This document shows, one piece after another, positions 1 to 64,000 of a stretch of DNA of 64,000 bases; position 1 is the stretch's first letter; the number at the start of each line of letters is the position of its first letter. Made by a program: the position numbers and the translations under genes. A model generated the notes under the pieces. That model searched no databases. It was not told the DNA's origin and saw only the letters and a program-made list of their open reading frames with translations. The stretch is from an uncultured beta proteobacterium (GTDB lineage Bacteria > Pseudomonadota > Gammaproteobacteria > Burkholderiales > SG8-41), in the NCBI GenBank assembly GCA_903889565.1, contig CAISYC010000005.1:142921-206920 (forward strand), given 5' to 3'.

Positions 1-587
1 TCGACCGCGACCGCGGCCAGCAGCAGCCCCATGATACGTATGGCGATATTCACGCCAGTGGTGCCCAGCCAGCGGCTGACCGGTGCGGCCACGCGCAGCG
101 CCAGCCACGTCACCAGCGCCACCAGCAGGCAGCACAACACGATCAACGCCGTGTGCAGCAGCGAAACCTGCGCGGTGGCGTAGATAATGGTGGTGGAAAT
201 CGCGCCGGGACCCGACAGCAGCGGAATCGCCATCGGCACCACCGCGATGCTGTCCTTGTCGGCCGCCTCCGCCGCTTCTTCGCGGGTCTGCTTCTCGCCG
301 CTCGGCGCGGCATGCATCATCGAGATCGCCATCAGCAGAATCAGAATCGCGCCGCCGACCTTGAATGACGCAATCGAAATGCCGAAGAAGGCGAGCAGAT
401 GCTGTCCGGCAACCGCCGAGAGGACGAGCACGATGCCGACCGCGAGACTGGCCACGCGCGCGATGCGTTTGCGCTCGGCATCGCTTTCACCCGCGGTCAT
501 GCTGACAAACAGCGGCACCGTGCCCAGCGGGTTGACGATCACCAGCAGCGCGAGAAAAAACTTGGTGTATTCGGCCCAGTCGTGCAT
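1..587 (-). CDS. marC: MarC family (NAAT) integral membrane protein, C-terminus cut by window edge
   Basis: Own reverse-strand translation: MHDWAEYTKFFLALLVIVNPLGTVPLFVSMTAGESDAERKRIARVASLAVGIVLVLSAVAGQHLLAFFGISIASFKVGGAILILLMAISMMHA...; typical MarC N-terminus ('VNPLGTVPLF', 'F.V.GGILLLLMAI'). Not in the ORF track because there is no stop inside the window. Confidence 0.85.
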   Translation of the reverse strand, partial: MHDWAEYTKFFLALLVIVNPLGTVPLFVSMTAGESDAERKRIARVASLAVGIVLVLSAVAGQHLLAFFGISIASFKVGGAILILLMAISMMHAAPSGEKQTREEAAEAADKDSIAVVPMAIPLLSGPGAISTTIIYATAQVSLLHTALIVLCCLLVALVTWLALRVAAPVSRWLGTTGVNIAIRIMGLLLAAVAV

Positions 588-642
588 GCATCACCCGTTG
601 CCAATGTACGGCGAGCTTAGTGTATTTTTACGACCGCCGCGT

Positions 643-1413
643 TTAATTCGCACTGATCACGCCGCGGCGATTCTTCTCCTCTTCCTGAATCGCCGTCAGC
701 ATTTTGGCGTCGGGGTCGCGCCAGCGCGCGCCGGCGGCGCGCGCCATGTAGGCGACGCCGCGCGCGAATTCAGGCAGCGCAAGATTGTCGCGGCCGCCGC
801 GCGGCGGCATCGCCCGCAAGCCCAGCCACGCCTGCGCAGTAACGGCGGGCTGGCCGCCCTCGAGCCGCGGCTGCCACGCCAGCCGGTCGCCGAAGCGCGG
901 CGCATTGGCAACGCCGCGCGCATGGCAGGCCGCGCACGCCTCGCGATAGACCTGCGCGCCGCCGCGGTCTTTGCCGGCCGCCTGTGCGCCGGGTCCGCAA
1001 TCGCGCGCATTGATGCCGGCGCGCCGCAGGCGTTCTTCAAGCGCGATTGACGCCAAGAGCGCCGCATCCGGATCGGGCCAGAGAGCACCTGCCGCGCGTG
1101 CCATGAATGCGGCGGCGCGCGAAAATTCCTCGAGCGACAAATCGTCGCGCCCGGCGCGCGGCGGCATCGCGCGCACGCCGACCCAGGCATGCGCGGTCAC
1201 CACCGCCTGGCCCTCGGCAATCAGCGGCCGCCACGCTTTCGCGTTGCCGAATTCAGGCGCATGGGCGATGCCGGCGGCGTGACAGGCGGCGCAGATTTCG
1301 GCGTAGACCTGTTCGCCGGTGCGCGCTGGCTGTGCCGGCGCAGGCGCGACAACCGAACCCCACAGCAGGATGCCGACGGAGCACAACCGCAAAGCCTGTC
1401 GCCGCGCCGTCAT
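643..1413 (-). CDS. Exported diheme cytochrome c (cytochrome c5-like repeats)
   Basis: Signal peptide and two CxxCH motifs (CAACHAAGIAHAPEFG..., CAACHARGVANAPRFG...) with repeated 'MPPRAGRDDLS/MPPRGGRDNLA' segments. Confidence 0.85.
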   Translation of the reverse strand: MTARRQALRLCSVGILLWGSVVAPAPAQPARTGEQVYAEICAACHAAGIAHAPEFGNAKAWRPLIAEGQAVVTAHAWVGVRAMPPRAGRDDLSLEEFSRAAAFMARAAGALWPDPDAALLASIALEERLRRAGINARDCGPGAQAAGKDRGGAQVYREACAACHARGVANAPRFGDRLAWQPRLEGGQPAVTAQAWLGLRAMPPRGGRDNLALPEFARGVAYMARAAGARWRDPDAKMLTAIQEEEKNRRGVISAN

Positions 1414-1579
1414 TGCGCGCTCCTCCAGCGTTTTTCTGATTGACTGGCAGTCATTTAACCAGATTCGCTGCGGCTTGTGCGCCGGGCCCGGGCTTGAAAA
1501 GCCGCGTCGCTTTGACCCACGTCAAGATGCGGCGCACGGCGGTTGCTAGCCTAGTCAAACCCTGTTCCGGACCGCTGCG

Positions 1580-2593
1580 ATGCCGTCGAATCGATTGCCA
1601 GATCTGGTCTGCCCGGCGGGCAGCCTGCCCGCATTGAAAAGCGCCGTTGATAACGGCGCCGACGCGGTCTATCTCGGCTTCAAGAACAACACCAACGCGC
1701 GCAATTTTGCCGGGCTCAACTTCGATGAGAAAGCGCTGGTCGATGGCATCCGCTACGCGCATGACCGAAAAAAAGGCGTGCTGCTGGCGATCAACACCTT
1801 TCCGCAGGCCGGACGCACCGCCGACTGGCAACGCGCGGTCGATGCCGCCGCCGATCTCGGCGTTGACGCGGTGATCATGGCCGATCTCGGTCTGCTCGAT
1901 TACGCCAACCGCCGCCATCCGGGTCTTCGTTTGCATCTCTCGGTGCAGGGTTCGGCGACCAATTTCGCGGCGGTCAATCTCGCGCACCAGGAATTCGGCA
2001 TCCGCCGCGCGGTATTGCCGCGCGTGCTGACGCTCGGCCAGGTCGAGCATGTGATCCAGAACACGCCGGTGGAAATCGAAGTCTTCGGCTACGGCAGCCT
2101 GTGCGTGATGAACGAGGGCCGCTGCTGGCTGTCTTCGTACGCCTGCGGCGAATCGCCGAACACCGTCGGCGCCTGCTCGCCGGCGAAATTCGTCGAATGG
2201 AAAAAGAAACCCGGCGTGATGGAAACGCGTTTGAACGGCATTTTGATCGACAGCCGCGGCGACACCGAATCGGCCGGCTACCCGACGCTGTGCAAGGGCC
2301 GCTACGAGGTCAACGGCAATACCTATTACGCGATCGAGGAGCCGACCAGCCTCAACGTGCTGTCGATCCTGCCGGATATCGTCAACATCGGCGTGCGCGC
2401 GATCAAGGTCGAGGGCCGCCAGCGCAGTCCGACCTATGTCGCACAGGTCACGCGCACCCTGCGCGCCGCGCTCGACAGCCTCGCCGCCGGCGCCGAGCGC
2501 TATGAGGTGCGGCAGGAATGGCAATCGCAACTGACGCGCCTCTCGGAAGGCAATCAGGCCACCCTCGGCGCCTACAGCCGGCCATGGCGCTGA
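1580..2593 (+). CDS. ubiU: U32-family protein UbiU, O2-independent ubiquinone hydroxylation
   Basis: [27 protein letters not shown]..., conserved Cys positions ([14 protein letters not shown]...GACSP), followed by UbiV and SCP2-like UbiT genes. Confidence 0.9.
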
Positions 2594-2603
2594 ACGGGCA
2601 CCC

Positions 2604-3539
2604 ATGAAAATCGCGCTCGGACCGCTGCTGTTCTTCTGGCCCAAGGCCGAGGTCACTGCGTTTTACGCAGGGATCGCGCGCAATCCCGCGCTCGATATCG
2701 TCTACCTCGGCGAAGTCGTGTGCGCTCGACGACGCGAAATGCGCGTCAATGACTGGCTCGAAATCGGCAGCACGCTCGCCGCCGCCGGCAAGGAGGTCGT
2801 GCTGTCCACGCGCGCGCTGATCGAATCGCCGGCCGATCTGCGCGAACTGCATCATGTGATTGACGGCGCCGCCGGCATACCCGGCTGCCTGATCGAAGCC
2901 AACGATCTCGGCGCGGTCAATCTGGTCAAGCGCTCGCGGCCGTTCGTCGCCGGGCCGCATCTGAACATCTATAACGAGGCCACGCTCGCCTTCTTTCACA
3001 GTCTGGGCGCGGTGCGCTGGGTGCCGCCGCTCGAAGCCGACGCCGGATTGATCGGCACGCTGCACGCCGCGCGCCCCGCCGGCATGCAGACCGAAGTGTT
3101 CGCGCACGGCCGCCTGCCGCTGGCGTTTTCGGCGCGCTGCTTTACCGCGCGGCATTACAACCTCACCAAGGACGACTGCCGGTTCAAGTGCATCGAGCAC
3201 CGCGACGGTCTCACGCTGAACACGCGCGAACAGCAGCCCTTTCTCGCTATCAACGGCATTCAGACGATGTCGGCGCAGTCCTGCAATCTCCTTGAACATG
3301 TCGCGGAGATCGAGGCGCTGAACATCGACATCATTCGTTTGAGTCCGCAGGCCCAATACATGGAAGAAATCATCGCCGCCTACGATGCTGCGCGCCGCGG
3401 CCGGTCGCATCAGGGATCACGCGACGCCTGGGACGCCAACGGCTTCGTCGATGGCTACTGGCGCGGCAAACCCGGCATCGTCGCCTGCGATGTGCCGGCA
3501 CTCGCGCCGATGCCGGCGCAACGCGCCGCCGCCGGCTGA
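2604..3539 (+). CDS. ubiV: U32-family protein UbiV
   Basis: [46 protein letters not shown]..., directly downstream of ubiU. Confidence 0.9.
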
Positions 3540-3548
3540 AAGGCGCCG

Positions 3549-3974
3549 ATGATTCCGCGTTTTCAATTACCGGCTTTTTTCGCGCGCGCAGGCCGCTTGT
3601 TTCCGCAATGGCCGCATGCCGCGGGGCTCGCGTTAGCGCTGAATGCCGCCATCGCGGCGCGGCTGCTGCCGGCCGACAGCCTCGCACTGCTCGAAGGCCG
3701 CTCATTTCTGGTGGTGGTGAACGACGCCGGCACCCGCGCCGCTTTCACCTACGGCGGCGGCAGCTTCCGCCCCTTGCTGAATTTCCGCAGCGAGCCCGAT
3801 TTGACCTTCCGCGCGAACCTGTCGGCCTTCCTGCGCCTGCTTGCGCGCGAAGAAGATCCCGACACCCTGTTCTTCAATCGCGAACTGTCGATCGAGGGCG
3901 ACACCGAACTCGGTCTGGTGGTCAAAAACATGCTCGAAGCGATCGAGCTGCCGAAACTGCCGAAGTTCTCCTGA
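3549..3974 (+). CDS. ubiT: SCP2 sterol-binding-domain lipid carrier UbiT
   Basis: SCP2-like pattern (TYGGGSFRPLLNFRSEPDLTFRANLSAFLRLLAREEDPDTLFFNRELSIEGDTELGLVVKNMLEAIE), same operon as ubiU/ubiV. Confidence 0.88.
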   Translation: MIPRFQLPAFFARAGRLFPQWPHAAGLALALNAAIAARLLPADSLALLEGRSFLVVVNDAGTRAAFTYGGGSFRPLLNFRSEPDLTFRANLSAFLRLLAREEDPDTLFFNRELSIEGDTELGLVVKNMLEAIELPKLPKFS

Positions 3975-4071
3975 AGTTCCGGCGGTGTCTTGTTTCGGCG
4001 CAATCCGGCCACATATATAACAACGCACAGTTGCGCCGGCACAGCCGTGCGCGGGGCGGAGACCATAAGCG

Positions 4072-5007
4072 ATGAAATACAAGGACTATTACGAGGTTCT
4101 CGGCGTCGAGAGAACCGCCAGCGCCGAGGATATCAAGAAGGCGTACCGCAAACTCGCGCATAAATTTCATCCCGACGTTTCGAAAGAGAAAAACGCCAAG
4201 GAAAAATTCCAGGAACTCGGCGAAGCCTACGAAACCCTGAAAAGCCCGGAAAAGCGCGCGGCCTACGACCAGCTCGGCAGCGGTTTCAAGCCGGGCCAGG
4301 ATTTCCGCCCGCCGCCCGATTGGGAGCAGCAATTCGGCGGCGGCGGGCAGTCCTTCGACGAGGCCGATCTCGCCGATCTGTTTGCGGGTCTGTCGGGTCG
4401 CCGCCCCGGCGGACGCTTTCCGATGCCCGGTCAGGACTTCGAGGTGGCCGCGCCCATCACGCTCGAACAGGCGGCGCACGGCACCGAGATCGAACTCAAT
4501 CTCAGCGTGACCGAACATGACGCTGCGGGCGTGCCGCGCCGGGTGCCGCATGCGCTGCGCGTGCGCGTGCCCAAAGGCGCCAGCGACGGTCAGCGCCTGC
4601 GTATTCCGGGCAAGGGCGGCAAGGGTTTTGACGGCGGTCGCGACGGCGACCTCTATCTGAATATTTCGCTCAAGCCGCACCGCCTGTTCCGCGCCGACGG
4701 CCACGACCTTTATGTCGATCTGCCGCTGGCGCCGTGGGAAGCGGTGCTCGGCGCGAGTGTCGAAGTGCCGACCCTCGAGGGTGCGGTGCGCCTGAAGGTG
4801 CCGGCGGGCACCAAAGCCGGACAAAAACTCCGCCTGTCAAAACGCGGCCTGCCGAAACGCGACGGCGAGGGCGATCTCTATGCCGTCGTGCAAATCGCAG
4901 TGCCGGCGGCACCGACGGCGCGGGAGCGCGAACTGTTCGAACAACTGGCCAAAGCGTCGCAGTTCGACCCGCGCGCGCACTTCGGCGGCAGCAAGGAGAC
5001 CGCGTGA
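4072..5007 (+). CDS. cbpA: DnaJ-class chaperone CbpA
   Basis: J-domain with HPD ([26 protein letters not shown]) and C-terminal DnaJ domain without zinc finger. Confidence 0.93.
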
Positions 5008-5309
5008 TGAAAATCGAAATCACCGAAGCGCTGTGGCTGGACGCCCAGCAACCGCTTACACTGGCCGAATTGACCGAACGCTCGGGGCTGCCGCAGGACC
5101 TGCTGCGGCAGTTGATCGAACTCGACGCGCTGCCGGCAACTTTTGATGCCGTCTGTTTGGAAGCGGCGCGCACCGCGCGACGTTTGCATCGGGATCTCGA
5201 ACTCGATGCCGGTGCGCTGGCGGTGGTGCTGCAGCTGCTCTCCCGCGTGCACGCGCTCGAAGACGAATTGCGCGCGCTGCAGGCGCAACTGCCGCGGCAT
5301 CTGTTTTAG
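5007..5309 (+). CDS. cbpM: CbpM-like chaperone modulatory protein
   Basis: Start ATG overlaps the cbpA stop (TGATG); [42 protein letters not shown]...; 100 aa, MerR-like helix pattern, directly after cbpA. The ORF track start (4734) is too long. Confidence 0.8.
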   Translation: MKIEITEALWLDAQQPLTLAELTERSGLPQDLLRQLIELDALPATFDAVCLEAARTARRLHRDLELDAGALAVVLQLLSRVHALEDELRALQAQLPRHLF

Positions 5310-5312
5310 CGT

Positions 5313-5753
5313 ATGGAATCGCTGCATGTCGTCTGCCCGCATTGCCTCAGCACCAACCGCGTGCTGCGCGCGCGCCTCGAATCGGCGCCGCGCTGCGGCA
5401 GTTGCAAGGAAGCACTGCTGCCGACCTACCCGATCGAACTAACCACCGCGGGCTTCGATCGCCATGTCGCGTCCGACGATCTGCCCTTGATCGTCGATTT
5501 CTGGGCAGCGTGGTGCGCGCCCTGCCGCATGATGGCGCCGGCCTTCACGCAAGCGGCGGCCCAACTCAAATTGAAAGCGCGCCTGGCCAAGCTCGACACC
5601 GAGGCTGAACCAGACATTGCCGGGCGTTACGGCATCCGCAGCATTCCGACCCTGATTGCCTTCAGCAACGGTCGCGAAATCGCGCGCCAGTCAGGCGCGC
5701 TTGACCTCGCCAGTCTGCTCAGCTGGATCAGTACGCACGTGAGCGATCTGTAA
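5313..5753 (+). CDS. trxC: Thioredoxin 2
   Basis: N-terminal zinc-type cysteines (VVCPHCLSTNRV...CGSCKEAL) and thioredoxin active site WCAPC. Confidence 0.93.
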   Translation: MESLHVVCPHCLSTNRVLRARLESAPRCGSCKEALLPTYPIELTTAGFDRHVASDDLPLIVDFWAAWCAPCRMMAPAFTQAAAQLKLKARLAKLDTEAEPDIAGRYGIRSIPTLIAFSNGREIARQSGALDLASLLSWISTHVSDL

Positions 5754-5820
5754 GCTGCGTGGTACCGTGCGGTGCGCCGCACAATAGACAGCCGGCGCGC
5801 GCTCAAGCAAACTCGGGAGC

Positions 5821-7023
5821 ATGACCTCCCCCACGGCAAACGCGCCACGGACGCATGAATTTCCGTTGAGCGTGCGCTTGCTGCTCAATATCGCCCACGG
5901 CATCGATCACATGTTCCTGCTGATCTTCGCCACCGCGGTGACCTCGATCGCGTTTGAATTCGGTTATCACAACTGGGCCGACCTGATGCCGTACAGCGTC
6001 AGCGCCTTCATGCTGTTCGGTGTCGGCGCGCTGCCGGCGGGCCGTCTCGGCGACCTGTGGGGCCGGCGCAACATGATGATGGTGTTTTTCATCGGCATCG
6101 GCGCCGCCGCCGTACTGGTCGCGCTGACGCAGAATGCATGGCAGCTTGCCGCCGGCCTTGCGCTGCTCGGCGCCTTCGCCTCGATCTATCATCCGGTCGG
6201 CATTCCGATGCTGGTGCAGAACGTGCACAACCCGGGCGAGGTGATCGGCTTCAACGGGCTCGCAGGCAATCTCGGCATCGCGGTGGCCGCGGTGGCCACC
6301 GGTCTGCTGGTGAAATGGCTGGGCTGGCGCGCCGCCTTCGCGCTGCCCGGGCTGCTTGCCATCGTCTGCGGCATCGTCTTCGCCGTGAAGTGCCCGCGCG
6401 AAACGGTGGCGCCGGCCAAACGCGGCGGCAAGGCGCGCGTCACGCTGACCCCGGCGATGCTGGCACGCGCCTTTCTGGTCATGACCACGGTGGCGGTGGC
6501 CAGCAGCATCCTCTTCAACTTCACCACCAACGGCAATTCGCAACTGCTGTCAGCAGCGTTTGCTGGCGTGATCGAGGACCCGGCGCTGCTGGGCGCGATG
6601 CTGGCGCTGATCTATACCGTCGCCTCGTTCGCGCAGATCGTGGTCGGCCGTCTGATTGATCGCGTGCCATTCAAGCCGCTGCAGCTGTGGTTGTCGATTG
6701 CGCAGATTCCGTTCCTCATCATCGCCGCGCATGTGCAGGCCTGGGGCCTGTTCGCGGCACTGCTCGGCGTGATGATCCTCGTCTTCGGCTCGATTCCCTT
6801 CACCGACGCGATGATCGTGCGCTATGTCGATGACCGCCTGCGCTCGCGCGTCGCCGGCATGCGCCTGACGGTGGCCTTCGGCATCAGCTCGCTGGCGGTG
6901 TGGGCGCTCGGACCGCTCGTGAAGGGCATCGGATTCCCGGCGCTGCTGTGGAGCATGGCCGGCATCGCCGCGCTGAAAGCGGTGATTGTGCTGTGGCTGC
7001 CGGACGAGCCGGCGCAAAGCTAA
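5821..7023 (+). CDS. MFS transporter
   Basis: About 12 hydrophobic segments and MFS loop motif 'GRLGDLWGRRNMM'. Confidence 0.88.
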   Translation: MTSPTANAPRTHEFPLSVRLLLNIAHGIDHMFLLIFATAVTSIAFEFGYHNWADLMPYSVSAFMLFGVGALPAGRLGDLWGRRNMMMVFFIGIGAAAVLVALTQNAWQLAAGLALLGAFASIYHPVGIPMLVQNVHNPGEVIGFNGLAGNLGIAVAAVATGLLVKWLGWRAAFALPGLLAIVCGIVFAVKCPRETVAPAKRGGKARVTLTPAMLARAFLVMTTVAVASSILFNFTTNGNSQLLSAAFAGVIEDPALLGAMLALIYTVASFAQIVVGRLIDRVPFKPLQLWLSIAQIPFLIIAAHVQAWGLFAALLGVMILVFGSIPFTDAMIVRYVDDRLRSRVAGMRLTVAFGISSLAVWALGPLVKGIGFPALLWSMAGIAALKAVIVLWLPDEPAQS

Positions 7024-7024
7024 C

Positions 7025-7636
7025 CTAGTCGGCGCGTTCGGCGAGTTGCAGCACCGGCGGCACCGCAGCCACCGCTTTCGTTCCCGTGCGGCCGGCGGCG
7101 CGCCGCGCCAATACGCGACGGCGCCAGATGTATTGCGTGATGCAATAACCGATCGCACCGGCGATGGCAGCCAATAGCGGCACCCCCAGCAGCAAGGGCG
7201 CGCCATGCGTCAGCAAACCGCCCATCAACCATGCGGTAGTCGAAGTTTCCGGCACTGCGGGGGCGGCAGCGCGCAAGCCGGCCGCGCGCAACAACATCGC
7301 GCCCAACTCGTAGGCGCCGATATAAATCGGGCCGATGGTCAGGGGGTTGCTGATAAAAGTGGTCATTGCCGCGGCGAGCGGGCTCGCGCGCAACAGAAAG
7401 GCGGCAAACACCGCCAGCGGAATCTGGCCCAGCGGGATCAGCACTGCGGCGACGGCACCGATCGCCACCCCGCGCGCGACGCGCCGGCGGTCGAGGCGCC
7501 ACGCCTGCGGCTCGCTTGCACGGGGCCCCAGCCAGCGCATCCAGCGGCTGCTGCGGAGACTCTCGGCACTCGGTGCATAGCGGCGAAACACGGCACTTCC
7601 TTCGAAAATATCAGAGCGCGCCCGGAACAAAACCAC
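7025..7636 (-). CDS. DUF2062 domain-containing membrane protein (start uncertain)
   Basis: RRVARGVAIGAVAAVLIPLGQIPLAVFAAFLLRASPLAAAMTTFISNPLTIGPIYIGAYELG; typical DUF2062 'NP.T..P.Y...Y..G'. Confidence 0.75.
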   Translation of the reverse strand: MVLFRARSDIFEGSAVFRRYAPSAESLRSSRWMRWLGPRASEPQAWRLDRRRVARGVAIGAVAAVLIPLGQIPLAVFAAFLLRASPLAAAMTTFISNPLTIGPIYIGAYELGAMLLRAAGLRAAAPAVPETSTTAWLMGGLLTHGAPLLLGVPLLAAIAGAIGYCITQYIWRRRVLARRAAGRTGTKAVAAVPPVLQLAERAD

Positions 7637-7759
7637 CCTTCGGCGGATTCACGAGGCACCACAGTTATAACGGAACAATGTGACAGAACTTCAGGCGCCA
7701 CCGGTAAAAACGCGCCCCGTCTCTTAACATGACTGCGCCGCCGCAGGTAAGTTCCGGCA

Positions 7760-7800
7760 GTGACGCAAAAAGCGAACGGCCGGCGTCACCGCCGGCCCTG
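7760..7800 (-). terminator. Rho-independent terminator for the flavoprotein gene at 7818-9149
   Basis: ggccggcg-tcac-cgccggcc stem at 7778-7797; on the minus strand it is followed by a T-rich run (GTTCGCTTTTTGCG). Confidence 0.6.
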
Positions 7801-7817
7801 GGCCCGCTGCGGCCGCG

Positions 7818-9149
7818 TCAGCCGGCGGCGAAATCGTCGAACATGTAGCCGACCCACTTCAGATCCGACTCCCACAACTCGGGGCGCCGGTCGTTGTCGT
7901 CGATCTGGGTCTGGCGCAGCACGCCGTTTTCATCAAGCTTGTAGTCGAACTGCACCGAGATCGCCTCGCGCGGGCTGTTGTTGACCAGCATGTAGCAGAG
8001 GTTGTCGATCATCACGTGTTTGGGATCCTGCCCGCGTGCCTGCGCCGCGATGTAGGTGGCCACCGCGCGCGCCTCGCGGTTGGCAACGTGACCGCTCTTC
8101 GGATAGTGGCCGAAGAACGGCGACACCGCGCCGACCGAATCGCCGATGACAAACACCTGGGGATCGTCGGCAGCGTTGTAGAGCAGCGGATTGACCGCCG
8201 CCCAGCCGGTCGGCTTGCCTTCGGGCGTCTTGCCGATGAGTCCGGCCTTCCAGACGAGATCGGCGGCCTGATGCGGCGCCATCAACAAGGCATCGTCGAA
8301 CTTGAAGTCGCCGGCCGCGGTTTTCACCACCTTGTTGAAGGGATCGACCTCCTTGATCGTGGCGTTGGGCACGTGGGTGATGATGTCCGCATAGAGTTCG
8401 CTGAACGCTAGCTTGTAGCCGCCGGTGATCGGCGCGATGTTCGGTTTCGGATCGAGGATGACGATTTTCGCCGGCACCTTCTTTTGCTTGAACAACCACG
8501 CCATCAGGCAGGCGCGCTCGTACGGCGACGGCGGGCAGCGATGCGGCGGCGGCGGAAGGGTCATCACAAAAGTGCCGCCCTTGAAATTGTGGATTTTCTG
8601 TTTGACCAGCGCGTGCTCGGCGCTCGGGATATAGGCGACCGGATAATTGGTGCGCGTGTAGTCGATGGCCTTCCGGTCGTTGCCGAACCACGCCTCGAAG
8701 CCGTAACGGATGCCGGCCGAGACGATCAGCCAGTCGTAATCGAGATAACCCTGGGCGGTGTGCACGCGCTTCTTCGCGCGGTCGATTTCGGCGATCTCGG
8801 TCTGCACAAAGGTGTAGCCGTGACGCTTGGCGGGCGCCATGTAGGACTTGATCAGAAAATTGGTATCGACGACGTCGATCAGCCATTTGTTGCTCAATGG
8901 ACAGGACCAGAACACCGGGTTGCGCTCGAGCAGGATCACTTCAAGATCGGGCGCCTGCTCGCGGATGTGGCGCGCCGCAGTCAGGCCGCCCCAGCCGCCG
9001 CCGGCGATGACGACTCGGCGCTTGCCCGAACGCGCGATCAACTCCGACGCCGGGGTCATGATCAGCGGCTGCGCCGGCAGCCGCGCCGATGCGCCCAGCG
9101 CCGCCGCTGCGGCGCCGGCCTTGAGAATTTCACGGCGGGTAATTTTCAT
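7818..9149 (-). CDS. Tat-exported FAD-dependent oxidoreductase of the flavocytochrome c sulfide dehydrogenase / sulfide:quinone reductase type
   Basis: Tat signal MKITRREILKAGAAAAALGASA; FAD-binding GGGWGGLTAARHIREQAPDLEVILLERNPVFWSCPLSN; C-terminal FCSD-like domain. Confidence 0.8.
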   Translation of the reverse strand: MKITRREILKAGAAAAALGASARLPAQPLIMTPASELIARSGKRRVVIAGGGWGGLTAARHIREQAPDLEVILLERNPVFWSCPLSNKWLIDVVDTNFLIKSYMAPAKRHGYTFVQTEIAEIDRAKKRVHTAQGYLDYDWLIVSAGIRYGFEAWFGNDRKAIDYTRTNYPVAYIPSAEHALVKQKIHNFKGGTFVMTLPPPPHRCPPSPYERACLMAWLFKQKKVPAKIVILDPKPNIAPITGGYKLAFSELYADIITHVPNATIKEVDPFNKVVKTAAGDFKFDDALLMAPHQAADLVWKAGLIGKTPEGKPTGWAAVNPLLYNAADDPQVFVIGDSVGAVSPFFGHYPKSGHVANREARAVATYIAAQARGQDPKHVMIDNLCYMLVNNSPREAISVQFDYKLDENGVLRQTQIDDNDRRPELWESDLKWVGYMFDDFAAG

Positions 9150-9474
9150 GCTCGCTCCAATACAGGTGACAGCCCGCGCCGCAAGCGAAACTTCCGCGCG
9201 ACCGCCGGCAATGAGGCTGTGAATGAATAATGAGTTGACTGCGCAAACGGGACTTGCCCGTCATCGACCGTTTTTCCGCACGACACGCGCGCGGCGGAGC
9301 GTTACTGCGCGGAAGGCGGATGCATGCGCGGTCGCGCAAACGCACCGCCGCGGAGGGAAACGAATTTCGTGATCTGCATCAACATCGCGCTATTATATCA
9401 AGACAAGATCGATCGACATGACCGGCGGCGATACACGCGTCACCCCGGCATTGATTCGGCAATCAGGGGGAGCA

Positions 9475-10449
9475 ATGAATACCCGGCAACAGTTGCGGCG
9501 CGCCATTTTGCTCGCCGCATGCAGCGCGACCGGCATCGCCTGCGCGCAAAATTATCCAACACAACCGGTGCGCATGCTGGTCGGTTACGCCGCCGGCGGC
9601 GGTGCCGATGGCATCATCCGCGCGATCGCGCCTGAACTGTCCGAGGCGCTCGGCCAACCCGTCATTATCGACAACCGGCCCGGCGGCGGCACCGTGATCG
9701 CAACTCAGGCGGTCGCCAACAGCAAGGCCGACGGCTACACGATGTATGTGATGGACCACGCTTTCATCGTCAATCCGGTGCTCGTCGGCAAGCTGCCCTA
9801 CGACAGTCTGCGCGATTTCACCGCGGTAGGCGGCATTTCATCGTCCTCCACCACCCTCGCTGTCGTGCATCCGTCGCTGCCGGTCAAATCGGTGAAGGAC
9901 CTCGTCGCATTGGCGCGCGCCAATCCCGGCAAGCTCAACTTCGCCTCCGGCGGCAGCGGCACGGTGCCGCACATCATGGGCGAGTTGTTCAATGCAGTGA
10001 CGAAAATCAAAATCACGCACATCCCGTACAAAAGCACCGGACTCGCCATCTATGCCGTGACCAGCGGGGAAACCATGGTCGGCTGGGGCGGCATCTTCGC
10101 CGCCAAGGGTCTCGTTGACACCAACAAGCTGCGGGCGCTGGCGATTGCCGCCGCCGCGCGCAGCGATGTCATGCCGCAGGTGCCGACCTTCGTCGAGGCC
10201 GGCTGGCCGCAGATCGATGCCACCAGCCACCGCGGCATCCTCGCGCCGGCCGGCACGCCGCGCGAGGTTGTCCTGCGCATGAACGCGGCGATCAACAAGG
10301 TGCTGCTGATGCCGGCGGTGCGCGCGCGCATGACCGATGTCGGTTATGTCGTCACCGGCGGATCGCCCGAGGATTTCGGCCGCGTCATCAAGACCGAAAT
10401 GGAAAAATGGTCGAAGGTTCTGCACGACGCCAATATCAAGGCCGAATAA
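9475..10449 (+). CDS. Bug/TctC-type tripartite tricarboxylate transporter solute-binding protein
   Basis: Signal peptide ending ACAQ, then NYPTQPVRMLVGYAAGGGADGIIRAIAPELSEALGQPVIIDNRPGGG. Confidence 0.92.
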   Translation: MNTRQQLRRAILLAACSATGIACAQNYPTQPVRMLVGYAAGGGADGIIRAIAPELSEALGQPVIIDNRPGGGTVIATQAVANSKADGYTMYVMDHAFIVNPVLVGKLPYDSLRDFTAVGGISSSSTTLAVVHPSLPVKSVKDLVALARANPGKLNFASGGSGTVPHIMGELFNAVTKIKITHIPYKSTGLAIYAVTSGETMVGWGGIFAAKGLVDTNKLRALAIAAAARSDVMPQVPTFVEAGWPQIDATSHRGILAPAGTPREVVLRMNAAINKVLLMPAVRARMTDVGYVVTGGSPEDFGRVIKTEMEKWSKVLHDANIKAE

Positions 10450-10495
10450 CCGGCCCGGCACACCATCCTTTGCAAATCTTTCAATGGAGAATCGA

Positions 10496-10954
10496 ATGTC
10501 ACGACTGACCGCAATCGCACTGTGTACCCTGTTCTGCCTCGCCACCGCGGCTCAGGCGCAGACGGGCAATCCGCTCGCCGGCGCCTGGCGCGTCAGCGAA
10601 ATCGCCGAAACCGGCAAACCGCCGCTGACCGACCCGCAGCCGGGCCTTTATGTTTTCACGCAAAAGCATTACAGCTTCATGCGCATCAGCAGCGCGAAAC
10701 CGCTGCCCGACTATCCGTCGAACGACAAAGCCAGCGACGCCGACAAGGTCACCGTATTCAATTCGCTCTACCTGCAGTCGGGCAGCTACTCGATCAAAAA
10801 CAATGTGCTGGTGATCGACAAAGTGATGGTGGCGAAAAGCGCGTTCGCGATGGCCGGCGCGGGCAACCGGTTCAACATCGCGCAGAGCGGCGACACGCTG
10901 ACCCTGACGCAATTACCGAACGGCCCCGCGATCAAGCTGGTCCGCGTGGAATAA
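10496..10954 (+). CDS. Exported lipocalin-like domain protein
   Basis: Signal peptide (MSRLTAIALCTLFCLATAAQAQ) and GAWRVSEI...QPGLYVFTQKHYSFMRI; ribosome-binding site TGGAGA before ATG 10496. Confidence 0.65.
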   Translation: MSRLTAIALCTLFCLATAAQAQTGNPLAGAWRVSEIAETGKPPLTDPQPGLYVFTQKHYSFMRISSAKPLPDYPSNDKASDADKVTVFNSLYLQSGSYSIKNNVLVIDKVMVAKSAFAMAGAGNRFNIAQSGDTLTLTQLPNGPAIKLVRVE

Positions 10955-10976
10955 CCCCCGTCCATACGGAGACGCC

Positions 10977-11627
10977 ATGAAAAACCTGCTCAAACAACTG
11001 CTGCTCGCCGTTTCGACGATGTCGTTCGCCGTGCCGCCGGGCGCGTCAGCGCAAACTGCGCAACGCTTTCCGGAAATTCCGCTTGAGAAGCTGACGCCCG
11101 ACCAGAAAAAATGGGCGGACAGCGTTTCGGCACCGCCGCGCGGCGCCAATTTCAAGCAGCCGCCCTATCGCATTTACCTGCGCAGCCCCGCGCTCGCCGA
11201 GCGCATCACCGGGCTGTCCGACTACCTGCGCTGGAACACGCAGTTCCCGGCGCGGCTCACCGAGTTCGCCATCCTGCTCTCGGCGCGCAACCAGAACGTG
11301 CGCTGGGCCTGGCGCAGCCATTACAAGGCGGCGATCAGGGGCGGACTCGATCCCCGGGTCGGCACCGAACTGGCCGCGGGAAAAAGACCGGCCGGCATGC
11401 AGGACGACGAAGCCGCGCTCTATGATCTGGCCACGGAAATTTTCCGCGACAAAAAAGTCTCGGACGCGACTTACGCCGCTGCGCTGGCGAAATTCGGCGA
11501 ACAGGGCATCGTCGAGCTGATCAGCCTGATGGGCTACTACGATCTGGTCGGCATGCTGCTGATTGCCGGCAACGCAGTGCCGCCCGACGATCCTGAGGTG
11601 CCGGCGCTGCAACCGGTTGCGCGTTAA
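10977..11627 (+). CDS. Exported carboxymuconolactone decarboxylase-family protein
   Basis: PARLTEFAILLSARNQNVRWAWRSHYKAAIRGGL... and IVELISLMGYYDLVGMLL; signal peptide. Confidence 0.8.
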   Translation: MKNLLKQLLLAVSTMSFAVPPGASAQTAQRFPEIPLEKLTPDQKKWADSVSAPPRGANFKQPPYRIYLRSPALAERITGLSDYLRWNTQFPARLTEFAILLSARNQNVRWAWRSHYKAAIRGGLDPRVGTELAAGKRPAGMQDDEAALYDLATEIFRDKKVSDATYAAALAKFGEQGIVELISLMGYYDLVGMLLIAGNAVPPDDPEVPALQPVAR

Positions 11628-11698
11628 GCCGTCGCAGGCGGCGGCCCCACCAATAGCACGAAGGTATACAGTGACACAGCTTTGATCCTGCTCAAACG

Positions 11699-11727
11699 AC
11701 AATGCCGCCTTCAAGGCGGCATTGTTT
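11699..11727. terminator. Bidirectional hairpin terminator between convergent genes
   Basis: Perfect 11-bp stem acaatgccgcc-ttcaa-ggcggcattgt followed by tt. Confidence 0.7.
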
Positions 11728-11744
11728 CGGGCACGTCCGCAGGT

Positions 11745-12716
11745 TCACTGGATGCGGATGTTGGCGCTCTTGACGACCCTGGTCCAGCGGTCGCGCTCGT
11801 CGCGCAGAAACACGGCGAATTCCTGCGGCGAACTGCCGACCGGGTCGGTGCCGTCCTGCTCGAAGCGCGTTACCACCTCGGACCGCTGCAACGCCCTGGC
11901 GATTTCGCGATACATGCGGTCAATGACCGGTTTCGGCGTGCCCCTGGGCGCAAGCATGCCGTGCCACTGGTTGACCAGATAGCCCGGAACGCCCGCCTCG
12001 ATCATGGTCGGTGTGTCGGGGGCGACCTTGGCGCGCTTGTTGCTGGCGATCGCCAGCGCGCGCAGCTTGCCGTTGCGAACCTGATTGTAGATCGAGCCGC
12101 CGGAGAGAAAACTGAACTGCACCTGGCCTGAAAGCAAATCGGTCAGCGCCGCGCCAACGCCTTTGTAGGGCACGTGCACGACGTGAACGCCGGTAGTCTG
12201 GCCGAACAGTTCGCCGGCAAGGTGCGCCAGCGAAGCATTGCCGGTGGAGGCGAAATTGAGCTTCGCCGGATTGGCCTTGGCGTAGGCGACCAGTTCCGCG
12301 ACCGATTTGACCGGCAGCGACGGATGCACCGTCAAAATGTACGGACCGCCGGCGACTTGCGACACCGCATCGAAATCGCGATACAGGTCGTACGGCGTTT
12401 TGCTGACGATGCCGTAGACGACGAGGCTCGCCGACAGCATCATGAAGGTATAGCCGTCGGGCGCCGAATGCGCGGTGACATCGGCGGCGATGCTGCCGCT
12501 GGCGCCGGCGCGATTGTCCACCACCACGCTCTGGCCCAGCGTCTCGGTGAGCGGCGAGGCAACGAGACGAGAGACGAAATCAAGGCCGCCGCCGGCACCG
12601 GACGAGACGGTCATGCGGATCGGTTTGTTCGGCCACTGATTCTGCGCGAGGACAGGCGCCGCCATGCCGGCAACGGCGATCACTGCAAAGGTGACAATTC
12701 GGCTCAGGTGTTTCAT
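11745..12716 (-). CDS. Bug/TctC-type solute-binding protein
   Basis: NQWPNKPIRMTVSSGAGGGLDFVSRLVASPLTETLGQSVVVDNRAGASGSIAADV. Confidence 0.92.
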   Translation of the reverse strand: MKHLSRIVTFAVIAVAGMAAPVLAQNQWPNKPIRMTVSSGAGGGLDFVSRLVASPLTETLGQSVVVDNRAGASGSIAADVTAHSAPDGYTFMMLSASLVVYGIVSKTPYDLYRDFDAVSQVAGGPYILTVHPSLPVKSVAELVAYAKANPAKLNFASTGNASLAHLAGELFGQTTGVHVVHVPYKGVGAALTDLLSGQVQFSFLSGGSIYNQVRNGKLRALAIASNKRAKVAPDTPTMIEAGVPGYLVNQWHGMLAPRGTPKPVIDRMYREIARALQRSEVVTRFEQDGTDPVGSSPQEFAVFLRDERDRWTRVVKSANIRIQ

Positions 12717-12980
12717 GCAATCTCCGGAATTCTGCGAGCCGCAATTATACCGTCGCCACTACAAGCGCCGCGCCTGCTGCCAGGCCAGAAAACCAAACAG
12801 CACCGGCAAACGCAGCAGCTGAAACCGAATCCGCAATATTCACCGGACGACGCGTGCAGAGACCGCCGTCAAGCCGGTATCAATCGCGCCAGCGATGGCG
12901 CAAGCGCAGCAATCGATAGGGAATAGAATATGCAGCGATGTCAGGTGCCGCGAAAGGCGCGGGGCTGTCGAGGCGATACC

Positions 12981-13304
12981 ATGAAGAAAACAATGTTTGC
13001 ATTGGCGCTCCTGTTGGCAGCGTCGCCCGCTTGCGCGGATCTTGCGCGCGAACTCGAGCGCCTCGTCGGCTTTACGATCATCGCCAGCAAGACGATTGCG
13101 GGCTACCAGGACAAAAACGGCAAACTGCAGGAGGGATTCATCGGCTGCGAATTCGACCGCGTGATCGTGTTTGACGACAACAAGATGCTAACCTGTGCCG
13201 CGATCGGATATGAAACGGCGTTCCGGCCCACCGCGATCATTCTTTCCGACGGAACAAAATTCAAAATGATCGTCGGCAACGAAATCTACGAAATGAAACA
13301 ATAG
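12981..13304 (+). CDS. Small exported protein of unknown function
   Basis: MKKTMFALALLLAASPACADLARELERLVGFTIIASKTIAGYQDKNGK...; plausible signal peptide. ORF-track start trimmed. Confidence 0.6.
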   Translation: MKKTMFALALLLAASPACADLARELERLVGFTIIASKTIAGYQDKNGKLQEGFIGCEFDRVIVFDDNKMLTCAAIGYETAFRPTAIILSDGTKFKMIVGNEIYEMKQ

Positions 13305-13323
13305 CCGGCGCGCCCGTCGGCCC

Positions 13324-13572
13324 CTAACCCTCGCGCGGGAAATTGCGCTCCTCGTCGAGCGTTCCGGTTTTGGTCCGGATCACCACGGTCCCGCCCTGCC
13401 TGCCGAGGACTTTCCGCAATACCCCGGCTTTGGTGCCGCCTTCCTTCGAATCAAATGCCTTGACGGTCTTTTGCGTCTGGTCATTCCTCAAAATCCAGCG
13501 ATTCGTGTCCACATCAAAACGCAGCGTGAATTTCCGTTTCAATTCGGGAGTTCCTCCTGGTAACGTTCGCAT
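13324..13572 (-). CDS. Small DUF2188-like protein
   Basis: WILRNDQTQKTVKAFDSKEGGTKAGVLRKVLGRQGGTVVIRTKTGTLDEERNFPREG resembles the DUF2188 C-terminal 'IR.KDG.I.EERNY'. Confidence 0.6.
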   Translation of the reverse strand: MRTLPGGTPELKRKFTLRFDVDTNRWILRNDQTQKTVKAFDSKEGGTKAGVLRKVLGRQGGTVVIRTKTGTLDEERNFPREG

Positions 13573-13664
13573 GCTCTGTTTTTAAAAATCATGATACCCC
13601 GCCGCTGTGTTTCGGATCCCGGTTGCGTTCGGGCAAACAACAACGCCGGCCCTGTTCCCTCCGC

Positions 13665-14840
13665 TCAGTACTGGCCGTCGTGCGATGCGAGGGCGATGGT
13701 CGCCGGCTTGTTGCTGCGGTTGCTCCACGCATGATTGCTGCCGCGGATGATGGCGAACTCGCCCTTCTTCAGCGTGACGTCCTGCGTGTCGAGCACCAGC
13801 ACGATTTCGCCGTCGGTGACCAATGCAAATTCGAGCGTTTCGGTCTTCTGCATGTACGGATGTTTTGCGTCTGCCGACCACGTCGAAGCCTGCGGCGAAC
13901 CCATCGCCTTGAAGTAGGCCTTGACCTCGCGCTCGCCGACGCGCCCCTGCCATGATGCATCCGGCGGGAAGGTGACGGTGCGCATCACCGAGCCGTCTTT
14001 CGGCGGCGTCAACGCGTGCGGCAGATGCAGCGTTTCCTGCACGATTTTCGCCGGCGTGCCATCGGTCACCCACAGGCGCTGCATGGCGAAACCGGGACGT
14101 GCCGGATCGGTGCGCACATCCGGTGTGGCCGCGTCGCTCGCCAGCGTCGATTTGTTCGGCGTCTTGTCGAGGCAGACGATACGGCGCGTCGGCGTCACGC
14201 CGGAGGGCACCGCATGATTGGCAGCGGCGGTCATCACGCGATCATTGCCCTGCGCGAGACCGACCGGGCCGTCGACGAAGGTTGCCGAAATCATGTCGAA
14301 CATGACGAGCGAACCGCCGGGCACGCGGCTCGACCACTGGTGCCAGGCGCCGACATCGATGACAACGTCGCCCGGATCCCACTCGACATCCTGATCGTCG
14401 AGCACCAGCGTGCGTTTACCCTCCAGCATGATGGCGTAATCGACGGTCTCGGTCTTGTGCATGCCACCCGAATAAAAATTGTGACCGCCGCGATCCCAGG
14501 TGCGGCCGGGCGGGCGCAGTTTCGGCGCGTGCGGCGCGACGATATTCGGATCGGTGGCGGCGTCGTAATCGAGCGGCTTGCCCACGCCCTGAATCACGCG
14601 CAGATGGCCGCCGTTCGGCGGACCGGGAAAATCGTACTTGAGATTGCCGTCGTCGTTCTTGCCCGACAGCGGCGCCGGGCTCTGCGTCCACACCCACAGG
14701 TCGGTGTGGCCGCGGCCCTGCCCCATCGACGCCGCGTGCGAGTAGGGCGACGGCCCGTCCCAGGTCACGGTCGATTTGCCGTTGGCGTCGTTGCCGGTGA
14801 CCACACGGCGGATCGGTTTCATCAAACTGCTTTGCGACAT
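13665..14840 (-). CDS. Two-domain cupin protein (bicupin)
   Basis: Two cupin barrels: HKTETVDYAIMLEGKRTLVLDDQDVEWDPGDVVIDVGAWHQWSS and MQKTETLEFALVTDGEIVLVLDTQDVTLKKGEFAIIRGSNHAWSN. Confidence 0.85.
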   Translation of the reverse strand: MSQSSLMKPIRRVVTGNDANGKSTVTWDGPSPYSHAASMGQGRGHTDLWVWTQSPAPLSGKNDDGNLKYDFPGPPNGGHLRVIQGVGKPLDYDAATDPNIVAPHAPKLRPPGRTWDRGGHNFYSGGMHKTETVDYAIMLEGKRTLVLDDQDVEWDPGDVVIDVGAWHQWSSRVPGGSLVMFDMISATFVDGPVGLAQGNDRVMTAAANHAVPSGVTPTRRIVCLDKTPNKSTLASDAATPDVRTDPARPGFAMQRLWVTDGTPAKIVQETLHLPHALTPPKDGSVMRTVTFPPDASWQGRVGEREVKAYFKAMGSPQASTWSADAKHPYMQKTETLEFALVTDGEIVLVLDTQDVTLKKGEFAIIRGSNHAWSNRSNKPATIALASHDGQY

Positions 14841-14920
14841 GTCACTCCCTTTCGAGGTATTTGCGCATTCGATTGCGCTATTCTGATTCGTTCACTTGCA
14901 ACGCCGGCGCGCGTCCGCGG

Positions 14921-15391
14921 CTACTCGTAAAACGAACCTTTCATGTCGGCAACACCGCGGTCGATCAGATACTGCATGTCGGCCGACGATTCCATCGTCT
15001 TGCGGTCGATATTGAACTGGATTGCGCGCTCGGCGGAGGTCGTGCCCTTGATCGTCAGCAACGAGAGCGATTCCTTGATTTCCCATTCATGCGCGCCGCG
15101 CAACCCGGCCGGCCCGAAGACCACATCGCCGGGACCGACTTCCCAGGAATTGCCTTCGATGTCGCGCACGATGCCGCTGCCGGCGACGATGTAATGAAAG
15201 GTCTCGATCATGTGCCAGTGCAAATGCTCGTGGGTGCCGGGGCCGAAGGTGGCAAGCCCGACGCTGATGCGCTCGGCCGGATGCTCCTTGCAGCCGGCGA
15301 GTTTCTTGATGCTGAGCCCCGGGATCACGCCGGGCGACGTCGGCTCGTTGGCCTGATTGAATACTTTCAATTCCGATTTGATGTTTTTCAT
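14921..15391 (-). CDS. Cupin domain protein
   Basis: GPGTHEHLHWHMIETFHYIVAGSGIVRDIEGNSWEVGPGDVVFGPAGLRGAHEWE; start placed at MKNIKSELKVF. Confidence 0.85.
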   Translation of the reverse strand: MKNIKSELKVFNQANEPTSPGVIPGLSIKKLAGCKEHPAERISVGLATFGPGTHEHLHWHMIETFHYIVAGSGIVRDIEGNSWEVGPGDVVFGPAGLRGAHEWEIKESLSLLTIKGTTSAERAIQFNIDRKTMESSADMQYLIDRGVADMKGSFYE

Positions 15392-15537
15392 GCGGTCCTC
15401 TGGCGTATGCGCGTTCTTGTAGGTGTCGGCCTGATCAATGCGATCCGAACCGGCCGCTATAATAGCGCCTGCCGGCCCGTCGCACAGCGCGCCGCCGCAA
15501 TCCACACGCAATCAACAAGAATGCCGGAGAGGAAACC

Positions 15538-16401
15538 ATGGTCATCGTCGACACCCACGTCCACGTTTTCACGGACGACCGCAAAAAATATCCCCAGATC
15601 ATCGACACGCCGCGCGCCGGCTCGATTCCGAGCATCAAGGAAATCGGCCAGACCGAATGGCCGGTGACCACCGTGGAAACGCTGGCGCTGCTGATGGATG
15701 AAGCCGGCGTCGACAAGGCCACACTGGTGCAGGCCTATTTTGTCTACGAATACGACAACCGTTACACCTGCGACGCCGCGCGCCTCGACCCGCAACGTTT
15801 CGCCAGTGTGGTCGTGCTCGACCCGCTGGACCCGAATTCGCCCGACGAGCTCTCGCGCCTGGTCGAACAGGAGGGCGTGACCGGCCTGCGATTCATGCGC
15901 GGCCGCCTGCCGCAGAGTTCGCTGGGCGAACCGGCGACCTTCCCGCTGTGGGAACGCATGCAGCAGCTGAAGATTCCGCTCGCCATCAACGACCGCATCA
16001 TCGAGCTGCCGAAGGTGCGCAAGCCGATGGAGCGCTATCCGGAGGTAAAAGTGTGTTTCGAACACGCCTGGGGTCACAAGGTCGGCACAACGCCGTACCC
16101 GGATCTCGCGCCGCTGTTCGCATTTGCCGACAACCCGAACGTCTATATCAAGACCGCAATCAACAACATCGCTGCCGCGCGCGATGCCGGCGGCACCGCC
16201 GAAGCGCTTTATGAAAAGCTGGTTGCCGTATTCGGCGCCAAACGCATCATGTGGAGTTCCAACTATCCGGCGCATCCGCGCTTCAACGGCGTCAAAAGCC
16301 GGCTCGACGAAGCGAAGAAAGTACTCGCCTTTTTGTCCGAAGAAGACCGCCGCTGGATTTTCGGCGAAACGGCACTGTCGGTGTTCCCCCATTTGCGCTG
16401 A
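15538..16401 (+). CDS. Amidohydrolase family (2-pyrone-4,6-dicarboxylate lactonase-like) protein
   Basis: VIVDTHVHVFTDD...; metal ligands DTHVHVF; VCFEHAWGH; IMWSSNYP. Confidence 0.85.
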   Translation: MVIVDTHVHVFTDDRKKYPQIIDTPRAGSIPSIKEIGQTEWPVTTVETLALLMDEAGVDKATLVQAYFVYEYDNRYTCDAARLDPQRFASVVVLDPLDPNSPDELSRLVEQEGVTGLRFMRGRLPQSSLGEPATFPLWERMQQLKIPLAINDRIIELPKVRKPMERYPEVKVCFEHAWGHKVGTTPYPDLAPLFAFADNPNVYIKTAINNIAAARDAGGTAEALYEKLVAVFGAKRIMWSSNYPAHPRFNGVKSRLDEAKKVLAFLSEEDRRWIFGETALSVFPHLR

Positions 16402-16411
16402 GGATTAGACC

Positions 16412-17107
16412 ATGGCCGGCATCGAAATAAAGGTCATGACCTCGAACGCCCTGCGCACGGTGTTCGGCGAATTGATCCCCGCATTCGCGCGCGCGCACGG
16501 TATCAAGATCAATGCGACCTATGATCCGGCCAAACGCGTGCAGAAACGCCTCGCCGCCGGCGAAACCGCCGACGTGGTGGTCAGCAACCTGCCGGCGGTC
16601 GAGCGCATGATCGGCGAGGGCCTCATCGACGCGGCGAGCCGGCGCGAATTCGCGCGCTACGGCATCGGCATCGCGGTCAAGGCCGGCGCGCCGAAACCGG
16701 ATATCAGCACGGTCGATGCATTCAAGCGCACCTTGCTGCAGGCGCGTTCGATCGCCTGCACCGTCGAGGGTGCGAGCGGCATTTATTTCGCCGAACTGGT
16801 CGAGCGGCTCGGCATTGCCGATGCCGTCAACCCGAAGGCGAGCCGCCAGCCCGGCGGGCTTTGCGCCGAACAGCTGCTCGACGGCCGCGCCGACATCGCG
16901 ATCCAGCAGGTACCCGAATTGCTGGCCGCCGGTGCAGGCATTGAACTCGCGGGGCTCCTGCCGGATGCACTGCAAAAAATGAGTGTGCTGTCGGCCGGCG
17001 TGTTCAATGCCTCCGCGCAGGCCGCGGCCAGCCGTACGCTGATCGAATTTCTGGCGGCGCCGGATGCCTCGCGCCTGTTCAAGGCCGCGGGATTCGATCC
17101 ACTCTAG
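16412..17107 (+). CDS. ModA-like substrate-binding domain protein lacking a signal peptide
   Basis: IEIKVMTSNALRTVFGELIPAFARAHGIKINATYDPAKRVQKRLAAGETADVVVSNLPAVERMI; ABC solute-binding fold pattern. Confidence 0.75.
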   Translation: MAGIEIKVMTSNALRTVFGELIPAFARAHGIKINATYDPAKRVQKRLAAGETADVVVSNLPAVERMIGEGLIDAASRREFARYGIGIAVKAGAPKPDISTVDAFKRTLLQARSIACTVEGASGIYFAELVERLGIADAVNPKASRQPGGLCAEQLLDGRADIAIQQVPELLAAGAGIELAGLLPDALQKMSVLSAGVFNASAQAAASRTLIEFLAAPDASRLFKAAGFDPL

Positions 17108-17506
17108 TCTGTGTTCGGCAGCGTACAGACGGCCGACCGGTGATGACGGATGCTGGCCATCCTGATGATCGCGTCAGAGGGGTGCCGCATGAAATCCGCT
17201 GTCCTCTTTTCGATCCCGCTGCCGCTGTCCAATGGCGTCTGCTGGCGCTGGCGCTCGTCGGACGGCACCACCGATTCGACCAAGTCGTTTGTGAGTTACT
17301 ACGACTGCCGGTTTGACGCCGAGGCCAACGGCTATTGTGCGGAAACGCCGCCGCGCCCACCGCATAAAACTGCACCGCGCATACGCCGTATCCAGCGGTA
17401 ACGCCACCGCGCCGCATTGTGGCGTGATGCTTGCTTTCAACCTGAGCCAGACCGCGGACACTTGACCCGCGCCTGCGTCGTTTGATATCTGCGAAGGAAA
17501 GCACTC

Positions 17507-18487
17507 ATGATGCTGTTCAATGCGGGCAATCTGCTGCGCGCCTGCCTCATCGCGGTGCCGGCATTCGCCGTCGTGGTGCAGGCGCAAAGTTATCCGGCCA
17601 AGCCGGTGCGCATCATCATTCCCTTCCCGCCGGGGGGCAACACCGACATCTACGCGCGGCCGATTGCGGCGAAGATGGGCGAACTCTACGGTCACCAGAT
17701 GGTGGTGGACAACCGGCCCGGCGCCGGCGGTTCGATCGGCATGCAGATCGCGGCGGCGCAACCGCCCGACGGTTACACACTCGTGTGGGGCAGCACCAGC
17801 ACCCACGGCGTCGGGCCCAACGTCTACAAAAAGCTGCCGTACGATGCGGTCGCCGATTTCGAACCGGTGATCCTGACCGTGATCGCGCAGAACATTCTGG
17901 TCGTGCATCCGTCGGTGCCGGCGAAAAACGTCAGGGAATTGATCGCCCTCGCCAAGGCCAAACGCGGCGGCTTGAGTTTCGCTTCCAGCGGCAACGGCAC
18001 TATCAGTCACCTGGCCGGCGAGTTGTTCCGCACCATGACCGCCACCGGGATGGTGCATGTGCCGTACAAAGGCAGCTCGCCGGCGATGGTCGATCTGCTG
18101 TCGGGACAGATCGACCTGATGTTCGACAGCCTGTCGTCATCGCTGCCGCAGGTGCGCGCCGGTAAACTGCGCGCGCTGGCGGTAACCGGTGCGAAGCGTT
18201 ATCCGGGCATGCCGGATCTGCCGACCATCACCGAGTCCGGACTCAAGGGCTTCGAAGTCACAACCTGGCTCGCCATCTGGGCGCCGGCGCGCACGCCGAA
18301 AGAAATCGTCGGCAAATTGAATAGCGACATCAACAAAATTCTGCTGCAACCGGATATTTTGCGGTTGATGGCGGATAACGGCGCCGAACCCGGCGGCGGT
18401 TCGCCCGAGCGCCTCGGCGCTCACGTCAAGAGCGAGATCGCCAAATGGGGCGCAGTGGTGAAAGCGGCCAACATCAAGGTCGAATAG
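17507..18487 (+). CDS. Bug/TctC-type solute-binding protein
   Basis: SYPAKPVRIIIPFPPGGNTDIYARPIAAKMGELYGHQMVVDNRPGAGGSIGMQIAA. Confidence 0.93.
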   Translation: MMLFNAGNLLRACLIAVPAFAVVVQAQSYPAKPVRIIIPFPPGGNTDIYARPIAAKMGELYGHQMVVDNRPGAGGSIGMQIAAAQPPDGYTLVWGSTSTHGVGPNVYKKLPYDAVADFEPVILTVIAQNILVVHPSVPAKNVRELIALAKAKRGGLSFASSGNGTISHLAGELFRTMTATGMVHVPYKGSSPAMVDLLSGQIDLMFDSLSSSLPQVRAGKLRALAVTGAKRYPGMPDLPTITESGLKGFEVTTWLAIWAPARTPKEIVGKLNSDINKILLQPDILRLMADNGAEPGGGSPERLGAHVKSEIAKWGAVVKAANIKVE

Positions 18488-18554
18488 ACGCCGGCCGCGT
18501 CACCGTTATGACTATGATCACGGGCCGGCGCCTGCAGCTCGCTGCCGCGTGAAT

Positions 18555-18698
18555 TTACTGACCGGTCTTGTCAGCGGGCGGCTTGGCCTGCGCCGCCTCT
18601 TCCGGTTTGTAATTGCCGATTACGCTTCTCAGCGGACAAAAACCGACCACCGGACATTTTTTGCATCCGATTGCAATTGCGCCTGGACATAGAGTCAT
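18555..18698 (-). CDS. 47-aa four-cysteine small protein of unknown function (not in ORF track)
   Basis: Own translation: MTLCPGAIAIGCKKCPVVGFCPLRSVIGNYKPEEAAQAKPPADKTGQ*, preceded by a strong ribosome-binding site GGGGAGGAGCGAG-ATG. Confidence 0.7.
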   Translation of the reverse strand: MTLCPGAIAIGCKKCPVVGFCPLRSVIGNYKPEEAAQAKPPADKTGQ

Positions 18699-18992
18699 CT
18701 CGCTCCTCCCCGGTTGAGCGCGGCCGCCATTCCAAGCCGCACGCGCATTATGCGCGCAGGCAGCACCCCGTCAAACCTTCATGCCACAGCGGCGAACAGC
18801 TTGTCGTGGGCCGCCAACAGCGTCTGGTGCATCACGCTGCCCTGTCTGGGGGTAATGCACAAACGGTTTGTTGGCGCGCGTCCCGCCGGGATAAAAATGC
18901 GTCCGGAAAAAATGCGTGCCGAGGCGTTCAAAAAAACCGATCAACCGCAACCCCGGGCGGGCGATCGCGGACAGCTACGGCGGACTGATAAC

Positions 18993-19940
18993 TCAGTCGA
19001 ATTCGCGCAGCAGGCGCAGCACGCCGTGCCGCTCCGCCGCCGGCGCAAACAGCGGCCGCCTGACCCGCAGCGCCTGTTTTAATTCGGTAAAAAAGGCCCG
19101 GTCGCCGGCTGCGCGCGCGATCAATCGCGCCAGCGCCCGGTCGTCGTGCAACGGGTAATAGCCGGGATAATCCGCACCTAGCATGCCGACGTTGCCGGAA
19201 ATTCGCGAAGCCAGCACCGGCAAGCCGAGACGCGCCGCCTCGCAAATCACGTTGGCGCCGCCTTCCATCACGGAACTGACCACCAGCAAATGGCTCGCCG
19301 CCATACGTCGCAGCGTATCTGCGTGGCTCTTACTGCCAAGCCAGTGATAGCGCGGCTCGGCGCAAGCGTAGCGCATTGCCTCGCGTGCCATCACCGGTGT
19401 CAGCGCCTCTCCCAGTTGTATGAGTTCAAGATTTCCGGCGTCAGGCAGGTGACGCAGCGCGAGCACGGCGCGAAAGGGATCCTTTTCCCTTCGCAAATGG
19501 CCGACGACGGCAATGCGAAAACAATGCCGCACCGGACGCTGTCGCAATGACGTATCGGCAGATTGATAAATTACGCGCGTCTTCCGGCGCAAATGCGAGG
19601 CCAGTTCCCGCAGGCCGGCCGCTTGCAGCACCACCAGCCGCGACGCGAGTTCCAGGCTGCGCCGCGCGCTGGCGTGAGCTTTGATATCGCGATAAAGATC
19701 GGTCCCGGTCAGGACGACGATCAACGGCCGGTCGGGATACGCGCGATGGAACTGTTTGACTGCCGTGCTGCTTTTGCGCGCATGCAGCGCAATCAACGCA
19801 TCGGTGTCGGTGCCGTCCCATTGCGCCGCCAGCGTGACACGATGACCCGCGCTGCGCAGAAAATCGCGCCAGCGCTGCGCGGTGTGCCGGTTGCCGCTGC
19901 GGCGGCCGGCGCCGGCCGGTGTGATGATGTGAATGTTCAT
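18993..19940 (-). CDS. senB: Glycosyltransferase, probable selenosugar synthase SenB
   Basis: MNIHIITPAGAGRRSGNRHTAQRWRDFLRSAGHRVTLAAQWDGTDTDALIALHARKSS...; GT-B pattern (VVSSVMEGGANVICEAARLGLPVLASRISGNVGMLG); divergently paired with a SenA/EgtB-like gene. Confidence 0.8.
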   Translation of the reverse strand: MNIHIITPAGAGRRSGNRHTAQRWRDFLRSAGHRVTLAAQWDGTDTDALIALHARKSSTAVKQFHRAYPDRPLIVVLTGTDLYRDIKAHASARRSLELASRLVVLQAAGLRELASHLRRKTRVIYQSADTSLRQRPVRHCFRIAVVGHLRREKDPFRAVLALRHLPDAGNLELIQLGEALTPVMAREAMRYACAEPRYHWLGSKSHADTLRRMAASHLLVVSSVMEGGANVICEAARLGLPVLASRISGNVGMLGADYPGYYPLHDDRALARLIARAAGDRAFFTELKQALRVRRPLFAPAAERHGVLRLLREFD

Positions 19941-19993
19941 GGGAGTGAGCGTTCAGCAGAGGCTGGTGAGTATAGTAGACTCGTGTCGACCCG

Positions 19994-21298
19994 ATGAAAT
20001 TTCCCGCGCTCACCGACCCCGCCGTGCTTGCCGCAGATCTGCGCGCGGCGCGCGCCCGCGCGAATCACATCACGGCCGACCTCGACGGCGAACGCCTGTT
20101 CGGCCCGCTGCTCGCCATCGTCAATCCGCCGCTGTGGGAAATCGGCCATGTCGCGTGGTTTCACGAATACTGGTGCCTGCGTCAGCGCGCCGACGCCGAA
20201 CCTGCGCCGTCCATCCTCAAGGGCGCCGACGCGCTTTATGACTCGGCGAAGGTCGCGCACGACACGCGCTGGCAGTTGCTGCTGCCGACCTTGCAGCAAA
20301 CGCGCGGCTATGCGAACGACATCATGGACCGCGTGCTGCATCGGCTGGGGCGTGAAGCGGAAAGCCCGGCGCTGCAGTATTTCGTGCGGCTGGCGACCAT
20401 GCATGAGGACATGCACACTGAAGCTTTTCACTACACGCGGCAGACGCTGGGTTATGCCGATCCGTTCGCCGCAACGAAAGCGGTCGCCGCGACAGCCGTC
20501 CGCGCTGAAACAACAGCGCGCGGCGACGCCGAATTCGCCGGCGGCCGCTGCATGCTGGGCGCCGCGGATGACGGCCGCTTTGTGTTCGACAATGAAAAGT
20601 GGGCGCACGAAATCACGATCGCGCCATTCCGCATGGCACGCAGTGCGCTCAGCAATGCCGAATACCGCGCCTTCGTCGATGCCGGCGGCTATGCGCGGCG
20701 CGAGTGGTGGAGCGATGCCGGCTGGGCATGGCGCACGCAGTCGGCCGCGCAGGCACCGCATTATTGGATCAAGCAGGAAGGCGTCTGGCATCAACGCCGC
20801 TTCGATCAGACCCGGCGACTGGCAGACAACGAGCCGGTATTCCACGTGAACTGGCACGAGGCGCAGGCTTACTGCAAATTCGCCAAGCGCCGTCTGCCGA
20901 CGGCGGCCGAGTGGGAGTTTGCCGCCGCCACTTCAATCACCGACGGCGGCAAGCGCCGCTATCCCTGGGGCGACGATACGCCCGCCTCCGGCCGGGCGAA
21001 TCTCGAAGGCAATGCGCCCGCTTCCGTCGATGACTATGCCGATGGCGATTCCGCCCGCGGCTGCCGCCAAATGATCGGCAATGTCTGGGAATGGACCGCG
21101 GACGCATTCAACCCCTATCCGGGATTCGTCGCCGATCCGTACAAGGAATATTCGCAACCGTGGTTCGGCACACACATGGAGTTGCGCGGCGGCAGCTTCG
21201 CCACACCGCGGCGGCTGATTCGCAACACCTGGCGCAATTTCTACATGCCGGCGCGGAACGACATCTTCGCCGGCCTGCGCACCTGCGCGGTCGGCTGA
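19994..21298 (+). CDS. senA: EgtB-like formylglycine-generating-enzyme-fold protein, probable selenoneine synthase SenA
   Basis: DinB-type N-terminus with putative metal ligands (HVAWFHEYW; MHEDMHTEAFHY) and C-terminal FGE-sulfatase domain (EPVFHVNWHEAQAYCKFAKRRLPTAAEWEFAA...GNVWEWTADAFNPYPGF...LRGGSFATPRRLIRNTWRNFYMP); next to senB. Confidence 0.8.
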   Translation: MKFPALTDPAVLAADLRAARARANHITADLDGERLFGPLLAIVNPPLWEIGHVAWFHEYWCLRQRADAEPAPSILKGADALYDSAKVAHDTRWQLLLPTLQQTRGYANDIMDRVLHRLGREAESPALQYFVRLATMHEDMHTEAFHYTRQTLGYADPFAATKAVAATAVRAETTARGDAEFAGGRCMLGAADDGRFVFDNEKWAHEITIAPFRMARSALSNAEYRAFVDAGGYARREWWSDAGWAWRTQSAAQAPHYWIKQEGVWHQRRFDQTRRLADNEPVFHVNWHEAQAYCKFAKRRLPTAAEWEFAAATSITDGGKRRYPWGDDTPASGRANLEGNAPASVDDYADGDSARGCRQMIGNVWEWTADAFNPYPGFVADPYKEYSQPWFGTHMELRGGSFATPRRLIRNTWRNFYMPARNDIFAGLRTCAVG

Positions 21299-21299
21299 T

Positions 21300-22265
21300 C
21301 TATTCCCCGCGCAGGCCGGCCTCGCGTATCACCCTGCCCCACTTCGCCATCTCAAGGCGGATGACGGCGGCGAATTCCTCCGGCGTGCCGCCAACCACTT
21401 CGCCGCCGCTGTCGAATATACGCTGCCGCACGTCGTGGCGATGGATGGCCTCGGACGCAATCCGGTTAATCGTTGCAATGATGGCGGCGGGCGTTCCCGC
21501 CGGCGCCAGCACACCGTTATAGGCGGTGGCTTCGTAACCGGGCAAACCCGCTGCGGCAACCGTCGGCAGTTCCAGCGCCAATGCGGAAGGCAGCGCACTG
21601 GTCACTGCCAGCGCGCGCACACGGCCTGCGCGCCAGTGCGGCATCACCGAACCGGCGCTCGGAAAACTCAACTGCGTTTCGCCCGCGTCAAGGCTGGTCA
21701 ACGCCGAGCCGGTGCCTTTGTAATTGATGCGCACGAGCTTGAGGTTGGCCATCACGCGAAAAAGCTCGGCCGCGAGATGATTGCCGGAACCCGGCGAACT
21801 CGTGCTGTAGTTGAGTTCGCCCGGCCGCGCTTTCGCCAGCGCGATCAATTCGCGCAGCGTCTTCACCGGCAGCGCCGGATGCACGACCAGGATGCTGGGC
21901 GAACTTGTCGCCAGCATCACCGGCGAAAAATCGCGCTGCGGATCCCAGCTCACGCCGTCGCGCAGAAACGGCGACAGCCACAGCACGCTGGTATAGAACA
22001 GCAGGGTATAGCCGTCGGGCGGCGCCTTTGCCACCGCCTCAACGGCGGCAATTGCGCGGTTCTCTACGATCACCGGCTGACCGAGACGGGCGCCCAGTCC
22101 CTGCGCGATTAAACGCGCGACGGAATCCGGATAACCGCCGGCCTCGGTGGTCTCGATCCGGATGACCTTGACGGGATAGGGCTGGGCCGCGGCCGTGACC
22201 GACAACACGGCCAGCGCCGCGAGCGCGCACGCCCGCGGCCGGCGAAACACGGCGTGACACATCAA
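21300..22265 (-). CDS. Bug/TctC-type solute-binding protein
   Basis: QPYPVKVIRIETTEAGGYPDSVARLIAQGLGARLGQPVIVENRA. Confidence 0.9.
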   Translation of the reverse strand: MMCHAVFRRPRACALAALAVLSVTAAAQPYPVKVIRIETTEAGGYPDSVARLIAQGLGARLGQPVIVENRAIAAVEAVAKAPPDGYTLLFYTSVLWLSPFLRDGVSWDPQRDFSPVMLATSSPSILVVHPALPVKTLRELIALAKARPGELNYSTSSPGSGNHLAAELFRVMANLKLVRINYKGTGSALTSLDAGETQLSFPSAGSVMPHWRAGRVRALAVTSALPSALALELPTVAAAGLPGYEATAYNGVLAPAGTPAAIIATINRIASEAIHRHDVRQRIFDSGGEVVGGTPEEFAAVIRLEMAKWGRVIREAGLRGE

Positions 22266-22302
22266 CGCGGCAAGCGTGGCCGCAGCCCCCGGCCGGCGCG
22301 CC

Positions 22303-22815
22303 TTATTGCGCCGTCGCCCCCATGAAATCGCGTTTGCCGATTTCCACGCCGTTGTGACGCAGGATGTCGTAGGCGGTGGTGACGTGAAAATAAAAGTTGG
22401 GCAACGCGCGATTCTGCAAGAGATCGATGCCGACGAATTCGGTGTCCTTGCCCATGACTTTGATGGTCAGCTTCTTGGTATCGCTGCCGTCGATTTGCGC
22501 GGCGGTGAGGCCCTTCAGAAAGGCCAGCGTTTTTTCGACGCGCGCAATGAGTTCGCCGAGCGTCTTCTCGTTCATCTCGATCGCCGGCGACTCGACACCG
22601 GCCAGCGCGGCGGCGCAATTGCGCGCGTGATCGGCGGCCTGTTGGATCTGGCGCGCAAAGCTGAACATGTCGGGAAACAGGCGGTAATTGACCAGCGTGC
22701 CCTCGTCGTATTTTTTCTCGGAGTAGAGCGCCTGCGCCTTCTTCAGGCAGTGGGCAAGTCCGTTCAGATGGCGGACGAAAATGGGCACCGAAATATTGAA
22801 CATCGAAATTGCCAT
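22303..22815 (-). CDS. DUF1993 family protein
   Basis: MAISMFNISVPIFVRHLNGLAHCLKKAQALYSEKKYDEGTLVNYRLFPDMFSFARQIQQAADHAR...NFYFHVTTAYDILRHNGVEIGKRDFMG. Confidence 0.85.
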   Translation of the reverse strand: MAISMFNISVPIFVRHLNGLAHCLKKAQALYSEKKYDEGTLVNYRLFPDMFSFARQIQQAADHARNCAAALAGVESPAIEMNEKTLGELIARVEKTLAFLKGLTAAQIDGSDTKKLTIKVMGKDTEFVGIDLLQNRALPNFYFHVTTAYDILRHNGVEIGKRDFMGATAQ

Positions 22816-22935
22816 TGCTGCTTTCTCCTCGTTGGATTTTTTTGGAAACGCGATTATTTGTTTCCACCGCCGCCGCGTCAAGCGGTACCGCGGCTTTGCA
22901 ATTGCGCGCGCCTGCCGTCACAATGCGCCACAGCC

Positions 22936-23784
22936 ATGCCGTCCGTCAAACGCAGTCAAAACGCCACCCTGCACTACCACATCGATGATTTCACCGATCC
23001 GTGGCGCAGCGCCGGCACCATCGTGCTGCAGCACGGCTATGCCCGCTCGTCGCTGTTCTGGCAGGCCTGGGTTCCGTACCTCGCGCGCTTTTACCGGATC
23101 GTGCGCGTGGAGTTGCGCGGCCACGCCGGCGCACCGGTGGATTTCGACCCGGCGCGCGACAGCACGCTTGCCAACTACGTCGGCGACGTGCTCGCGGTGC
23201 TCGATCAACTCAAGCTCGAATCGGTGCACTACTGCGGCGAATCCTTCGGCGGCATCATCGGCATGGCGCTGGCGGCGGAACACCCGGCACGCGTGCGCAC
23301 GCTGACGCTGGTGTCCTCCCCGGTTTATCAGAACCAGAAAAGCCAGGACGTCTATGCCGCCGGCTTCCCGACGCGCGAAGAAGCGCTGCGCACACTCGGC
23401 ACCCGTCGATGGGCCGAGCGCATCTACGGCGCGCCGGATTTTTTTCCCGCCGGCACTGCCGACGGCCTGCGCCGCTGGTACCTCGAGCAGATTGCGCAAA
23501 CCGATCCCGAGGTGCTGTGCGGACTCTACGGCCTGCTGCGCCACGCCAACGCGACCGCGCTGCTGCCGCGCATCGCCGCGCCGGTACTCGGCCTCTACCC
23601 GACCGCCGGCCTGCTGACCGGCAACGCACAGGAAACGCTGCTGCGCGCCGGCATCCGCGATTTGCGCATGATCCACCTGCCTGCCGCATCCCACGCCATA
23701 ATGACGCTGTATCCGGCGACCTGCGCAATTCATTTGCTGCATTTCGCCGCAGAACACGACGGCATTGCCTGCCGCGAACAATAA
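22936..23784 (+). CDS. Alpha/beta-hydrolase
   Basis: LHYHIDDFTDPWRSAGTIVLQHGYARSSLFWQAWVPYLARFYRIVRVELRGHAG...; nucleophile elbow GESFGG. ORF-track start trimmed to ATG 22936. Confidence 0.88.
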   Translation: MPSVKRSQNATLHYHIDDFTDPWRSAGTIVLQHGYARSSLFWQAWVPYLARFYRIVRVELRGHAGAPVDFDPARDSTLANYVGDVLAVLDQLKLESVHYCGESFGGIIGMALAAEHPARVRTLTLVSSPVYQNQKSQDVYAAGFPTREEALRTLGTRRWAERIYGAPDFFPAGTADGLRRWYLEQIAQTDPEVLCGLYGLLRHANATALLPRIAAPVLGLYPTAGLLTGNAQETLLRAGIRDLRMIHLPAASHAIMTLYPATCAIHLLHFAAEHDGIACREQ

Positions 23785-23818
23785 GCGCTCAGCGCAGCCG
23801 TGAATGGGAGGGACGTTA

Positions 23819-24784
23819 ATGCGGAACTGGACCTGTCTGGCCGCCTGCGGCCTCATGCTGATCCCGGTCGCAGCGACGGCACAGGAGAAATTCCCGGCGC
23901 GTCCGTTGCGCATCCTGGTCGGCTTCGGCCCCGGCAGCGGCACCGATATACTGGCGCGCGAAGTCGCGCTCAAGATGACCGACCACTGGGGCCAGGGCGT
24001 GGTGGTGGATAACCGGCCCGGCGCCGCGGCGGTGATCGCCTCCGAAATGCTGACGCGCGCAACACCCGACGGTCATACCCTGGCAATCGTTTCGCTGGGT
24101 CATGCGTTCAACGCAAGCTACCTGCCGAAGCTGCCCTACGACACACTGAAGGATTTCGCCGGCATCTCGACGGTGGCCGATATTCCGAACGTGCTGGTGG
24201 TAGCGCCCGCGCTCAAGGTGAAGACGATGCGCGAGCTGATCGATCTCGCCAAAAGCCGGCCGGCGCAGTTCAATTTTTCCTCGGCCGGCATCGGCAGCGC
24301 GGCGCACATCAACGGCGAGCTGTTCAATCAGGCCGCCGGCGTCAAGGTGCTGCACGTGCCGTACAAAAGCATGCCCGAGGCGCTGACCAACACGATCGGC
24401 GGCAATGTGCAGTTCGTATTCGCATCGGTCAGCGCGGCGGTCGCGCTGATCAAATCGGACAAGCTCGTCGCGCTCGCGGTCAGCACCAAAACGCGCGTGC
24501 CGGCGCTGCCCGAGGTGCCGCCGATGGCGGAAGCGGGCCTGCCCGGCTTCGACTTCACCGCGTGGTACGGCTTTCTCGCACCGGCGCAAACGCCGGCGCC
24601 GGTCAAAAACATGCTCGCGACGGAAATCGCGCGCATCGTCGCCCTGCCGGACACGAAGGAGCGATTGCTCGCGCTGGGCGCGTCGCCGCGCCCTGGCACG
24701 CCCGCCGAATTCGACGCCGTCATCCGTCAGGATGTGGCGCGCTTTGCCGCGCTGATCAAGGCAACCGGCATCAAGGCTGAATGA
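23819..24784 (+). CDS. Bug/TctC-type solute-binding protein
   Basis: EKFPARPLRILVGFGPGSGTDILAREVALKMTDHWGQGVVVDNRPGAAAVIASEML. Confidence 0.93.
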   Translation: MRNWTCLAACGLMLIPVAATAQEKFPARPLRILVGFGPGSGTDILAREVALKMTDHWGQGVVVDNRPGAAAVIASEMLTRATPDGHTLAIVSLGHAFNASYLPKLPYDTLKDFAGISTVADIPNVLVVAPALKVKTMRELIDLAKSRPAQFNFSSAGIGSAAHINGELFNQAAGVKVLHVPYKSMPEALTNTIGGNVQFVFASVSAAVALIKSDKLVALAVSTKTRVPALPEVPPMAEAGLPGFDFTAWYGFLAPAQTPAPVKNMLATEIARIVALPDTKERLLALGASPRPGTPAEFDAVIRQDVARFAALIKATGIKAE

Positions 24785-26305
24785 TCAGGCCTGCAGCAGC
24801 GGGCGCAACAGCCTCAGGTTGTTGACGCGCTCGATGTTCCACACCGCCGCGATCAATTCGGCCGCGCGTTTTTTACCGAGCACCGGCGCGCACAGGCCGA
24901 GGCATTTCTCGCCGACCTCTTCGCGCGTCATCGGGTTCTGCGCCATGCCGCGCACTTCGAGCACGCGGTGGCGCAGTTCACGGCCGTCGCGCAACCGGAT
25001 TTCCATGATCGCCTGCCGCACCGGCCGCACGCGATCCATTTCATCGTCGCCGTAGAGTTCGACCCGGCGCCGCAATTCGAGGACCTTCGGATCCTGCATG
25101 CGCGCCATGTCGTTGGCCGAACTCAGCGTAACGGTACCGTCGAGCAGCATCACCGCCAGCAGATGCTGCAGCGAGATATTCGGCATGGTGCGGTTGTTGA
25201 CGGTGTCCGCCCCCTGATGCGACAGGCGCACGACGATTTTTTCGATATCGGCGGCCTTCAGATTGTGCGTCTTCATCAAATAGGACATCGCATCGAGCGG
25301 CGCCTGGATCGGGCCGCCGACCGACCAGCGCTTGATGTTGGTTTTGCCGACCTCGAACAGCTCGCCGAGTCCGCGCGCGAGTATCTCCGGATCGGTTTGC
25401 GCAATGCCATAGGCGGCGAAAAAATTCTGGTCGCCGGCAAACATGTCCTCGACGTTGGTCCAACCCAACTGCACCATGGTCGCGGCAGCGATGCCATTGC
25501 GGCCCGGCATGCCGCCGTACAGAAAGGCCTTGCCGACGTGCTCGCGGTCCTGCGGAAAATTGGACACACCCGAAGCCTGCTGCGCCGCGAACGACAACAG
25601 GTGGCGCACCTGATCGAAATTGAATTTGAGGAGCGACCCGGCCGCCGCCGCCGCGCCGAAGGTGCAACCGAAGCCGTGCGTATCGCGTCCGGCCGCGCTG
25701 AATTTATCGCCGCCCATCGCCAGCGACATTCTGACGCTGATGTCGTAACCCAGCGCAACGGCGCGCAGCAGCGCGATGCCACCGGCTTTCTCACGCTCGG
25801 CCATGGCCAGCGCCGCCGGCACCACGCCGGCGCCCGGATGCAGCACTGCGAGCGCGTGCGTGTCGTCGGTTTCATCCGCATGCGCGAGCATGCCGCCGGT
25901 CAGCGCGGCATTACCGGCATTGGTGATGAGGCGCGTGCCCGGCACGCAGGCCTCGGCGGTGCCGCCCAGCGTCTTCACATAAGCCATCGCGCGTGCGCCG
26001 GGCAGCAGGCGCGTGCCCGACACCATCGCCGCCAGCGTGTCGAGCAGATGATGCTTGGTGGCCTCGGTAACCGCATCCGGCAATGGCGTAGTCGCGGCCC
26101 CTGCAACATAGGTCGCCACCGTACGCATCAACGGTGAAATCACAACGGGTTTATCCGGGTCCGCGCCTTCGCCCGCGACGGCAATGGGATGCGCGGCTTT
26201 GGCCGGCTGCGCCTCCACGTCAAACCCCGCGGTGGCCATCACTGCGCCGGCAACTCCGCCTTGCAAAAACCGGCGCCTGTCTGCGCTGAATTGCGACTCA
26301 CTCAT
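24785..26305 (-). CDS. MmgE/PrpD family protein with N-terminal Tat-like signal
   Basis: PrpD-type body (HHLLDTLAAMVSGTRLLPGARAMAYVK...MLAHADETDDTHALAVLHPGAGVVPAALAMAE); N-terminus MSESQFSADRRRFLQGGVAGAVMATAGFDVEAQPAKA. Confidence 0.87.
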   Translation of the reverse strand: MSESQFSADRRRFLQGGVAGAVMATAGFDVEAQPAKAAHPIAVAGEGADPDKPVVISPLMRTVATYVAGAATTPLPDAVTEATKHHLLDTLAAMVSGTRLLPGARAMAYVKTLGGTAEACVPGTRLITNAGNAALTGGMLAHADETDDTHALAVLHPGAGVVPAALAMAEREKAGGIALLRAVALGYDISVRMSLAMGGDKFSAAGRDTHGFGCTFGAAAAAGSLLKFNFDQVRHLLSFAAQQASGVSNFPQDREHVGKAFLYGGMPGRNGIAAATMVQLGWTNVEDMFAGDQNFFAAYGIAQTDPEILARGLGELFEVGKTNIKRWSVGGPIQAPLDAMSYLMKTHNLKAADIEKIVVRLSHQGADTVNNRTMPNISLQHLLAVMLLDGTVTLSSANDMARMQDPKVLELRRRVELYGDDEMDRVRPVRQAIMEIRLRDGRELRHRVLEVRGMAQNPMTREEVGEKCLGLCAPVLGKKRAAELIAAVWNIERVNNLRLLRPLLQA

Positions 26306-26471
26306 GAGCGACCTCCTCCGAGGCTGTGGTTTTATTCGATTATGCGGCCATATTGTTGCGCGCACCGCGCATTTGAAATCCCGTTTCTTGACAGTGCCGG
26401 CGCGGGCGCGGTATATCAATTCATCCTGCGGCGCCCGTCGCGTGCCGTGCGGCATACCGTTAGAGGCCTTC

Positions 26472-27017
26472 ATGAATCGCACGATTAAACTGGTCACGCC
26501 CGATGCGCCACCACCGAAGCCTGCGGCGGCGCCCGAGGTCACGCGTCGCAAACTCGACCCGACAGGCATCCGTTTGGGCGTGCTCGACAACAGCAAGGGC
26601 AACGCCGATCACCTGTTGCGAATGATCGTCGACGGCGTGCGCGCCGAGATTCCCGTCAAGTCGGTGGTGTCGCTGCGCAAACCGCACGTCACCTTTCCGG
26701 CAACGAGGGAGGTGCTGGACCAGTTGGAGGCGGAAGCCGACGTGGTCATCAGCGCGATGGCCGATTGAGGGGCCTGCACGTCGTGGAGTGTCCACGACAT
26801 GACCCAGATGCACAAACGCGGCGTGCTCGCCGCAGTGATCTGCTCCGACCCGTTCCGCACGCTTGGCACGACGCAGGCGCGCGTGCTTGGCGTGCCGGCA
26901 CTCCCGCTGGTGATGATCGCGCATCCGCTGGGCGGCCTGTCGATTGAACAGGTCGAGGGCCGCGCGCTGGTGGCAATTCCGCAGGTGATCAAGTTGATCA
27001 AGGACAATCTGTCGTGA
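26472..27017 (+). CDS. Probable UGSC-family selenoprotein; TGA at 26766-26768 read as selenocysteine
   Basis: Two ORFs (26472-26768 and the segment to 27017) are in one frame and separated only by TGA: ...LEAEADVVISAMAD-U-GACTSWSVHDMTQMHKRGVLAAVICSDPFRTLGTTQARVLGVPALPLVMIAHPLGGLSIEQVEGRALVAIPQVIKLIKDNLS*. 182 codons including stop; hairpin immediately after the TGA. Confidence 0.85.
26777..26801 (+). promoter_or_regulatory. Putative bacterial SECIS hairpin
   Basis: GTCGTGGA(26780-26787)-GTG-TCCACGAC(26791-26798): perfect 8-bp stem, apical loop about 20 nt after the UGA. Confidence 0.75.
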
Positions 27018-28129
27018 GCAACCTTGACGATCTGCTCAAAAACGACGGTGCCAGCATCGACGCCGATGACGATTTCGAGGCGATCAACGCACTGTATCTC
27101 GAACGCGGCTGGAGCGACGGCCTGCCGATCGTGCCGCCGACCACGGCACGCGTCGAGAAGATGCTGGCCTACTGCGACCGCCCGTGGAACGAGCCAATCG
27201 CAAAAATTCCGCCGCGCTGGGGCGAGGCGACGCCGCTGCGGCTGGCCGCCAATGCAGTGATGGCCGGCTGCAAGCCCGAATACTTCCCGCTCTACCTGCT
27301 TGCCATCGAAGCGATGTGCGAGGAACAATTCAATCTCTACGGCATTCAGGCAACCACCCATATGTGCGCGCCGCTGGTGATCGTCAACGGCCCGGTCGTG
27401 CAGGAGCTCGGCATCAACGGCGGCCACAACGCCTTCGGCCCCGGCACGCACAGCAATGCGACCATCGGGCGTGCGATCCGTCTGGCGCTCGTCAACATCG
27501 GCGGCGCGATTCCGAAAACCGGCGACATGTCCACCTTCGGCTCGCCGGCGAAATACAGCTATCTTGTCGCCGAAAACGAGGCCGAGAGCCCGTGGGAGCC
27601 GCTGCACGTCGAACGCGGCTTTCCCGCGGAGGCGAGTACCGTCACGGTGGTCGGCGCCGAATGCCCGCACAACGTCAACGATCACGAAAGTCTCAACGCC
27701 GAGGGCATCCTGACCACGATCGCCGGCACCATGATGGATGCAGGCTCCAACGATCCCTGCTACGAAGCACAACCGGTCGCGGTGCTCGGACCCGAGCATG
27801 CCAAAACCATCGCGCAGGACGGCTACTCCAAAATGGACGTCAAGAAATTTCTGCAGGCGCACGGCCAGCTGCCGCTCGGCAAATTCTCGAAGGAGAACAT
27901 CGAACGCCGCCTGCGCGTGAAAATCGCCGACCGGCTGGCCAATGCGCCGCTCGACGCGCTGGTGCCGATGGTGCAACGCGCCGAAGACCTGATCGTGATT
28001 GTCATCGGCGGCGCCGGCAAGCACTCCGCCTATATCCATACCTTCGGCGCCACGCAATCAGTGACGCGCGCGCTCAAAACAAAAGACGGCCGGCTCGCGA
28101 AATCGGTACAGGATTTCAGGCAAAATTAG
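27014..28129 (+). CDS. Conserved protein of unknown function, translationally coupled to the selenoprotein gene
   Basis: GTG start overlaps the upstream TGA stop (GTGA). MSNLDDLLKNDGASIDADDDFEAINALYLERGWSDGLPIVPPTTARVEKML...; long coherent ORF. Family name not recalled with certainty. Confidence 0.85.
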   Translation: MSNLDDLLKNDGASIDADDDFEAINALYLERGWSDGLPIVPPTTARVEKMLAYCDRPWNEPIAKIPPRWGEATPLRLAANAVMAGCKPEYFPLYLLAIEAMCEEQFNLYGIQATTHMCAPLVIVNGPVVQELGINGGHNAFGPGTHSNATIGRAIRLALVNIGGAIPKTGDMSTFGSPAKYSYLVAENEAESPWEPLHVERGFPAEASTVTVVGAECPHNVNDHESLNAEGILTTIAGTMMDAGSNDPCYEAQPVAVLGPEHAKTIAQDGYSKMDVKKFLQAHGQLPLGKFSKENIERRLRVKIADRLANAPLDALVPMVQRAEDLIVIVIGGAGKHSAYIHTFGATQSVTRALKTKDGRLAKSVQDFRQN

Positions 28130-28174
28130 GCCTTCCACCACCGACACACCCCCATAAATCCGGAGAGGAAGAGC

Positions 28175-28600
28175 ATGAAGATCAAACGCATCGAACACGT
28201 CGGCGTCGTCGTCAAGGATGTCGAAAAGAGCCGCGCATTGTGGGAAGGCTGTTTCGGCATCAAGTTGGACAGCGTGGAAACCAATCCGACCAAACCGGTG
28301 AAACTGGCAATTTATCCGGTCGGCGAATCGATGGTCGAACTGATCGCCGGCACCACGCCCGACAGCAAACATCAGAAGATGGTCGCCGAAGGCAAAGGCG
28401 GCATCAACCATCTGTGCTTCGAAGTCGAGAACATCGACGAGGCGCTGGCCGAACTGAAATTGAAAGGCATTCCGCTGCTGGACGAGGTGCCGCGCCACGG
28501 CCACGCCGGCTGCCGCATCGCCTTCATCGATCCGTCGGCGACGGAAAACTGCCTGATCGAACTCGCAGAACTGCCGAAGGGACACGCGCCCGCGCACTAG
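28175..28600 (+). CDS. VOC/glyoxalase-family protein, methylmalonyl-CoA epimerase-like
   Basis: MKIKRIEHVGVVVKDVEKSRALWEGCFGIKL...GGINHLCFEVENIDEALAELKLKGIPLLDE. Confidence 0.85.
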   Translation: MKIKRIEHVGVVVKDVEKSRALWEGCFGIKLDSVETNPTKPVKLAIYPVGESMVELIAGTTPDSKHQKMVAEGKGGINHLCFEVENIDEALAELKLKGIPLLDEVPRHGHAGCRIAFIDPSATENCLIELAELPKGHAPAH

Positions 28601-28618
28601 ACGCGGGCCGCTGCAAAC

Positions 28619-28672
28619 GCGGCGGCGGCACGGTCCGTGAATCCACGGTTGCGCGCCGCCCGTTTTTATTTT
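28619..28672 (+). terminator. Possible Rho-independent terminator (bifurcated hairpin and T-run)
   Basis: ggcggc...ccgtg-aatc-cacgg...gccgcc followed by cgtttttatttt. Confidence 0.5.
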
Positions 28673-28698
28673 CCCCATCGCATTTTCCACAGGCACTC

Positions 28699-29898
28699 AT
28701 GACCCGCCCGCTCGACAACGTCACCATTATCGATCTGACCCACGCCCTCGCCGGCCCCTATTGTTCGACCATGCTGGCCGACTACGGCGCCAATGTGATC
28801 AAACTCGAACCGCCGGGCGCGGGCGACCTCGCGCGCGCATGGGGCTCGCCGGTGCCGGGCCCGGATTATTCGTACTTCGTCACGATTCATCGCAACAAGC
28901 GCAGCATCGTCGTCGATCTGAAAAAGCCGGAAGGCAAGGCACTCTTCTTCAAGCTGATCGAGAAAGCCGATGTGGTGCTGGAAAACTTCCGTGTCGGTGC
29001 GTTGAACCGTCTCGGCCTCGGCTATGAAGAAGCGAAGAAGCGCAACCGCGGCATCATCTATTGCTCGGTATCCGGCTTCGGTCAGGACGGCCCCTACAAG
29101 GATCGCGCCGCGCTCGACCTGATTCTGCAGGCGGAGTCCGGCATGATCAGCTGCACCGGCGAAGCCGGCGGTCGCGGCGTGCGCTGCGGCGTGTCGATCG
29201 CCGACCTCGCCGCCGGCATGAATGCCGCCTACGGCGTGATGCTGGCACTTCGCATGAAAGAAAAAACCGGCGAAGGCCAGCATATCGACGTCTCGATGAT
29301 GGAAGGCCAGATTTCGCTGTTGTGCACCACCATCGGCAACTATTACGCCAATGGCGAGCTGCCTAAACCGCAGGGCAATGCCTATCCGGTGGTTGTGCCT
29401 TACCAGACCTTTCAAACGAAGACGCGCGACCTCGCGCTCGCCATCGCCGGCCAAAAGCTTTGGAAGATTTTCTGCCCGGTGATCGGCGCGCCCGAACTCA
29501 CCGACGATCCGCTCTATGCGACCGGCCCGCTGCGCATGAAAAACCGCGAATCGCTGGTGCCGAAGCTGCAGGCCATCTTCATGACCCGATCGTACGAGGA
29601 ATGGGAACAACTGCTGCTCGCCAACAACGTGCCGGTCGGCGCCATCAACAACATCGAGCAGGTGATGGAGCACCCGCAGATCAAGGCGCGCGGCGTCATG
29701 ATCGAAACCGCGCATCCGAAAGCCGGCAAGGTCAAACAGGTGCGCTCGCCGCTGCGGCTGCCCGCGATGCCGCCGATGCCGGACACGCCGGCGCCGCTGC
29801 ACGGCCAGCACAGCTCGGAAATCCTGCGTGAGGTTTTGAAGCTCGACGACGACGCAATTGCCGCGCTTAAAAAAGCCGGCGTTGTCGGCGGCGACTAG
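28699..29898 (+). CDS. CaiB/BaiF family CoA-transferase
   Basis: MTRPLDNVTIIDLTHALAGPYCSTMLADYGANVIKLEPPGAGDLARAWG...; ORF-track start at 27184 is an artefactual extension. Confidence 0.93.
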   Translation: MTRPLDNVTIIDLTHALAGPYCSTMLADYGANVIKLEPPGAGDLARAWGSPVPGPDYSYFVTIHRNKRSIVVDLKKPEGKALFFKLIEKADVVLENFRVGALNRLGLGYEEAKKRNRGIIYCSVSGFGQDGPYKDRAALDLILQAESGMISCTGEAGGRGVRCGVSIADLAAGMNAAYGVMLALRMKEKTGEGQHIDVSMMEGQISLLCTTIGNYYANGELPKPQGNAYPVVVPYQTFQTKTRDLALAIAGQKLWKIFCPVIGAPELTDDPLYATGPLRMKNRESLVPKLQAIFMTRSYEEWEQLLLANNVPVGAINNIEQVMEHPQIKARGVMIETAHPKAGKVKQVRSPLRLPAMPPMPDTPAPLHGQHSSEILREVLKLDDDAIAALKKAGVVGGD

Positions 29899-29919
29899 AG
29901 GCCTCGCACTCGCGATGTC

Positions 29920-29960
29920 GTCATACCCGCGAATGCGGGTATCCAGAAGAGAATCCGGGG
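29920..29960. repeat. Small palindromic intergenic repeat
   Basis: atacccgc-gaat-gcgggtat inverted repeat (29923-29942) followed by 'ccagaagagaatccgggg'. Confidence 0.55.
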
Positions 29961-29990
29961 CGCCGCCTTCAGGGGCGTGACAGCCCTGGT

Positions 29991-30986
29991 TTACTTCGGC
30001 TTCTGGATGAAGCCGACGCCGGTCAGGAAAACAATCATCTCTTCGCGGTTGCGCGCGAGATAACGCGCGAAGTCGGCGCCATTCATATAGATGTCTTCAT
30101 AGGCATTGCGCCGCGCGAAATCCTTCCACGCCGGATGCTCGTGCACGCGCTTCAATACCGCCTCCATCGTCACGACGGCCTCCCTCGGCACGCCCGCCGG
30201 CATCGCAAAACCGCGACCGGTACCGGTGACGATCGGGTAACCCATCTCCTTCATGGTCGGCACCGCGGTTGCGACGGCCGCGCGTTTGTCGGTTGTCACG
30301 GCAAGCAGGCGCAACCTGCCGCCCTCGACCAGCGGCATCGTTTCGCTGATATTTTCGGTCGTCAGCAGCACGTGGCCGCCGACCACCGCCAGCGCGGCGT
30401 CCATGCCGCTTTTGAATATCACGCTCTTGAATTTCGCGCCGAGATCGCGCTCCATCAGGAACAGCACCTGGCGACCGAAACCCGTCGCCGAAGTGACGCC
30501 CGCCGATTGTGTGTTCGGCTCGCGCCTGGCAGCCTCGATCAATTCCCTGACGTTGGTGTATTTCGAATCGGCCGCCACCGCAACGACCTGCGCGTCGAGA
30601 CCGAAAAACGCCAGCGGCGTGAAATTCTCCAGTCCCAGATCGGTATCAGGCCGCGCCGCCACCGCGAGCAGCGTGCCGGTGCCGACGCCCAATATGTAAT
30701 GGGGATCGCCGTGTTTGCTCTTGATGAAATTGAACGCGATGGCGCCGCCCCCGCCGGTGCGGTTATTGACGTTAACCGGCTGCGGCAATAATTTTTCCTT
30801 GGTGATGATTTCGGTCACCACGCGCGCAAACTGGTCGGGGCCGCCGCCGGGTCCGCTGTGCACCACGAATTCGACCGGTTTCGACGGAAATGTCTGCGCG
30901 CCCGATGATGCAGCCGCCAGCAACAACGCCAGCAGCGCTGCGCGCCGCCGGCAGCGCGCGTCAAAATGACTGCTGTGCACGGGCAT
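29991..30986 (-). CDS. Bug/TctC-type solute-binding protein
   Basis: QTFPSKPVEFVVHSGPGGGPDQFARVVTEIITKEKLLPQPVNVNNRTGGGGAIAFNF. Confidence 0.9.
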   Translation of the reverse strand: MPVHSSHFDARCRRRAALLALLLAAASSGAQTFPSKPVEFVVHSGPGGGPDQFARVVTEIITKEKLLPQPVNVNNRTGGGGAIAFNFIKSKHGDPHYILGVGTGTLLAVAARPDTDLGLENFTPLAFFGLDAQVVAVAADSKYTNVRELIEAARREPNTQSAGVTSATGFGRQVLFLMERDLGAKFKSVIFKSGMDAALAVVGGHVLLTTENISETMPLVEGGRLRLLAVTTDKRAAVATAVPTMKEMGYPIVTGTGRGFAMPAGVPREAVVTMEAVLKRVHEHPAWKDFARRNAYEDIYMNGADFARYLARNREEMIVFLTGVGFIQKPK

Positions 30987-31015
30987 TCCCCTCGTTATTC
31001 GATAAGACCCGGATC

Positions 31016-31993
31016 TTATTCCGGTTGTATCTTCGCCGCGCGGACGATTTCGGCGTATTTGCGGATCTCTGCTTTGACGAAGCCGCCGAACTCGAGCGGC
31101 GTGTCGGCAACCGGATCATAACCGGCGGCGACGATCGCCTCGCGGATACGCGGCAGCTGCAATGCTTGTCGTATTTCGGCGTACATCCGTTGCACGACGG
31201 CTGACGGCGTTTTCGCCGGCGCAAACCAGCCGTCCCAGTTGCCAACAAAACGGTATCCGGGCACGGTTTCGCCGATGGTCGGCACCTCGGGCAATGCCGC
31301 CAACCGCGCGGTGCCTGTGAAGCCCAGTGCCTTGACGCGACCGGTCTTGATGTACTGGGTGGCAATGATGGGCGGCGCAAAACTCAGCTGCACTTCGCCG
31401 CCGAGCAATGCGGTCACCGCGGGCGCCGCGCCCTTGTAAGCGATATGCAGCAGTTCGACGCCGGCGCGCAGGTTGAACAATTCACCGGCCAGATGCTGAC
31501 CATTGCCGAAACCCGGCGTGCCATACGCAATGCGGCTACCCTTTTTCGCCAGTGCGATAAGTTCCGCCACCGTATTGGCCGGCACTCCGGCGTTGGCGAT
31601 CAGCATGTAGCCGCTGCCCAGCGCCAGATTGGTCACCGGCAGGATGTCGCGCTCGGTGTCGTAGGGCAGCTTGCGGTAAACACTGGGGTTGATCGTAATG
31701 GCGACTGTGTTGACCAGCCAGGTATAGCCGTCGGGCTGCGCCTTGGCCACGATGTCGGTAGCGATGATGCCGTTGGCGCCGGCACGGTTATCGACCACCA
31801 GCGACCAGCCGGTCTGCTTTTCGATTTGCGCCGCCACCGGACGCCCGATCAGGTCGGCGGCGCCGCCGGGCGCGCCGGAGACGACGATGCGGACCGGGCG
31901 CGCCGGATACTCTGCCGCGATCACCGGCACAGCCAACGCCACGACCATCACCGAGCATCCTGCCACTCCACACACGCTCGCAGGACGCATCAT
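31016..31993 (-). CDS. Bug/TctC-type solute-binding protein
   Basis: AEYPARPVRIVVSGAPGGAADLIGRPVAAQIEKQTGWSLVVDNRAGANGIIATDI. Confidence 0.92.
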   Translation of the reverse strand: MMRPASVCGVAGCSVMVVALAVPVIAAEYPARPVRIVVSGAPGGAADLIGRPVAAQIEKQTGWSLVVDNRAGANGIIATDIVAKAQPDGYTWLVNTVAITINPSVYRKLPYDTERDILPVTNLALGSGYMLIANAGVPANTVAELIALAKKGSRIAYGTPGFGNGQHLAGELFNLRAGVELLHIAYKGAAPAVTALLGGEVQLSFAPPIIATQYIKTGRVKALGFTGTARLAALPEVPTIGETVPGYRFVGNWDGWFAPAKTPSAVVQRMYAEIRQALQLPRIREAIVAAGYDPVADTPLEFGGFVKAEIRKYAEIVRAAKIQPE

Positions 31994-33370
31994 TTATCCC
32001 CGGTACAGTTTACGCAAGGCGCAGATGTCCTTGATGCGGTCGAGTTCCCAGATCTCGGCAATCAGGTTTTCGGCGCCGCGCCTGCCAAGCACAGGGCCCA
32101 TCAAGTCGAGGGCCTTCTCGGCCTCGTCTTCGCGCGTGACGGGATTCTCGTAGCTGCCCTTGGCCGCCATCGTTTGATGAGTGAGTGTACGCCCGTCCTT
32201 CAGAGCAATCGTCATGACACAGCGCCAGCGCCTCTGCGGATCAGTCAAAGCGGGGTCGCCGACCGCCTCTATGCATTCTTTTAGCGCCAGCACGCGGGAA
32301 TCCTTCATGCGTGCGAAGTCATGCGCCGACGCCGACGTCACGGTGCCATCCAGCAACATGAGCGCGAGCAGATGGCGGATCGAAATATTCGGCATATCGC
32401 GGTTATTGACGATCTCAAGCTCCTTGTCCGGTATGCGTGCGACAACTTTCTTTACATCGGCCGCCTTCAATCCGTGTTGCCTGATCATTTCGCGCAGTAC
32501 GTGCAATGGTCCCTGGATCGGACCGCCGACCGGCCAGCATTTGATGGCCGATGTCAGCATCTTGTAATCGCGCCCAAGATCGCGCGTGAGTTCGGCGCGG
32601 TCGGCGGCGGGCTCGAACGCATAGAAGAAGTCGCGTTCACCGGAAAAAATGTCCTCTACACCCGTGAAACCGTGTGCGGCTAGCAGCGCGGAGACAACAC
32701 CGTTATGCGCCGGCATCCCGCCCCCGGCAAATGATTTCTGAATATGTTCCGGGTCGCGCAGAACTGCGGCGAGACCCGCTGCCTGCTGACCGCAATACGA
32801 GAGGGCAAAGCGGGTCTTCTGCTCATCGAGTTTGAGCAGCGCTGCGGCTGCGGCAGTCGCGCCGAATGCGCCGCCGAATGCGCCGCTGTAATGACCGGCG
32901 CGTTGAAACTCAATTGCCTTGAGCGCCAGCATCATGCGTGCGCAGACATCGTAACCGAGAACAACTGCGCGCAATAGCGCAGTGCCGGAACAGTGCCCGC
33001 TTTCGCCAATGGCAAGCGCAGCCGGCAGCACATTCCGCCCCGGGTGCGTCAGCGAAGCAGGATGCGTGTCGTCCATTTCGTCAGCGTGCGCAAACATGCC
33101 GTTTGCCAGCGCCGCTGCGGGCAGCGAACTCAATAGTCTCGTACCAACAATGCCGACAGCCGGCTTTCCACCGACCGACTTCACGTATGCGAGAACTTTT
33201 TTCCCCGGCGTCAGACGCGATCCGGCAATAATGGCTGCAAAAGTATCGAGCGTATGGAGCTTCGCGCGTTCAATCACCGGTTTGGGCAGCGGCTTTTTGA
33301 TTGCGCGGGCGATATAGGCGCTCAATTGCTGTGTGATCGGAGAAATTTCAGCGCTTTTCTTTTTCACCAT
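31994..33370 (-). CDS. MmgE/PrpD family protein (no signal peptide)
   Basis: KLHTLDTFAAIIAGSRLTPGKKVLAYVKSVGGK...MFAHADEMDDTHPASLTHPGRNVLPAALAIGE; start assigned at MVKKKSAEIS. Confidence 0.88.
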   Translation of the reverse strand: MVKKKSAEISPITQQLSAYIARAIKKPLPKPVIERAKLHTLDTFAAIIAGSRLTPGKKVLAYVKSVGGKPAVGIVGTRLLSSLPAAALANGMFAHADEMDDTHPASLTHPGRNVLPAALAIGESGHCSGTALLRAVVLGYDVCARMMLALKAIEFQRAGHYSGAFGGAFGATAAAAALLKLDEQKTRFALSYCGQQAAGLAAVLRDPEHIQKSFAGGGMPAHNGVVSALLAAHGFTGVEDIFSGERDFFYAFEPAADRAELTRDLGRDYKMLTSAIKCWPVGGPIQGPLHVLREMIRQHGLKAADVKKVVARIPDKELEIVNNRDMPNISIRHLLALMLLDGTVTSASAHDFARMKDSRVLALKECIEAVGDPALTDPQRRWRCVMTIALKDGRTLTHQTMAAKGSYENPVTREDEAEKALDLMGPVLGRRGAENLIAEIWELDRIKDICALRKLYRG

Positions 33371-33419
33371 GTTTTCCCGGGTCATTAAAGGAATTAATTT
33401 TAAAAAAAATGGCGTCGCA

Positions 33420-34424
33420 TTACTTCGCCAACCCCAGCTCGCCCAGAATTGCACGCAGTTCGACAAATTGCTGGTCCATGAATTTCCGGGTTTGCTGACT
33501 GTCGAGGTAGGTGTCACCAAGCAGGTTGGTTTCAATGTCGCTTTTCCACGCGCCGGTCTTTACGATTTTGGCGAAAGCATCGTTCCAGAATCGGATATGT
33601 TGGTCGCTCATGCCCTTCGGTCCGATGACCGTGCGCCAGTTCGCGAAAACGGCGGAAACACCCATTTCTTTCCAGGTCGGTATCGCGGACATCGCGCCGC
33701 CGAGCCGCGTATCTGACGACACGCCCAGAATCCGGACCTTGCCGGCCTGCATCAACTGCAACATCGCCGATACCGGATTGGCGACAACATCGACGTGTCC
33801 ACCCATCAAAGCCGTCACCGCCTCCGCCGAACCATTGAAAATCACGACTTTTAGCCGCTTGATGTTGCCGCCGGCCGCACGCGCCAGCAATGCCGCAGCA
33901 ATATGGTTGTGATTGCCCGCGGAATTGGCGAGTGCAATACTGACCGAACCCGTATCGATTTTGAACCGCGAAAGCAGGTCGCGGCCGGTTTTCAGCGGCG
34001 ACTCCGCGCTAACCGTGAAACCGACGTAATCGGCCCCCATCTGTGCCAATGGGGTCAGTTCGGTGTAATTCACCGGGCTGACGCCGATAAGATAACTGGT
34101 GATAATGCTGGGCGACGACACCATAATATAGCTGCCATTGCCTGCATGCTGGTTCAAATAGTTCAATGCAATGGCGCCGCCGCCGCCGGGTTTGTTGACC
34201 ACTACTGCCGGCGCGGCCAATAATTTTTCCTCGCGTAACAAACGCTCGATCAGGCGCGCCATCGCATCACTGCTGCTGCCGGCCGACGTAGCGACGATGA
34301 TTTCGACATGCTGGTCCGGTTTCCACGCCGGCACCGCAGCAATACATTCGGCACCAACAATGGACAGCAAAAACGCTGTCGCGATCCGCCAGTACGCGTA
34401 ATTCGATGGATTGTCATGAATCAT
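33420..34424 (-). CDS. Bug/TctC-type solute-binding protein
   Basis: PAWKPDQHVEIIVATSAGSSSDAMARLIERLLREEKLLAAPAVVVNKPGGGGAIALNYLNQ; start placed at MIHDNPSNYAYWR. Confidence 0.88.
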   Translation of the reverse strand: MIHDNPSNYAYWRIATAFLLSIVGAECIAAVPAWKPDQHVEIIVATSAGSSSDAMARLIERLLREEKLLAAPAVVVNKPGGGGAIALNYLNQHAGNGSYIMVSSPSIITSYLIGVSPVNYTELTPLAQMGADYVGFTVSAESPLKTGRDLLSRFKIDTGSVSIALANSAGNHNHIAAALLARAAGGNIKRLKVVIFNGSAEAVTALMGGHVDVVANPVSAMLQLMQAGKVRILGVSSDTRLGGAMSAIPTWKEMGVSAVFANWRTVIGPKGMSDQHIRFWNDAFAKIVKTGAWKSDIETNLLGDTYLDSQQTRKFMDQQFVELRAILGELGLAK

Positions 34425-34455
34425 TACTGCTCCTCCAGTTGCCATAGCTCCGAAT

Positions 34456-35415
34456 TCAATCAGAATGAATTTTCGCTTCGTTGATGACAACGCTCCAGGT
34501 CTTCATTTCTTTGTCAATGTATTTACCGGTGTCATGCGGGGAAAGTCCCGCCACTTCAAAACCGAGGTCGGCGATACGTGAAGAAACTTCGGGTTTTTTG
34601 AGGACAGCCAAAATATCAAAGTTGATCATGGCAACAAGCGCTGTTGGCATATTATTTGGCCCCATCAGCGCGTACCAGTTATCCACCGCATAGCCCGCTA
34701 CGCCAGCTTCCGCGATCGTCGGCACCTCAGGCATCGGGGCGGCGCGCTTCGCACCCGCCACCGCCAGCGCGCGCAGGCGGTTGGCCCTGACATGCTGAAT
34801 CACCGCACCGACTGCGGTAAACAACAACGGCGTCTGCCCGGCGACAATGGCAGCCGTCGCCGCACCTGCCCCCTTGTACGGCACGTGCACAAGATTGATC
34901 GAGGCCATTCGCTTGAGCAATTCCATGCACAAGTGACCCGTGCTGCCGCTGCCCGACGACGCATAGTTCAAGAGTCCCGGCTGCTCCTTTGCCAGCGCAA
35001 TCAATTCTTTTACCGAACGAACCGGCAATGACGGATGAGCAACCAATGCGTTGGCTGACATCGCGATCATGATAATCGGGGTAAATTCCCTCGCGGTATC
35101 GTAGGGCAGATTTCTGTTGAGAAATGGGTTGGTCGCAAAGCCAGGCGCAACCAGCAACAACGTGTATCCGTCTGCCGTCGCACGCGCAACTATCTCGGTG
35201 CCGATGATACCGCCGGCGCCCGCGCGGTTATCAATCACGATCTGCTGTTGCCATTTCTCGGCCAACGCCGGCGCAACCACACGCGCAAGCAAGTCCAGCG
35301 CGCCGCCGGGAGTCGATGGCACCACTATGCGCAATGAGTGGACTGGAAAACCGGCAGCATGCGCACTCATCATTGCCATAAATCCTACGACCAACATGCA
35401 AAGACGCTGCTTCAT
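34456..35415 (-). CDS. Bug/TctC-type solute-binding protein
   Basis: AGFPVHSLRIVVPSTPGGALDLLARVVAPALAEKWQQQIVIDNRAGAGGIIGTEIVA. Confidence 0.92.
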   Translation of the reverse strand: MKQRLCMLVVGFMAMMSAHAAGFPVHSLRIVVPSTPGGALDLLARVVAPALAEKWQQQIVIDNRAGAGGIIGTEIVARATADGYTLLLVAPGFATNPFLNRNLPYDTAREFTPIIMIAMSANALVAHPSLPVRSVKELIALAKEQPGLLNYASSGSGSTGHLCMELLKRMASINLVHVPYKGAGAATAAIVAGQTPLLFTAVGAVIQHVRANRLRALAVAGAKRAAPMPEVPTIAEAGVAGYAVDNWYALMGPNNMPTALVAMINFDILAVLKKPEVSSRIADLGFEVAGLSPHDTGKYIDKEMKTWSVVINEAKIHSD

Positions 35416-35417
35416 GT

Positions 35418-36374
35418 TTAATCCGTTCTAATGCCTGCCGCGCGAATGATTTTGCCGCTGCGCGCCATGTCCGCCTTGATCGCGGCAGCAAATTCCGCGG
35501 GCGTGCTGGTCTGGACGTCGATGCCGGATTTAAGCAATCGATCCCGTGTTTCCACCGTGTTGAGCACTGCCACGGTCTCTGCGTTCAGACGCGCAATGAT
35601 CGCGCGCGGTGTCGCCGCCGGCGCAAACAACCCGAGTGTCGATTCAGAAGCGTAGCCCGGCAGTCCCGAGGCCGCGACCGTCGGCAAACCCGGCATGACT
35701 GACGATGGCTGTGCAGTAGTCACAGCCAGCGCGCGCAACCGTCCGGCGCTCACATGCGGCGCCGCCGAGGTGGCGGTGGCAAACATGACTTCGACGCGGC
35801 CGCTGACGACGTCATTGAGCGCAAGTGCCGCACCCTTGTAGTTGACCTGCACCAGATTGACACCGGCCATCGCCTTGAACAGTTCACCTGCAATGTGATT
35901 CGAATTGCCGGCGCCCGAAGTCGCGTAATTAAGTGCGCCCGGTTTTTCCTTGGCCAGCGCGATCAACTCCTGCACCGATCTGACCGGCAACGCGGGATGG
36001 ACCACGAGCACGTTAGGTACCGTCGCGGCGAGCGTCACCGGCGCAAAGTCGCGCAACGGATCGAACGGCATGCTGTCACGCATGAAGGGCGACAGCCAGA
36101 TCACGATACCCGCCAGCATCAATGTATGCCCGTCAGGCGGCGCTTTGGCCACAATCTCGCCGGGCACCATACCGCCGGGCCGGTTGTCCACAATTACCTG
36201 CTGATTCAGGCGGGCTGTCAGGCCGAGCGCAACCACGCGTGCGGTGAAATCGCCGGCACCGCCGACGCCGGACGCAAGCAAGCGAACCGGCCTGGTCGGG
36301 TACTGCTGTGCGAAGGCGGTGCCGGCCGCGATTGCCGCATACAACAGAACGTTTGCATGCGCCCGCGGGTTCAT
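35418..36374 (-). CDS. Bug/TctC-type solute-binding protein
   Basis: QQYPTRPVRLLASGVGGAGDFTARVVALGLTARLNQQVIVDNRPGGMVPGEIVAK. Confidence 0.92.
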   Translation of the reverse strand: MNPRAHANVLLYAAIAAGTAFAQQYPTRPVRLLASGVGGAGDFTARVVALGLTARLNQQVIVDNRPGGMVPGEIVAKAPPDGHTLMLAGIVIWLSPFMRDSMPFDPLRDFAPVTLAATVPNVLVVHPALPVRSVQELIALAKEKPGALNYATSGAGNSNHIAGELFKAMAGVNLVQVNYKGAALALNDVVSGRVEVMFATATSAAPHVSAGRLRALAVTTAQPSSVMPGLPTVAASGLPGYASESTLGLFAPAATPRAIIARLNAETVAVLNTVETRDRLLKSGIDVQTSTPAEFAAAIKADMARSGKIIRAAGIRTD

Positions 36375-36377
36375 CGC

Positions 36378-37220
36378 TTATTCGCGGCAGACTATGCCGT
36401 CGTGTTGCGCGGCGAAGTGCAGCAGCGCCGTCGCGCAGGTCACCGGTTCGATCGTGTTGATCGCGTGAAAGCGTGATGCGAGCCGGATCACTTGCGCATG
36501 CGGAACGTTGGCCTTCAGGATTTCGATCTGCTCATCGCCGGAAATAGGACCAGCCGTCGGATAAAGACCCAGCATCGGCGCCTTGATACGCGGCAGGAAC
36601 GGCATCAGGTCGAGACCGTGCGAATAGTTATATGTAGCGACCAGCACCTCGACATCCGCCTCACCCATTTCATCGACGAACCATTTCATCATGCCGGGAT
36701 CGGCATCCGGCGGAAAACGGCGCCCGGCGTTCGACGCCGCTGCCCAGCCGCGCGCGCCCATCTTGCGCAGCGCCTCGGCGCGCGAGGCATGACCGTACAT
36801 CGATGCCTTTTCATCCTTGCCATGCAGATGCATCGGCGACGAGACGATGGTCAGGGTACGAAACAGTTCGGGGCGCTCGGCCGCGAACGCCATGCCGAGG
36901 ATGCCGCCCAGCGATTCGCCGCAATAATGCACGGGGCCGCCGCCCAGCTCGCCAACCAGCGCGCTGAAATCGTCGATATAGGCGGCGAGGTTGACGTCGC
37001 GCTTGAGATCGAAATCGCGCGACGACAAACCAAGCCCGCGCAGATCGGGTCGCACCACTTTGTAAAAGCGCGCGAGGTAAGGCACCCAGCTGTACCAGAC
37101 CTTGTGCGAGCGCGCGAAGCCGTGCTGCAGCACCAGGAACGGTGCGTTCTTCCACGGGTCGGTGAAATCGTCGATTGTGTAATGCAGGGTCGGCTTACCC
37201 GCGCGCTCCAGATACGGCAT
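36378..37220 (-). CDS. Alpha/beta-hydrolase (paralogue of 22936-23784)
   Basis: LHYTIDDFTDPWKNAPFLVLQHGFARSHKVWYSWVPYLARFYKVVRPDLRGLG..., GESLGG elbow. Confidence 0.88.
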   Translation of the reverse strand: MPYLERAGKPTLHYTIDDFTDPWKNAPFLVLQHGFARSHKVWYSWVPYLARFYKVVRPDLRGLGLSSRDFDLKRDVNLAAYIDDFSALVGELGGGPVHYCGESLGGILGMAFAAERPELFRTLTIVSSPMHLHGKDEKASMYGHASRAEALRKMGARGWAAASNAGRRFPPDADPGMMKWFVDEMGEADVEVLVATYNYSHGLDLMPFLPRIKAPMLGLYPTAGPISGDEQIEILKANVPHAQVIRLASRFHAINTIEPVTCATALLHFAAQHDGIVCRE

Positions 37221-37290
37221 TGCAGCTCCTCGAAAATCTTTTTTTAGGTATGTGGCGATTCTAACGCGCCGGCACTGCGGCAAAGCGCAT

Positions 37291-38295
37291 TCAATCCAGA
37301 TGCGCCCCGGTCGCTTTCACCACCTTCGCCCATTTCTCGAGTTCGGCGCGCATCATTTTTTCAAAGGCGGCCGGTGTGCCGGCGACGACCTCGGCGCCAT
37401 CGTCCTGCAATTTCTGCCGTACCTCGGGCGTATTCAGAATGGCGACGATTTCGCGATTGAGTCGATCAACAACGGGTTTGGGCGTGCCGGCCGGCGCGAG
37501 CACGCCGTACCAGGTGGCGACGTCGTACCCCGGCACGCCGCTCTCCGCAACCGTCGGCACGTCAGGCAGCGCCACAACGCGATGCAACGAGGTCACAGCC
37601 AGTGCGCGCACGCGCCCGGCGCGCAGCACTGACTGAATCGGCAACATGCCGGCGAACATCGCCTGAATCTGGCCGCCCAGCAGATCGATGACCGCCGGTC
37701 CCATGCCCTTGTACGGGATGTGCTGCGCCGGCAGGCCCGTCATGTATTTGAACAGTTCGATCGACATGTGCGCACCGCTGCCGTTGCCGGCGGAACCGAA
37801 ATTCAGTTTCGACGAGTTAGCCCGGCCGTAAGCAATCAACTCGCGCGCGGTAGTGACCGGCAGTTGCGGATTGACCACCAGCACCAGCGGTGCCGTTGTC
37901 ACCTGCGTGATCGGCGCGAAATCATCGACGGCGCGGTAGCCGGCCTTCGGATTCAAGCCCGGATTCGTCGTGTGCGACGAATAGGCCATCAGCAGCGTGT
38001 AACCGTCGGCCGGTGCCTTGGCGGTGATTTCGGCGGCAACCACGCCGCCGGCGCCGCCGCGGTTATCGATGACGATGCTGCCCTTCAATGCCTCGGCAAG
38101 GCGCGGCGCAATGATGCGCGAAAGAAAATCCGTCGAACCGCCCGGCGGCGCCGGCGTGATCAGGCGGATCGGACGGTTCGGATAATCGCCGGAAGCGATC
38201 TTCTCGGCAGCCGGCGCAACGTGCGCCGCCGACAGAAACAGCGCAAACAAAACCGCAGATGCAATGCCTGAATTTCGATTCATAAGCGCTCGCAA
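37291..38295 (-). CDS. Bug/TctC-type solute-binding protein
   Basis: GDYPNRPIRLITPAPPGGSTDFLSRIIAPRLAEALKGSIVIDNRGGAGGVVAAEITAK. Confidence 0.93.
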   Translation of the reverse strand: MRALMNRNSGIASAVLFALFLSAAHVAPAAEKIASGDYPNRPIRLITPAPPGGSTDFLSRIIAPRLAEALKGSIVIDNRGGAGGVVAAEITAKAPADGYTLLMAYSSHTTNPGLNPKAGYRAVDDFAPITQVTTAPLVLVVNPQLPVTTARELIAYGRANSSKLNFGSAGNGSGAHMSIELFKYMTGLPAQHIPYKGMGPAVIDLLGGQIQAMFAGMLPIQSVLRAGRVRALAVTSLHRVVALPDVPTVAESGVPGYDVATWYGVLAPAGTPKPVVDRLNREIVAILNTPEVRQKLQDDGAEVVAGTPAAFEKMMRAELEKWAKVVKATGAHLD

Positions 38296-38308
38296 TTGGA
38301 TTGCCGGA

Positions 38309-39931
38309 TCAGCGCACTGCCTCGGCTCGCGCCATCAGCGTCGCATCTTTTTTCAGAAGATGTTTGGCCACCTTGCCCGTCGGCGTGCGCGGCAGTTCGT
38401 CGGCGAAGACCACATAACGCGGCACCTTGAACGCGGCCAGCCGCTCGGCACACCACGCCGCGATCTCCTGCACCGTCACCGCCTGCTGCGGCTTGCGCAC
38501 CACCACCGCAAGCGCTTCCTCGCCGCTGATCTCGTCGCTGACCGCGATGACGCCCACGCCCGACACCGCCGGATGCGCGCCGATCACGCGGTCGAGTTCG
38601 GCGCCGGAAATGTTTTCACCGCGGCGGCGGATGATGTCTTTCTTGCGCGCGATGAAGCTGTACCAGCCGTCCGCATTGCGGCACACCAGATCGCCGGTGT
38701 AAAACCAGCCGTCGCGAATGGCGGCCGCCGTCTGCGCCGGGTCTTTGTAGTACCCCTGCAGCATGGTCGGCAGGCGCACCAGCATTTCACCGCTCACGCC
38801 GTCGGCCACGTCGCGGCCGTCATCGTCGATGATTCGCACCTCGGTCCACGGCATCAGCTTGCCGGGATAAATGCCGGGCGCGCCCATGCTGCCGCGCGTC
38901 TGCTTTGCCTCGACCGGCACGCCGAAGGTACCGGGCACCTCGGTCATGCCAAAACCCTCGACCAGCTTTTTGACGCCGAATTCCCCGGTGAAGGTATCGA
39001 CGATCTCATCGGTGAGTCCGCCGCAGACGATGATCTCGAGGCAATGCCGGTCATCGAATTCGCTGCGCGGCCGCCGCGCCAGTATCGTCATCCCGGCCAG
39101 CATCACGTTGGCACGCGTCACCTGTGTTTTCGCGGCCAGGGTCCAGAACCGGGACGCGCTGAAACGCGGGGCAATCACCAGACAACCGCCGACGACAAAG
39201 GTGCCGGCGACGGAATAAAAAAGCGCATTGATGTGAAACATCGGCAGCACGATCAGTGCGCGGTTACGCGGCTGCAAATAGGAGCGCTCGATTTCGCGTT
39301 CGCCGGACAAACAAAAACTGCGCTGACTGTGCATCACGCCTTTTGGAAAACCCGTGGTACCCGAGGTGTAAATGATGACAACGGTGTCATCGGCCCGGCC
39401 CGCGGGCGCGGGAATCGCTGCGTTCGCTTCCGCCACCAGCGCATCGAGTGAAGGCACCGAAGCGTCCTCACCAAGGACGCGCATGAACCAGGGTGCCGGC
39501 GACATCTCCGCAGTGGCGGCGCGCGCGACCGCGAGGGTCGCGTCGGAACAGGCCACGGCCGATACACCGGCATGGTTCAGCACGTAACGCGCTTCCTCCA
39601 CGCCGTATTCCGGATTGACCGGCACCATGATGGCGCCGAGACGCGCCAGTGCGCACAACAACCGCACGTGCGCATCGCTGTTGCCCGCCATTACGGCAAC
39701 GCGATCGCCGCGACGGATGCCGCGCGCCGCCAGCATGCCGGCCGTTGTGCCGGCGGCCTCGACGAAAGCCGCCCAGGTCCAGGCTTTGTCGTTGAACAAT
39801 ATGCACGGGCGGGTCGCTTCGGGATGCAGGCGCGACTGCAACAGGGCGTCAAGCGTGTAATCGTGCCCGGGAAACGCCGCGAGTACCGCTGCGGGCTTGA
39901 TGAAATCGGCTATCGTGCGTTTTGACACCAT
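38309..39931 (-). CDS. AMP-dependent acyl-CoA synthetase/ligase
   Basis: P-loop-like VVIIYTSGTTGFPKGVMHSQRS; GWFYTGDLVCRNADGWYSFIARKKDIIRRRGENISGAELDRVI; terminal PRTPTGKVAKHLLKK. Confidence 0.92.
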   Translation of the reverse strand: MVSKRTIADFIKPAAVLAAFPGHDYTLDALLQSRLHPEATRPCILFNDKAWTWAAFVEAAGTTAGMLAARGIRRGDRVAVMAGNSDAHVRLLCALARLGAIMVPVNPEYGVEEARYVLNHAGVSAVACSDATLAVARAATAEMSPAPWFMRVLGEDASVPSLDALVAEANAAIPAPAGRADDTVVIIYTSGTTGFPKGVMHSQRSFCLSGEREIERSYLQPRNRALIVLPMFHINALFYSVAGTFVVGGCLVIAPRFSASRFWTLAAKTQVTRANVMLAGMTILARRPRSEFDDRHCLEIIVCGGLTDEIVDTFTGEFGVKKLVEGFGMTEVPGTFGVPVEAKQTRGSMGAPGIYPGKLMPWTEVRIIDDDGRDVADGVSGEMLVRLPTMLQGYYKDPAQTAAAIRDGWFYTGDLVCRNADGWYSFIARKKDIIRRRGENISGAELDRVIGAHPAVSGVGVIAVSDEISGEEALAVVVRKPQQAVTVQEIAAWCAERLAAFKVPRYVVFADELPRTPTGKVAKHLLKKDATLMARAEAVR

Positions 39932-40301
39932 GATTCAGTCGGGCGGCGTCACCGCCGCCCGCTCCCGGCAAATTGATTTGTGCAGCCCGCAGCCATTTTG
40001 GCCTGCGTGATCTTCATACTGTCCGCGGTGACAATGTCGCGCTTCGACGCCATGGTCTGGTTGCATATCCGGACCTGCCGACCTGAACCCGTTTGGGGGC
40101 GCCCGTCGCCGCGCGCCTGCCGTAGTGCTGTTGTGGCAATTTGGCGCCACCGGGAAGCAATTCTTCGGGGTTGTATGGCTACACCTTGTCGATCTGGATG
40201 ATGCAGTCCTTCGCCGTCCGCGCGCGACAAATGCACCTTGCCGCCTGCGGCGCGGTGCATATTTCGGCATCGTCGTCCCGCGTCCGCGGGTTTGAAAGAA
40301 T

Positions 40302-41075
40302 TTACGGCGCGATTACACTGCGGATGTACCAGGGAAAGCTGTCCCAGCTGACGAGTTTTTCGCTGCCGTCGAACAGGCTGGCGATTTTGCCGCCGCCGGC
40401 CTTGTACGAAAATTTCTTCACGTGGTCCGGCGGGTTGGTCGTCGCATTGCGCATGATGTCGATCGCCTGCTCGACCTTGAAAATCTGGAATTTGGCGGGA
40501 TCGCGCGGATCGTAAAACTTCGTTTCGCCGCCGCCTCTGACCGCGGGACCGCGCTGGTATTCGATATGCGCTTCCATGCGCTCGCCGCTCGGCGCGGCGA
40601 ATTCCCAGTCTTCGCTGCCGCTGCTGACGCCGCCCGAGGCGCTCGCGCTGCGCGCCATTTTCGCAACCGGCGCATGCTGATAGACGCCGAAATCGCCCGG
40701 CGCGTCGGCGGCATTTTCAGTGAGCCCGTGAATAATCATCTGGCTGATCACGATGCTGCCGGGTTGGCGAACCGGAATCGCCAAGTAGACGAGCCGCGCG
40801 CTCGGGCGCGCGGCCGGCTTGCCGTCGCTACCCATGATGGCGAAGCGGTCGATGAAAATCATGCGCAAATTGGCGTCCTTCGCCGGCCCCGCGGTCGCCA
40901 CCGCAGGCTCCCAGCCTGCAGGCAGCATTTGCGCCAGCGCCGCATCATTGACGTGAAAGTCGAGTTGCAGGCGGTGTTCGGCTGCCTGTTCGAGCGTGGT
41001 TTGTGCGATGCCCATGCCGGGCAACAGCAAGAGTCCGCCGACAAAAGCGGCAATCGCCAAGATGCAATGTTTCAT
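40302..41075 (-). CDS. Exported protein of unknown function (possibly acetoacetate-decarboxylase-like fold)
   Basis: Signal peptide MKHCILAIAAFVGGLLLLPGMGIAQ, then HRLQLDFHVNDAALAQMLPAGWEPA... PSARLVYLAIPVRQ. Confidence 0.65.
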   Translation of the reverse strand: MKHCILAIAAFVGGLLLLPGMGIAQTTLEQAAEHRLQLDFHVNDAALAQMLPAGWEPAVATAGPAKDANLRMIFIDRFAIMGSDGKPAARPSARLVYLAIPVRQPGSIVISQMIIHGLTENAADAPGDFGVYQHAPVAKMARSASASGGVSSGSEDWEFAAPSGERMEAHIEYQRGPAVRGGGETKFYDPRDPAKFQIFKVEQAIDIMRNATTNPPDHVKKFSYKAGGGKIASLFDGSEKLVSWDSFPWYIRSVIAP

Positions 41076-41174
41076 GTTCTCCCCCGGTTATTTTTTTGAC
41101 CCAGCATTGTAAAGCCGCGCACTGGGGGGCGGACGCCGAAATCACCGCCAGGACCGACAGGGCTTGCAATTACG

Positions 41175-41199
41175 AATAGGAATGATTATCATTAAAGAA
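41175..41199. promoter_or_regulatory. Putative Fur box
   Basis: gaataggAATGATTATCATTaaaga: near-perfect palindrome matching the Fur-box core, just upstream of the cupredoxin/FTR1 genes. Confidence 0.7.
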
Positions 41200-41216
41200 C
41201 TTTTACGGGAGATGCC

Positions 41217-41537
41217 TTGATGCAACGCCTGCTGTTCGCACTGTTATTGCTGCCGGGCCTCGCGCTGGCCGCCGACCTCGAGTTTTCGCTGACCATCAGC
41301 GAGCACCGCTTTACGCCCTCGGCACTGCGCGTGCCCGCCGGCAAAAAAATCAAGCTGCTGATCGATAATCAGGACGCGACGGCCGAGGAATTCGAAAGCC
41401 ACGAATTGAATCGCGAAAAGGTGATTCCGGGCAAATCGAAATCCTTCGTCTTCATCGGCCCGCTCGCCCCCGGCCGCTATCCGTTTTTCGGCGATTTCAA
41501 TTCAAAGACCGCCCAGGGCGTGGTGATCGCCGAGTAA
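41217..41537 (+). CDS. Periplasmic cupredoxin-domain protein of an FTR1-type iron uptake system
   Basis: LEFSLTISEHRFTPSALRVPAGKKIKLLIDNQDATAEEFESHELNREKVIPGKSKSFVFIGPLAPGRYPFFGDFN. Confidence 0.85.
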   Translation: MMQRLLFALLLLPGLALAADLEFSLTISEHRFTPSALRVPAGKKIKLLIDNQDATAEEFESHELNREKVIPGKSKSFVFIGPLAPGRYPFFGDFNSKTAQGVVIAE

Positions 41538-41544
41538 TGACGAC

Positions 41545-42366
41545 ATGCTGTCCGCCGCCATCATCGTCTTTCGCGAATCATTCGAAGCCGCGCTGCTGAT
41601 CGGCATCATCGCCGCGGCCACGCGTTCGATCGCGCAACGCAGCCGCTGGATCGTCGCCGGCATTGCCGCCGGGCTTGCCGGCGCCTGTGTGGTGGCCGCA
41701 TTGACCGGAGAAATCGCCACCCAGTTCGACGGCGCCGGCCAGGAAATATTCAACGCGGTCGTGCTCGGCATCGCCGTCGTGCTGCTGGGCTGGCACAACA
41801 TCTGGATGTCGGCGCACGGCGCCGACCTCGCCGCCGAAGCGCGTCAGGTCGGCCGTAGCGTCGGCGAAGACGGCGCCGAATTATCGATGATACTGACCGT
41901 GGTCGCGCTCGCGGTGTTGCGTGAAGGCAGCGAAACGGTGCTGTTTCTCTATGGCCTGCTGTCCGGCGGCGAGGCCACCAAAACGTCGGTCGCCAGCGGC
42001 GGCGCGCTCGGATTGCTGATGGGGGCGGTCCTCGGATTTATTCTCTACGCCGGCATGCTGCGCATTCCCATGCGCCGGCTGTTTGCCGTCACCAGCACGC
42101 TGATCGTCCTCATCGCCGCCGGCATGGCCTCGCGCGCGGCGCAGTTCCTGATCCAGGTCGATCTGCTGCCGGGGCTGCAAACCCCGCTGTGGGATTTCAA
42201 CGCGGTGCTGCCTCCCGATTCGCTGGTCGGCGGCACGCTGCACGCGCTGGTCGGCTACGACGCATCCCCCGCCGGCATGCAGGTGGTGTTTTACGTTGCC
42301 ACCATCGTTCTCATCCTGACCGGCATGCAAATGGTGCGGTCGGCCCGTCAATCTGCCAATCATTGA
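41545..42366 (+). CDS. FTR1 family iron permease
   Basis: IIVFRESFEAALLIGI (REXXE-like 'RESFEA') and VALAVLREGSETVLFLYGL; multiple membrane segments. Confidence 0.92.
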   Translation: MLSAAIIVFRESFEAALLIGIIAAATRSIAQRSRWIVAGIAAGLAGACVVAALTGEIATQFDGAGQEIFNAVVLGIAVVLLGWHNIWMSAHGADLAAEARQVGRSVGEDGAELSMILTVVALAVLREGSETVLFLYGLLSGGEATKTSVASGGALGLLMGAVLGFILYAGMLRIPMRRLFAVTSTLIVLIAAGMASRAAQFLIQVDLLPGLQTPLWDFNAVLPPDSLVGGTLHALVGYDASPAGMQVVFYVATIVLILTGMQMVRSARQSANH

Positions 42367-42376
42367 AAGTTCTTTC

Positions 42377-43102
42377 ATGCGATCGAAAATCATTGCTGCT
42401 TGCGTCGCCGCCGCGTTTCCGCTGATCGCGTCGGCGGGTCCGTCCGATTATGTCTACGTGCCGAACGTGACCTATGGCGAACGCGAAATCGATTTCAAAA
42501 TGGGCTCCTGGCGGCAGAGCGAAAATGCCGGCGCGGCCTCGATCGGCTACGGCTACGGCATGACGCAGCGCTGGTTCACCGAGTTCTACCGCAAGTACGA
42601 AAACAGCAGCAGCGAGGGCACGCACTTCGATGCCTGGGAATGGGAGAACAAGCTGCAGCTGACGGAAATCGGCGAATACCCGGTCGATGTCGGCGTCATT
42701 CTCGAACTCGAAAAACCGGCCAATCTTCAGGAAGGTTATGAGGTCCGTCTCGGGCCGTTGTTTCAGACCGAGTTCGGCAAGGTTCAACTCAACGCCAACG
42801 TGATTTTCGAGCAGCACTATCGCAGCGATACCACGCAGCGCAGCGAATTGAGCTATCAATGGCAGGCCAAATACCGCTGGCAGCCGAAACTCGAATTCGG
42901 CATGCAGGGTTTCGGCGACGCCGGCAGCATCAACCACTGGGACGCGGTGACGCCCGCCGGTCACCGCATGGGCCCCGCGATCTTCGGCAAATTCAATCTC
43001 GGCAACCACCGCGCCATCAACTACAACGCCGCGTGGCTGATCGGCACCACCGGCAATGCACCGAGCCAGAATTTCCGTGCCCAGGTCGAATACGAGTTTT
43101 AG
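42377..43102 (+). CDS. Predicted outer-membrane/beta-barrel-like exported protein in the iron-uptake cluster
   Basis: Signal peptide, alternating amphipathic segments and C-terminal aromatic residue (QVEYEF*); co-oriented 10 nt after FTR1. Confidence 0.65.
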   Translation: MRSKIIAACVAAAFPLIASAGPSDYVYVPNVTYGEREIDFKMGSWRQSENAGAASIGYGYGMTQRWFTEFYRKYENSSSEGTHFDAWEWENKLQLTEIGEYPVDVGVILELEKPANLQEGYEVRLGPLFQTEFGKVQLNANVIFEQHYRSDTTQRSELSYQWQAKYRWQPKLEFGMQGFGDAGSINHWDAVTPAGHRMGPAIFGKFNLGNHRAINYNAAWLIGTTGNAPSQNFRAQVEYEF

Positions 43103-43153
43103 CCGCCGCGCCCGTGTAGACTACGCCTGTCCCCCCGGGCACAGGCGTAACGC

Positions 43154-43786
43154 ATGGAGTGGTTCAACGTCGTCGTTCATTTCGACCGCTATCTCGACAT
43201 GGCGATGCACAACTATGGCGCGCTGGTATACCTGCTGCTGTTCCTGATCGTGTTCTGCGAGACCGCGCTGCTCGCGCTGTTTTTCCTTCCGGGCGATCCG
43301 CTGCTGTTTATCAGCGGCGCACTGTGCGCGGGCGGCGCGATCGACATCTGGCTGCTGATGACGCTGCTGTTTGCGGCGGCAGTCGTTGGCAGCGTCGTCA
43401 ACTACCACATCGGCCGTTTCATCGGCGCGAGGGTGTTCTCGCGCAATTACCGCTGGCTCAACCGCGCCGCGCTGCAGCGGACCCGCGATTTCTACGAACG
43501 CCATGGCGGCCTTACATTTTTGCTATCGCCCTTCATCGCCGTGGTGCGCACGTTTGCGCCTTTCGTCGCCGGCGTTTCGGCGATGACCTTCCGCAAATTT
43601 CTCGCCTACACTGTCGCCGGCGATGCGATCTGGGTCGTGCTGCTGGTGCCCGGCGGCTATTTCTTCGGCAACATTCCCGTCATCCGCGACCACCTGAACG
43701 GCATCGTGCTGATCGGCATCGGCGCCGGCGTTGGCTCGCTGCTTGCGGGCTGGCTGTGGAAACAGTTAAAAACGCGCGCGGTTTGA
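43154..43786 (+). CDS. DedA family membrane protein
   Basis: FCETALLALFFLPGDPLLFISGALC...NYHIGRFIGARVF...FYERHGGLTFLLSPFIAVVRTFAPFVAGVSAM. Confidence 0.92.
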   Translation: MEWFNVVVHFDRYLDMAMHNYGALVYLLLFLIVFCETALLALFFLPGDPLLFISGALCAGGAIDIWLLMTLLFAAAVVGSVVNYHIGRFIGARVFSRNYRWLNRAALQRTRDFYERHGGLTFLLSPFIAVVRTFAPFVAGVSAMTFRKFLAYTVAGDAIWVVLLVPGGYFFGNIPVIRDHLNGIVLIGIGAGVGSLLAGWLWKQLKTRAV

Positions 43787-43818
43787 CGCCGCGCCGAACA
43801 GGTTTGCTCGCCTGAGCA

Positions 43819-44784
43819 TCATTCGACGCGCATGCCGGCGTCCCTGACCACCTTGCGCCAGCGCGGCACTTCAACCGCGATCAGATCGCGCAAACGCTCG
43901 GGACTGCCGCCGATCGGCTCGCCGCCGTCCTCCGCAAGTTTCTTCGCAATGTCCGGTGATTTCACCGCGGCTGCCAGTTCCCCACTCAGCTTTCTGACGA
44001 TCGCCGGCGGCGTGCCGGCAGGCGCCAGCCAACCGTGCCAGGTGCTGACATCAAAACCCGCCACGCCGGCTTCGGCGATCGCGGGCAATTCAGGCAGCAC
44101 CGCGGAACGCTCGGCAGTGGTCACCGCGAGCGCGCGCAGGCGGCCGGCTTTCACATAAGGCAGCGCGGCCAGCACGTTGCCGAACAGGCTCTGAATCTGG
44201 CCGGCGATCGTTTCCACCATGACCTGCCCGGATCCCTTGTAGGGCACCAGCGTCAGCCTGATCTGTGCGGCCGCGATGAACCATGCCGACACCAGATGCG
44301 TGGTGCTGCCGTTGGCAACACCCATCGCAATGGCATCGGGTCGCGACCTGGCCAACGCGATCAGATCGCGCGTCGACTTGACCGGCAGCCCCGGATGAAC
44401 CAACAGCAAAAAGGGCGCCTTGCTGACCAGCGAAATCGATTCAAAATCCTTGACCGGATCGTACGGCAGATCGGGCCGCAACGCGGGCACGAACGACAGC
44501 GCAGTCGAACTCGCCATCAGCGTGTAGCCGTCGGGCGCCGCTTTGGCGACGAGATCGTAGCCTAACGTGTAACCGGCGCCGGTGTGATTTTCAACCACGA
44601 AGGAGCGCCTGAATCGTTCGCCCAGTTTCTGCGCGAGGATGCGCGCCAACAGATCGGTCGCCGCACCGGTGGCGGTGGGCACGATCACGCGCACCGGCTT
44701 GGCCGGGTAGGCGGACGGATTCTGCGCGTGCGCAGGCGCCAGTGGCAGCATCGCGACGGCGGCGATTAAACCGAATCGTCGCAT
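43819..44784 (-). CDS. Bug/TctC-type solute-binding protein
   Basis: SAYPAKPVRVIVPTATGAATDLLARILAQKLGERFRRSFVVENHTGAGYTLGYDLVAK; start set at MRRFGLIAAVAML. Confidence 0.92.
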   Translation of the reverse strand: MRRFGLIAAVAMLPLAPAHAQNPSAYPAKPVRVIVPTATGAATDLLARILAQKLGERFRRSFVVENHTGAGYTLGYDLVAKAAPDGYTLMASSTALSFVPALRPDLPYDPVKDFESISLVSKAPFLLLVHPGLPVKSTRDLIALARSRPDAIAMGVANGSTTHLVSAWFIAAAQIRLTLVPYKGSGQVMVETIAGQIQSLFGNVLAALPYVKAGRLRALAVTTAERSAVLPELPAIAEAGVAGFDVSTWHGWLAPAGTPPAIVRKLSGELAAAVKSPDIAKKLAEDGGEPIGGSPERLRDLIAVEVPRWRKVVRDAGMRVE

Positions 44785-44804
44785 GGGCTCGTCCCTGCGC
44801 CGCA

Positions 44805-45644
44805 TCAAACGGCCCGCTCTTCGAGAAACTGCCGGATCGCCGCAACACAGCGCCCGGCTGCAAGATAATGAATACCGAAATCGTAGCCGTCGAGGCGCAC
44901 CAGTTGCCCGTTCGGCAAAATCCGGCTCATCTCGTCCAATTGTTTGCGCCGGTTTTCCGGACAGTTGTCGCCGAGTATCAATAACACCGGCGCGGTGATT
45001 TCCGGCAAACGCGGCCACAAATCGATCCGGGTGAAACTGCGGAAGGCGCTGATTGCGACATGCGACGGCACGCGGTCCATTTCCCGTGCCCACCATTCGC
45101 CGAGTTCCGGCGGAATTTTTGCAATATCGACGCGATACTTGAGCGTGCGCCGGCACCATTCGCCGACACCGTATTTTTCGAGCGCGGCCGCCTGGTCTTT
45201 TTCACCGATCGCATAGGTATCGACTGTCTGCACGGCGGTCTTCGCCGTCGTATTGCAGGCCGCAATCGAGGCAATGCGCCGCGGGTCGCGCAGCGCCACC
45301 GCCATGCCGACCTTGCCGCCGGTCGATTCACCGACCCAGTGCACGCGCTCGATGCCAAGGTGATCGAGCAGACCGATCACATCGTCAACCGCTTCGTCGA
45401 GTTCGAGCTGGTGACCGCGCGCGGGTTTCGCACTGTGACCGTAGCCACGCGGGTCCATGCGCAGCACGCGGTAATCGCGTCCGAGCAGCGGCACCCACGC
45501 ATGCCAGAATTCGATGTTGCGGCAATAACCCGGATAGAGCAGAAACGTTTCTGCGGGCGTGGTCGCCCACGGCGCGGTGTGATCGGCGAGATCGTAGTGA
45601 ATGTCGGTGCCGTTGACATGCGCAATCTGAAAATATCTCGCCAT
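44805..45644 (-). CDS. Alpha/beta-hydrolase
   Basis: IHYDLADHTAPWATTPAETFLLYPGYCRNIEFWHAWVPLLGRDYRVLRMDPRGYGHS; GESTGG elbow. Confidence 0.88.
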   Translation of the reverse strand: MARYFQIAHVNGTDIHYDLADHTAPWATTPAETFLLYPGYCRNIEFWHAWVPLLGRDYRVLRMDPRGYGHSAKPARGHQLELDEAVDDVIGLLDHLGIERVHWVGESTGGKVGMAVALRDPRRIASIAACNTTAKTAVQTVDTYAIGEKDQAAALEKYGVGEWCRRTLKYRVDIAKIPPELGEWWAREMDRVPSHVAISAFRSFTRIDLWPRLPEITAPVLLILGDNCPENRRKQLDEMSRILPNGQLVRLDGYDFGIHYLAAGRCVAAIRQFLEERAV

Positions 45645-45972
45645 TGCCGTCCTCTGTTAATTGCCGCTTCGTCGATCGCGCAGTGATCATAGTCTATTCG
45701 TTCCGATTCAAAAGCGGGCAGCGCGACGCATCGCCTGCATTTACGCCAAAACGGCGCAATACGTGTTGCAATGCATCAGACCGCCCCGCTATTGAACAAC
45801 CGTATTCGCACATCCGGGCCAGCAAGCAGGTTTGAACCCGCGGATATGCGGCATTCATTGCGGCTGTTACAAATTGTTTCTTTTTTCCCTGCAATCCGGT
45901 CAACGCTCGCGTTGCAAGGCCCGTTATTCCGAGCGGCGCCATCGCCATTCCATTTCAATCAAAGGAGAGAAC

Positions 45973-46305
45973 ATGATTAAAACGACTTTAGTGGCACTGG
46001 CGAGCGCGTTCGCCATGGCCGCAATCGCACCGGCATTCGCCCAGACCACCGCGCCGGCACCCCAGGCGCCGACCGCGGTTCAACAGGACAACCAGAACAT
46101 CCGTCAGGATCGCCGCGACATTCGCAAGGATGAGAAGGCCCGCGCGGAAGATCGTCGCGAAGCGCGTCAGGACGAGCGCAAAGGCGATTTCAAAGATGCC
46201 CGCAAGGAGCGCCAGGCCGCCCATCAGGAAACACGCGACATCCATCAGGATCGCAAGGAACTGCATCAGGACCGCGAGCAGCGCCGCGAAGACCGCAAGA
46301 AATAA
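45973..46305 (+). CDS. Exported highly charged, repeat-rich small protein
   Basis: Signal peptide then QQDNQNIRQDRRDIRKDEKARAEDRREARQDERKGDFKDARKERQAAHQETRDIHQDRKELHQDREQRREDRKK; ribosome-binding site AGGAGA. Confidence 0.75.
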   Translation: MIKTTLVALASAFAMAAIAPAFAQTTAPAPQAPTAVQQDNQNIRQDRRDIRKDEKARAEDRREARQDERKGDFKDARKERQAAHQETRDIHQDRKELHQDREQRREDRKK

Positions 46306-46326
46306 ACGGCGCCGCCGGCTGCTCAC

Positions 46327-46363
46327 ATGACAAGGGGTGCTTGATGCACCCCTTGTCATTTTT
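46327..46363 (+). terminator. Rho-independent terminator
   Basis: Perfect 14-bp stem atgacaaggggtgc-ttgat-gcaccccttgtcat followed by ttttg; between convergent genes. Confidence 0.85.
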
Positions 46364-46379
46364 GCGTGCCCGGAACGCT

Positions 46380-46715
46380 TCAGTTGCCCTTTTCGCCCTC
46401 GACCACATAGGCCCACAGGGCCTTGATATCGTCGGGCTTCAATACATCGCCCCACGGCGGCATGTTGCGCACGCCGTCAGTCACCGAGTTGACGAAACGC
46501 ATCGGCTCGTCGCGCGGAAAGGTGGCGAGATCGATCGCCCACGGCGGATTCTTCATATGATTGCCGTGGCAGACCGCGCAGTTGGCGGCAAAGATTTCCG
46601 CCCCCTGCTGGACCAGCGCGGGCGGAAACGACTGCGCCACCGCCTCGTGCATCACGGTGGCGGCGCACGCAAACGGCACAACAAACAGCAAACCGAAACC
46701 ATGCTTCATCGCCAC
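46380..46715 (-). CDS. Cytochrome c associated with PQQ-dependent dehydrogenases
   Basis: Single CxxCH (AANCAVCHGNHMKNPPWAIDLATFP) and NMPPWGDVLKPDDIKALWAYV; co-oriented with the PQQ dehydrogenases. Confidence 0.85.
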   Translation of the reverse strand: MAMKHGFGLLFVVPFACAATVMHEAVAQSFPPALVQQGAEIFAANCAVCHGNHMKNPPWAIDLATFPRDEPMRFVNSVTDGVRNMPPWGDVLKPDDIKALWAYVVEGEKGN

Positions 46716-46716
46716 C

Positions 46717-48378
46717 TCACTGCGGCGTCAGCGCAAACGTCCACACCGAGCCGCCGGCTGGCACCACATTGCCGGCCGAACGCGTCGGATTGCTGCCGCC
46801 GCGGCCCGACAGCACGGTCACGTACTGCCGCCCCTTGTACAGGTAGGTGATCGGCGGCGCATTGACGCTCGAGCCGGTCTTGAATTGCCACAGCTGCTTG
46901 CCCGTATCCTGGTCGAGCGCGATGAACTCGCCGGTGAGTTTGCCGGTAAACAAGAGCCCGCCGTCGGTCGCCAGCGTGCCGGCCGACACCGCGAATTCGT
47001 CGAGCGGCATTTTCCACACGGTCTTGCCGGTCAGCGGATTGATCGCGATGTGATAACCGGGCGCGAGGTTGTCCGGATTCTTGTAGCTGGTATCGATACC
47101 GGTGTAGCCGCCGCCGACCACCAGTTTGACGTCCACATACTTCATGGTGCGGACCGCTTCCCACGAATTCAGGTAGATCAGGCCGGTCTTCGGATTGTAG
47201 GCGGACAAGGTCGCGTTGGTGGCGCGCGCCGGCACCAGATCGACGGTTTCGCCTTTCATCGCGCGGTCGAACAAGTCGCTCAGCACCGGGCGCCCGGTCT
47301 TGAGATCGATGTACTTCGCCCAGTTCTGCGCCACGAAGGGCGTCGCCGAGATCAATTGCCCGTTAGTGCGGTCGAGCACGTAGAGAAAACCGTTCTTGTT
47401 GACGTTGAACAGCACCTTGCGCGGTTTGCCGTCGATCTGCACGTCGGCAAGAATGCTCTCGGCGGTGCCGTCGAAATCGAAACTGTCGTTCGGCACGAAC
47501 TGGTAATACCAGACGATTTCGCCGGTCTTCGGCCGGATCGCCAGCAGCGAAGCTGCATACAGGCTGTCCATGCCGGCGCGGTATTTCGGATTGTACGGCT
47601 CCGCGTTGCCGGTGCCGATGTAAAACAGATCGAGCTGCGGATCGTAGGAACCGGGCTGCCAGGTCGAACCGCCGCCGTACTTCCACGCCTCGGGCATGTC
47701 CTTGGGCCAGGTCTCCGAACCTTTTTGTCCGGGTTCCGGAATCGTCCACGTGCGCCACAACTGCTTGCCGGTCTCCGGATCGTAACCATCGACGAAACCG
47801 CGCGCGGTGCGGTCGCCGCCGGACATGCCGGAAATCAGCACGCCGTTGGCGATGGTCGGCGCGGTGACGCCGCCGTAGCTTTCCTTCCATTCGCCGAATT
47901 TGGTTTTCCAGATTTCCTTGCCGGTCTTCATGTCGAGCGCCAGCACGTAGCCGTCGACGGTCTGGCGGAACAACTTGCCGTTGTAGAGCGTGGCGGCGCC
48001 GCGCATGAAAGCGCCGCCGGAAGTCACGCGCAAAGCGCCGCGGTCGTAATTGACCGGCGTGCGCCAGATCTGGCGCCCTGTTTCCATGTCGATGGCGAAC
48101 GTCCAGTTGCCGTTCACCACATACATCACGCCGTTGTAAACGGTCGGCTGCGACAGTTCGCCCATGTCGTTGGAGAGGCTGAAGTTCCACACCGGCACCA
48201 GGCGCTTGATGTTGGACCTGTTGATCTCCTTCAGCGGGCTGTACATATTCAGGTTGTAGCCCATGCCGAAATTGAGCACGTTCTCCGGATTTTTTCCCGG
48301 GTTCAACAACTCATCAGCCGTCTGCGCCTGCACCGCCGCACAGCAGCCCGTCAGCAACACCGCGATTATCTTTTTCAT
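46717..48378 (-). CDS. PQQ-dependent alcohol/methanol-type dehydrogenase, paralogue 1
   Basis: Signal peptide, quinoprotein beta-propeller repeats (GELSQPTVYNGVMYVVNGNWTFAIDMETGRQIWRT...); D-x-D motif 'NDSFDFDGTAES'. Confidence 0.92.
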   Translation of the reverse strand: MKKIIAVLLTGCCAAVQAQTADELLNPGKNPENVLNFGMGYNLNMYSPLKEINRSNIKRLVPVWNFSLSNDMGELSQPTVYNGVMYVVNGNWTFAIDMETGRQIWRTPVNYDRGALRVTSGGAFMRGAATLYNGKLFRQTVDGYVLALDMKTGKEIWKTKFGEWKESYGGVTAPTIANGVLISGMSGGDRTARGFVDGYDPETGKQLWRTWTIPEPGQKGSETWPKDMPEAWKYGGGSTWQPGSYDPQLDLFYIGTGNAEPYNPKYRAGMDSLYAASLLAIRPKTGEIVWYYQFVPNDSFDFDGTAESILADVQIDGKPRKVLFNVNKNGFLYVLDRTNGQLISATPFVAQNWAKYIDLKTGRPVLSDLFDRAMKGETVDLVPARATNATLSAYNPKTGLIYLNSWEAVRTMKYVDVKLVVGGGYTGIDTSYKNPDNLAPGYHIAINPLTGKTVWKMPLDEFAVSAGTLATDGGLLFTGKLTGEFIALDQDTGKQLWQFKTGSSVNAPPITYLYKGRQYVTVLSGRGGSNPTRSAGNVVPAGGSVWTFALTPQ

Positions 48379-48404
48379 GCCTCTCCCCCTCGAAAACGTT
48401 TTGA

Positions 48405-50066
48405 TTATTCTGGCAACAACGCAAAGGTCCACACTGCGCCGCCGGCCGGCACGCCCGGCGAGGCTTTGCGTCCGCGCGAATCGCCGGCAAGCCCGGACAG
48501 CACGGTGATGTACTGGCGCCCCTTGTAGGTATAGGTCACCGGCGGCGCATTGATGCCGGAGCCGGTCTGAAAGCTCCACAACACTTTGCCGCTGGCTTCG
48601 TCGAGCGCCTCGAACTCTCCGGTCATGCGGCCGGTGAATACCAGACCGCCGTCGGTCGACAACATGCCCGCCTGCGAAACGAAATCAGTGAGTTTGTTCT
48701 GCCATTTGAACTTGCCGGTGAGCGGATCCATCGCCACCTGAAAGCCCTCCGCATCGTCGCCCGGCGCGCGCGGAAAGGCGCGGCTCTCGGCGCCGGTGTA
48801 GCGCGTGCCGGCCTTGTAGTCGATCGGCACCAGCTTGAACATCTGCGGGAAATGAATGGTGTTCATGTAAACCATGCCGGACTTCGGATTGAACGACATC
48901 TGCGCCCAGTTCTTCACGCCGAAAGCCGGCCACAATTCAACTTCCTCGCCGGCGATCAGGCGCTTTCTCACATCGGTTTCAACCGGACGGCCGGTCTTCA
49001 TGTCGACATGCGAGGCCCAGTTGACCTTGCCGAACGGAAAGGCGCGCAGCAATTTGCCGTTGGTCCGGTCGATGACATAGAAGAAACCATTGCGGTCGGC
49101 ATGCAAAATCACCTTGCGCGGCGCGCCATCGACGCTGAGGTCGGCGATCACGTTTTCATTCACGCCGTCGTAGTCGAAGGAATCGTCGGGCGTGAACTGG
49201 TAGTGCCAGACGATTTCACCGGTCTTCGGACGCACCGCGAGGACGCTGGCCGAGTAGAGGCTGTCCTTGCCGCGATAACGCGTGTTCCACGGTGACGCAT
49301 TGCCGGTGCCCCAGTACATCAGATCGAGTTCCGGATCGTATGAACCGGTGATCCAGGTCGAGCCGCCGCCGCGTTTGTAGGCCTCGCCTTCCGCCGGCCA
49401 TGTTTCGGAACCGGGCTCACCCGGGCCGGGAATGGTGTAACGGCGCCACAGGGCCTTGCCGGTTTCCGGGTCCCAGCCGTCGAGAAATCCGCGCACGCCG
49501 AATTCGGCGCCGGACATGCCGGTGACCAGTACGCCGTTGGCGATCAGCGGCGCGACGATCGACGAATAGCCGTCTTTCCATTCGGCGAATTTCGATTTCC
49601 ACACCTCCTTGCCGGTTTTCATGTCGAGTGCCAGCACGTAGGCATCAAGGGTGACGCGATACAGTTTGCCGTTGTAAATCGCCGCGCCCTTGTTCGAAAC
49701 GCCACAGCACACCACGCGCGGCGTGCCCGGATCGTAATCGACCGCCGTGCGCCAGATCTGTTTGCCGGTGGCGATATCGATGGCGAAGGTCCATTTGACG
49801 TTGGTCACGTACATCACGCCGTTGTAGATCATCGGCTGCGACTGCTCGCCCAGATCGTTGGCGAGGCTCATGCTCCACACCGGCACCAGCCGCTTCAGGC
49901 TGGCGGTGTTGATCTGCTTGAGCGGGCTGTAACGCTTCATGTCATAGCCCATGCCGTAGGTCGTGATGTTGTCCGTATTCCGGCCGTCGGTCAGCAACTC
50001 CTGCGCAGTCTGCGCCCAGCCGTTCAGACAGCAGGCGCACAACAAAATCGCCAGCAACTTGTTCAT
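48405..50066 (-). CDS. PQQ-dependent alcohol/methanol-type dehydrogenase, paralogue 2
   Basis: GEQSQPMIYNGVMYVTNVKWTFAIDIATGKQIWRT; vicinal cysteines RVVCCGVSNKGAAIYN; 'DDSFDYDGVNEN'. Confidence 0.92.
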   Translation of the reverse strand: MNKLLAILLCACCLNGWAQTAQELLTDGRNTDNITTYGMGYDMKRYSPLKQINTASLKRLVPVWSMSLANDLGEQSQPMIYNGVMYVTNVKWTFAIDIATGKQIWRTAVDYDPGTPRVVCCGVSNKGAAIYNGKLYRVTLDAYVLALDMKTGKEVWKSKFAEWKDGYSSIVAPLIANGVLVTGMSGAEFGVRGFLDGWDPETGKALWRRYTIPGPGEPGSETWPAEGEAYKRGGGSTWITGSYDPELDLMYWGTGNASPWNTRYRGKDSLYSASVLAVRPKTGEIVWHYQFTPDDSFDYDGVNENVIADLSVDGAPRKVILHADRNGFFYVIDRTNGKLLRAFPFGKVNWASHVDMKTGRPVETDVRKRLIAGEEVELWPAFGVKNWAQMSFNPKSGMVYMNTIHFPQMFKLVPIDYKAGTRYTGAESRAFPRAPGDDAEGFQVAMDPLTGKFKWQNKLTDFVSQAGMLSTDGGLVFTGRMTGEFEALDEASGKVLWSFQTGSGINAPPVTYTYKGRQYITVLSGLAGDSRGRKASPGVPAGGAVWTFALLPE

Positions 50067-50092
50067 GGTTCTCCTCCCGGTTTTTTTGCGGC

Positions 50093-51757
50093 TTATTCGG
50101 GCATCAACGCAAAGGTCCACACCATGCCGCCGGAGGGCACGTTGTTGGTGACGAAACGGCCGGCGTTGCTGCCGCCGCGGCCCGACAGCACCGTCACGTA
50201 TTGTTTGCCTTTATAGGTATAAGTGATCGGCGGCGCATTGACGCTGGATCCGGTCTTGAACTGCCACAGTCTCTGGCCGCTGTCCTGATCGAGCGCCACC
50301 ACCTCTCCCGTCAGCAGGCCGGTGAACAGCAGGCCGCCGTCGGTCGCCAGCATGCCGGCGGAACTCGGCATGTCCATCAAGGGCTGCCGCCAGACGATCT
50401 TGCCGGTCAGCGGATCGATCGCTTCGTGGTAACCGGCCGGTTCCCCCTTGGGCACCGCCATCGATGACTCCATGCCCGTAAAGTCGCCGCCCAGCACGAA
50501 TTTGGCATCGACGTATTTCAGGGTGCGCGGAAAATTCCAGGTGTTCGCAAATACGAGCTGGGTTTTCGGATTGAACGCCACCAGCGTCGCATTGGTGCCG
50601 CGCGACGGCGTCAGCAAAACGGTCTCGCCCTTCATCGCGCGATCGAGCAGATCGGTGCGCACCGGGCGCCCCGTCTTGAGATCGATGCTGCTCGCCCAGT
50701 TCACATTCACATAGGGGTTCGCCGCGATCAGCTTGCCGTTGCTGCGGTCGATCACATACATGAAGCCGTTCTTGTGCGCATTGATCAGCACCTTGCGCGT
50801 CTGGCCGTCGATTTTCATGTCGGCCAGCACGCTCTCGGCGGTCGAGTCGAAATCGTAGGTGTCGTTCGGCACGTACTGGTAATACCAGGCAATTTCGCCG
50901 GTCTTTGGACGGATCGCCAATATGCTTGCTGTATACAGGCTGTCGGCGCCGTCGCGGTACACCGGGTTGTACGGCTCGGCGTTGCCGGTACCGATGTAAA
51001 TGAGATCGAGCTCGGGATCGTAGGCCGCCGACTGCCAGGTCGAGCCGCCGCCGAATTTCCACGCATCGGGCTTGGTTGCATTCGGCCACGTTTCGCTGCC
51101 GGGTTCCCCCGGCGCCGGTATCGTCCAGCGGCGCCACAGGCGCTTGCCGGTGTCCGGATCATAGCCGTCGATAAAGCCGCGCGTCGTGCTCTCGCCGCCG
51201 CCGGTGCCCGCGATCAGCACGCCGTTGGCGATGATGGGCGCGATCACGCCCTTATAGCCTTCCTTGTATTCGGCGTATTTCTGGTTCCACACTTCCTTAC
51301 CGGTTTTCATGTCGAGCGCGATGACGTGCGCATCGAGCGTTTCGCGGAACAGCTTGCCGTTGTATATCGTCGCCGGACCGCGCATCAGCGCGCCGCCGCC
51401 CGCCACCCGCAACGCGCCGCGGTCGTAATTGACCGGCGTGCGCCAGAGTTGGCGGCCGGTTTCCAAATCGATGGCGAAAGTCCAGTTGCCGTTGACCACG
51501 TACATCACGCCGTTATAGACGGTCGGCTGCGACAGATCGCCCATGTCGTTCGAAGTGCTGAAGGCCCACACCGGCACCAGGCGTTTGACGTTCGACTTGT
51601 TGATCTGCTTCAGCGGGCTGAACATCTTGAGGTCGTAGCCCATGCCGAAGGTCGTCACGTTGTCCGTGTTGCCCTTCTTGTTGAGCAGCTCGTCGGCGCT
51701 TTGCGCGTAGACCAACCCGCAAACGGCGTACAGCATTACCGCAATGATCGATTTCAT
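50093..51757 (-). CDS. PQQ-dependent alcohol/methanol-type dehydrogenase, paralogue 3
   Basis: GDLSQPTVYNGVMYVVNGNWTFAIDLETGRQLWRT; 'NDTYDFDSTAES'. Confidence 0.92.
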   Translation of the reverse strand: MKSIIAVMLYAVCGLVYAQSADELLNKKGNTDNVTTFGMGYDLKMFSPLKQINKSNVKRLVPVWAFSTSNDMGDLSQPTVYNGVMYVVNGNWTFAIDLETGRQLWRTPVNYDRGALRVAGGGALMRGPATIYNGKLFRETLDAHVIALDMKTGKEVWNQKYAEYKEGYKGVIAPIIANGVLIAGTGGGESTTRGFIDGYDPDTGKRLWRRWTIPAPGEPGSETWPNATKPDAWKFGGGSTWQSAAYDPELDLIYIGTGNAEPYNPVYRDGADSLYTASILAIRPKTGEIAWYYQYVPNDTYDFDSTAESVLADMKIDGQTRKVLINAHKNGFMYVIDRSNGKLIAANPYVNVNWASSIDLKTGRPVRTDLLDRAMKGETVLLTPSRGTNATLVAFNPKTQLVFANTWNFPRTLKYVDAKFVLGGDFTGMESSMAVPKGEPAGYHEAIDPLTGKIVWRQPLMDMPSSAGMLATDGGLLFTGLLTGEVVALDQDSGQRLWQFKTGSSVNAPPITYTYKGKQYVTVLSGRGGSNAGRFVTNNVPSGGMVWTFALMPE

Positions 51758-51833
51758 GATTCTCCCCCGGTTTTTTGTAAGCCGGCGCCGTTGCGGCTGC
51801 CGGTCTGAATGCTGCCAACGGCACTACTCTAAC

Positions 51834-52883
51834 TCATGCGAACGCCATTGTGTTTTCCGGCGCCGCTTTGAGCTCGCCGCGCTCGACCCGCTGCGCCACT
51901 GCATACAGCGCCTCCTGCGCCGGCACCGCAATGCGCAGTTCGCGTGCCTTCGCCACCAGCGCGCCGCTGGTGAACGCGAGTTCGCTGCGGCGGCCGCGCA
52001 TGATGTCCAACGCAACCGACGGGCGTTCGTCCTCGGTGGCGCGCCGGTAGCGCCCCTGCAATCCATTTTCGATATCGGCCAGCGCCTGCGCATCGCCGCG
52101 CTCGGCGGCGAGCCAGGTGTCGGCCTCGGCGCCGTAGATATCGACCAGCTTGAGATGCTGCGTGCGCCCCACGCGCACGCCTTCCGCGGCGAGGCGTATG
52201 GTCAGCGGCCGCAATTCTTTGGACACCATCAGCGCGCGGCTGTTGAGGCCGGTCGCGGCGGCAAGACCGTGGGTGATCGAGTTGATGACGAGCTTCGACC
52301 AGCGCTCGCCCATCAGATTGTCGGTCGCCTTCGCGCTGTCGACGAGGTTGAGCAGTTCGACCAGCGCCTCGATGCGCGGCGTGATGCGCCCGTCGATTTC
52401 GCCGGCGCGGAACACCGTGTGCTTGGCGCCGCCCTTCGACGACGTGCGCAGCACCTCGCCGGGCTCGGTGGCGTTGGCGCCGATGGTGCTGATGCCGACG
52501 CCGACCGTGCGTTCAACGCCGACGATGGAAGCGATCATCGCTTCGTTCATGCCGTTCTGCAGCGAGGCGACGAAACCATCCGGCGCGAGATGCGGCGCCA
52601 CCGCTTTCACCGCCCATTCGGTGTCGTACGACTTCACGCACAGCAGCACGACGTCGAAGGGCTGCGTCAGCGCCGCCAGTTCCTCGTGATGCAGGATCGG
52701 CGGTCGCGCCACGCGCGTGCCCGCGGCATCGACAATGCGCAGGCCGTGACCGCGCACCGCGGCAATGTGTTCGCGCCACTGGCCGATCAGGGTAACGTCG
52801 CGGCCGGCCAGCGCGAGCAGGCCGCCGATGGTGCCACCGACCGCCCCCGCGCCGAACACTCCGATGCGTGCAAGCGCGGCCAT
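51834..52883 (-). CDS. 2-dehydropantoate 2-reductase family (ketopantoate reductase-like)
   Basis: RIGVFGAGAVGGTIGGLLALAGRDVTLIGQ Rossmann motif; LLCVKSYDTEWAVKAVAPHLAPDGFVASLQNGMNE. Confidence 0.88.
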   Translation of the reverse strand: MAALARIGVFGAGAVGGTIGGLLALAGRDVTLIGQWREHIAAVRGHGLRIVDAAGTRVARPPILHHEELAALTQPFDVVLLCVKSYDTEWAVKAVAPHLAPDGFVASLQNGMNEAMIASIVGVERTVGVGISTIGANATEPGEVLRTSSKGGAKHTVFRAGEIDGRITPRIEALVELLNLVDSAKATDNLMGERWSKLVINSITHGLAAATGLNSRALMVSKELRPLTIRLAAEGVRVGRTQHLKLVDIYGAEADTWLAAERGDAQALADIENGLQGRYRRATEDERPSVALDIMRGRRSELAFTSGALVAKARELRIAVPAQEALYAVAQRVERGELKAAPENTMAFA

Positions 52884-52885
52884 CC

Positions 52886-54043
52886 CTATTCGGCCTTCGC
52901 GCCCGACTGTTTGATCAGCGCCGCGTATTTGGCAATTTCGCTTTTGAGGAAGGCGTCGAACTGCGCCGGCGTGCTGCCGACCGGCTCGGCGCCCTCGCGC
53001 AGCAGGAGGTCGTTGACCTGGGGCCGCTTCAGCGCGCGCACCAGTTCGGCATTGAGGCGCGCGATTACCGCCGGCGGCGTGCCCACCGGCACCAGCATGC
53101 CGTACCAGTTGTCGATTTCGAATCCCGGCATGCTCGCCGCCATCGTCGGCACCTCGGGCAGCACACGCGACGGTCTGGATGTGGTGACCGCCAGAGCCCG
53201 CACCTTGCCGGCACGCACCTGCGGTTGCGCGCTCACCACGGTATTGAATTCGAACTGCACCTCGTTCGCCATCAGCGCCGTCATCGAATCGCCGCCGCCT
53301 TTGTACGGAATGTGCGTCATCTGCGCGCCGCTCAGGTTTCTGAACAGCTCGGCCGCCAGATGGCTGGTCGAGCCGGCGCCGTTCGAGGCATAGTTGAGGC
53401 CGCCGCTTTTCGCGCGCGCATAGGCCGCCAGCTCGTTTACCGTGCGCACCGGCAGCGACGGCTGCACCAGCAATACCAGCGGCACCGACAGCACGTGGCT
53501 GACGGGCGCCAGATCGCGCAGCACATTGAACGGCGCCTTCGGCCGCAGCGAAACGTTGACCGCCAGCGTCGCGGTCGTAAACACCACGGTGTAGCCGTCG
53601 GCCGGCGCATGCGCGACGATCTCGACGCCGATGGTGCCGCCGCCACCGGGCCGGTTATCGACGATCACCGGCTGGCCCATCGCCTCGGCAAATTTCTGCC
53701 CGAGCACGCGCGCAACGAGATCGGAGCCGCCGCTGGCGGAAAAAGGCACCACCAGCCGGATCGGGCGCTGCGGATAGGTTTCGGCGGGTGCGGCGGAAAA
53801 TGCGGTTGCATTGCCGAATAAAAATAGCGCACAGGCAATCAGCAAAGCCCGAGCACCCTCAACCCTGCCCTCTCCCTTCAAGGGAGAGGGGGAAAATCTC
53901 GCGCCTCCGCCAATCAGCAGGTCTCCTTCCGCCCTTGAGGGGGAAGGCAGGGATGGGGGGCGACAGCTTGATTTTTCACCATGACCGCTACCCTGCCCCA
54001 TCAATGATGAACGAGAAAACCGAACGCAAACATCGTTCATCAT
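52886..54043 (-). CDS. Bug/TctC-type solute-binding protein; annotated N-terminus partly repeat-derived (true start uncertain)
   Basis: ETYPQRPIRLVVPFSASGGSDLVARVLGQKFAEAMGQPVIVDNRPGGGGTIGVEIVA; upstream residues SPSPLKGEGRVEGA encoded by a CCCTCTCCC-type palindrome. Confidence 0.85.
   Translation of the reverse strand: MMNDVCVRFSRSSLMGQGSGHGEKSSCRPPSLPSPSRAEGDLLIGGGARFSPSPLKGEGRVEGARALLIACALFLFGNATAFSAAPAETYPQRPIRLVVPFSASGGSDLVARVLGQKFAEAMGQPVIVDNRPGGGGTIGVEIVAHAPADGYTVVFTTATLAVNVSLRPKAPFNVLRDLAPVSHVLSVPLVLLVQPSLPVRTVNELAAYARAKSGGLNYASNGAGSTSHLAAELFRNLSGAQMTHIPYKGGGDSMTALMANEVQFEFNTVVSAQPQVRAGKVRALAVTTSRPSRVLPEVPTMAASMPGFEIDNWYGMLVPVGTPPAVIARLNAELVRALKRPQVNDLLLREGAEPVGSTPAQFDAFLKSEIAKYAALIKQSGAKAE
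53868..53960. repeat. CCCTCTCCC/GGGAGAGGG palindromic intergenic repeat
   Basis: ccctctcccttcaagggagaggg (53868-53890) followed by related 'ctccttccgcccttgagggggaaggcaggga'. Confidence 0.65.
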
Positions 54044-54732
54044 GACTCTTTAATCGATTGAAGAAACGCTTTTGAACCGCGGGCCATGAACTGCTTCTGG
54101 TGGACGTTGATCCATTTGAGGCCGAGGCCCATGTAGTGGGCGACGATGTCGATCTCGTCCTGCACGTTCATGCCGGCGACACGCCCGGCGTCGGCGACGC
54201 GCTTGATCGAATCCTCCACGGTCTGGCGCACCTTCAGATTCTTGCGATCGCCCTTGAAACCCATCGACTCGGCCAGATCGTTCTGCCCGAAGTAATAGGC
54301 GTCGATGGCGTCGATCTTCAGCAGTTCGGGCAGCGCGGCGATGGCCTCCTTCGATTCGACCATCACCAGCAGGATTTTTTCGCGCCAGTCGCCGTCGCCC
54401 CAGCGTTCGAGGCCGGCGATGAGATTGCGCGCGGCGGCAACGCTGTGCACATGCGGCACCTGAATGCCGCCGGCGCCGCAACTGAGATAACGGTTGATCA
54501 ACCCTTCGTCACTGCTGTGCGGGCGCAGCACCGAATGCATGCCGGCCAGGCGCGCCGCGCGCGCCAGTTCGTTGACGAGCCTGAAATCGGTGTGGCTGTG
54601 TTCACAGTCGATGAACAGCGCGTCGAAACCGAGCTCGCCGGTGAACTCGACCATGTCGGGCGTCGGGAAATCGCAATTGACGACCGAGATGACTTTCTGC
54701 GCGAACAATTCCTGTTTGGTTTTCAGCGGCAT
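54040..54732 (-). CDS. HpcH/HpaI aldolase / citrate lyase family protein
   Basis: FTGELGFDALFIDCEHSHTDFRLVNELARAARLAGMHSVLRPHSSDEGLINRYLSCGAGGIQVPHVHS. Confidence 0.88.
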   Translation of the reverse strand: MPLKTKQELFAQKVISVVNCDFPTPDMVEFTGELGFDALFIDCEHSHTDFRLVNELARAARLAGMHSVLRPHSSDEGLINRYLSCGAGGIQVPHVHSVAAARNLIAGLERWGDGDWREKILLVMVESKEAIAALPELLKIDAIDAYYFGQNDLAESMGFKGDRKNLKVRQTVEDSIKRVADAGRVAGMNVQDEIDIVAHYMGLGLKWINVHQKQFMARGSKAFLQSIKES

Positions 54733-54767
54733 TGTTTACCTTTGGAAATGCTGATTACTTGTTTCCC

Positions 54768-54873
54768 CTCCACCCTGACCAGGGGGAGAGGGCCAGGGTG
54801 AGGGGGAAGGTTTTCGTATGCAGCCAATCGCCCCTCACCCCTGCCCTCTCCCCGCTCGCGCGGGGCGAGGGAG
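54768..54873. repeat. Second copy of the CCCTCTCCC-type intergenic repeat
   Basis: ccctgaccagggggagagggccagggtgaggggg ... cccctcacccctgccctctccccgctcgcgcggggcgaggga. Confidence 0.6.
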
Positions 54874-54879
54874 TTACTG

Positions 54880-56013
54880 CTAATAACCCGCCAGATGCGA
54901 GTTGATGAACTTCCAATCGAGCTCGATGCCCCAGCCCGGCTTCTCGTTCATATAAACGTAACTGTCCTTGACCTCGGCGCGGTCGAGATACATGCCCTGC
55001 CAGATCGGGTCGCGGTCGTGCGAACCGTGCGACTCGACAGCATAGCCGGTGCGCGGGAACGCGGCGACCAGATGGCAGTGCAGTTCAGGCGAATGGTGCG
55101 GCGTGATCATCACACCCGCCTGATCGGCCATGTGCGCAACGCGCAGCGATTCGGTAAAGCCGGCGTAACGCGTGGCATCGAACATCATGTAGCGCACACC
55201 GCCGAGGGTCATGTAGTCGCGCGCGGTGAAGCGCGTCATTTCGCGCTCGCCGTGCGCGAGCGGAATCGCTGTGGCCGCCGCCAGCTTGCCGAAATCAACC
55301 GGCTGAAGATACCAGTGCAGCGGCTCTTCGAGCCAGAAAATGTCGTAAGGCGCGACCGCCTTGGCGAATTCATAACAGGCCGGCAGATCGTAGGCGGCGT
55401 TGAGGTCGAGTTTCAGCTTGATGTCGGGACCGATCGCGGCGCGCGTTGCCTTCACGCGCTCGACTTCTTCCACCATCGTTGCGCCGCCGACCTTGAGCTT
55501 GACCGCCTTGAAACCGTTTTTGACGAAGCCCGCCAGTTCGTCGGCGCAGGAGGTAATCTTGGTGCCCTTCACGTAATAGCCGCCGGTCGCATACGTGAAG
55601 ACCGGCTTGTTTTCGGCGCCGAGCAACCGGAAGATCGGCAGATTCGCTTTTTTGCCGGCGATGTCCCACAGCGCCATGTCGATGCCGCCGATGGCACCCA
55701 TGATCTGCGGCCGCGCGCCGCGCGACAGTCCGCCGAGGTTGGGCCGCGGCGAGGTCATCGACAGCAGTTTTTCCCACACCGCGACGCGCGCCAGCGCGTC
55801 CATGCCGATCACTTCTTCGCCGAAACGCTCGACCCACTTCTTGATGTCGGGCATCGGCGTGCTGGTGACCTGGCCGTAGCCCTTGATACCGTCGTCGGTG
55901 ACCACCTCGACCAGCAGCAGATCGACTTCGGCGCGCGACTCCTGGGCGGTCCATTGCACGTTCTTCAGTTTGGCGACGATGGGATAGGCTTTGACGGCGG
56001 CGATCTTGCTCAA
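54880..56013 (-). CDS. Mandelate racemase/muconate-lactonizing enzyme family (enolase superfamily) protein
   Basis: GGIDMALWDIAGKKANLPIFRLLGAEN..., FKAVKLKVGG, LKLDLNAAY, FWLEEPLHW; TTG start 56013 with GAGGAG ribosome-binding site. Confidence 0.88.
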   Translation of the reverse strand: MSKIAAVKAYPIVAKLKNVQWTAQESRAEVDLLLVEVVTDDGIKGYGQVTSTPMPDIKKWVERFGEEVIGMDALARVAVWEKLLSMTSPRPNLGGLSRGARPQIMGAIGGIDMALWDIAGKKANLPIFRLLGAENKPVFTYATGGYYVKGTKITSCADELAGFVKNGFKAVKLKVGGATMVEEVERVKATRAAIGPDIKLKLDLNAAYDLPACYEFAKAVAPYDIFWLEEPLHWYLQPVDFGKLAAATAIPLAHGEREMTRFTARDYMTLGGVRYMMFDATRYAGFTESLRVAHMADQAGVMITPHHSPELHCHLVAAFPRTGYAVESHGSHDRDPIWQGMYLDRAEVKDSYVYMNEKPGWGIELDWKFINSHLAGY

Positions 56014-56160
56014 TGAATTCTCCTCGGGGCATGGATTTGCGCGGAACCCCGAACTTTCCGCCAGCACCGCGCCTGCGTCAAGCCGCATCCACCGCATCAG
56101 CGTAAAATTTGCCGCCAAGGCGCGCGCGACGCGCCATCATTCACCGCCGGGGAGAATTCG

Positions 56161-57144
56161 ATGAGCCGTATCAGTCGTTACGCAGGCGTGCTGCCCCGCC
56201 TCACTTGCCTTTTGGCCTTGTTGTTGCCGGCAATCGCCGCACAGGCCCAGAACTATCCGAACAAAGTGGTGCGCTACATCATCACCGACGCCGCCGGCGC
56301 CGGCACCGATGTGCTGGGGCGCATCATCGCCGAGGGGCTCTCCAATCTCTACGGTCAACAGGTGATCGTCGACAACCGCCCGGGTGCGGGCGGCAATCTC
56401 GGCGCCGATCTCGCCGCGCACGCGCCGGCCGACGGTTACACGATGCTGCAGATCGCCACCACGCACGCGGTCAACGCGACACTCTACAAAACGCTCGGCT
56501 ACGATCTGGTGCGCGACTTCACGCCGGTCGCGCAAATCGCCTCCGGCCCGTCGATCATGGTGGTGCCGGCGACATCGCCGGCAAAAACCGTCGGCGAATT
56601 CGTCAAATACGCAAAATCAAAAGCCGGCGAACTCACCTATGCATCGGCGGGTTCAGGCACCTGCAGCTTTCTCGCCGGCGAATTGTTCCGCCGCCAGATG
56701 GGCCTCGACATGACGCATATTGCCTACAAGGGCGGACCGCCCGCGGTCACCGCCGTGATGTCGGGCGAAGTGTCGGTCTATTTCGCGCCGCTGTCGGCGG
56801 TCATGCAGCAGATCGGCCAGGGCCGTTTGCGCGCGCTCGGCGTGACGTCGCTACAGCGCTTGAGTTTTCTGCCCGATCAACCGACGGTCGCGGAAAACGG
56901 CGCGCCCGGTTATCAGTTCTCGTGCTGGTACGGCTTGATGGTGCCGGCGAAAACGCCGCCCGCCGTGGTTGAAACCATCCACGCCTCGCTGCTGAAAGTA
57001 TTAGCGACACCCGCGGTGCAGAAAAAACTCACCGATCTCGGCTACATCGCCGTCGGCGACAAACCCGCAGCCTTCGGCGCGCACATCAAGGCGCAGATCG
57101 AAGCGATCCGGCCGATTGCCAAAGATTTGCCGCAACCGCAGTAG
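56161..57144 (+). CDS. Bug/TctC-type solute-binding protein
   Basis: QNYPNKVVRYIITDAAGAGTDVLGRIIAEGLSNLYGQQVIVDNRPGAGGNLGADLAA. Confidence 0.93.
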   Translation: MSRISRYAGVLPRLTCLLALLLPAIAAQAQNYPNKVVRYIITDAAGAGTDVLGRIIAEGLSNLYGQQVIVDNRPGAGGNLGADLAAHAPADGYTMLQIATTHAVNATLYKTLGYDLVRDFTPVAQIASGPSIMVVPATSPAKTVGEFVKYAKSKAGELTYASAGSGTCSFLAGELFRRQMGLDMTHIAYKGGPPAVTAVMSGEVSVYFAPLSAVMQQIGQGRLRALGVTSLQRLSFLPDQPTVAENGAPGYQFSCWYGLMVPAKTPPAVVETIHASLLKVLATPAVQKKLTDLGYIAVGDKPAAFGAHIKAQIEAIRPIAKDLPQPQ

Positions 57145-57200
57145 TCGCGCAGGCGACCCGCCGGCAATTGAGTTCGATGCAGGCGGGTCGCCTGCGCTAC
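57145..57200. repeat. Palindromic repeat 'gcaggcgacccgcc ... ggcgggtcgcctgc'
   Basis: gcgcaggcgacccgcc and inverted gcaggcgggtcgcctgcgctac; a related palindrome recurs at 58007-58033. Confidence 0.65.
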
Positions 57201-57213
57201 AGGGAGGTAATCC

Positions 57214-58011
57214 ATGCCAAACGACCACCGGATCGAAGCGAACAACGAAGAAGCAACAGACTTTCTGTTGACGCTGCGCCGGGTGACGTTCGCCGACCCG
57301 CTGCATTGGCTCGCGCGCGGCACACGCGACTTCCTGCGCGCGCCGGCCATCGGTCTCTTCTTCGGCGGCTGCTTCGTCGGCATGGGCTGGGCGCTGGTCA
57401 TCGCGTTTCACAACGCGCCGGCCATAGTGCTGGGGCTTTCCGCGGGATTTCTCCTCGTCGGCCCCTTTCTCTGCATGGGTCTTTACTTCGTGAGCGACCT
57501 GCTGGAGCGCGGCCAGCGCCCGCGCCTCATCGACGCCGCGATGGCGTGGCGCCGCAAGCTCGACACGCTGGCGATCTTCGGCGTCATGCTGCTGGTGCTC
57601 GAGATGCTGTGGGCGCGCGCCTCGCTCGTCGTCTTTGCGCTCTCGTTCAGGGGCAGCATGCCCGACTTCTCCGACACGCTCAAAAGTCTGGTCGATCCGC
57701 GCAACATCGACTTCATCCTCGCGTGGATGGCGCTGGGCAGCGTATTTGCCACCATCATCTTCGCCGTAAGCGTGGTCAGCATCCCGATGATTCTCGACCG
57801 GCGCACCGATGCGATCACCGCCGGCCTGACGAGCATCCGCCTCGTTCTCACCCAGCCCGTGGTGATGCTCTGGTGGGCGGCGATCATCACGGTCCTCGTC
57901 GTGCTTGCCATGCTGCCCGGCTTCGCCGGCCTGCTGGTCGTCGGTCCGATCCTGGGCCATGCGTCGTGGTACGCCTATCGCGCCGCGGTCGAGCCGCGGG
58001 CGCAACAGTAG
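57214..58011 (+). CDS. DUF2189-type integral membrane protein
   Basis: DFLRAPAIGLFFGGCFVGMGWALVIAF...GPFLCMGLYFVSDLLERGQRPRL; multiple membrane segments. Confidence 0.82.
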   Translation: MPNDHRIEANNEEATDFLLTLRRVTFADPLHWLARGTRDFLRAPAIGLFFGGCFVGMGWALVIAFHNAPAIVLGLSAGFLLVGPFLCMGLYFVSDLLERGQRPRLIDAAMAWRRKLDTLAIFGVMLLVLEMLWARASLVVFALSFRGSMPDFSDTLKSLVDPRNIDFILAWMALGSVFATIIFAVSVVSIPMILDRRTDAITAGLTSIRLVLTQPVVMLWWAAIITVLVVLAMLPGFAGLLVVGPILGHASWYAYRAAVEPRAQQ

Positions 58012-58133
58012 CGCAGGCGACCCGCCTGCGCTAAAAAACCGTAGGGCGGATAAGGTGCGCAGCGCCGTCATCCGCCGAATGGGTAAAGACACTTGCGACA
58101 CTTGCGGCGCGATGCGCTTCGCTTATTGCGCCC
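58007..58133. repeat. REP/MITE-like palindromic repeats upstream of the toxin-antitoxin module
   Basis: gtagcgcaggcgacccgcctgcgcta and gtagggcggataaggtgcgcagcgccgtcatccgccgaatg...gcgcttcgcttattgcgcc. Confidence 0.65.
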
Positions 58134-58179
58134 CACGGAGCTGCCCACGCGACGTCACTTTCGGTACACCATTATTGCC

Positions 58180-58200
58180 ATATTACGCGCCGCGTAATAT
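58180..58200. promoter_or_regulatory. Perfect palindrome, putative autoregulatory operator of the toxin-antitoxin module
   Basis: atattacgc-gcc-gcgtaatat immediately upstream of ATG 58209. Confidence 0.6.
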
Positions 58201-58208
58201 CATGGCAC

Positions 58209-58487
58209 ATGATCCAGTCGTTCAGGTGCAAAGACACCCAGGCGCTGTTCGAGGGAAAAAGCGCCAGACGGTTCAAGTCTTTTGCATCGGTGGCCGAGCG
58301 CAAGCTCGCCCAGCTTGACGCCGCGCAAACGCTGGATTTTCTGCACGCGCCGCCGGGCAATCGATTGGAGGCACTGAAAGGCAACCGTAAAGGTCAGCAC
58401 AGCATTCGCATCAGCGACCAGTGGCGCATCTGCTTCGTGTGGACGGCCGTTGGTCCGACAAACGTCGAAATCGTCGATTATCACTGA
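58209..58487 (+). CDS. higB: HigB/RelE-family toxin
   Basis: MIQSFRCKDTQALFEGKSARRFKSFASVAERKLAQLDAAQTLDFLHAPPGNRLEALKGNRKGQHSIRISDQWRICFVW. Confidence 0.92.
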   Translation: MIQSFRCKDTQALFEGKSARRFKSFASVAERKLAQLDAAQTLDFLHAPPGNRLEALKGNRKGQHSIRISDQWRICFVWTAVGPTNVEIVDYH

Positions 58488-58505
58488 TACCACTGAGGAT
58501 TCATT

Positions 58506-58814
58506 ATGGCTCGTCCCGTCAACAGAATGCGCCCCGTTCATCCGGGCGAAGTGCTGCGCGAAGATTACCTGGCCCCTCTGGGGCTAAGTGTCAACGCGCT
58601 CGCGGTCGCGCTTGGCGTGCCGGCCACGCGCATGCATGAAATCGTCAAGGAACGCCGGGCCGTGAGCGCTGATACTGCGATGCGACTTGCAAGATATTTC
58701 GGCGGTGATGCGGCGTCATGGCTCGCACTGCAGGCCACCTACGATCTCAAGACGCTGCCAACCCGCCAGCAGATCGAACGGCGCGTGCAGGCGCGGGAAA
58801 ATGCAGCGGCTTAG
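58506..58814 (+). CDS. higA: HigA-family antitoxin (HTH)
   Basis: MRPVHPGEVLREDYLAPLGLSVNALAVALGVPATRMHEIVKERRAVSADTAMRLARYFG. Confidence 0.92.
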   Translation: MARPVNRMRPVHPGEVLREDYLAPLGLSVNALAVALGVPATRMHEIVKERRAVSADTAMRLARYFGGDAASWLALQATYDLKTLPTRQQIERRVQARENAAA

Positions 58815-58826
58815 CTTGTAGCTCGC

Positions 58827-58909
58827 GTAGGGCGTATCAGGCGCGCAGCGCCGTCATCCGCCGAATGAAAATCTGCGCATAAGGCGCAATGCGCTTCGCT
58901 TATTGCGCC
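58827..58909. repeat. Second copy of the gtagggcg...tattgcgcc repeat downstream of the toxin-antitoxin module
   Basis: gtagggcgtatcaggcgcgcagcgccgtcatccgccgaatg...aaggcgcaatgcgcttcgcttattgcgcc, closely matching 58041-58133. Confidence 0.7.
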
Positions 58910-58932
58910 CACAACCAACCGATTGAACACCC

Positions 58933-58981
58933 ATGTCCGCACAAATCAATGACCTCCCCTTCGAAGGCGTAAAAGTCCGGT
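58933..58981 (+). pseudogene. Relic 5' end of a CoA-transferase gene (MSAQINDLPFEGVKVR*)
   Basis: 44-nt segment about 80% identical (35/44 by hand) to the start of the intact gene at 59072. Confidence 0.7.
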
Positions 58982-59058
58982 AGGTTGGGCTGACGAAGGA
59001 AGCCCAACACCCGTATTTGCAACAATTTTGTTGGGCTTCCACTGTCAGCCCAACCTAC
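58980..59058. repeat. MITE/REP-like nested inverted-repeat element
   Basis: gtaggttgggctgac (58980-58994) / gtcagcccaacctac (59044-59058), with inner pair ggaagcccaaca / tgttgggcttcc. Confidence 0.75.
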
Positions 59059-59071
59059 GAATTAAAAATCT

Positions 59072-60259
59072 ATGTCAGCCTCAACAAATAACCTGCCTTT
59101 CGAAGGCGTAAAAGTTCTCGACCTCTCGCAAGGCATCGCCGGCCCCTATTGCGGCATGCACCTCGCGCGCAACGGCGCCGATGTGATCAAGGTCGAGCCG
59201 CCGGGCGCGGGCTGCTGGAGCCGACTGCTCGGCAAGCACACGGGCGACCAGACCGCGCATTCGGTCATCGTCAACCGCGCCAAGCGCTCGCTCGCGGTCG
59301 ATCTCAAAACCGCCGAAGGTGTCGCCATCGTGCAGAAGCTCGCCGCCGAATGCGACGTGCTGATCCAGAACTACCGCGTCGGCAAGATCGACAAGTTCAA
59401 GCTCGATTACGCCAGCGTGCGGAAAACGAACCCGAATATCATCTACCTCTCCATCACCGGCTTCGGCGCGACCGGCCCGCGCGCCGATCAGGCGGCGACG
59501 GACTCGGTGATGCAGGCTTACACCGGGCTGATGTCGATCAATCGCAGCCCGGCGGGCGTTCCGCAGCGCATCGAAATGCTGGCGATCGATTTCTCGACCG
59601 GCCTTTATACCTTCCAGGCGGTCGCCGCCGCGCTCTACCGCAAGGCGATGAAAGGCCGCGGCGCGCACATCGAAACCAGCCTGCTCGAATGCGCGCTCGC
59701 GCTGCAGGAAGGCGCGATGATGGAACACCATCTGCAAGGCGGCGCCGCCGAACCCATCGGCATGCCGGTCGGCATGTTCAAAACCAAAGACGGTTACATG
59801 AGCGTCAACGCGCGGCGCGACGAACATTTCAAACGGCTATGCAAACTGCTCGGCAAGGAAGAATGGATCACCGACCCGCATTACGCCGATGCGCGCGCGC
59901 GCGTGCTCAATCGCGAGCAACTGATGGCCGACCTGCGGCCGTTCTTCGAAACCAGGACCACCGACGAATGGGTCGAGCTGCTCTCCGGCATCGACATCCT
60001 GATCGCCAAGGTCAACACCTACGACGATCTCTTCAACGACCCGCAAGTGCATGCGGTCGATGCCGTGCGCTGGGTCGAGAACGACACGCTCGGCCGCGTG
60101 CCGATGGGCAACATCTGCGGCCAGCAACCGCCGGCGACCGGCGATCGTCTCGCGCATGCACCGCATGTGGGCGAGCATACGCGGGAGATCTTGGGCGAGA
60201 TGGGGTACGGCAGCGCCGAGATTGAAAAGCTCGGTGTTTCGGGTGTTGTCGGGTGCTAG
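59072..60259 (+). CDS. CaiB/BaiF family CoA-transferase
   Basis: LPFEGVKVLDLSQGIAGPYCGMHLARNGADVIKVEPPGAGCWSRLLG. Confidence 0.93.
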   Translation: MSASTNNLPFEGVKVLDLSQGIAGPYCGMHLARNGADVIKVEPPGAGCWSRLLGKHTGDQTAHSVIVNRAKRSLAVDLKTAEGVAIVQKLAAECDVLIQNYRVGKIDKFKLDYASVRKTNPNIIYLSITGFGATGPRADQAATDSVMQAYTGLMSINRSPAGVPQRIEMLAIDFSTGLYTFQAVAAALYRKAMKGRGAHIETSLLECALALQEGAMMEHHLQGGAAEPIGMPVGMFKTKDGYMSVNARRDEHFKRLCKLLGKEEWITDPHYADARARVLNREQLMADLRPFFETRTTDEWVELLSGIDILIAKVNTYDDLFNDPQVHAVDAVRWVENDTLGRVPMGNICGQQPPATGDRLAHAPHVGEHTREILGEMGYGSAEIEKLGVSGVVGC

Positions 60260-60347
60260 CGGCGCCAGGCTCTGCTTGCGGCCATAAGCGGTCGGCCGCG
60301 GCTACAATCGAATTTTCTTTTCTGATCCCGTAAACCGGAGTTAATCA

Positions 60348-61319
60348 ATGCGGAAATTTGCCCGACTTGCCATCGTTATGGTGGCATCAACCCATCTGTT
60401 GTTTGCCGCTGCGCCGGGCCGGGCCGATAGCGATTTCAAAGTGACCCTGCTTGGCACCGGCACCCCGATACCCAATAAAGACCGTTTCGGCCCCAGCACC
60501 CTCGTTGAGGCCGGCGATCTGAAATTGCTGTTCGATGCCGGACGCGGTGTGCCGATTCGTCTTCAGCAGATCAATCTTCCATCCGGCAAAATCAGTGCGC
60601 TGTTCCTGACCCACTACCATTCGGATCACACCTCGGGGATTGCGGATATCTGGCTGACGGGGTGGTTGCCGCCGCCGTTCGGGCGCCGCAACACGCCTTT
60701 CCGCGTGATCGGGCCGGTCGGCGCAAAAACATTGATGTCGAATCTTGAAAAGGCCTATGCGCTCGACATCAAGATACGTCTCGACGATGAAAAGCTGCCG
60801 CCGGAAGGTATTGCAACGGCAGTGGATGAATTCGACCGCGACGGCGTTGTCTTTGAAAAAAATGGCGTCAAGGTAATCGCCTTTACGGTCGATCACGGCG
60901 CGGCCATCAAACCGGCCGTCGGCTACCGAATTGAATACAAGGGGCATGCGGTCGTGATCTCGGGCGACACCCGTTACGATCAGAACGTCATCAAATACGG
61001 CACCGGCGCCGACTTGCTGGTGCACGAAGTGGGCAGTGCCCGCCCCGAGCTGCTCGCAGCGAGCGTGCCCGTGCAGCGGATCATTGCCCACCACACGACG
61101 CCGCGCGAAGCCGGCATGGTGTTCGCTCAGGCAAAACCGAAAATGGCCGTCTATTCACATCTGGTTTTTCTGGCCGGCGAAACTATTGCCGAGCAAACAC
61201 CCGAAGACATTATTGCCGAAACACGCCAGAGTTACGATGGGCCACTGATGGTGGGCGAAGATCTGATGTCGTTTGATATCGGCGATACCGTCACGGTCCG
61301 ACCCCGCGGGGCACCATAA
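60348..61319 (+). CDS. Exported MBL-fold metallo-hydrolase (RNase Z/arylsulfatase-like)
   Basis: FKVTLLGTGTPIPNKDRFGPSTLVEAG...LFLTHYHSDHTSGIADIWLTGW; HxHxDH motif; signal peptide. Confidence 0.9.
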   Translation: MRKFARLAIVMVASTHLLFAAAPGRADSDFKVTLLGTGTPIPNKDRFGPSTLVEAGDLKLLFDAGRGVPIRLQQINLPSGKISALFLTHYHSDHTSGIADIWLTGWLPPPFGRRNTPFRVIGPVGAKTLMSNLEKAYALDIKIRLDDEKLPPEGIATAVDEFDRDGVVFEKNGVKVIAFTVDHGAAIKPAVGYRIEYKGHAVVISGDTRYDQNVIKYGTGADLLVHEVGSARPELLAASVPVQRIIAHHTTPREAGMVFAQAKPKMAVYSHLVFLAGETIAEQTPEDIIAETRQSYDGPLMVGEDLMSFDIGDTVTVRPRGAP

Positions 61320-61444
61320 GTTTCGGAGGGCGGGCAGCGTGCTGCTCACGTGTTCAATTAGCGCCTGCGTTCGGCGCGTAAGGTGTTGCAGGGTGTTACT
61401 CTGCATTCCCCTTTTAATTTTTCGTCCGTTACGGAGCATTCAAC

Positions 61445-62512
61445 ATGATTCCTGCCGTCGTACGCAGCCTGATGGCCGGTGCCGTGCTGGCGCTTGCAGC
61501 GCTGGCCTCGACCGCCCCCGCGCAAGCACAGGCGCTGCACCCGCTGCCGCCGGACTTTCTCGTCAAGCTCACGAACATCGACACCTCCGCCGACGAGATC
61601 GCCGCTGCGGTGACGGCGATCAGGAAAGCGGACCTGACCTATTCGTTGTTTACGCGGAATCGCGTCAAGGAGGCGATCGCGCGCGCGGAACAGCAGTTGC
61701 CGGCGCTGAAGACGCAGACCGCGAGCCTGCGGCGCGAAGAATCGCTGAGCCTGCTGCTGTCGACGCGGACGACCTTCTCCGAGGCACAGCGCAACGCCGG
61801 CTCGATCTCCGCCATCCTGCACGAGGTGACGGCACGCAGCCCGTCGGAAGCGGACACGCTTAAGAAATTGCTGGCTAACCTAGACGGCGTAATCGCCCGC
61901 CTCGACGCGGCGCTCAAGCAGTTCGACAGCGGCGCGATGGCGCTGTCGGCACTGACCTCATCCGCGCCCCCGGCAGCAGCGGCTGCATCCGTCACCACGC
62001 CAACGCCGGCCACGTCGGCTACAGCGCCGGCGCCCGCCTCACCGGCCCCCGCGCCAGCACAGGCGCTGCACCCGCTGCCGCCGGTCTTCCTCGTCACGCT
62101 CACGAACATCGACGCCTCCGCCGAAGAGATCGGCGCCGCGGTGACGGCGATCAAAAACGCGGACCTGAGCTATTCGATGTTCTCGCGGAACCGCGTCAAA
62201 GACGCCATCGCGCGCATGGAACAGCAGTTGCCGGTGCTGAAAACGCAGACCGCGAACCTGCGGCGCGAGGCGTCGCTGAGCCTGCTGCTGTCGGCGCGAA
62301 CCACCTTCTCCGAGGCACAGCGCAATGTCGGCGCGATCTCCGACGTTCTGCACGATGTGACCGCACGCAGCCAGATGGAAGCGGACACGCTCAAGAAATT
62401 GCTGGCCAACCTGGACGGCGCCATCACCCGCCTCGACGCCGCCCTCAAGCAGTTCGACAGCGGGGCGACGGTGCTGCTGGACAAGCGGGCCACGGCCAAG
62501 CCCAACCCCTGA
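61445..62512 (+). CDS. Exported protein of unknown function with two tandem ~135-aa repeats
   Basis: QALHPLPPDFLVKLTNIDTSADEIAAAVTAIRKADL... and QALHPLPPVFLVTLTNIDASAEEIGAAVTAIKNADL... separated by a Pro/Ala/Thr linker. Confidence 0.82.
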   Translation: MIPAVVRSLMAGAVLALAALASTAPAQAQALHPLPPDFLVKLTNIDTSADEIAAAVTAIRKADLTYSLFTRNRVKEAIARAEQQLPALKTQTASLRREESLSLLLSTRTTFSEAQRNAGSISAILHEVTARSPSEADTLKKLLANLDGVIARLDAALKQFDSGAMALSALTSSAPPAAAAASVTTPTPATSATAPAPASPAPAPAQALHPLPPVFLVTLTNIDASAEEIGAAVTAIKNADLSYSMFSRNRVKDAIARMEQQLPVLKTQTANLRREASLSLLLSARTTFSEAQRNVGAISDVLHDVTARSQMEADTLKKLLANLDGAITRLDAALKQFDSGATVLLDKRATAKPNP

Positions 62513-62635
62513 GGCGAGGCCAATACAAATCAAAGCACCACGATCCACGCGGGCAACAAGCTGCCCACGCTACCGTGCTGTTTTGGGCCTGGGCATAATG
62601 GCAGCACCCTTACCAATCATGACAGGAGCGCAGCG

Positions 62636-62866
62636 ATGAAAGAAAAATTGGCTAACTGGTTGCCGCCTATCTTTTGCGCGATTCTGTCTGTCATCACCGT
62701 CGACGCATCTGCCTCAAGTCCGTCTGGAACGGCGGGAATCACTGCATTCGTCTGCTTCATTCCGATGTGCTTTTTTTTCGCGGCGCTGAACACCACCCGT
62801 TTGGAACGCGAGATTCGCACTCTCCGTGATCAGATCGCGAAACTGCAGCCGGAATCGACGCCTTGA
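62636..62866 (+). CDS. Small membrane protein of unknown function
   Basis: Two hydrophobic segments and a basic/coiled C-terminus; ribosome-binding site aggagcg before ATG. Confidence 0.55.
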   Translation: MKEKLANWLPPIFCAILSVITVDASASSPSGTAGITAFVCFIPMCFFFAALNTTRLEREIRTLRDQIAKLQPESTP

Positions 62867-62913
62867 AATCCGGTTCCGGGCGTTGATCCGCATAGGGCGC
62901 CCGGCGGCGGCAA

Positions 62914-63570
62914 TCAAAACGGCGGCGGACACCCGACGCGCAGCGGCAAACCCGACACGGGATCGCTGAATTCAATCTCGCAGGCGTGCAGCATCAGGCG
63001 CTCTGCCTTGGCACAGGATGCCGGCGTGCCGTAAAAATCGTCGCCGATGATGGGATGCCCCATCGCCTCCATGTGCACGCGCAACTGGTGCGAACGTCCA
63101 GTGACAGGGTCGAGCTCGATGCGCGACACTGCGCGCGCGGTGTTGATGTCGATCACGCGATAGCGTGTCAGGCTGGGCCGGCCCGCAGCGTGATCGACGC
63201 GCTGCTTCGGCCCCTCGACGGTCATGGGCAGATCGATCTCGCCCTCTGCGGCCGCTGTCCAGCAGCCATCGACCAGCGCCTGATAACGCTTGTGCACGCG
63301 GCGTTTTTGAAATATCAGGCTCAATGCACGCAAAGCGTCGGCGCCGCGCGCCATGACAACGATGCCCGAGGTGCCCATATCAAGGCGATGCACGATCAGC
63401 GCATCGGGATATTCGGCCTGCACGCGACGCGACAGGCAGTCTTCCTTGCCGGCGCCGCGCCCGGGCACGCACAGCAGGCCACTGGGTTTGTTGACGACGA
63501 TCAGTTGCGCGGTGAGGTGGAGGATGTCCAACCCGTGGTGCGCGGGTGGGCGGTAGGGCGTCGAGGGCAT
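62914..63570 (-). CDS. RluA-family pseudouridine synthase
   Basis: LIVHRLDMGTSGIVVMARG (HRLD motif), VNKPSGLL, GRSHQLRVHMEAMGHPIIGDDFYG. Confidence 0.93.
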   Translation of the reverse strand: MPSTPYRPPAHHGLDILHLTAQLIVVNKPSGLLCVPGRGAGKEDCLSRRVQAEYPDALIVHRLDMGTSGIVVMARGADALRALSLIFQKRRVHKRYQALVDGCWTAAAEGEIDLPMTVEGPKQRVDHAAGRPSLTRYRVIDINTARAVSRIELDPVTGRSHQLRVHMEAMGHPIIGDDFYGTPASCAKAERLMLHACEIEFSDPVSGLPLRVGCPPPF

Positions 63571-63648
63571 GCGGCGGATTGTCTCATTGGGGAGAGAATC
63601 GCTAAAACCGAGGGGCGCAATGCACTTCCTTCTTGAACCCTACAAAGC

Positions 63649-63898
63649 TTACAAATTGCGTTTGCGTTCTAGCCATTTATAGTCGCGTTCATCAATATTT
63701 CCCGATTCGATACGCTCGAAATGGTCCTCTTGTGTCCAAACGCCGTCCGCAAGAACCGAAAGAAGCTTGATTGCCCCCTCGGGTGGGCTCGCTCCGTCAA
63801 AATGTGTTTCAGGTAATTCGTATTGAGTAGCGACGAAATTGAGGACAAACGTTATCGCTCTGAGCTTCCCTCGGTTTTTCGTCTTCCAAGGTCGTGGT
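63649..63898 (-). pseudogene. Protein of unknown function, apparently truncated at its 5' end by the adjacent IS3-family element
   Basis: Own translation: ...RPWKTKNRGKLRAITFVLNFVATQYELPETHFDGASPPEGAIKLLSVLADGVWTQEDHFERIESGNIDERDYKWLERKRNL*; frame stays open into the insertion-sequence edge with no start codon. Confidence 0.55.
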
Positions 63899-63899
63899 C

Positions 63900-64000
63900 T
63901 TAAGCCGCCATTTTCTGCCCATGCTGCTTTGTGATCCAGTCCTGCAGGAACTGAACCGGCGAACGGTAGTCGAGCGTGGAATGACGGCGACTGCGGTTGT
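63900..64000 (-). mobile_element. IS3-family transposase (integrase core) C-terminus, continues beyond window
   Basis: Own translation: NRSRRHSTLDYRSPVQFLQDWITKQHGQKMAA*; typical IS3 OrfB C-terminus ('RRHSTLDYRSPVQF'). Confidence 0.8.

Follow-up and report, generated by a model that had tools for sequence, protein, structure and literature searches.

The UGSC gene and its neighbours

The window, a stretch of 64,000 nucleotides from an uncultured beta proteobacterium, carries a putative selenoprotein gene of the UGSC family on its forward strand at 26472-27017. The gene forms a single frame of 181 codons from an ATG at 26472 to the terminal stop TGA at 27015-27017, and its sole interruption is a TGA at codon 99 (26766-26768), which would place selenocysteine (Sec) at residue 99 of a 181-aa protein, within the motif D-U-G-A-C. 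The sequence-only reading of this DNA had described two open reading frames in one frame with only this TGA between them and, upon read-through, a coherent 181-aa protein of the UGSC family. Indeed, coordinates and sequence were as claimed, and the read-through protein (181 aa and a stop) matched the Pfam profile UGSC (PF24696) over residues 18-176, spanning the TGA, with an E-value of 9.4e-43 and 146.7 bits (cut-off 25), and the NCBIfam profile UGSC (NF041046) with 127.8 bits (cut-off 125). Both scores lie above the curated cut-offs for membership, and the match far exceeds chance.

The gene belongs to an established family, UGSC (Zhang and Gladyshev 2008, PMC2398784), with which it shares the full-length profile match, the U-G-x-C site and a bSECIS-like hairpin; fusion to a second domain had been reported for the family as early as 2008. 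The requirement for a U-x-x-C motif with Sec or Cys in first place was likewise met, with UGAC in the window gene and TGA or Cys in homologues. The gene differs from the motif that gave the family its name by Ala for Ser at the third position. This substitution, which had been put forward as a variant worth noting, is present but common, as five of the 21 TGA-bearing copies in the same genome read UGAC.

The stop codon of the UGSC gene is overlapped by the GTG start of a 371-aa partner protein on the same strand (27014-28129), which is fused to UGSC in other paralogues. Downstream on the forward strand lie a VOC/glyoxalase-family gene (28175-28600), whose best NCBIfam model, methylmalonyl-CoA epimerase, scored below cut-off and which is kept in three close orthologous loci, and a CoA-transferase family III (CaiB/BaiF) gene (28699-29898) conserved in close orthologues. 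Upstream are a gene for a TctC/Bug solute-binding protein (23819-24784, forward strand) and, between it and UGSC, an MmgE/PrpD-family gene on the reverse strand (24785-26302), divergent from the UGSC gene. The latter is conserved in few orthologues, and whether it belongs to the unit is uncertain.

UGSC genes that bear the TGA are cut short or divided by gene callers, a consequence that matters for annotation. On a plasmid of Acidovorax sp. T1 such a gene is annotated only as a 96-codon hypothetical piece, and on a Paracoccus ferrooxidans plasmid as two hypothetical fragments (Acidovorax/Paracoccus loci L182 and L188). The Paracoccus plasmid also carries selB approximately 4.5 kb downstream of UGSC.

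Conservation of the in-frame TGA and the selenocysteine machinery

The TGA was present at the aligned codon in all 79 related public-genome loci read across the site (L029-L107), and their frames were free of TAA and TAG; one locus alone among the 79 (L067) has an additional TGA near its 3′ end. A number of the betaproteobacterial UGSC loci (L029, L031, L037, L038 and others) stem from metagenome-assembled records that bear the names Bordetella parapertussis or Chitinophaga pinensis, apparently in error. Compared with the four closest relatives, dN/dS (the ratio of computed dN and dS) was 0.13-0.16 for the part of the gene that precedes the TGA and 0.04-0.10 for the part that follows, the opposite of what would be expected of a genuine stop. 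The sequence downstream of the TGA is under strong purifying selection.

A search for homologues including Cys forms, which had been proposed as a check, identified Cys exactly at the Sec position in distant homologues from two proteobacterial genomes (G201 and G333) and in plasmid-borne homologues from three haloarchaea, Arthrobacter, Embleya, Roseovarius and two Variovorax. A high-scoring copy in a further genome (L176 in G021) also has Cys at this position, and its closest counterpart in the window genome has TGA.

The genome that contains the window (G000; 5.04 Mb, 99.7% complete, 3.9% contamination) encodes the complete Sec machinery, all four components of which had been named for a check. 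The tRNA-Sec gene (selC) scored 75.5 bits and was confirmed by ARAGORN with the anticodon TCA, selB and selA lie close to it on the same contig, and selD (L026 / L128, G000:C64:1542-2465) is present and itself has one in-frame TGA, so that it is probably a selenoprotein as well. Beyond this genome, a tRNA-Sec of at least 71 bits was found in 20 of 20 sampled genomes with a TGA-bearing UGSC gene, whereas in the Cys-only genome G201 and in two genomes without UGSC the top tRNA-Sec score did not exceed 51.5 bits, the level of other tRNAs.

A bSECIS-like hairpin downstream of the TGA

Folding of the transcript predicted a bSECIS-like hairpin at 26780-26798 on the forward strand, with the stem GUCGUGGA / UCCACGAC and the apical loop GUG, which spans 14-32 nt past the start of the UGA and thus begins 14 nt after its U. 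A stem-loop at the expected place just downstream of the UGA, as a bacterial selenoprotein gene would require, is therefore present. The hairpin of the window gene gave p = 0.011 against synonymous shuffles. Under synonymous codon shuffling of the 21 paralogues, offsets from -120 to +120 were scanned; the mean z was -2.0 at +12, and all the others gave values between -0.8 and +0.9. The combined Stouffer value over the paralogue hairpins was -9.2, a figure that overstates significance because the paralogues are not independent.

Hairpins of at least six pairs soon after the UGA occur in 20 of the 21 TGA-bearing copies of the genome, the exception being the copy on contig C65, which is without a clear hairpin; in two copies the hairpin lies about 6 nt further downstream. 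The stems diverge across paralogues with the pairing kept, for example CCAUCAGC/GCUGAUGG, GCCCGC/GCGGGC and CCGGCCUC/GAGGCCGG. Among distant homologues the mean z of the hairpin was -1.92 for those with Sec (n = 5) versus -0.57 for those with Cys (n = 12), some of the latter retaining part of the stem, which the encoded peptide TSWSVHD favours. The hairpin is selected beyond coding need. No relevant Rfam family was found at the hairpin.

These results bear on two readings in which the TGA would not encode Sec. In a nonsense-mutated pseudogene, the TGA would be a genuine stop and the downstream part would be decaying. The sole point for this is that standard gene calling would end the gene at the TGA, and it can hardly stand against selection that is stronger after the codon than before it, a TGA shared by 79 of 79 related loci and by 21 paralogues of one genome, Cys homologues, and a frame that continues without other stops in a genome with Sec machinery, whose tRNA-Sec moreover co-occurs with the TGA-bearing gene. 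The pseudogene reading was rejected. General read-through, or insertion of another amino acid such as Trp after stop-codon reassignment, found no support at all and was set aside as virtually untenable: UGA also serves as the terminator of the window UGSC gene, the residue that replaces TGA in homologues is Cys and not Trp or Gly, the hairpin lies at SECIS distance, and TGA-bearing UGSC co-occurs with tRNA-Sec. The sequence-only reading had listed, as observations that would favour a pseudogene, the absence of selA, selB or selC, homologues that align only up to the TGA, and homologues with a residue other than Sec or Cys and a disrupted downstream sequence; none of these applies, and its selenoprotein reading is supported. 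The apparent stop codon at 26766-26768 (codon 99) almost certainly encodes selenocysteine. This is as secure as sequence alone permits, and Sec insertion itself remains inferred.

Expansion of UGSC in the genome and its relatives

The sequence-only reading lacked two points: its genome holds 21 such genes, and the gene at 27014-28129 makes up the other half of a two-part unit. G000 contains 22 UGSC loci on 14 contigs, 21 of which are interrupted by a single in-frame TGA, placed at the motif (UGSC in 12, UGAC in five, and UGGC, UGTC, UGNC and UGTS in one each). The 22nd reads D-M-G-I-C; it is of the same kind as a sister group with Met at the Sec site (D-M-G) and fused to the partner domain (L127, G000:C5:87234-87752; L192; L193), which in Sporomusa and Vibrio plasmids adjoins aconitase X and DUF126 genes. 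With a median pairwise identity of 25% and a maximum of 68%, the copies of this genome are old, as judged from their sequences.

UGSC was found in 36 of 36 genomes of the same family (the window genome and 35 relatives), with 2 to 58 copies. A first count in the 35 sampled relatives gave 2 to 48 each, and a deeper count in one of them (G003) gave 58 matches, 51 with one TGA and no other stop. In other families of the order UGSC occurred in three of 24 genomes (1, 19 and 6 copies), and in the rest of the phylum in four of 397, with one or two matches each, apparently a single gene in two pieces in one of the four; outside its own lineage, then, few genomes of the phylum carry UGSC. Since the genomes are largely metagenome-assembled, the counts are possibly inflated by strain mixing and split genes. 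A survey of more than 5,200 genomes reported 33 UGSC proteins in 26 organisms (PMC5029168), against which 21 TGA-bearing genes here and 51 in G003 are unusual copy numbers. The idea that G003 with its 51 copies exceeds every known selenoproteome was dropped, as larger totals, 57 and 63 selenoprotein genes in other bacteria, have been published (PMC13188914). The total here is therefore no record, and the unusual feature is the number of selenoproteins from one family.

The partner protein

UGSC is nearly always accompanied by one partner family. The partner was found near or fused to UGSC at all loci of the window genome, beside or fused to it at 64 of the 79 related loci (within the stretch of DNA examined per locus) and at five distant proteobacterial loci, and in 13 of 13 plasmid records with a UGSC match; in phage records no match to the partner was found. 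Judged from this arrangement, UGSC and the partner at 27014-28129 very probably form a functional unit. Fusion of UGSC to a domain termed 'Unknown_1' was already reported in 2008 (PMC2398784). This may be the same domain as the partner. One tandem cluster (L111:5826-8984) comprises two UGSC units, one fused and one separate, two partner domains and one TctC gene, and one of its UGSC proteins reads UGTS, without the second Cys. At another locus, two UGSC-partner units flank the gene of a 713-aa protein (L110:7787-9928) that matched neither Pfam nor NCBIfam.

Searches of the partner against Pfam and NCBIfam at permissive thresholds revealed no family, and six partner paralogues matched these collections only via their UGSC part or below threshold. 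The predicted structure of the partner (mean pLDDT 86) gave only weak fold matches in the PDB (TM approximately 0.27). A fumarase-like fold (class I fumarase, E 5.6e-5) was considered and not adopted, given the global TM of approximately 0.27 and the absence of a conserved set of three Cys. No active site was identified in the partner, and PDB sequence searches with the UGSC and partner alignments returned nothing credible. Comparison of the partner with GrdE, PrdA, GrdB, PrdB, GrdD and PrdD profiles indicated no relation (E 0.3-0.4 for GrdE and PrdA).

Gene neighbourhood

In the window the MmgE/PrpD gene separates TctC from UGSC. At three orthologous loci (L030, L031 and L032) a gene 75-81% identical to the window TctC immediately precedes UGSC and is read in the same direction, and at 18 of 20 loci of the window genome a TctC gene directly adjoins the UGSC-partner unit, as counted from a simple codon-usage gene caller. 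Pfam identified as TctC all 20 proteins tested (the 18 adjacent, the one in the window and one in an orthologous locus). The number of TctC/Bug genes in the 5-Mb genome lies between 150 and 445; using the upper figure and assuming random gene placement, the binomial chance of 18 adjacencies in 20 is approximately 3e-12. With TctC genes so abundant, a general tendency of catabolic genes to cluster could account for part of the adjacency.

Thioredoxin reductase genes (trxB) neighbour a minority of UGSC loci. Arthrobacter has the gene order trxB-trxA-partner-UGSC, trxB lies beside UGSC in Roseovarius and Variovorax SRS16, and TrxB-like proteins are encoded by UGSC in V. boronicumulans and at one locus of the window genome (L121). 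CoA-transferase genes recur near UGSC, and CoA ester lyase, HMG-CoA lyase and isocitrate-lyase-type genes also neighbour it in relatives. The VOC and CoA-transferase genes downstream in the window give a weak hint of a product that enters CoA-ester metabolism. Genes annotated as phosphosulfolactate synthase occur near UGSC in Natrinema zhouii and Arthrobacter (L181, L185), a possible hint of organosulfur substrates.

Predicted fold and probable relationship to GrdB and PrdB

An hhalign comparison of UGSC with authentic GrdB/GrdF/GrdH/PrdB gave a probability of 95.8 and an E-value of 7e-9. The alignment covered 71 columns, in which the Sec residues coincide and the I-P-H-P motifs are in register. 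In controls, the minimum E-value of 60 column shuffles was 0.042, and six unrelated profile comparisons gave 0.024 or worse. The comparisons used retrieved sequences; a GrdB segment served only as a search query. Across the phylum, PF07355 had only weak C-terminal matches, in five Pseudomonadota genomes (L129-L133, proteins of approximately 310-325 codons without an in-frame stop), and authentic GrdB and PrdB were therefore taken from plasmid records.

On this profile evidence the C-terminal, Sec-bearing half of UGSC is likely to share common descent with the Sec domain of GrdB/GrdF/GrdH (glycine, sarcosine and betaine reductase) and PrdB (D-proline reductase), an inference in which we have considerable confidence. 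The shared features are U-G-[T/S/A]-C, the helix that follows, a G-I-P strand and the I-P-H-P-L-G motif. Both groups are paired with a second subunit, and both have paralogues within one genome, which in the reductases are substrate-specific (PMC10838667). In contrast to GrdB, UGSC lacks the N-terminal half, and the window protein does not belong to PF07355, matching only UGSC at E-values up to 10; nor was a match to GRDB (PF07355) found in the window genome. The UGSC partner, unlike GrdE and PrdA, is not detectably a pyruvoyl-type proprotein. The search of the window genome for GrdE (PF09338) gave no match but was made without a positive control and is therefore not evidence of its absence.

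The structural model of UGSC (mean pLDDT 88, 57-sequence alignment) has a parallel fold in which strands and helices alternate strictly, and Sec caps the N-terminus of the helix that comes after strand three. The PDB structures it matches are flavodoxin-like (TM approximately 0.45). The model, a prediction and not a solved structure, does not have a thioredoxin fold; UGSC is thus modelled as flavodoxin-like, contrary to the Trx-like fold suggested in 2008 (PMC2398784).

Proposed mechanism

The proposed mechanism is shown here in outline. UGA codon 99 would be recoded by SelB, tRNA-Sec and the hairpin just downstream. UGSC would then supply a selenolate, and the partner would supply substrate binding or activation. 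A small carboxylate, bound by the partner or jointly with it, would have its polarised C-X bond attacked by the selenolate, and thioredoxin would reset the mixed selenium-sulfur bond that Sec then forms with the second Cys of the U-x-x-C motif. Paralogous units would have diverged for different substrates, many of which would be delivered via tripartite tricarboxylate transporters by the neighbouring TctC proteins.

Selenolate attack and the thioredoxin reset are assumed by analogy with glycine and proline reductases, given the inferred kinship of UGSC to the Sec-bearing halves of GrdB and PrdB. A precedent for the chemistry is the GrdB-like FarB of bacteria that cleave the C-F bond of fluoroacetate (PMC10838667). 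FarB/FarE of Cloacibacillus, which acts on monofluoroacetate, likewise consists of a GrdB-like Sec protein and a second subunit, the latter without the pyruvoyl-forming cysteines, and nucleophilic attack of Sec on the C-X bond has been proposed (PMC10838667). It differs from UGSC in belonging to anaerobic Synergistota, in the GrdB-like size of the protein and in an MFS-type antiporter in place of TctC, and its sequence relationship to UGSC is only through GrdB. Several substrate-specific GrdB copies in one genome provide a precedent for duplication (PMC10838667). No biochemical result for any UGSC protein was found in the literature. Further points against a reductase mechanism are the paralogue (UGTS) without the second Cys, the Met at the Sec site of the sister group, a partner without detectable relation to GrdE or PrdA, and trxB in only a minority of loci. 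Reductive C-X cleavage by UGSC, with X and the substrate unidentified, rests on the analogy and is held only tentatively, at slightly less than even; one substrate per paralogue is inferred only, and could go either way.

Two other functions were weighed, both unlikely. The protein could be a selenoprotein and yet have a thioredoxin-like fold and serve in general thiol-disulfide exchange or as an antioxidant, without a substrate-specific catabolic role. The U-x-x-C motif, the trxB/trxA neighbours in some relatives and the placement of UGSC with Trx-like proteins in the literature (PMC2398784, PMC13188914) speak for this, whereas the parallel beta-alpha model with its flavodoxin-like matches, the obligate partner, and 2 to 58 divergent copies per genome with TctC neighbours favour substrate diversity over housekeeping redox. 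Alternatively, the UGSC-partner unit could be a lyase, hydratase or isomerase in which Sec or Cys acts as an acid-base group or metal ligand and not as a redox nucleophile. For such an enzyme there are the faint resemblance of the partner fold to class I fumarase, the lyase and CoA-transferase genes near UGSC in relatives, and the Met-containing sister group beside aconitase X; homology of the Sec half to the GrdB/PrdB reductases and the trxB/trxA association argue against it, as does a partner without three conserved Cys for an Fe-S cluster. The explanation preferred as a whole, that UGSC and its partner form a thioredoxin-reset selenoenzyme that reduces carboxylates, with paralogues for different substrates, is favoured by a modest margin of belief only.

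Significance for the UGSC family

UGSC proteins are among the commonest selenoprotein families in aquatic metagenomes, and their function is unknown (PMC2398784, PMC9402790, PMC13188914). To our knowledge, the literature describes neither the expansion of UGSC across a lineage nor its constant partner, and neither the TctC neighbours nor the profile link to GrdB/PrdB. The 21 selenoprotein genes with their partners and TctC neighbours suggest a diversified set of selenium enzymes that degrade small organic acids. It is conceivable, though we would not yet call it probable, that this Burkholderiales family made UGSC and its partner into a multi-substrate system of 2 to 58 units per genome, many beside a TctC gene of their own, and so took reductive chemistry derived from GrdB/PrdB outside the anaerobic amino-acid fermenters. 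The GrdB/PrdB link, the partner, and the trxB/trxA and TctC neighbours together offer a concrete, testable reaction type for a family long without an assigned function. If the mechanism is true, each unit would be a candidate selenoenzyme with a candidate substrate-binding protein encoded next door.
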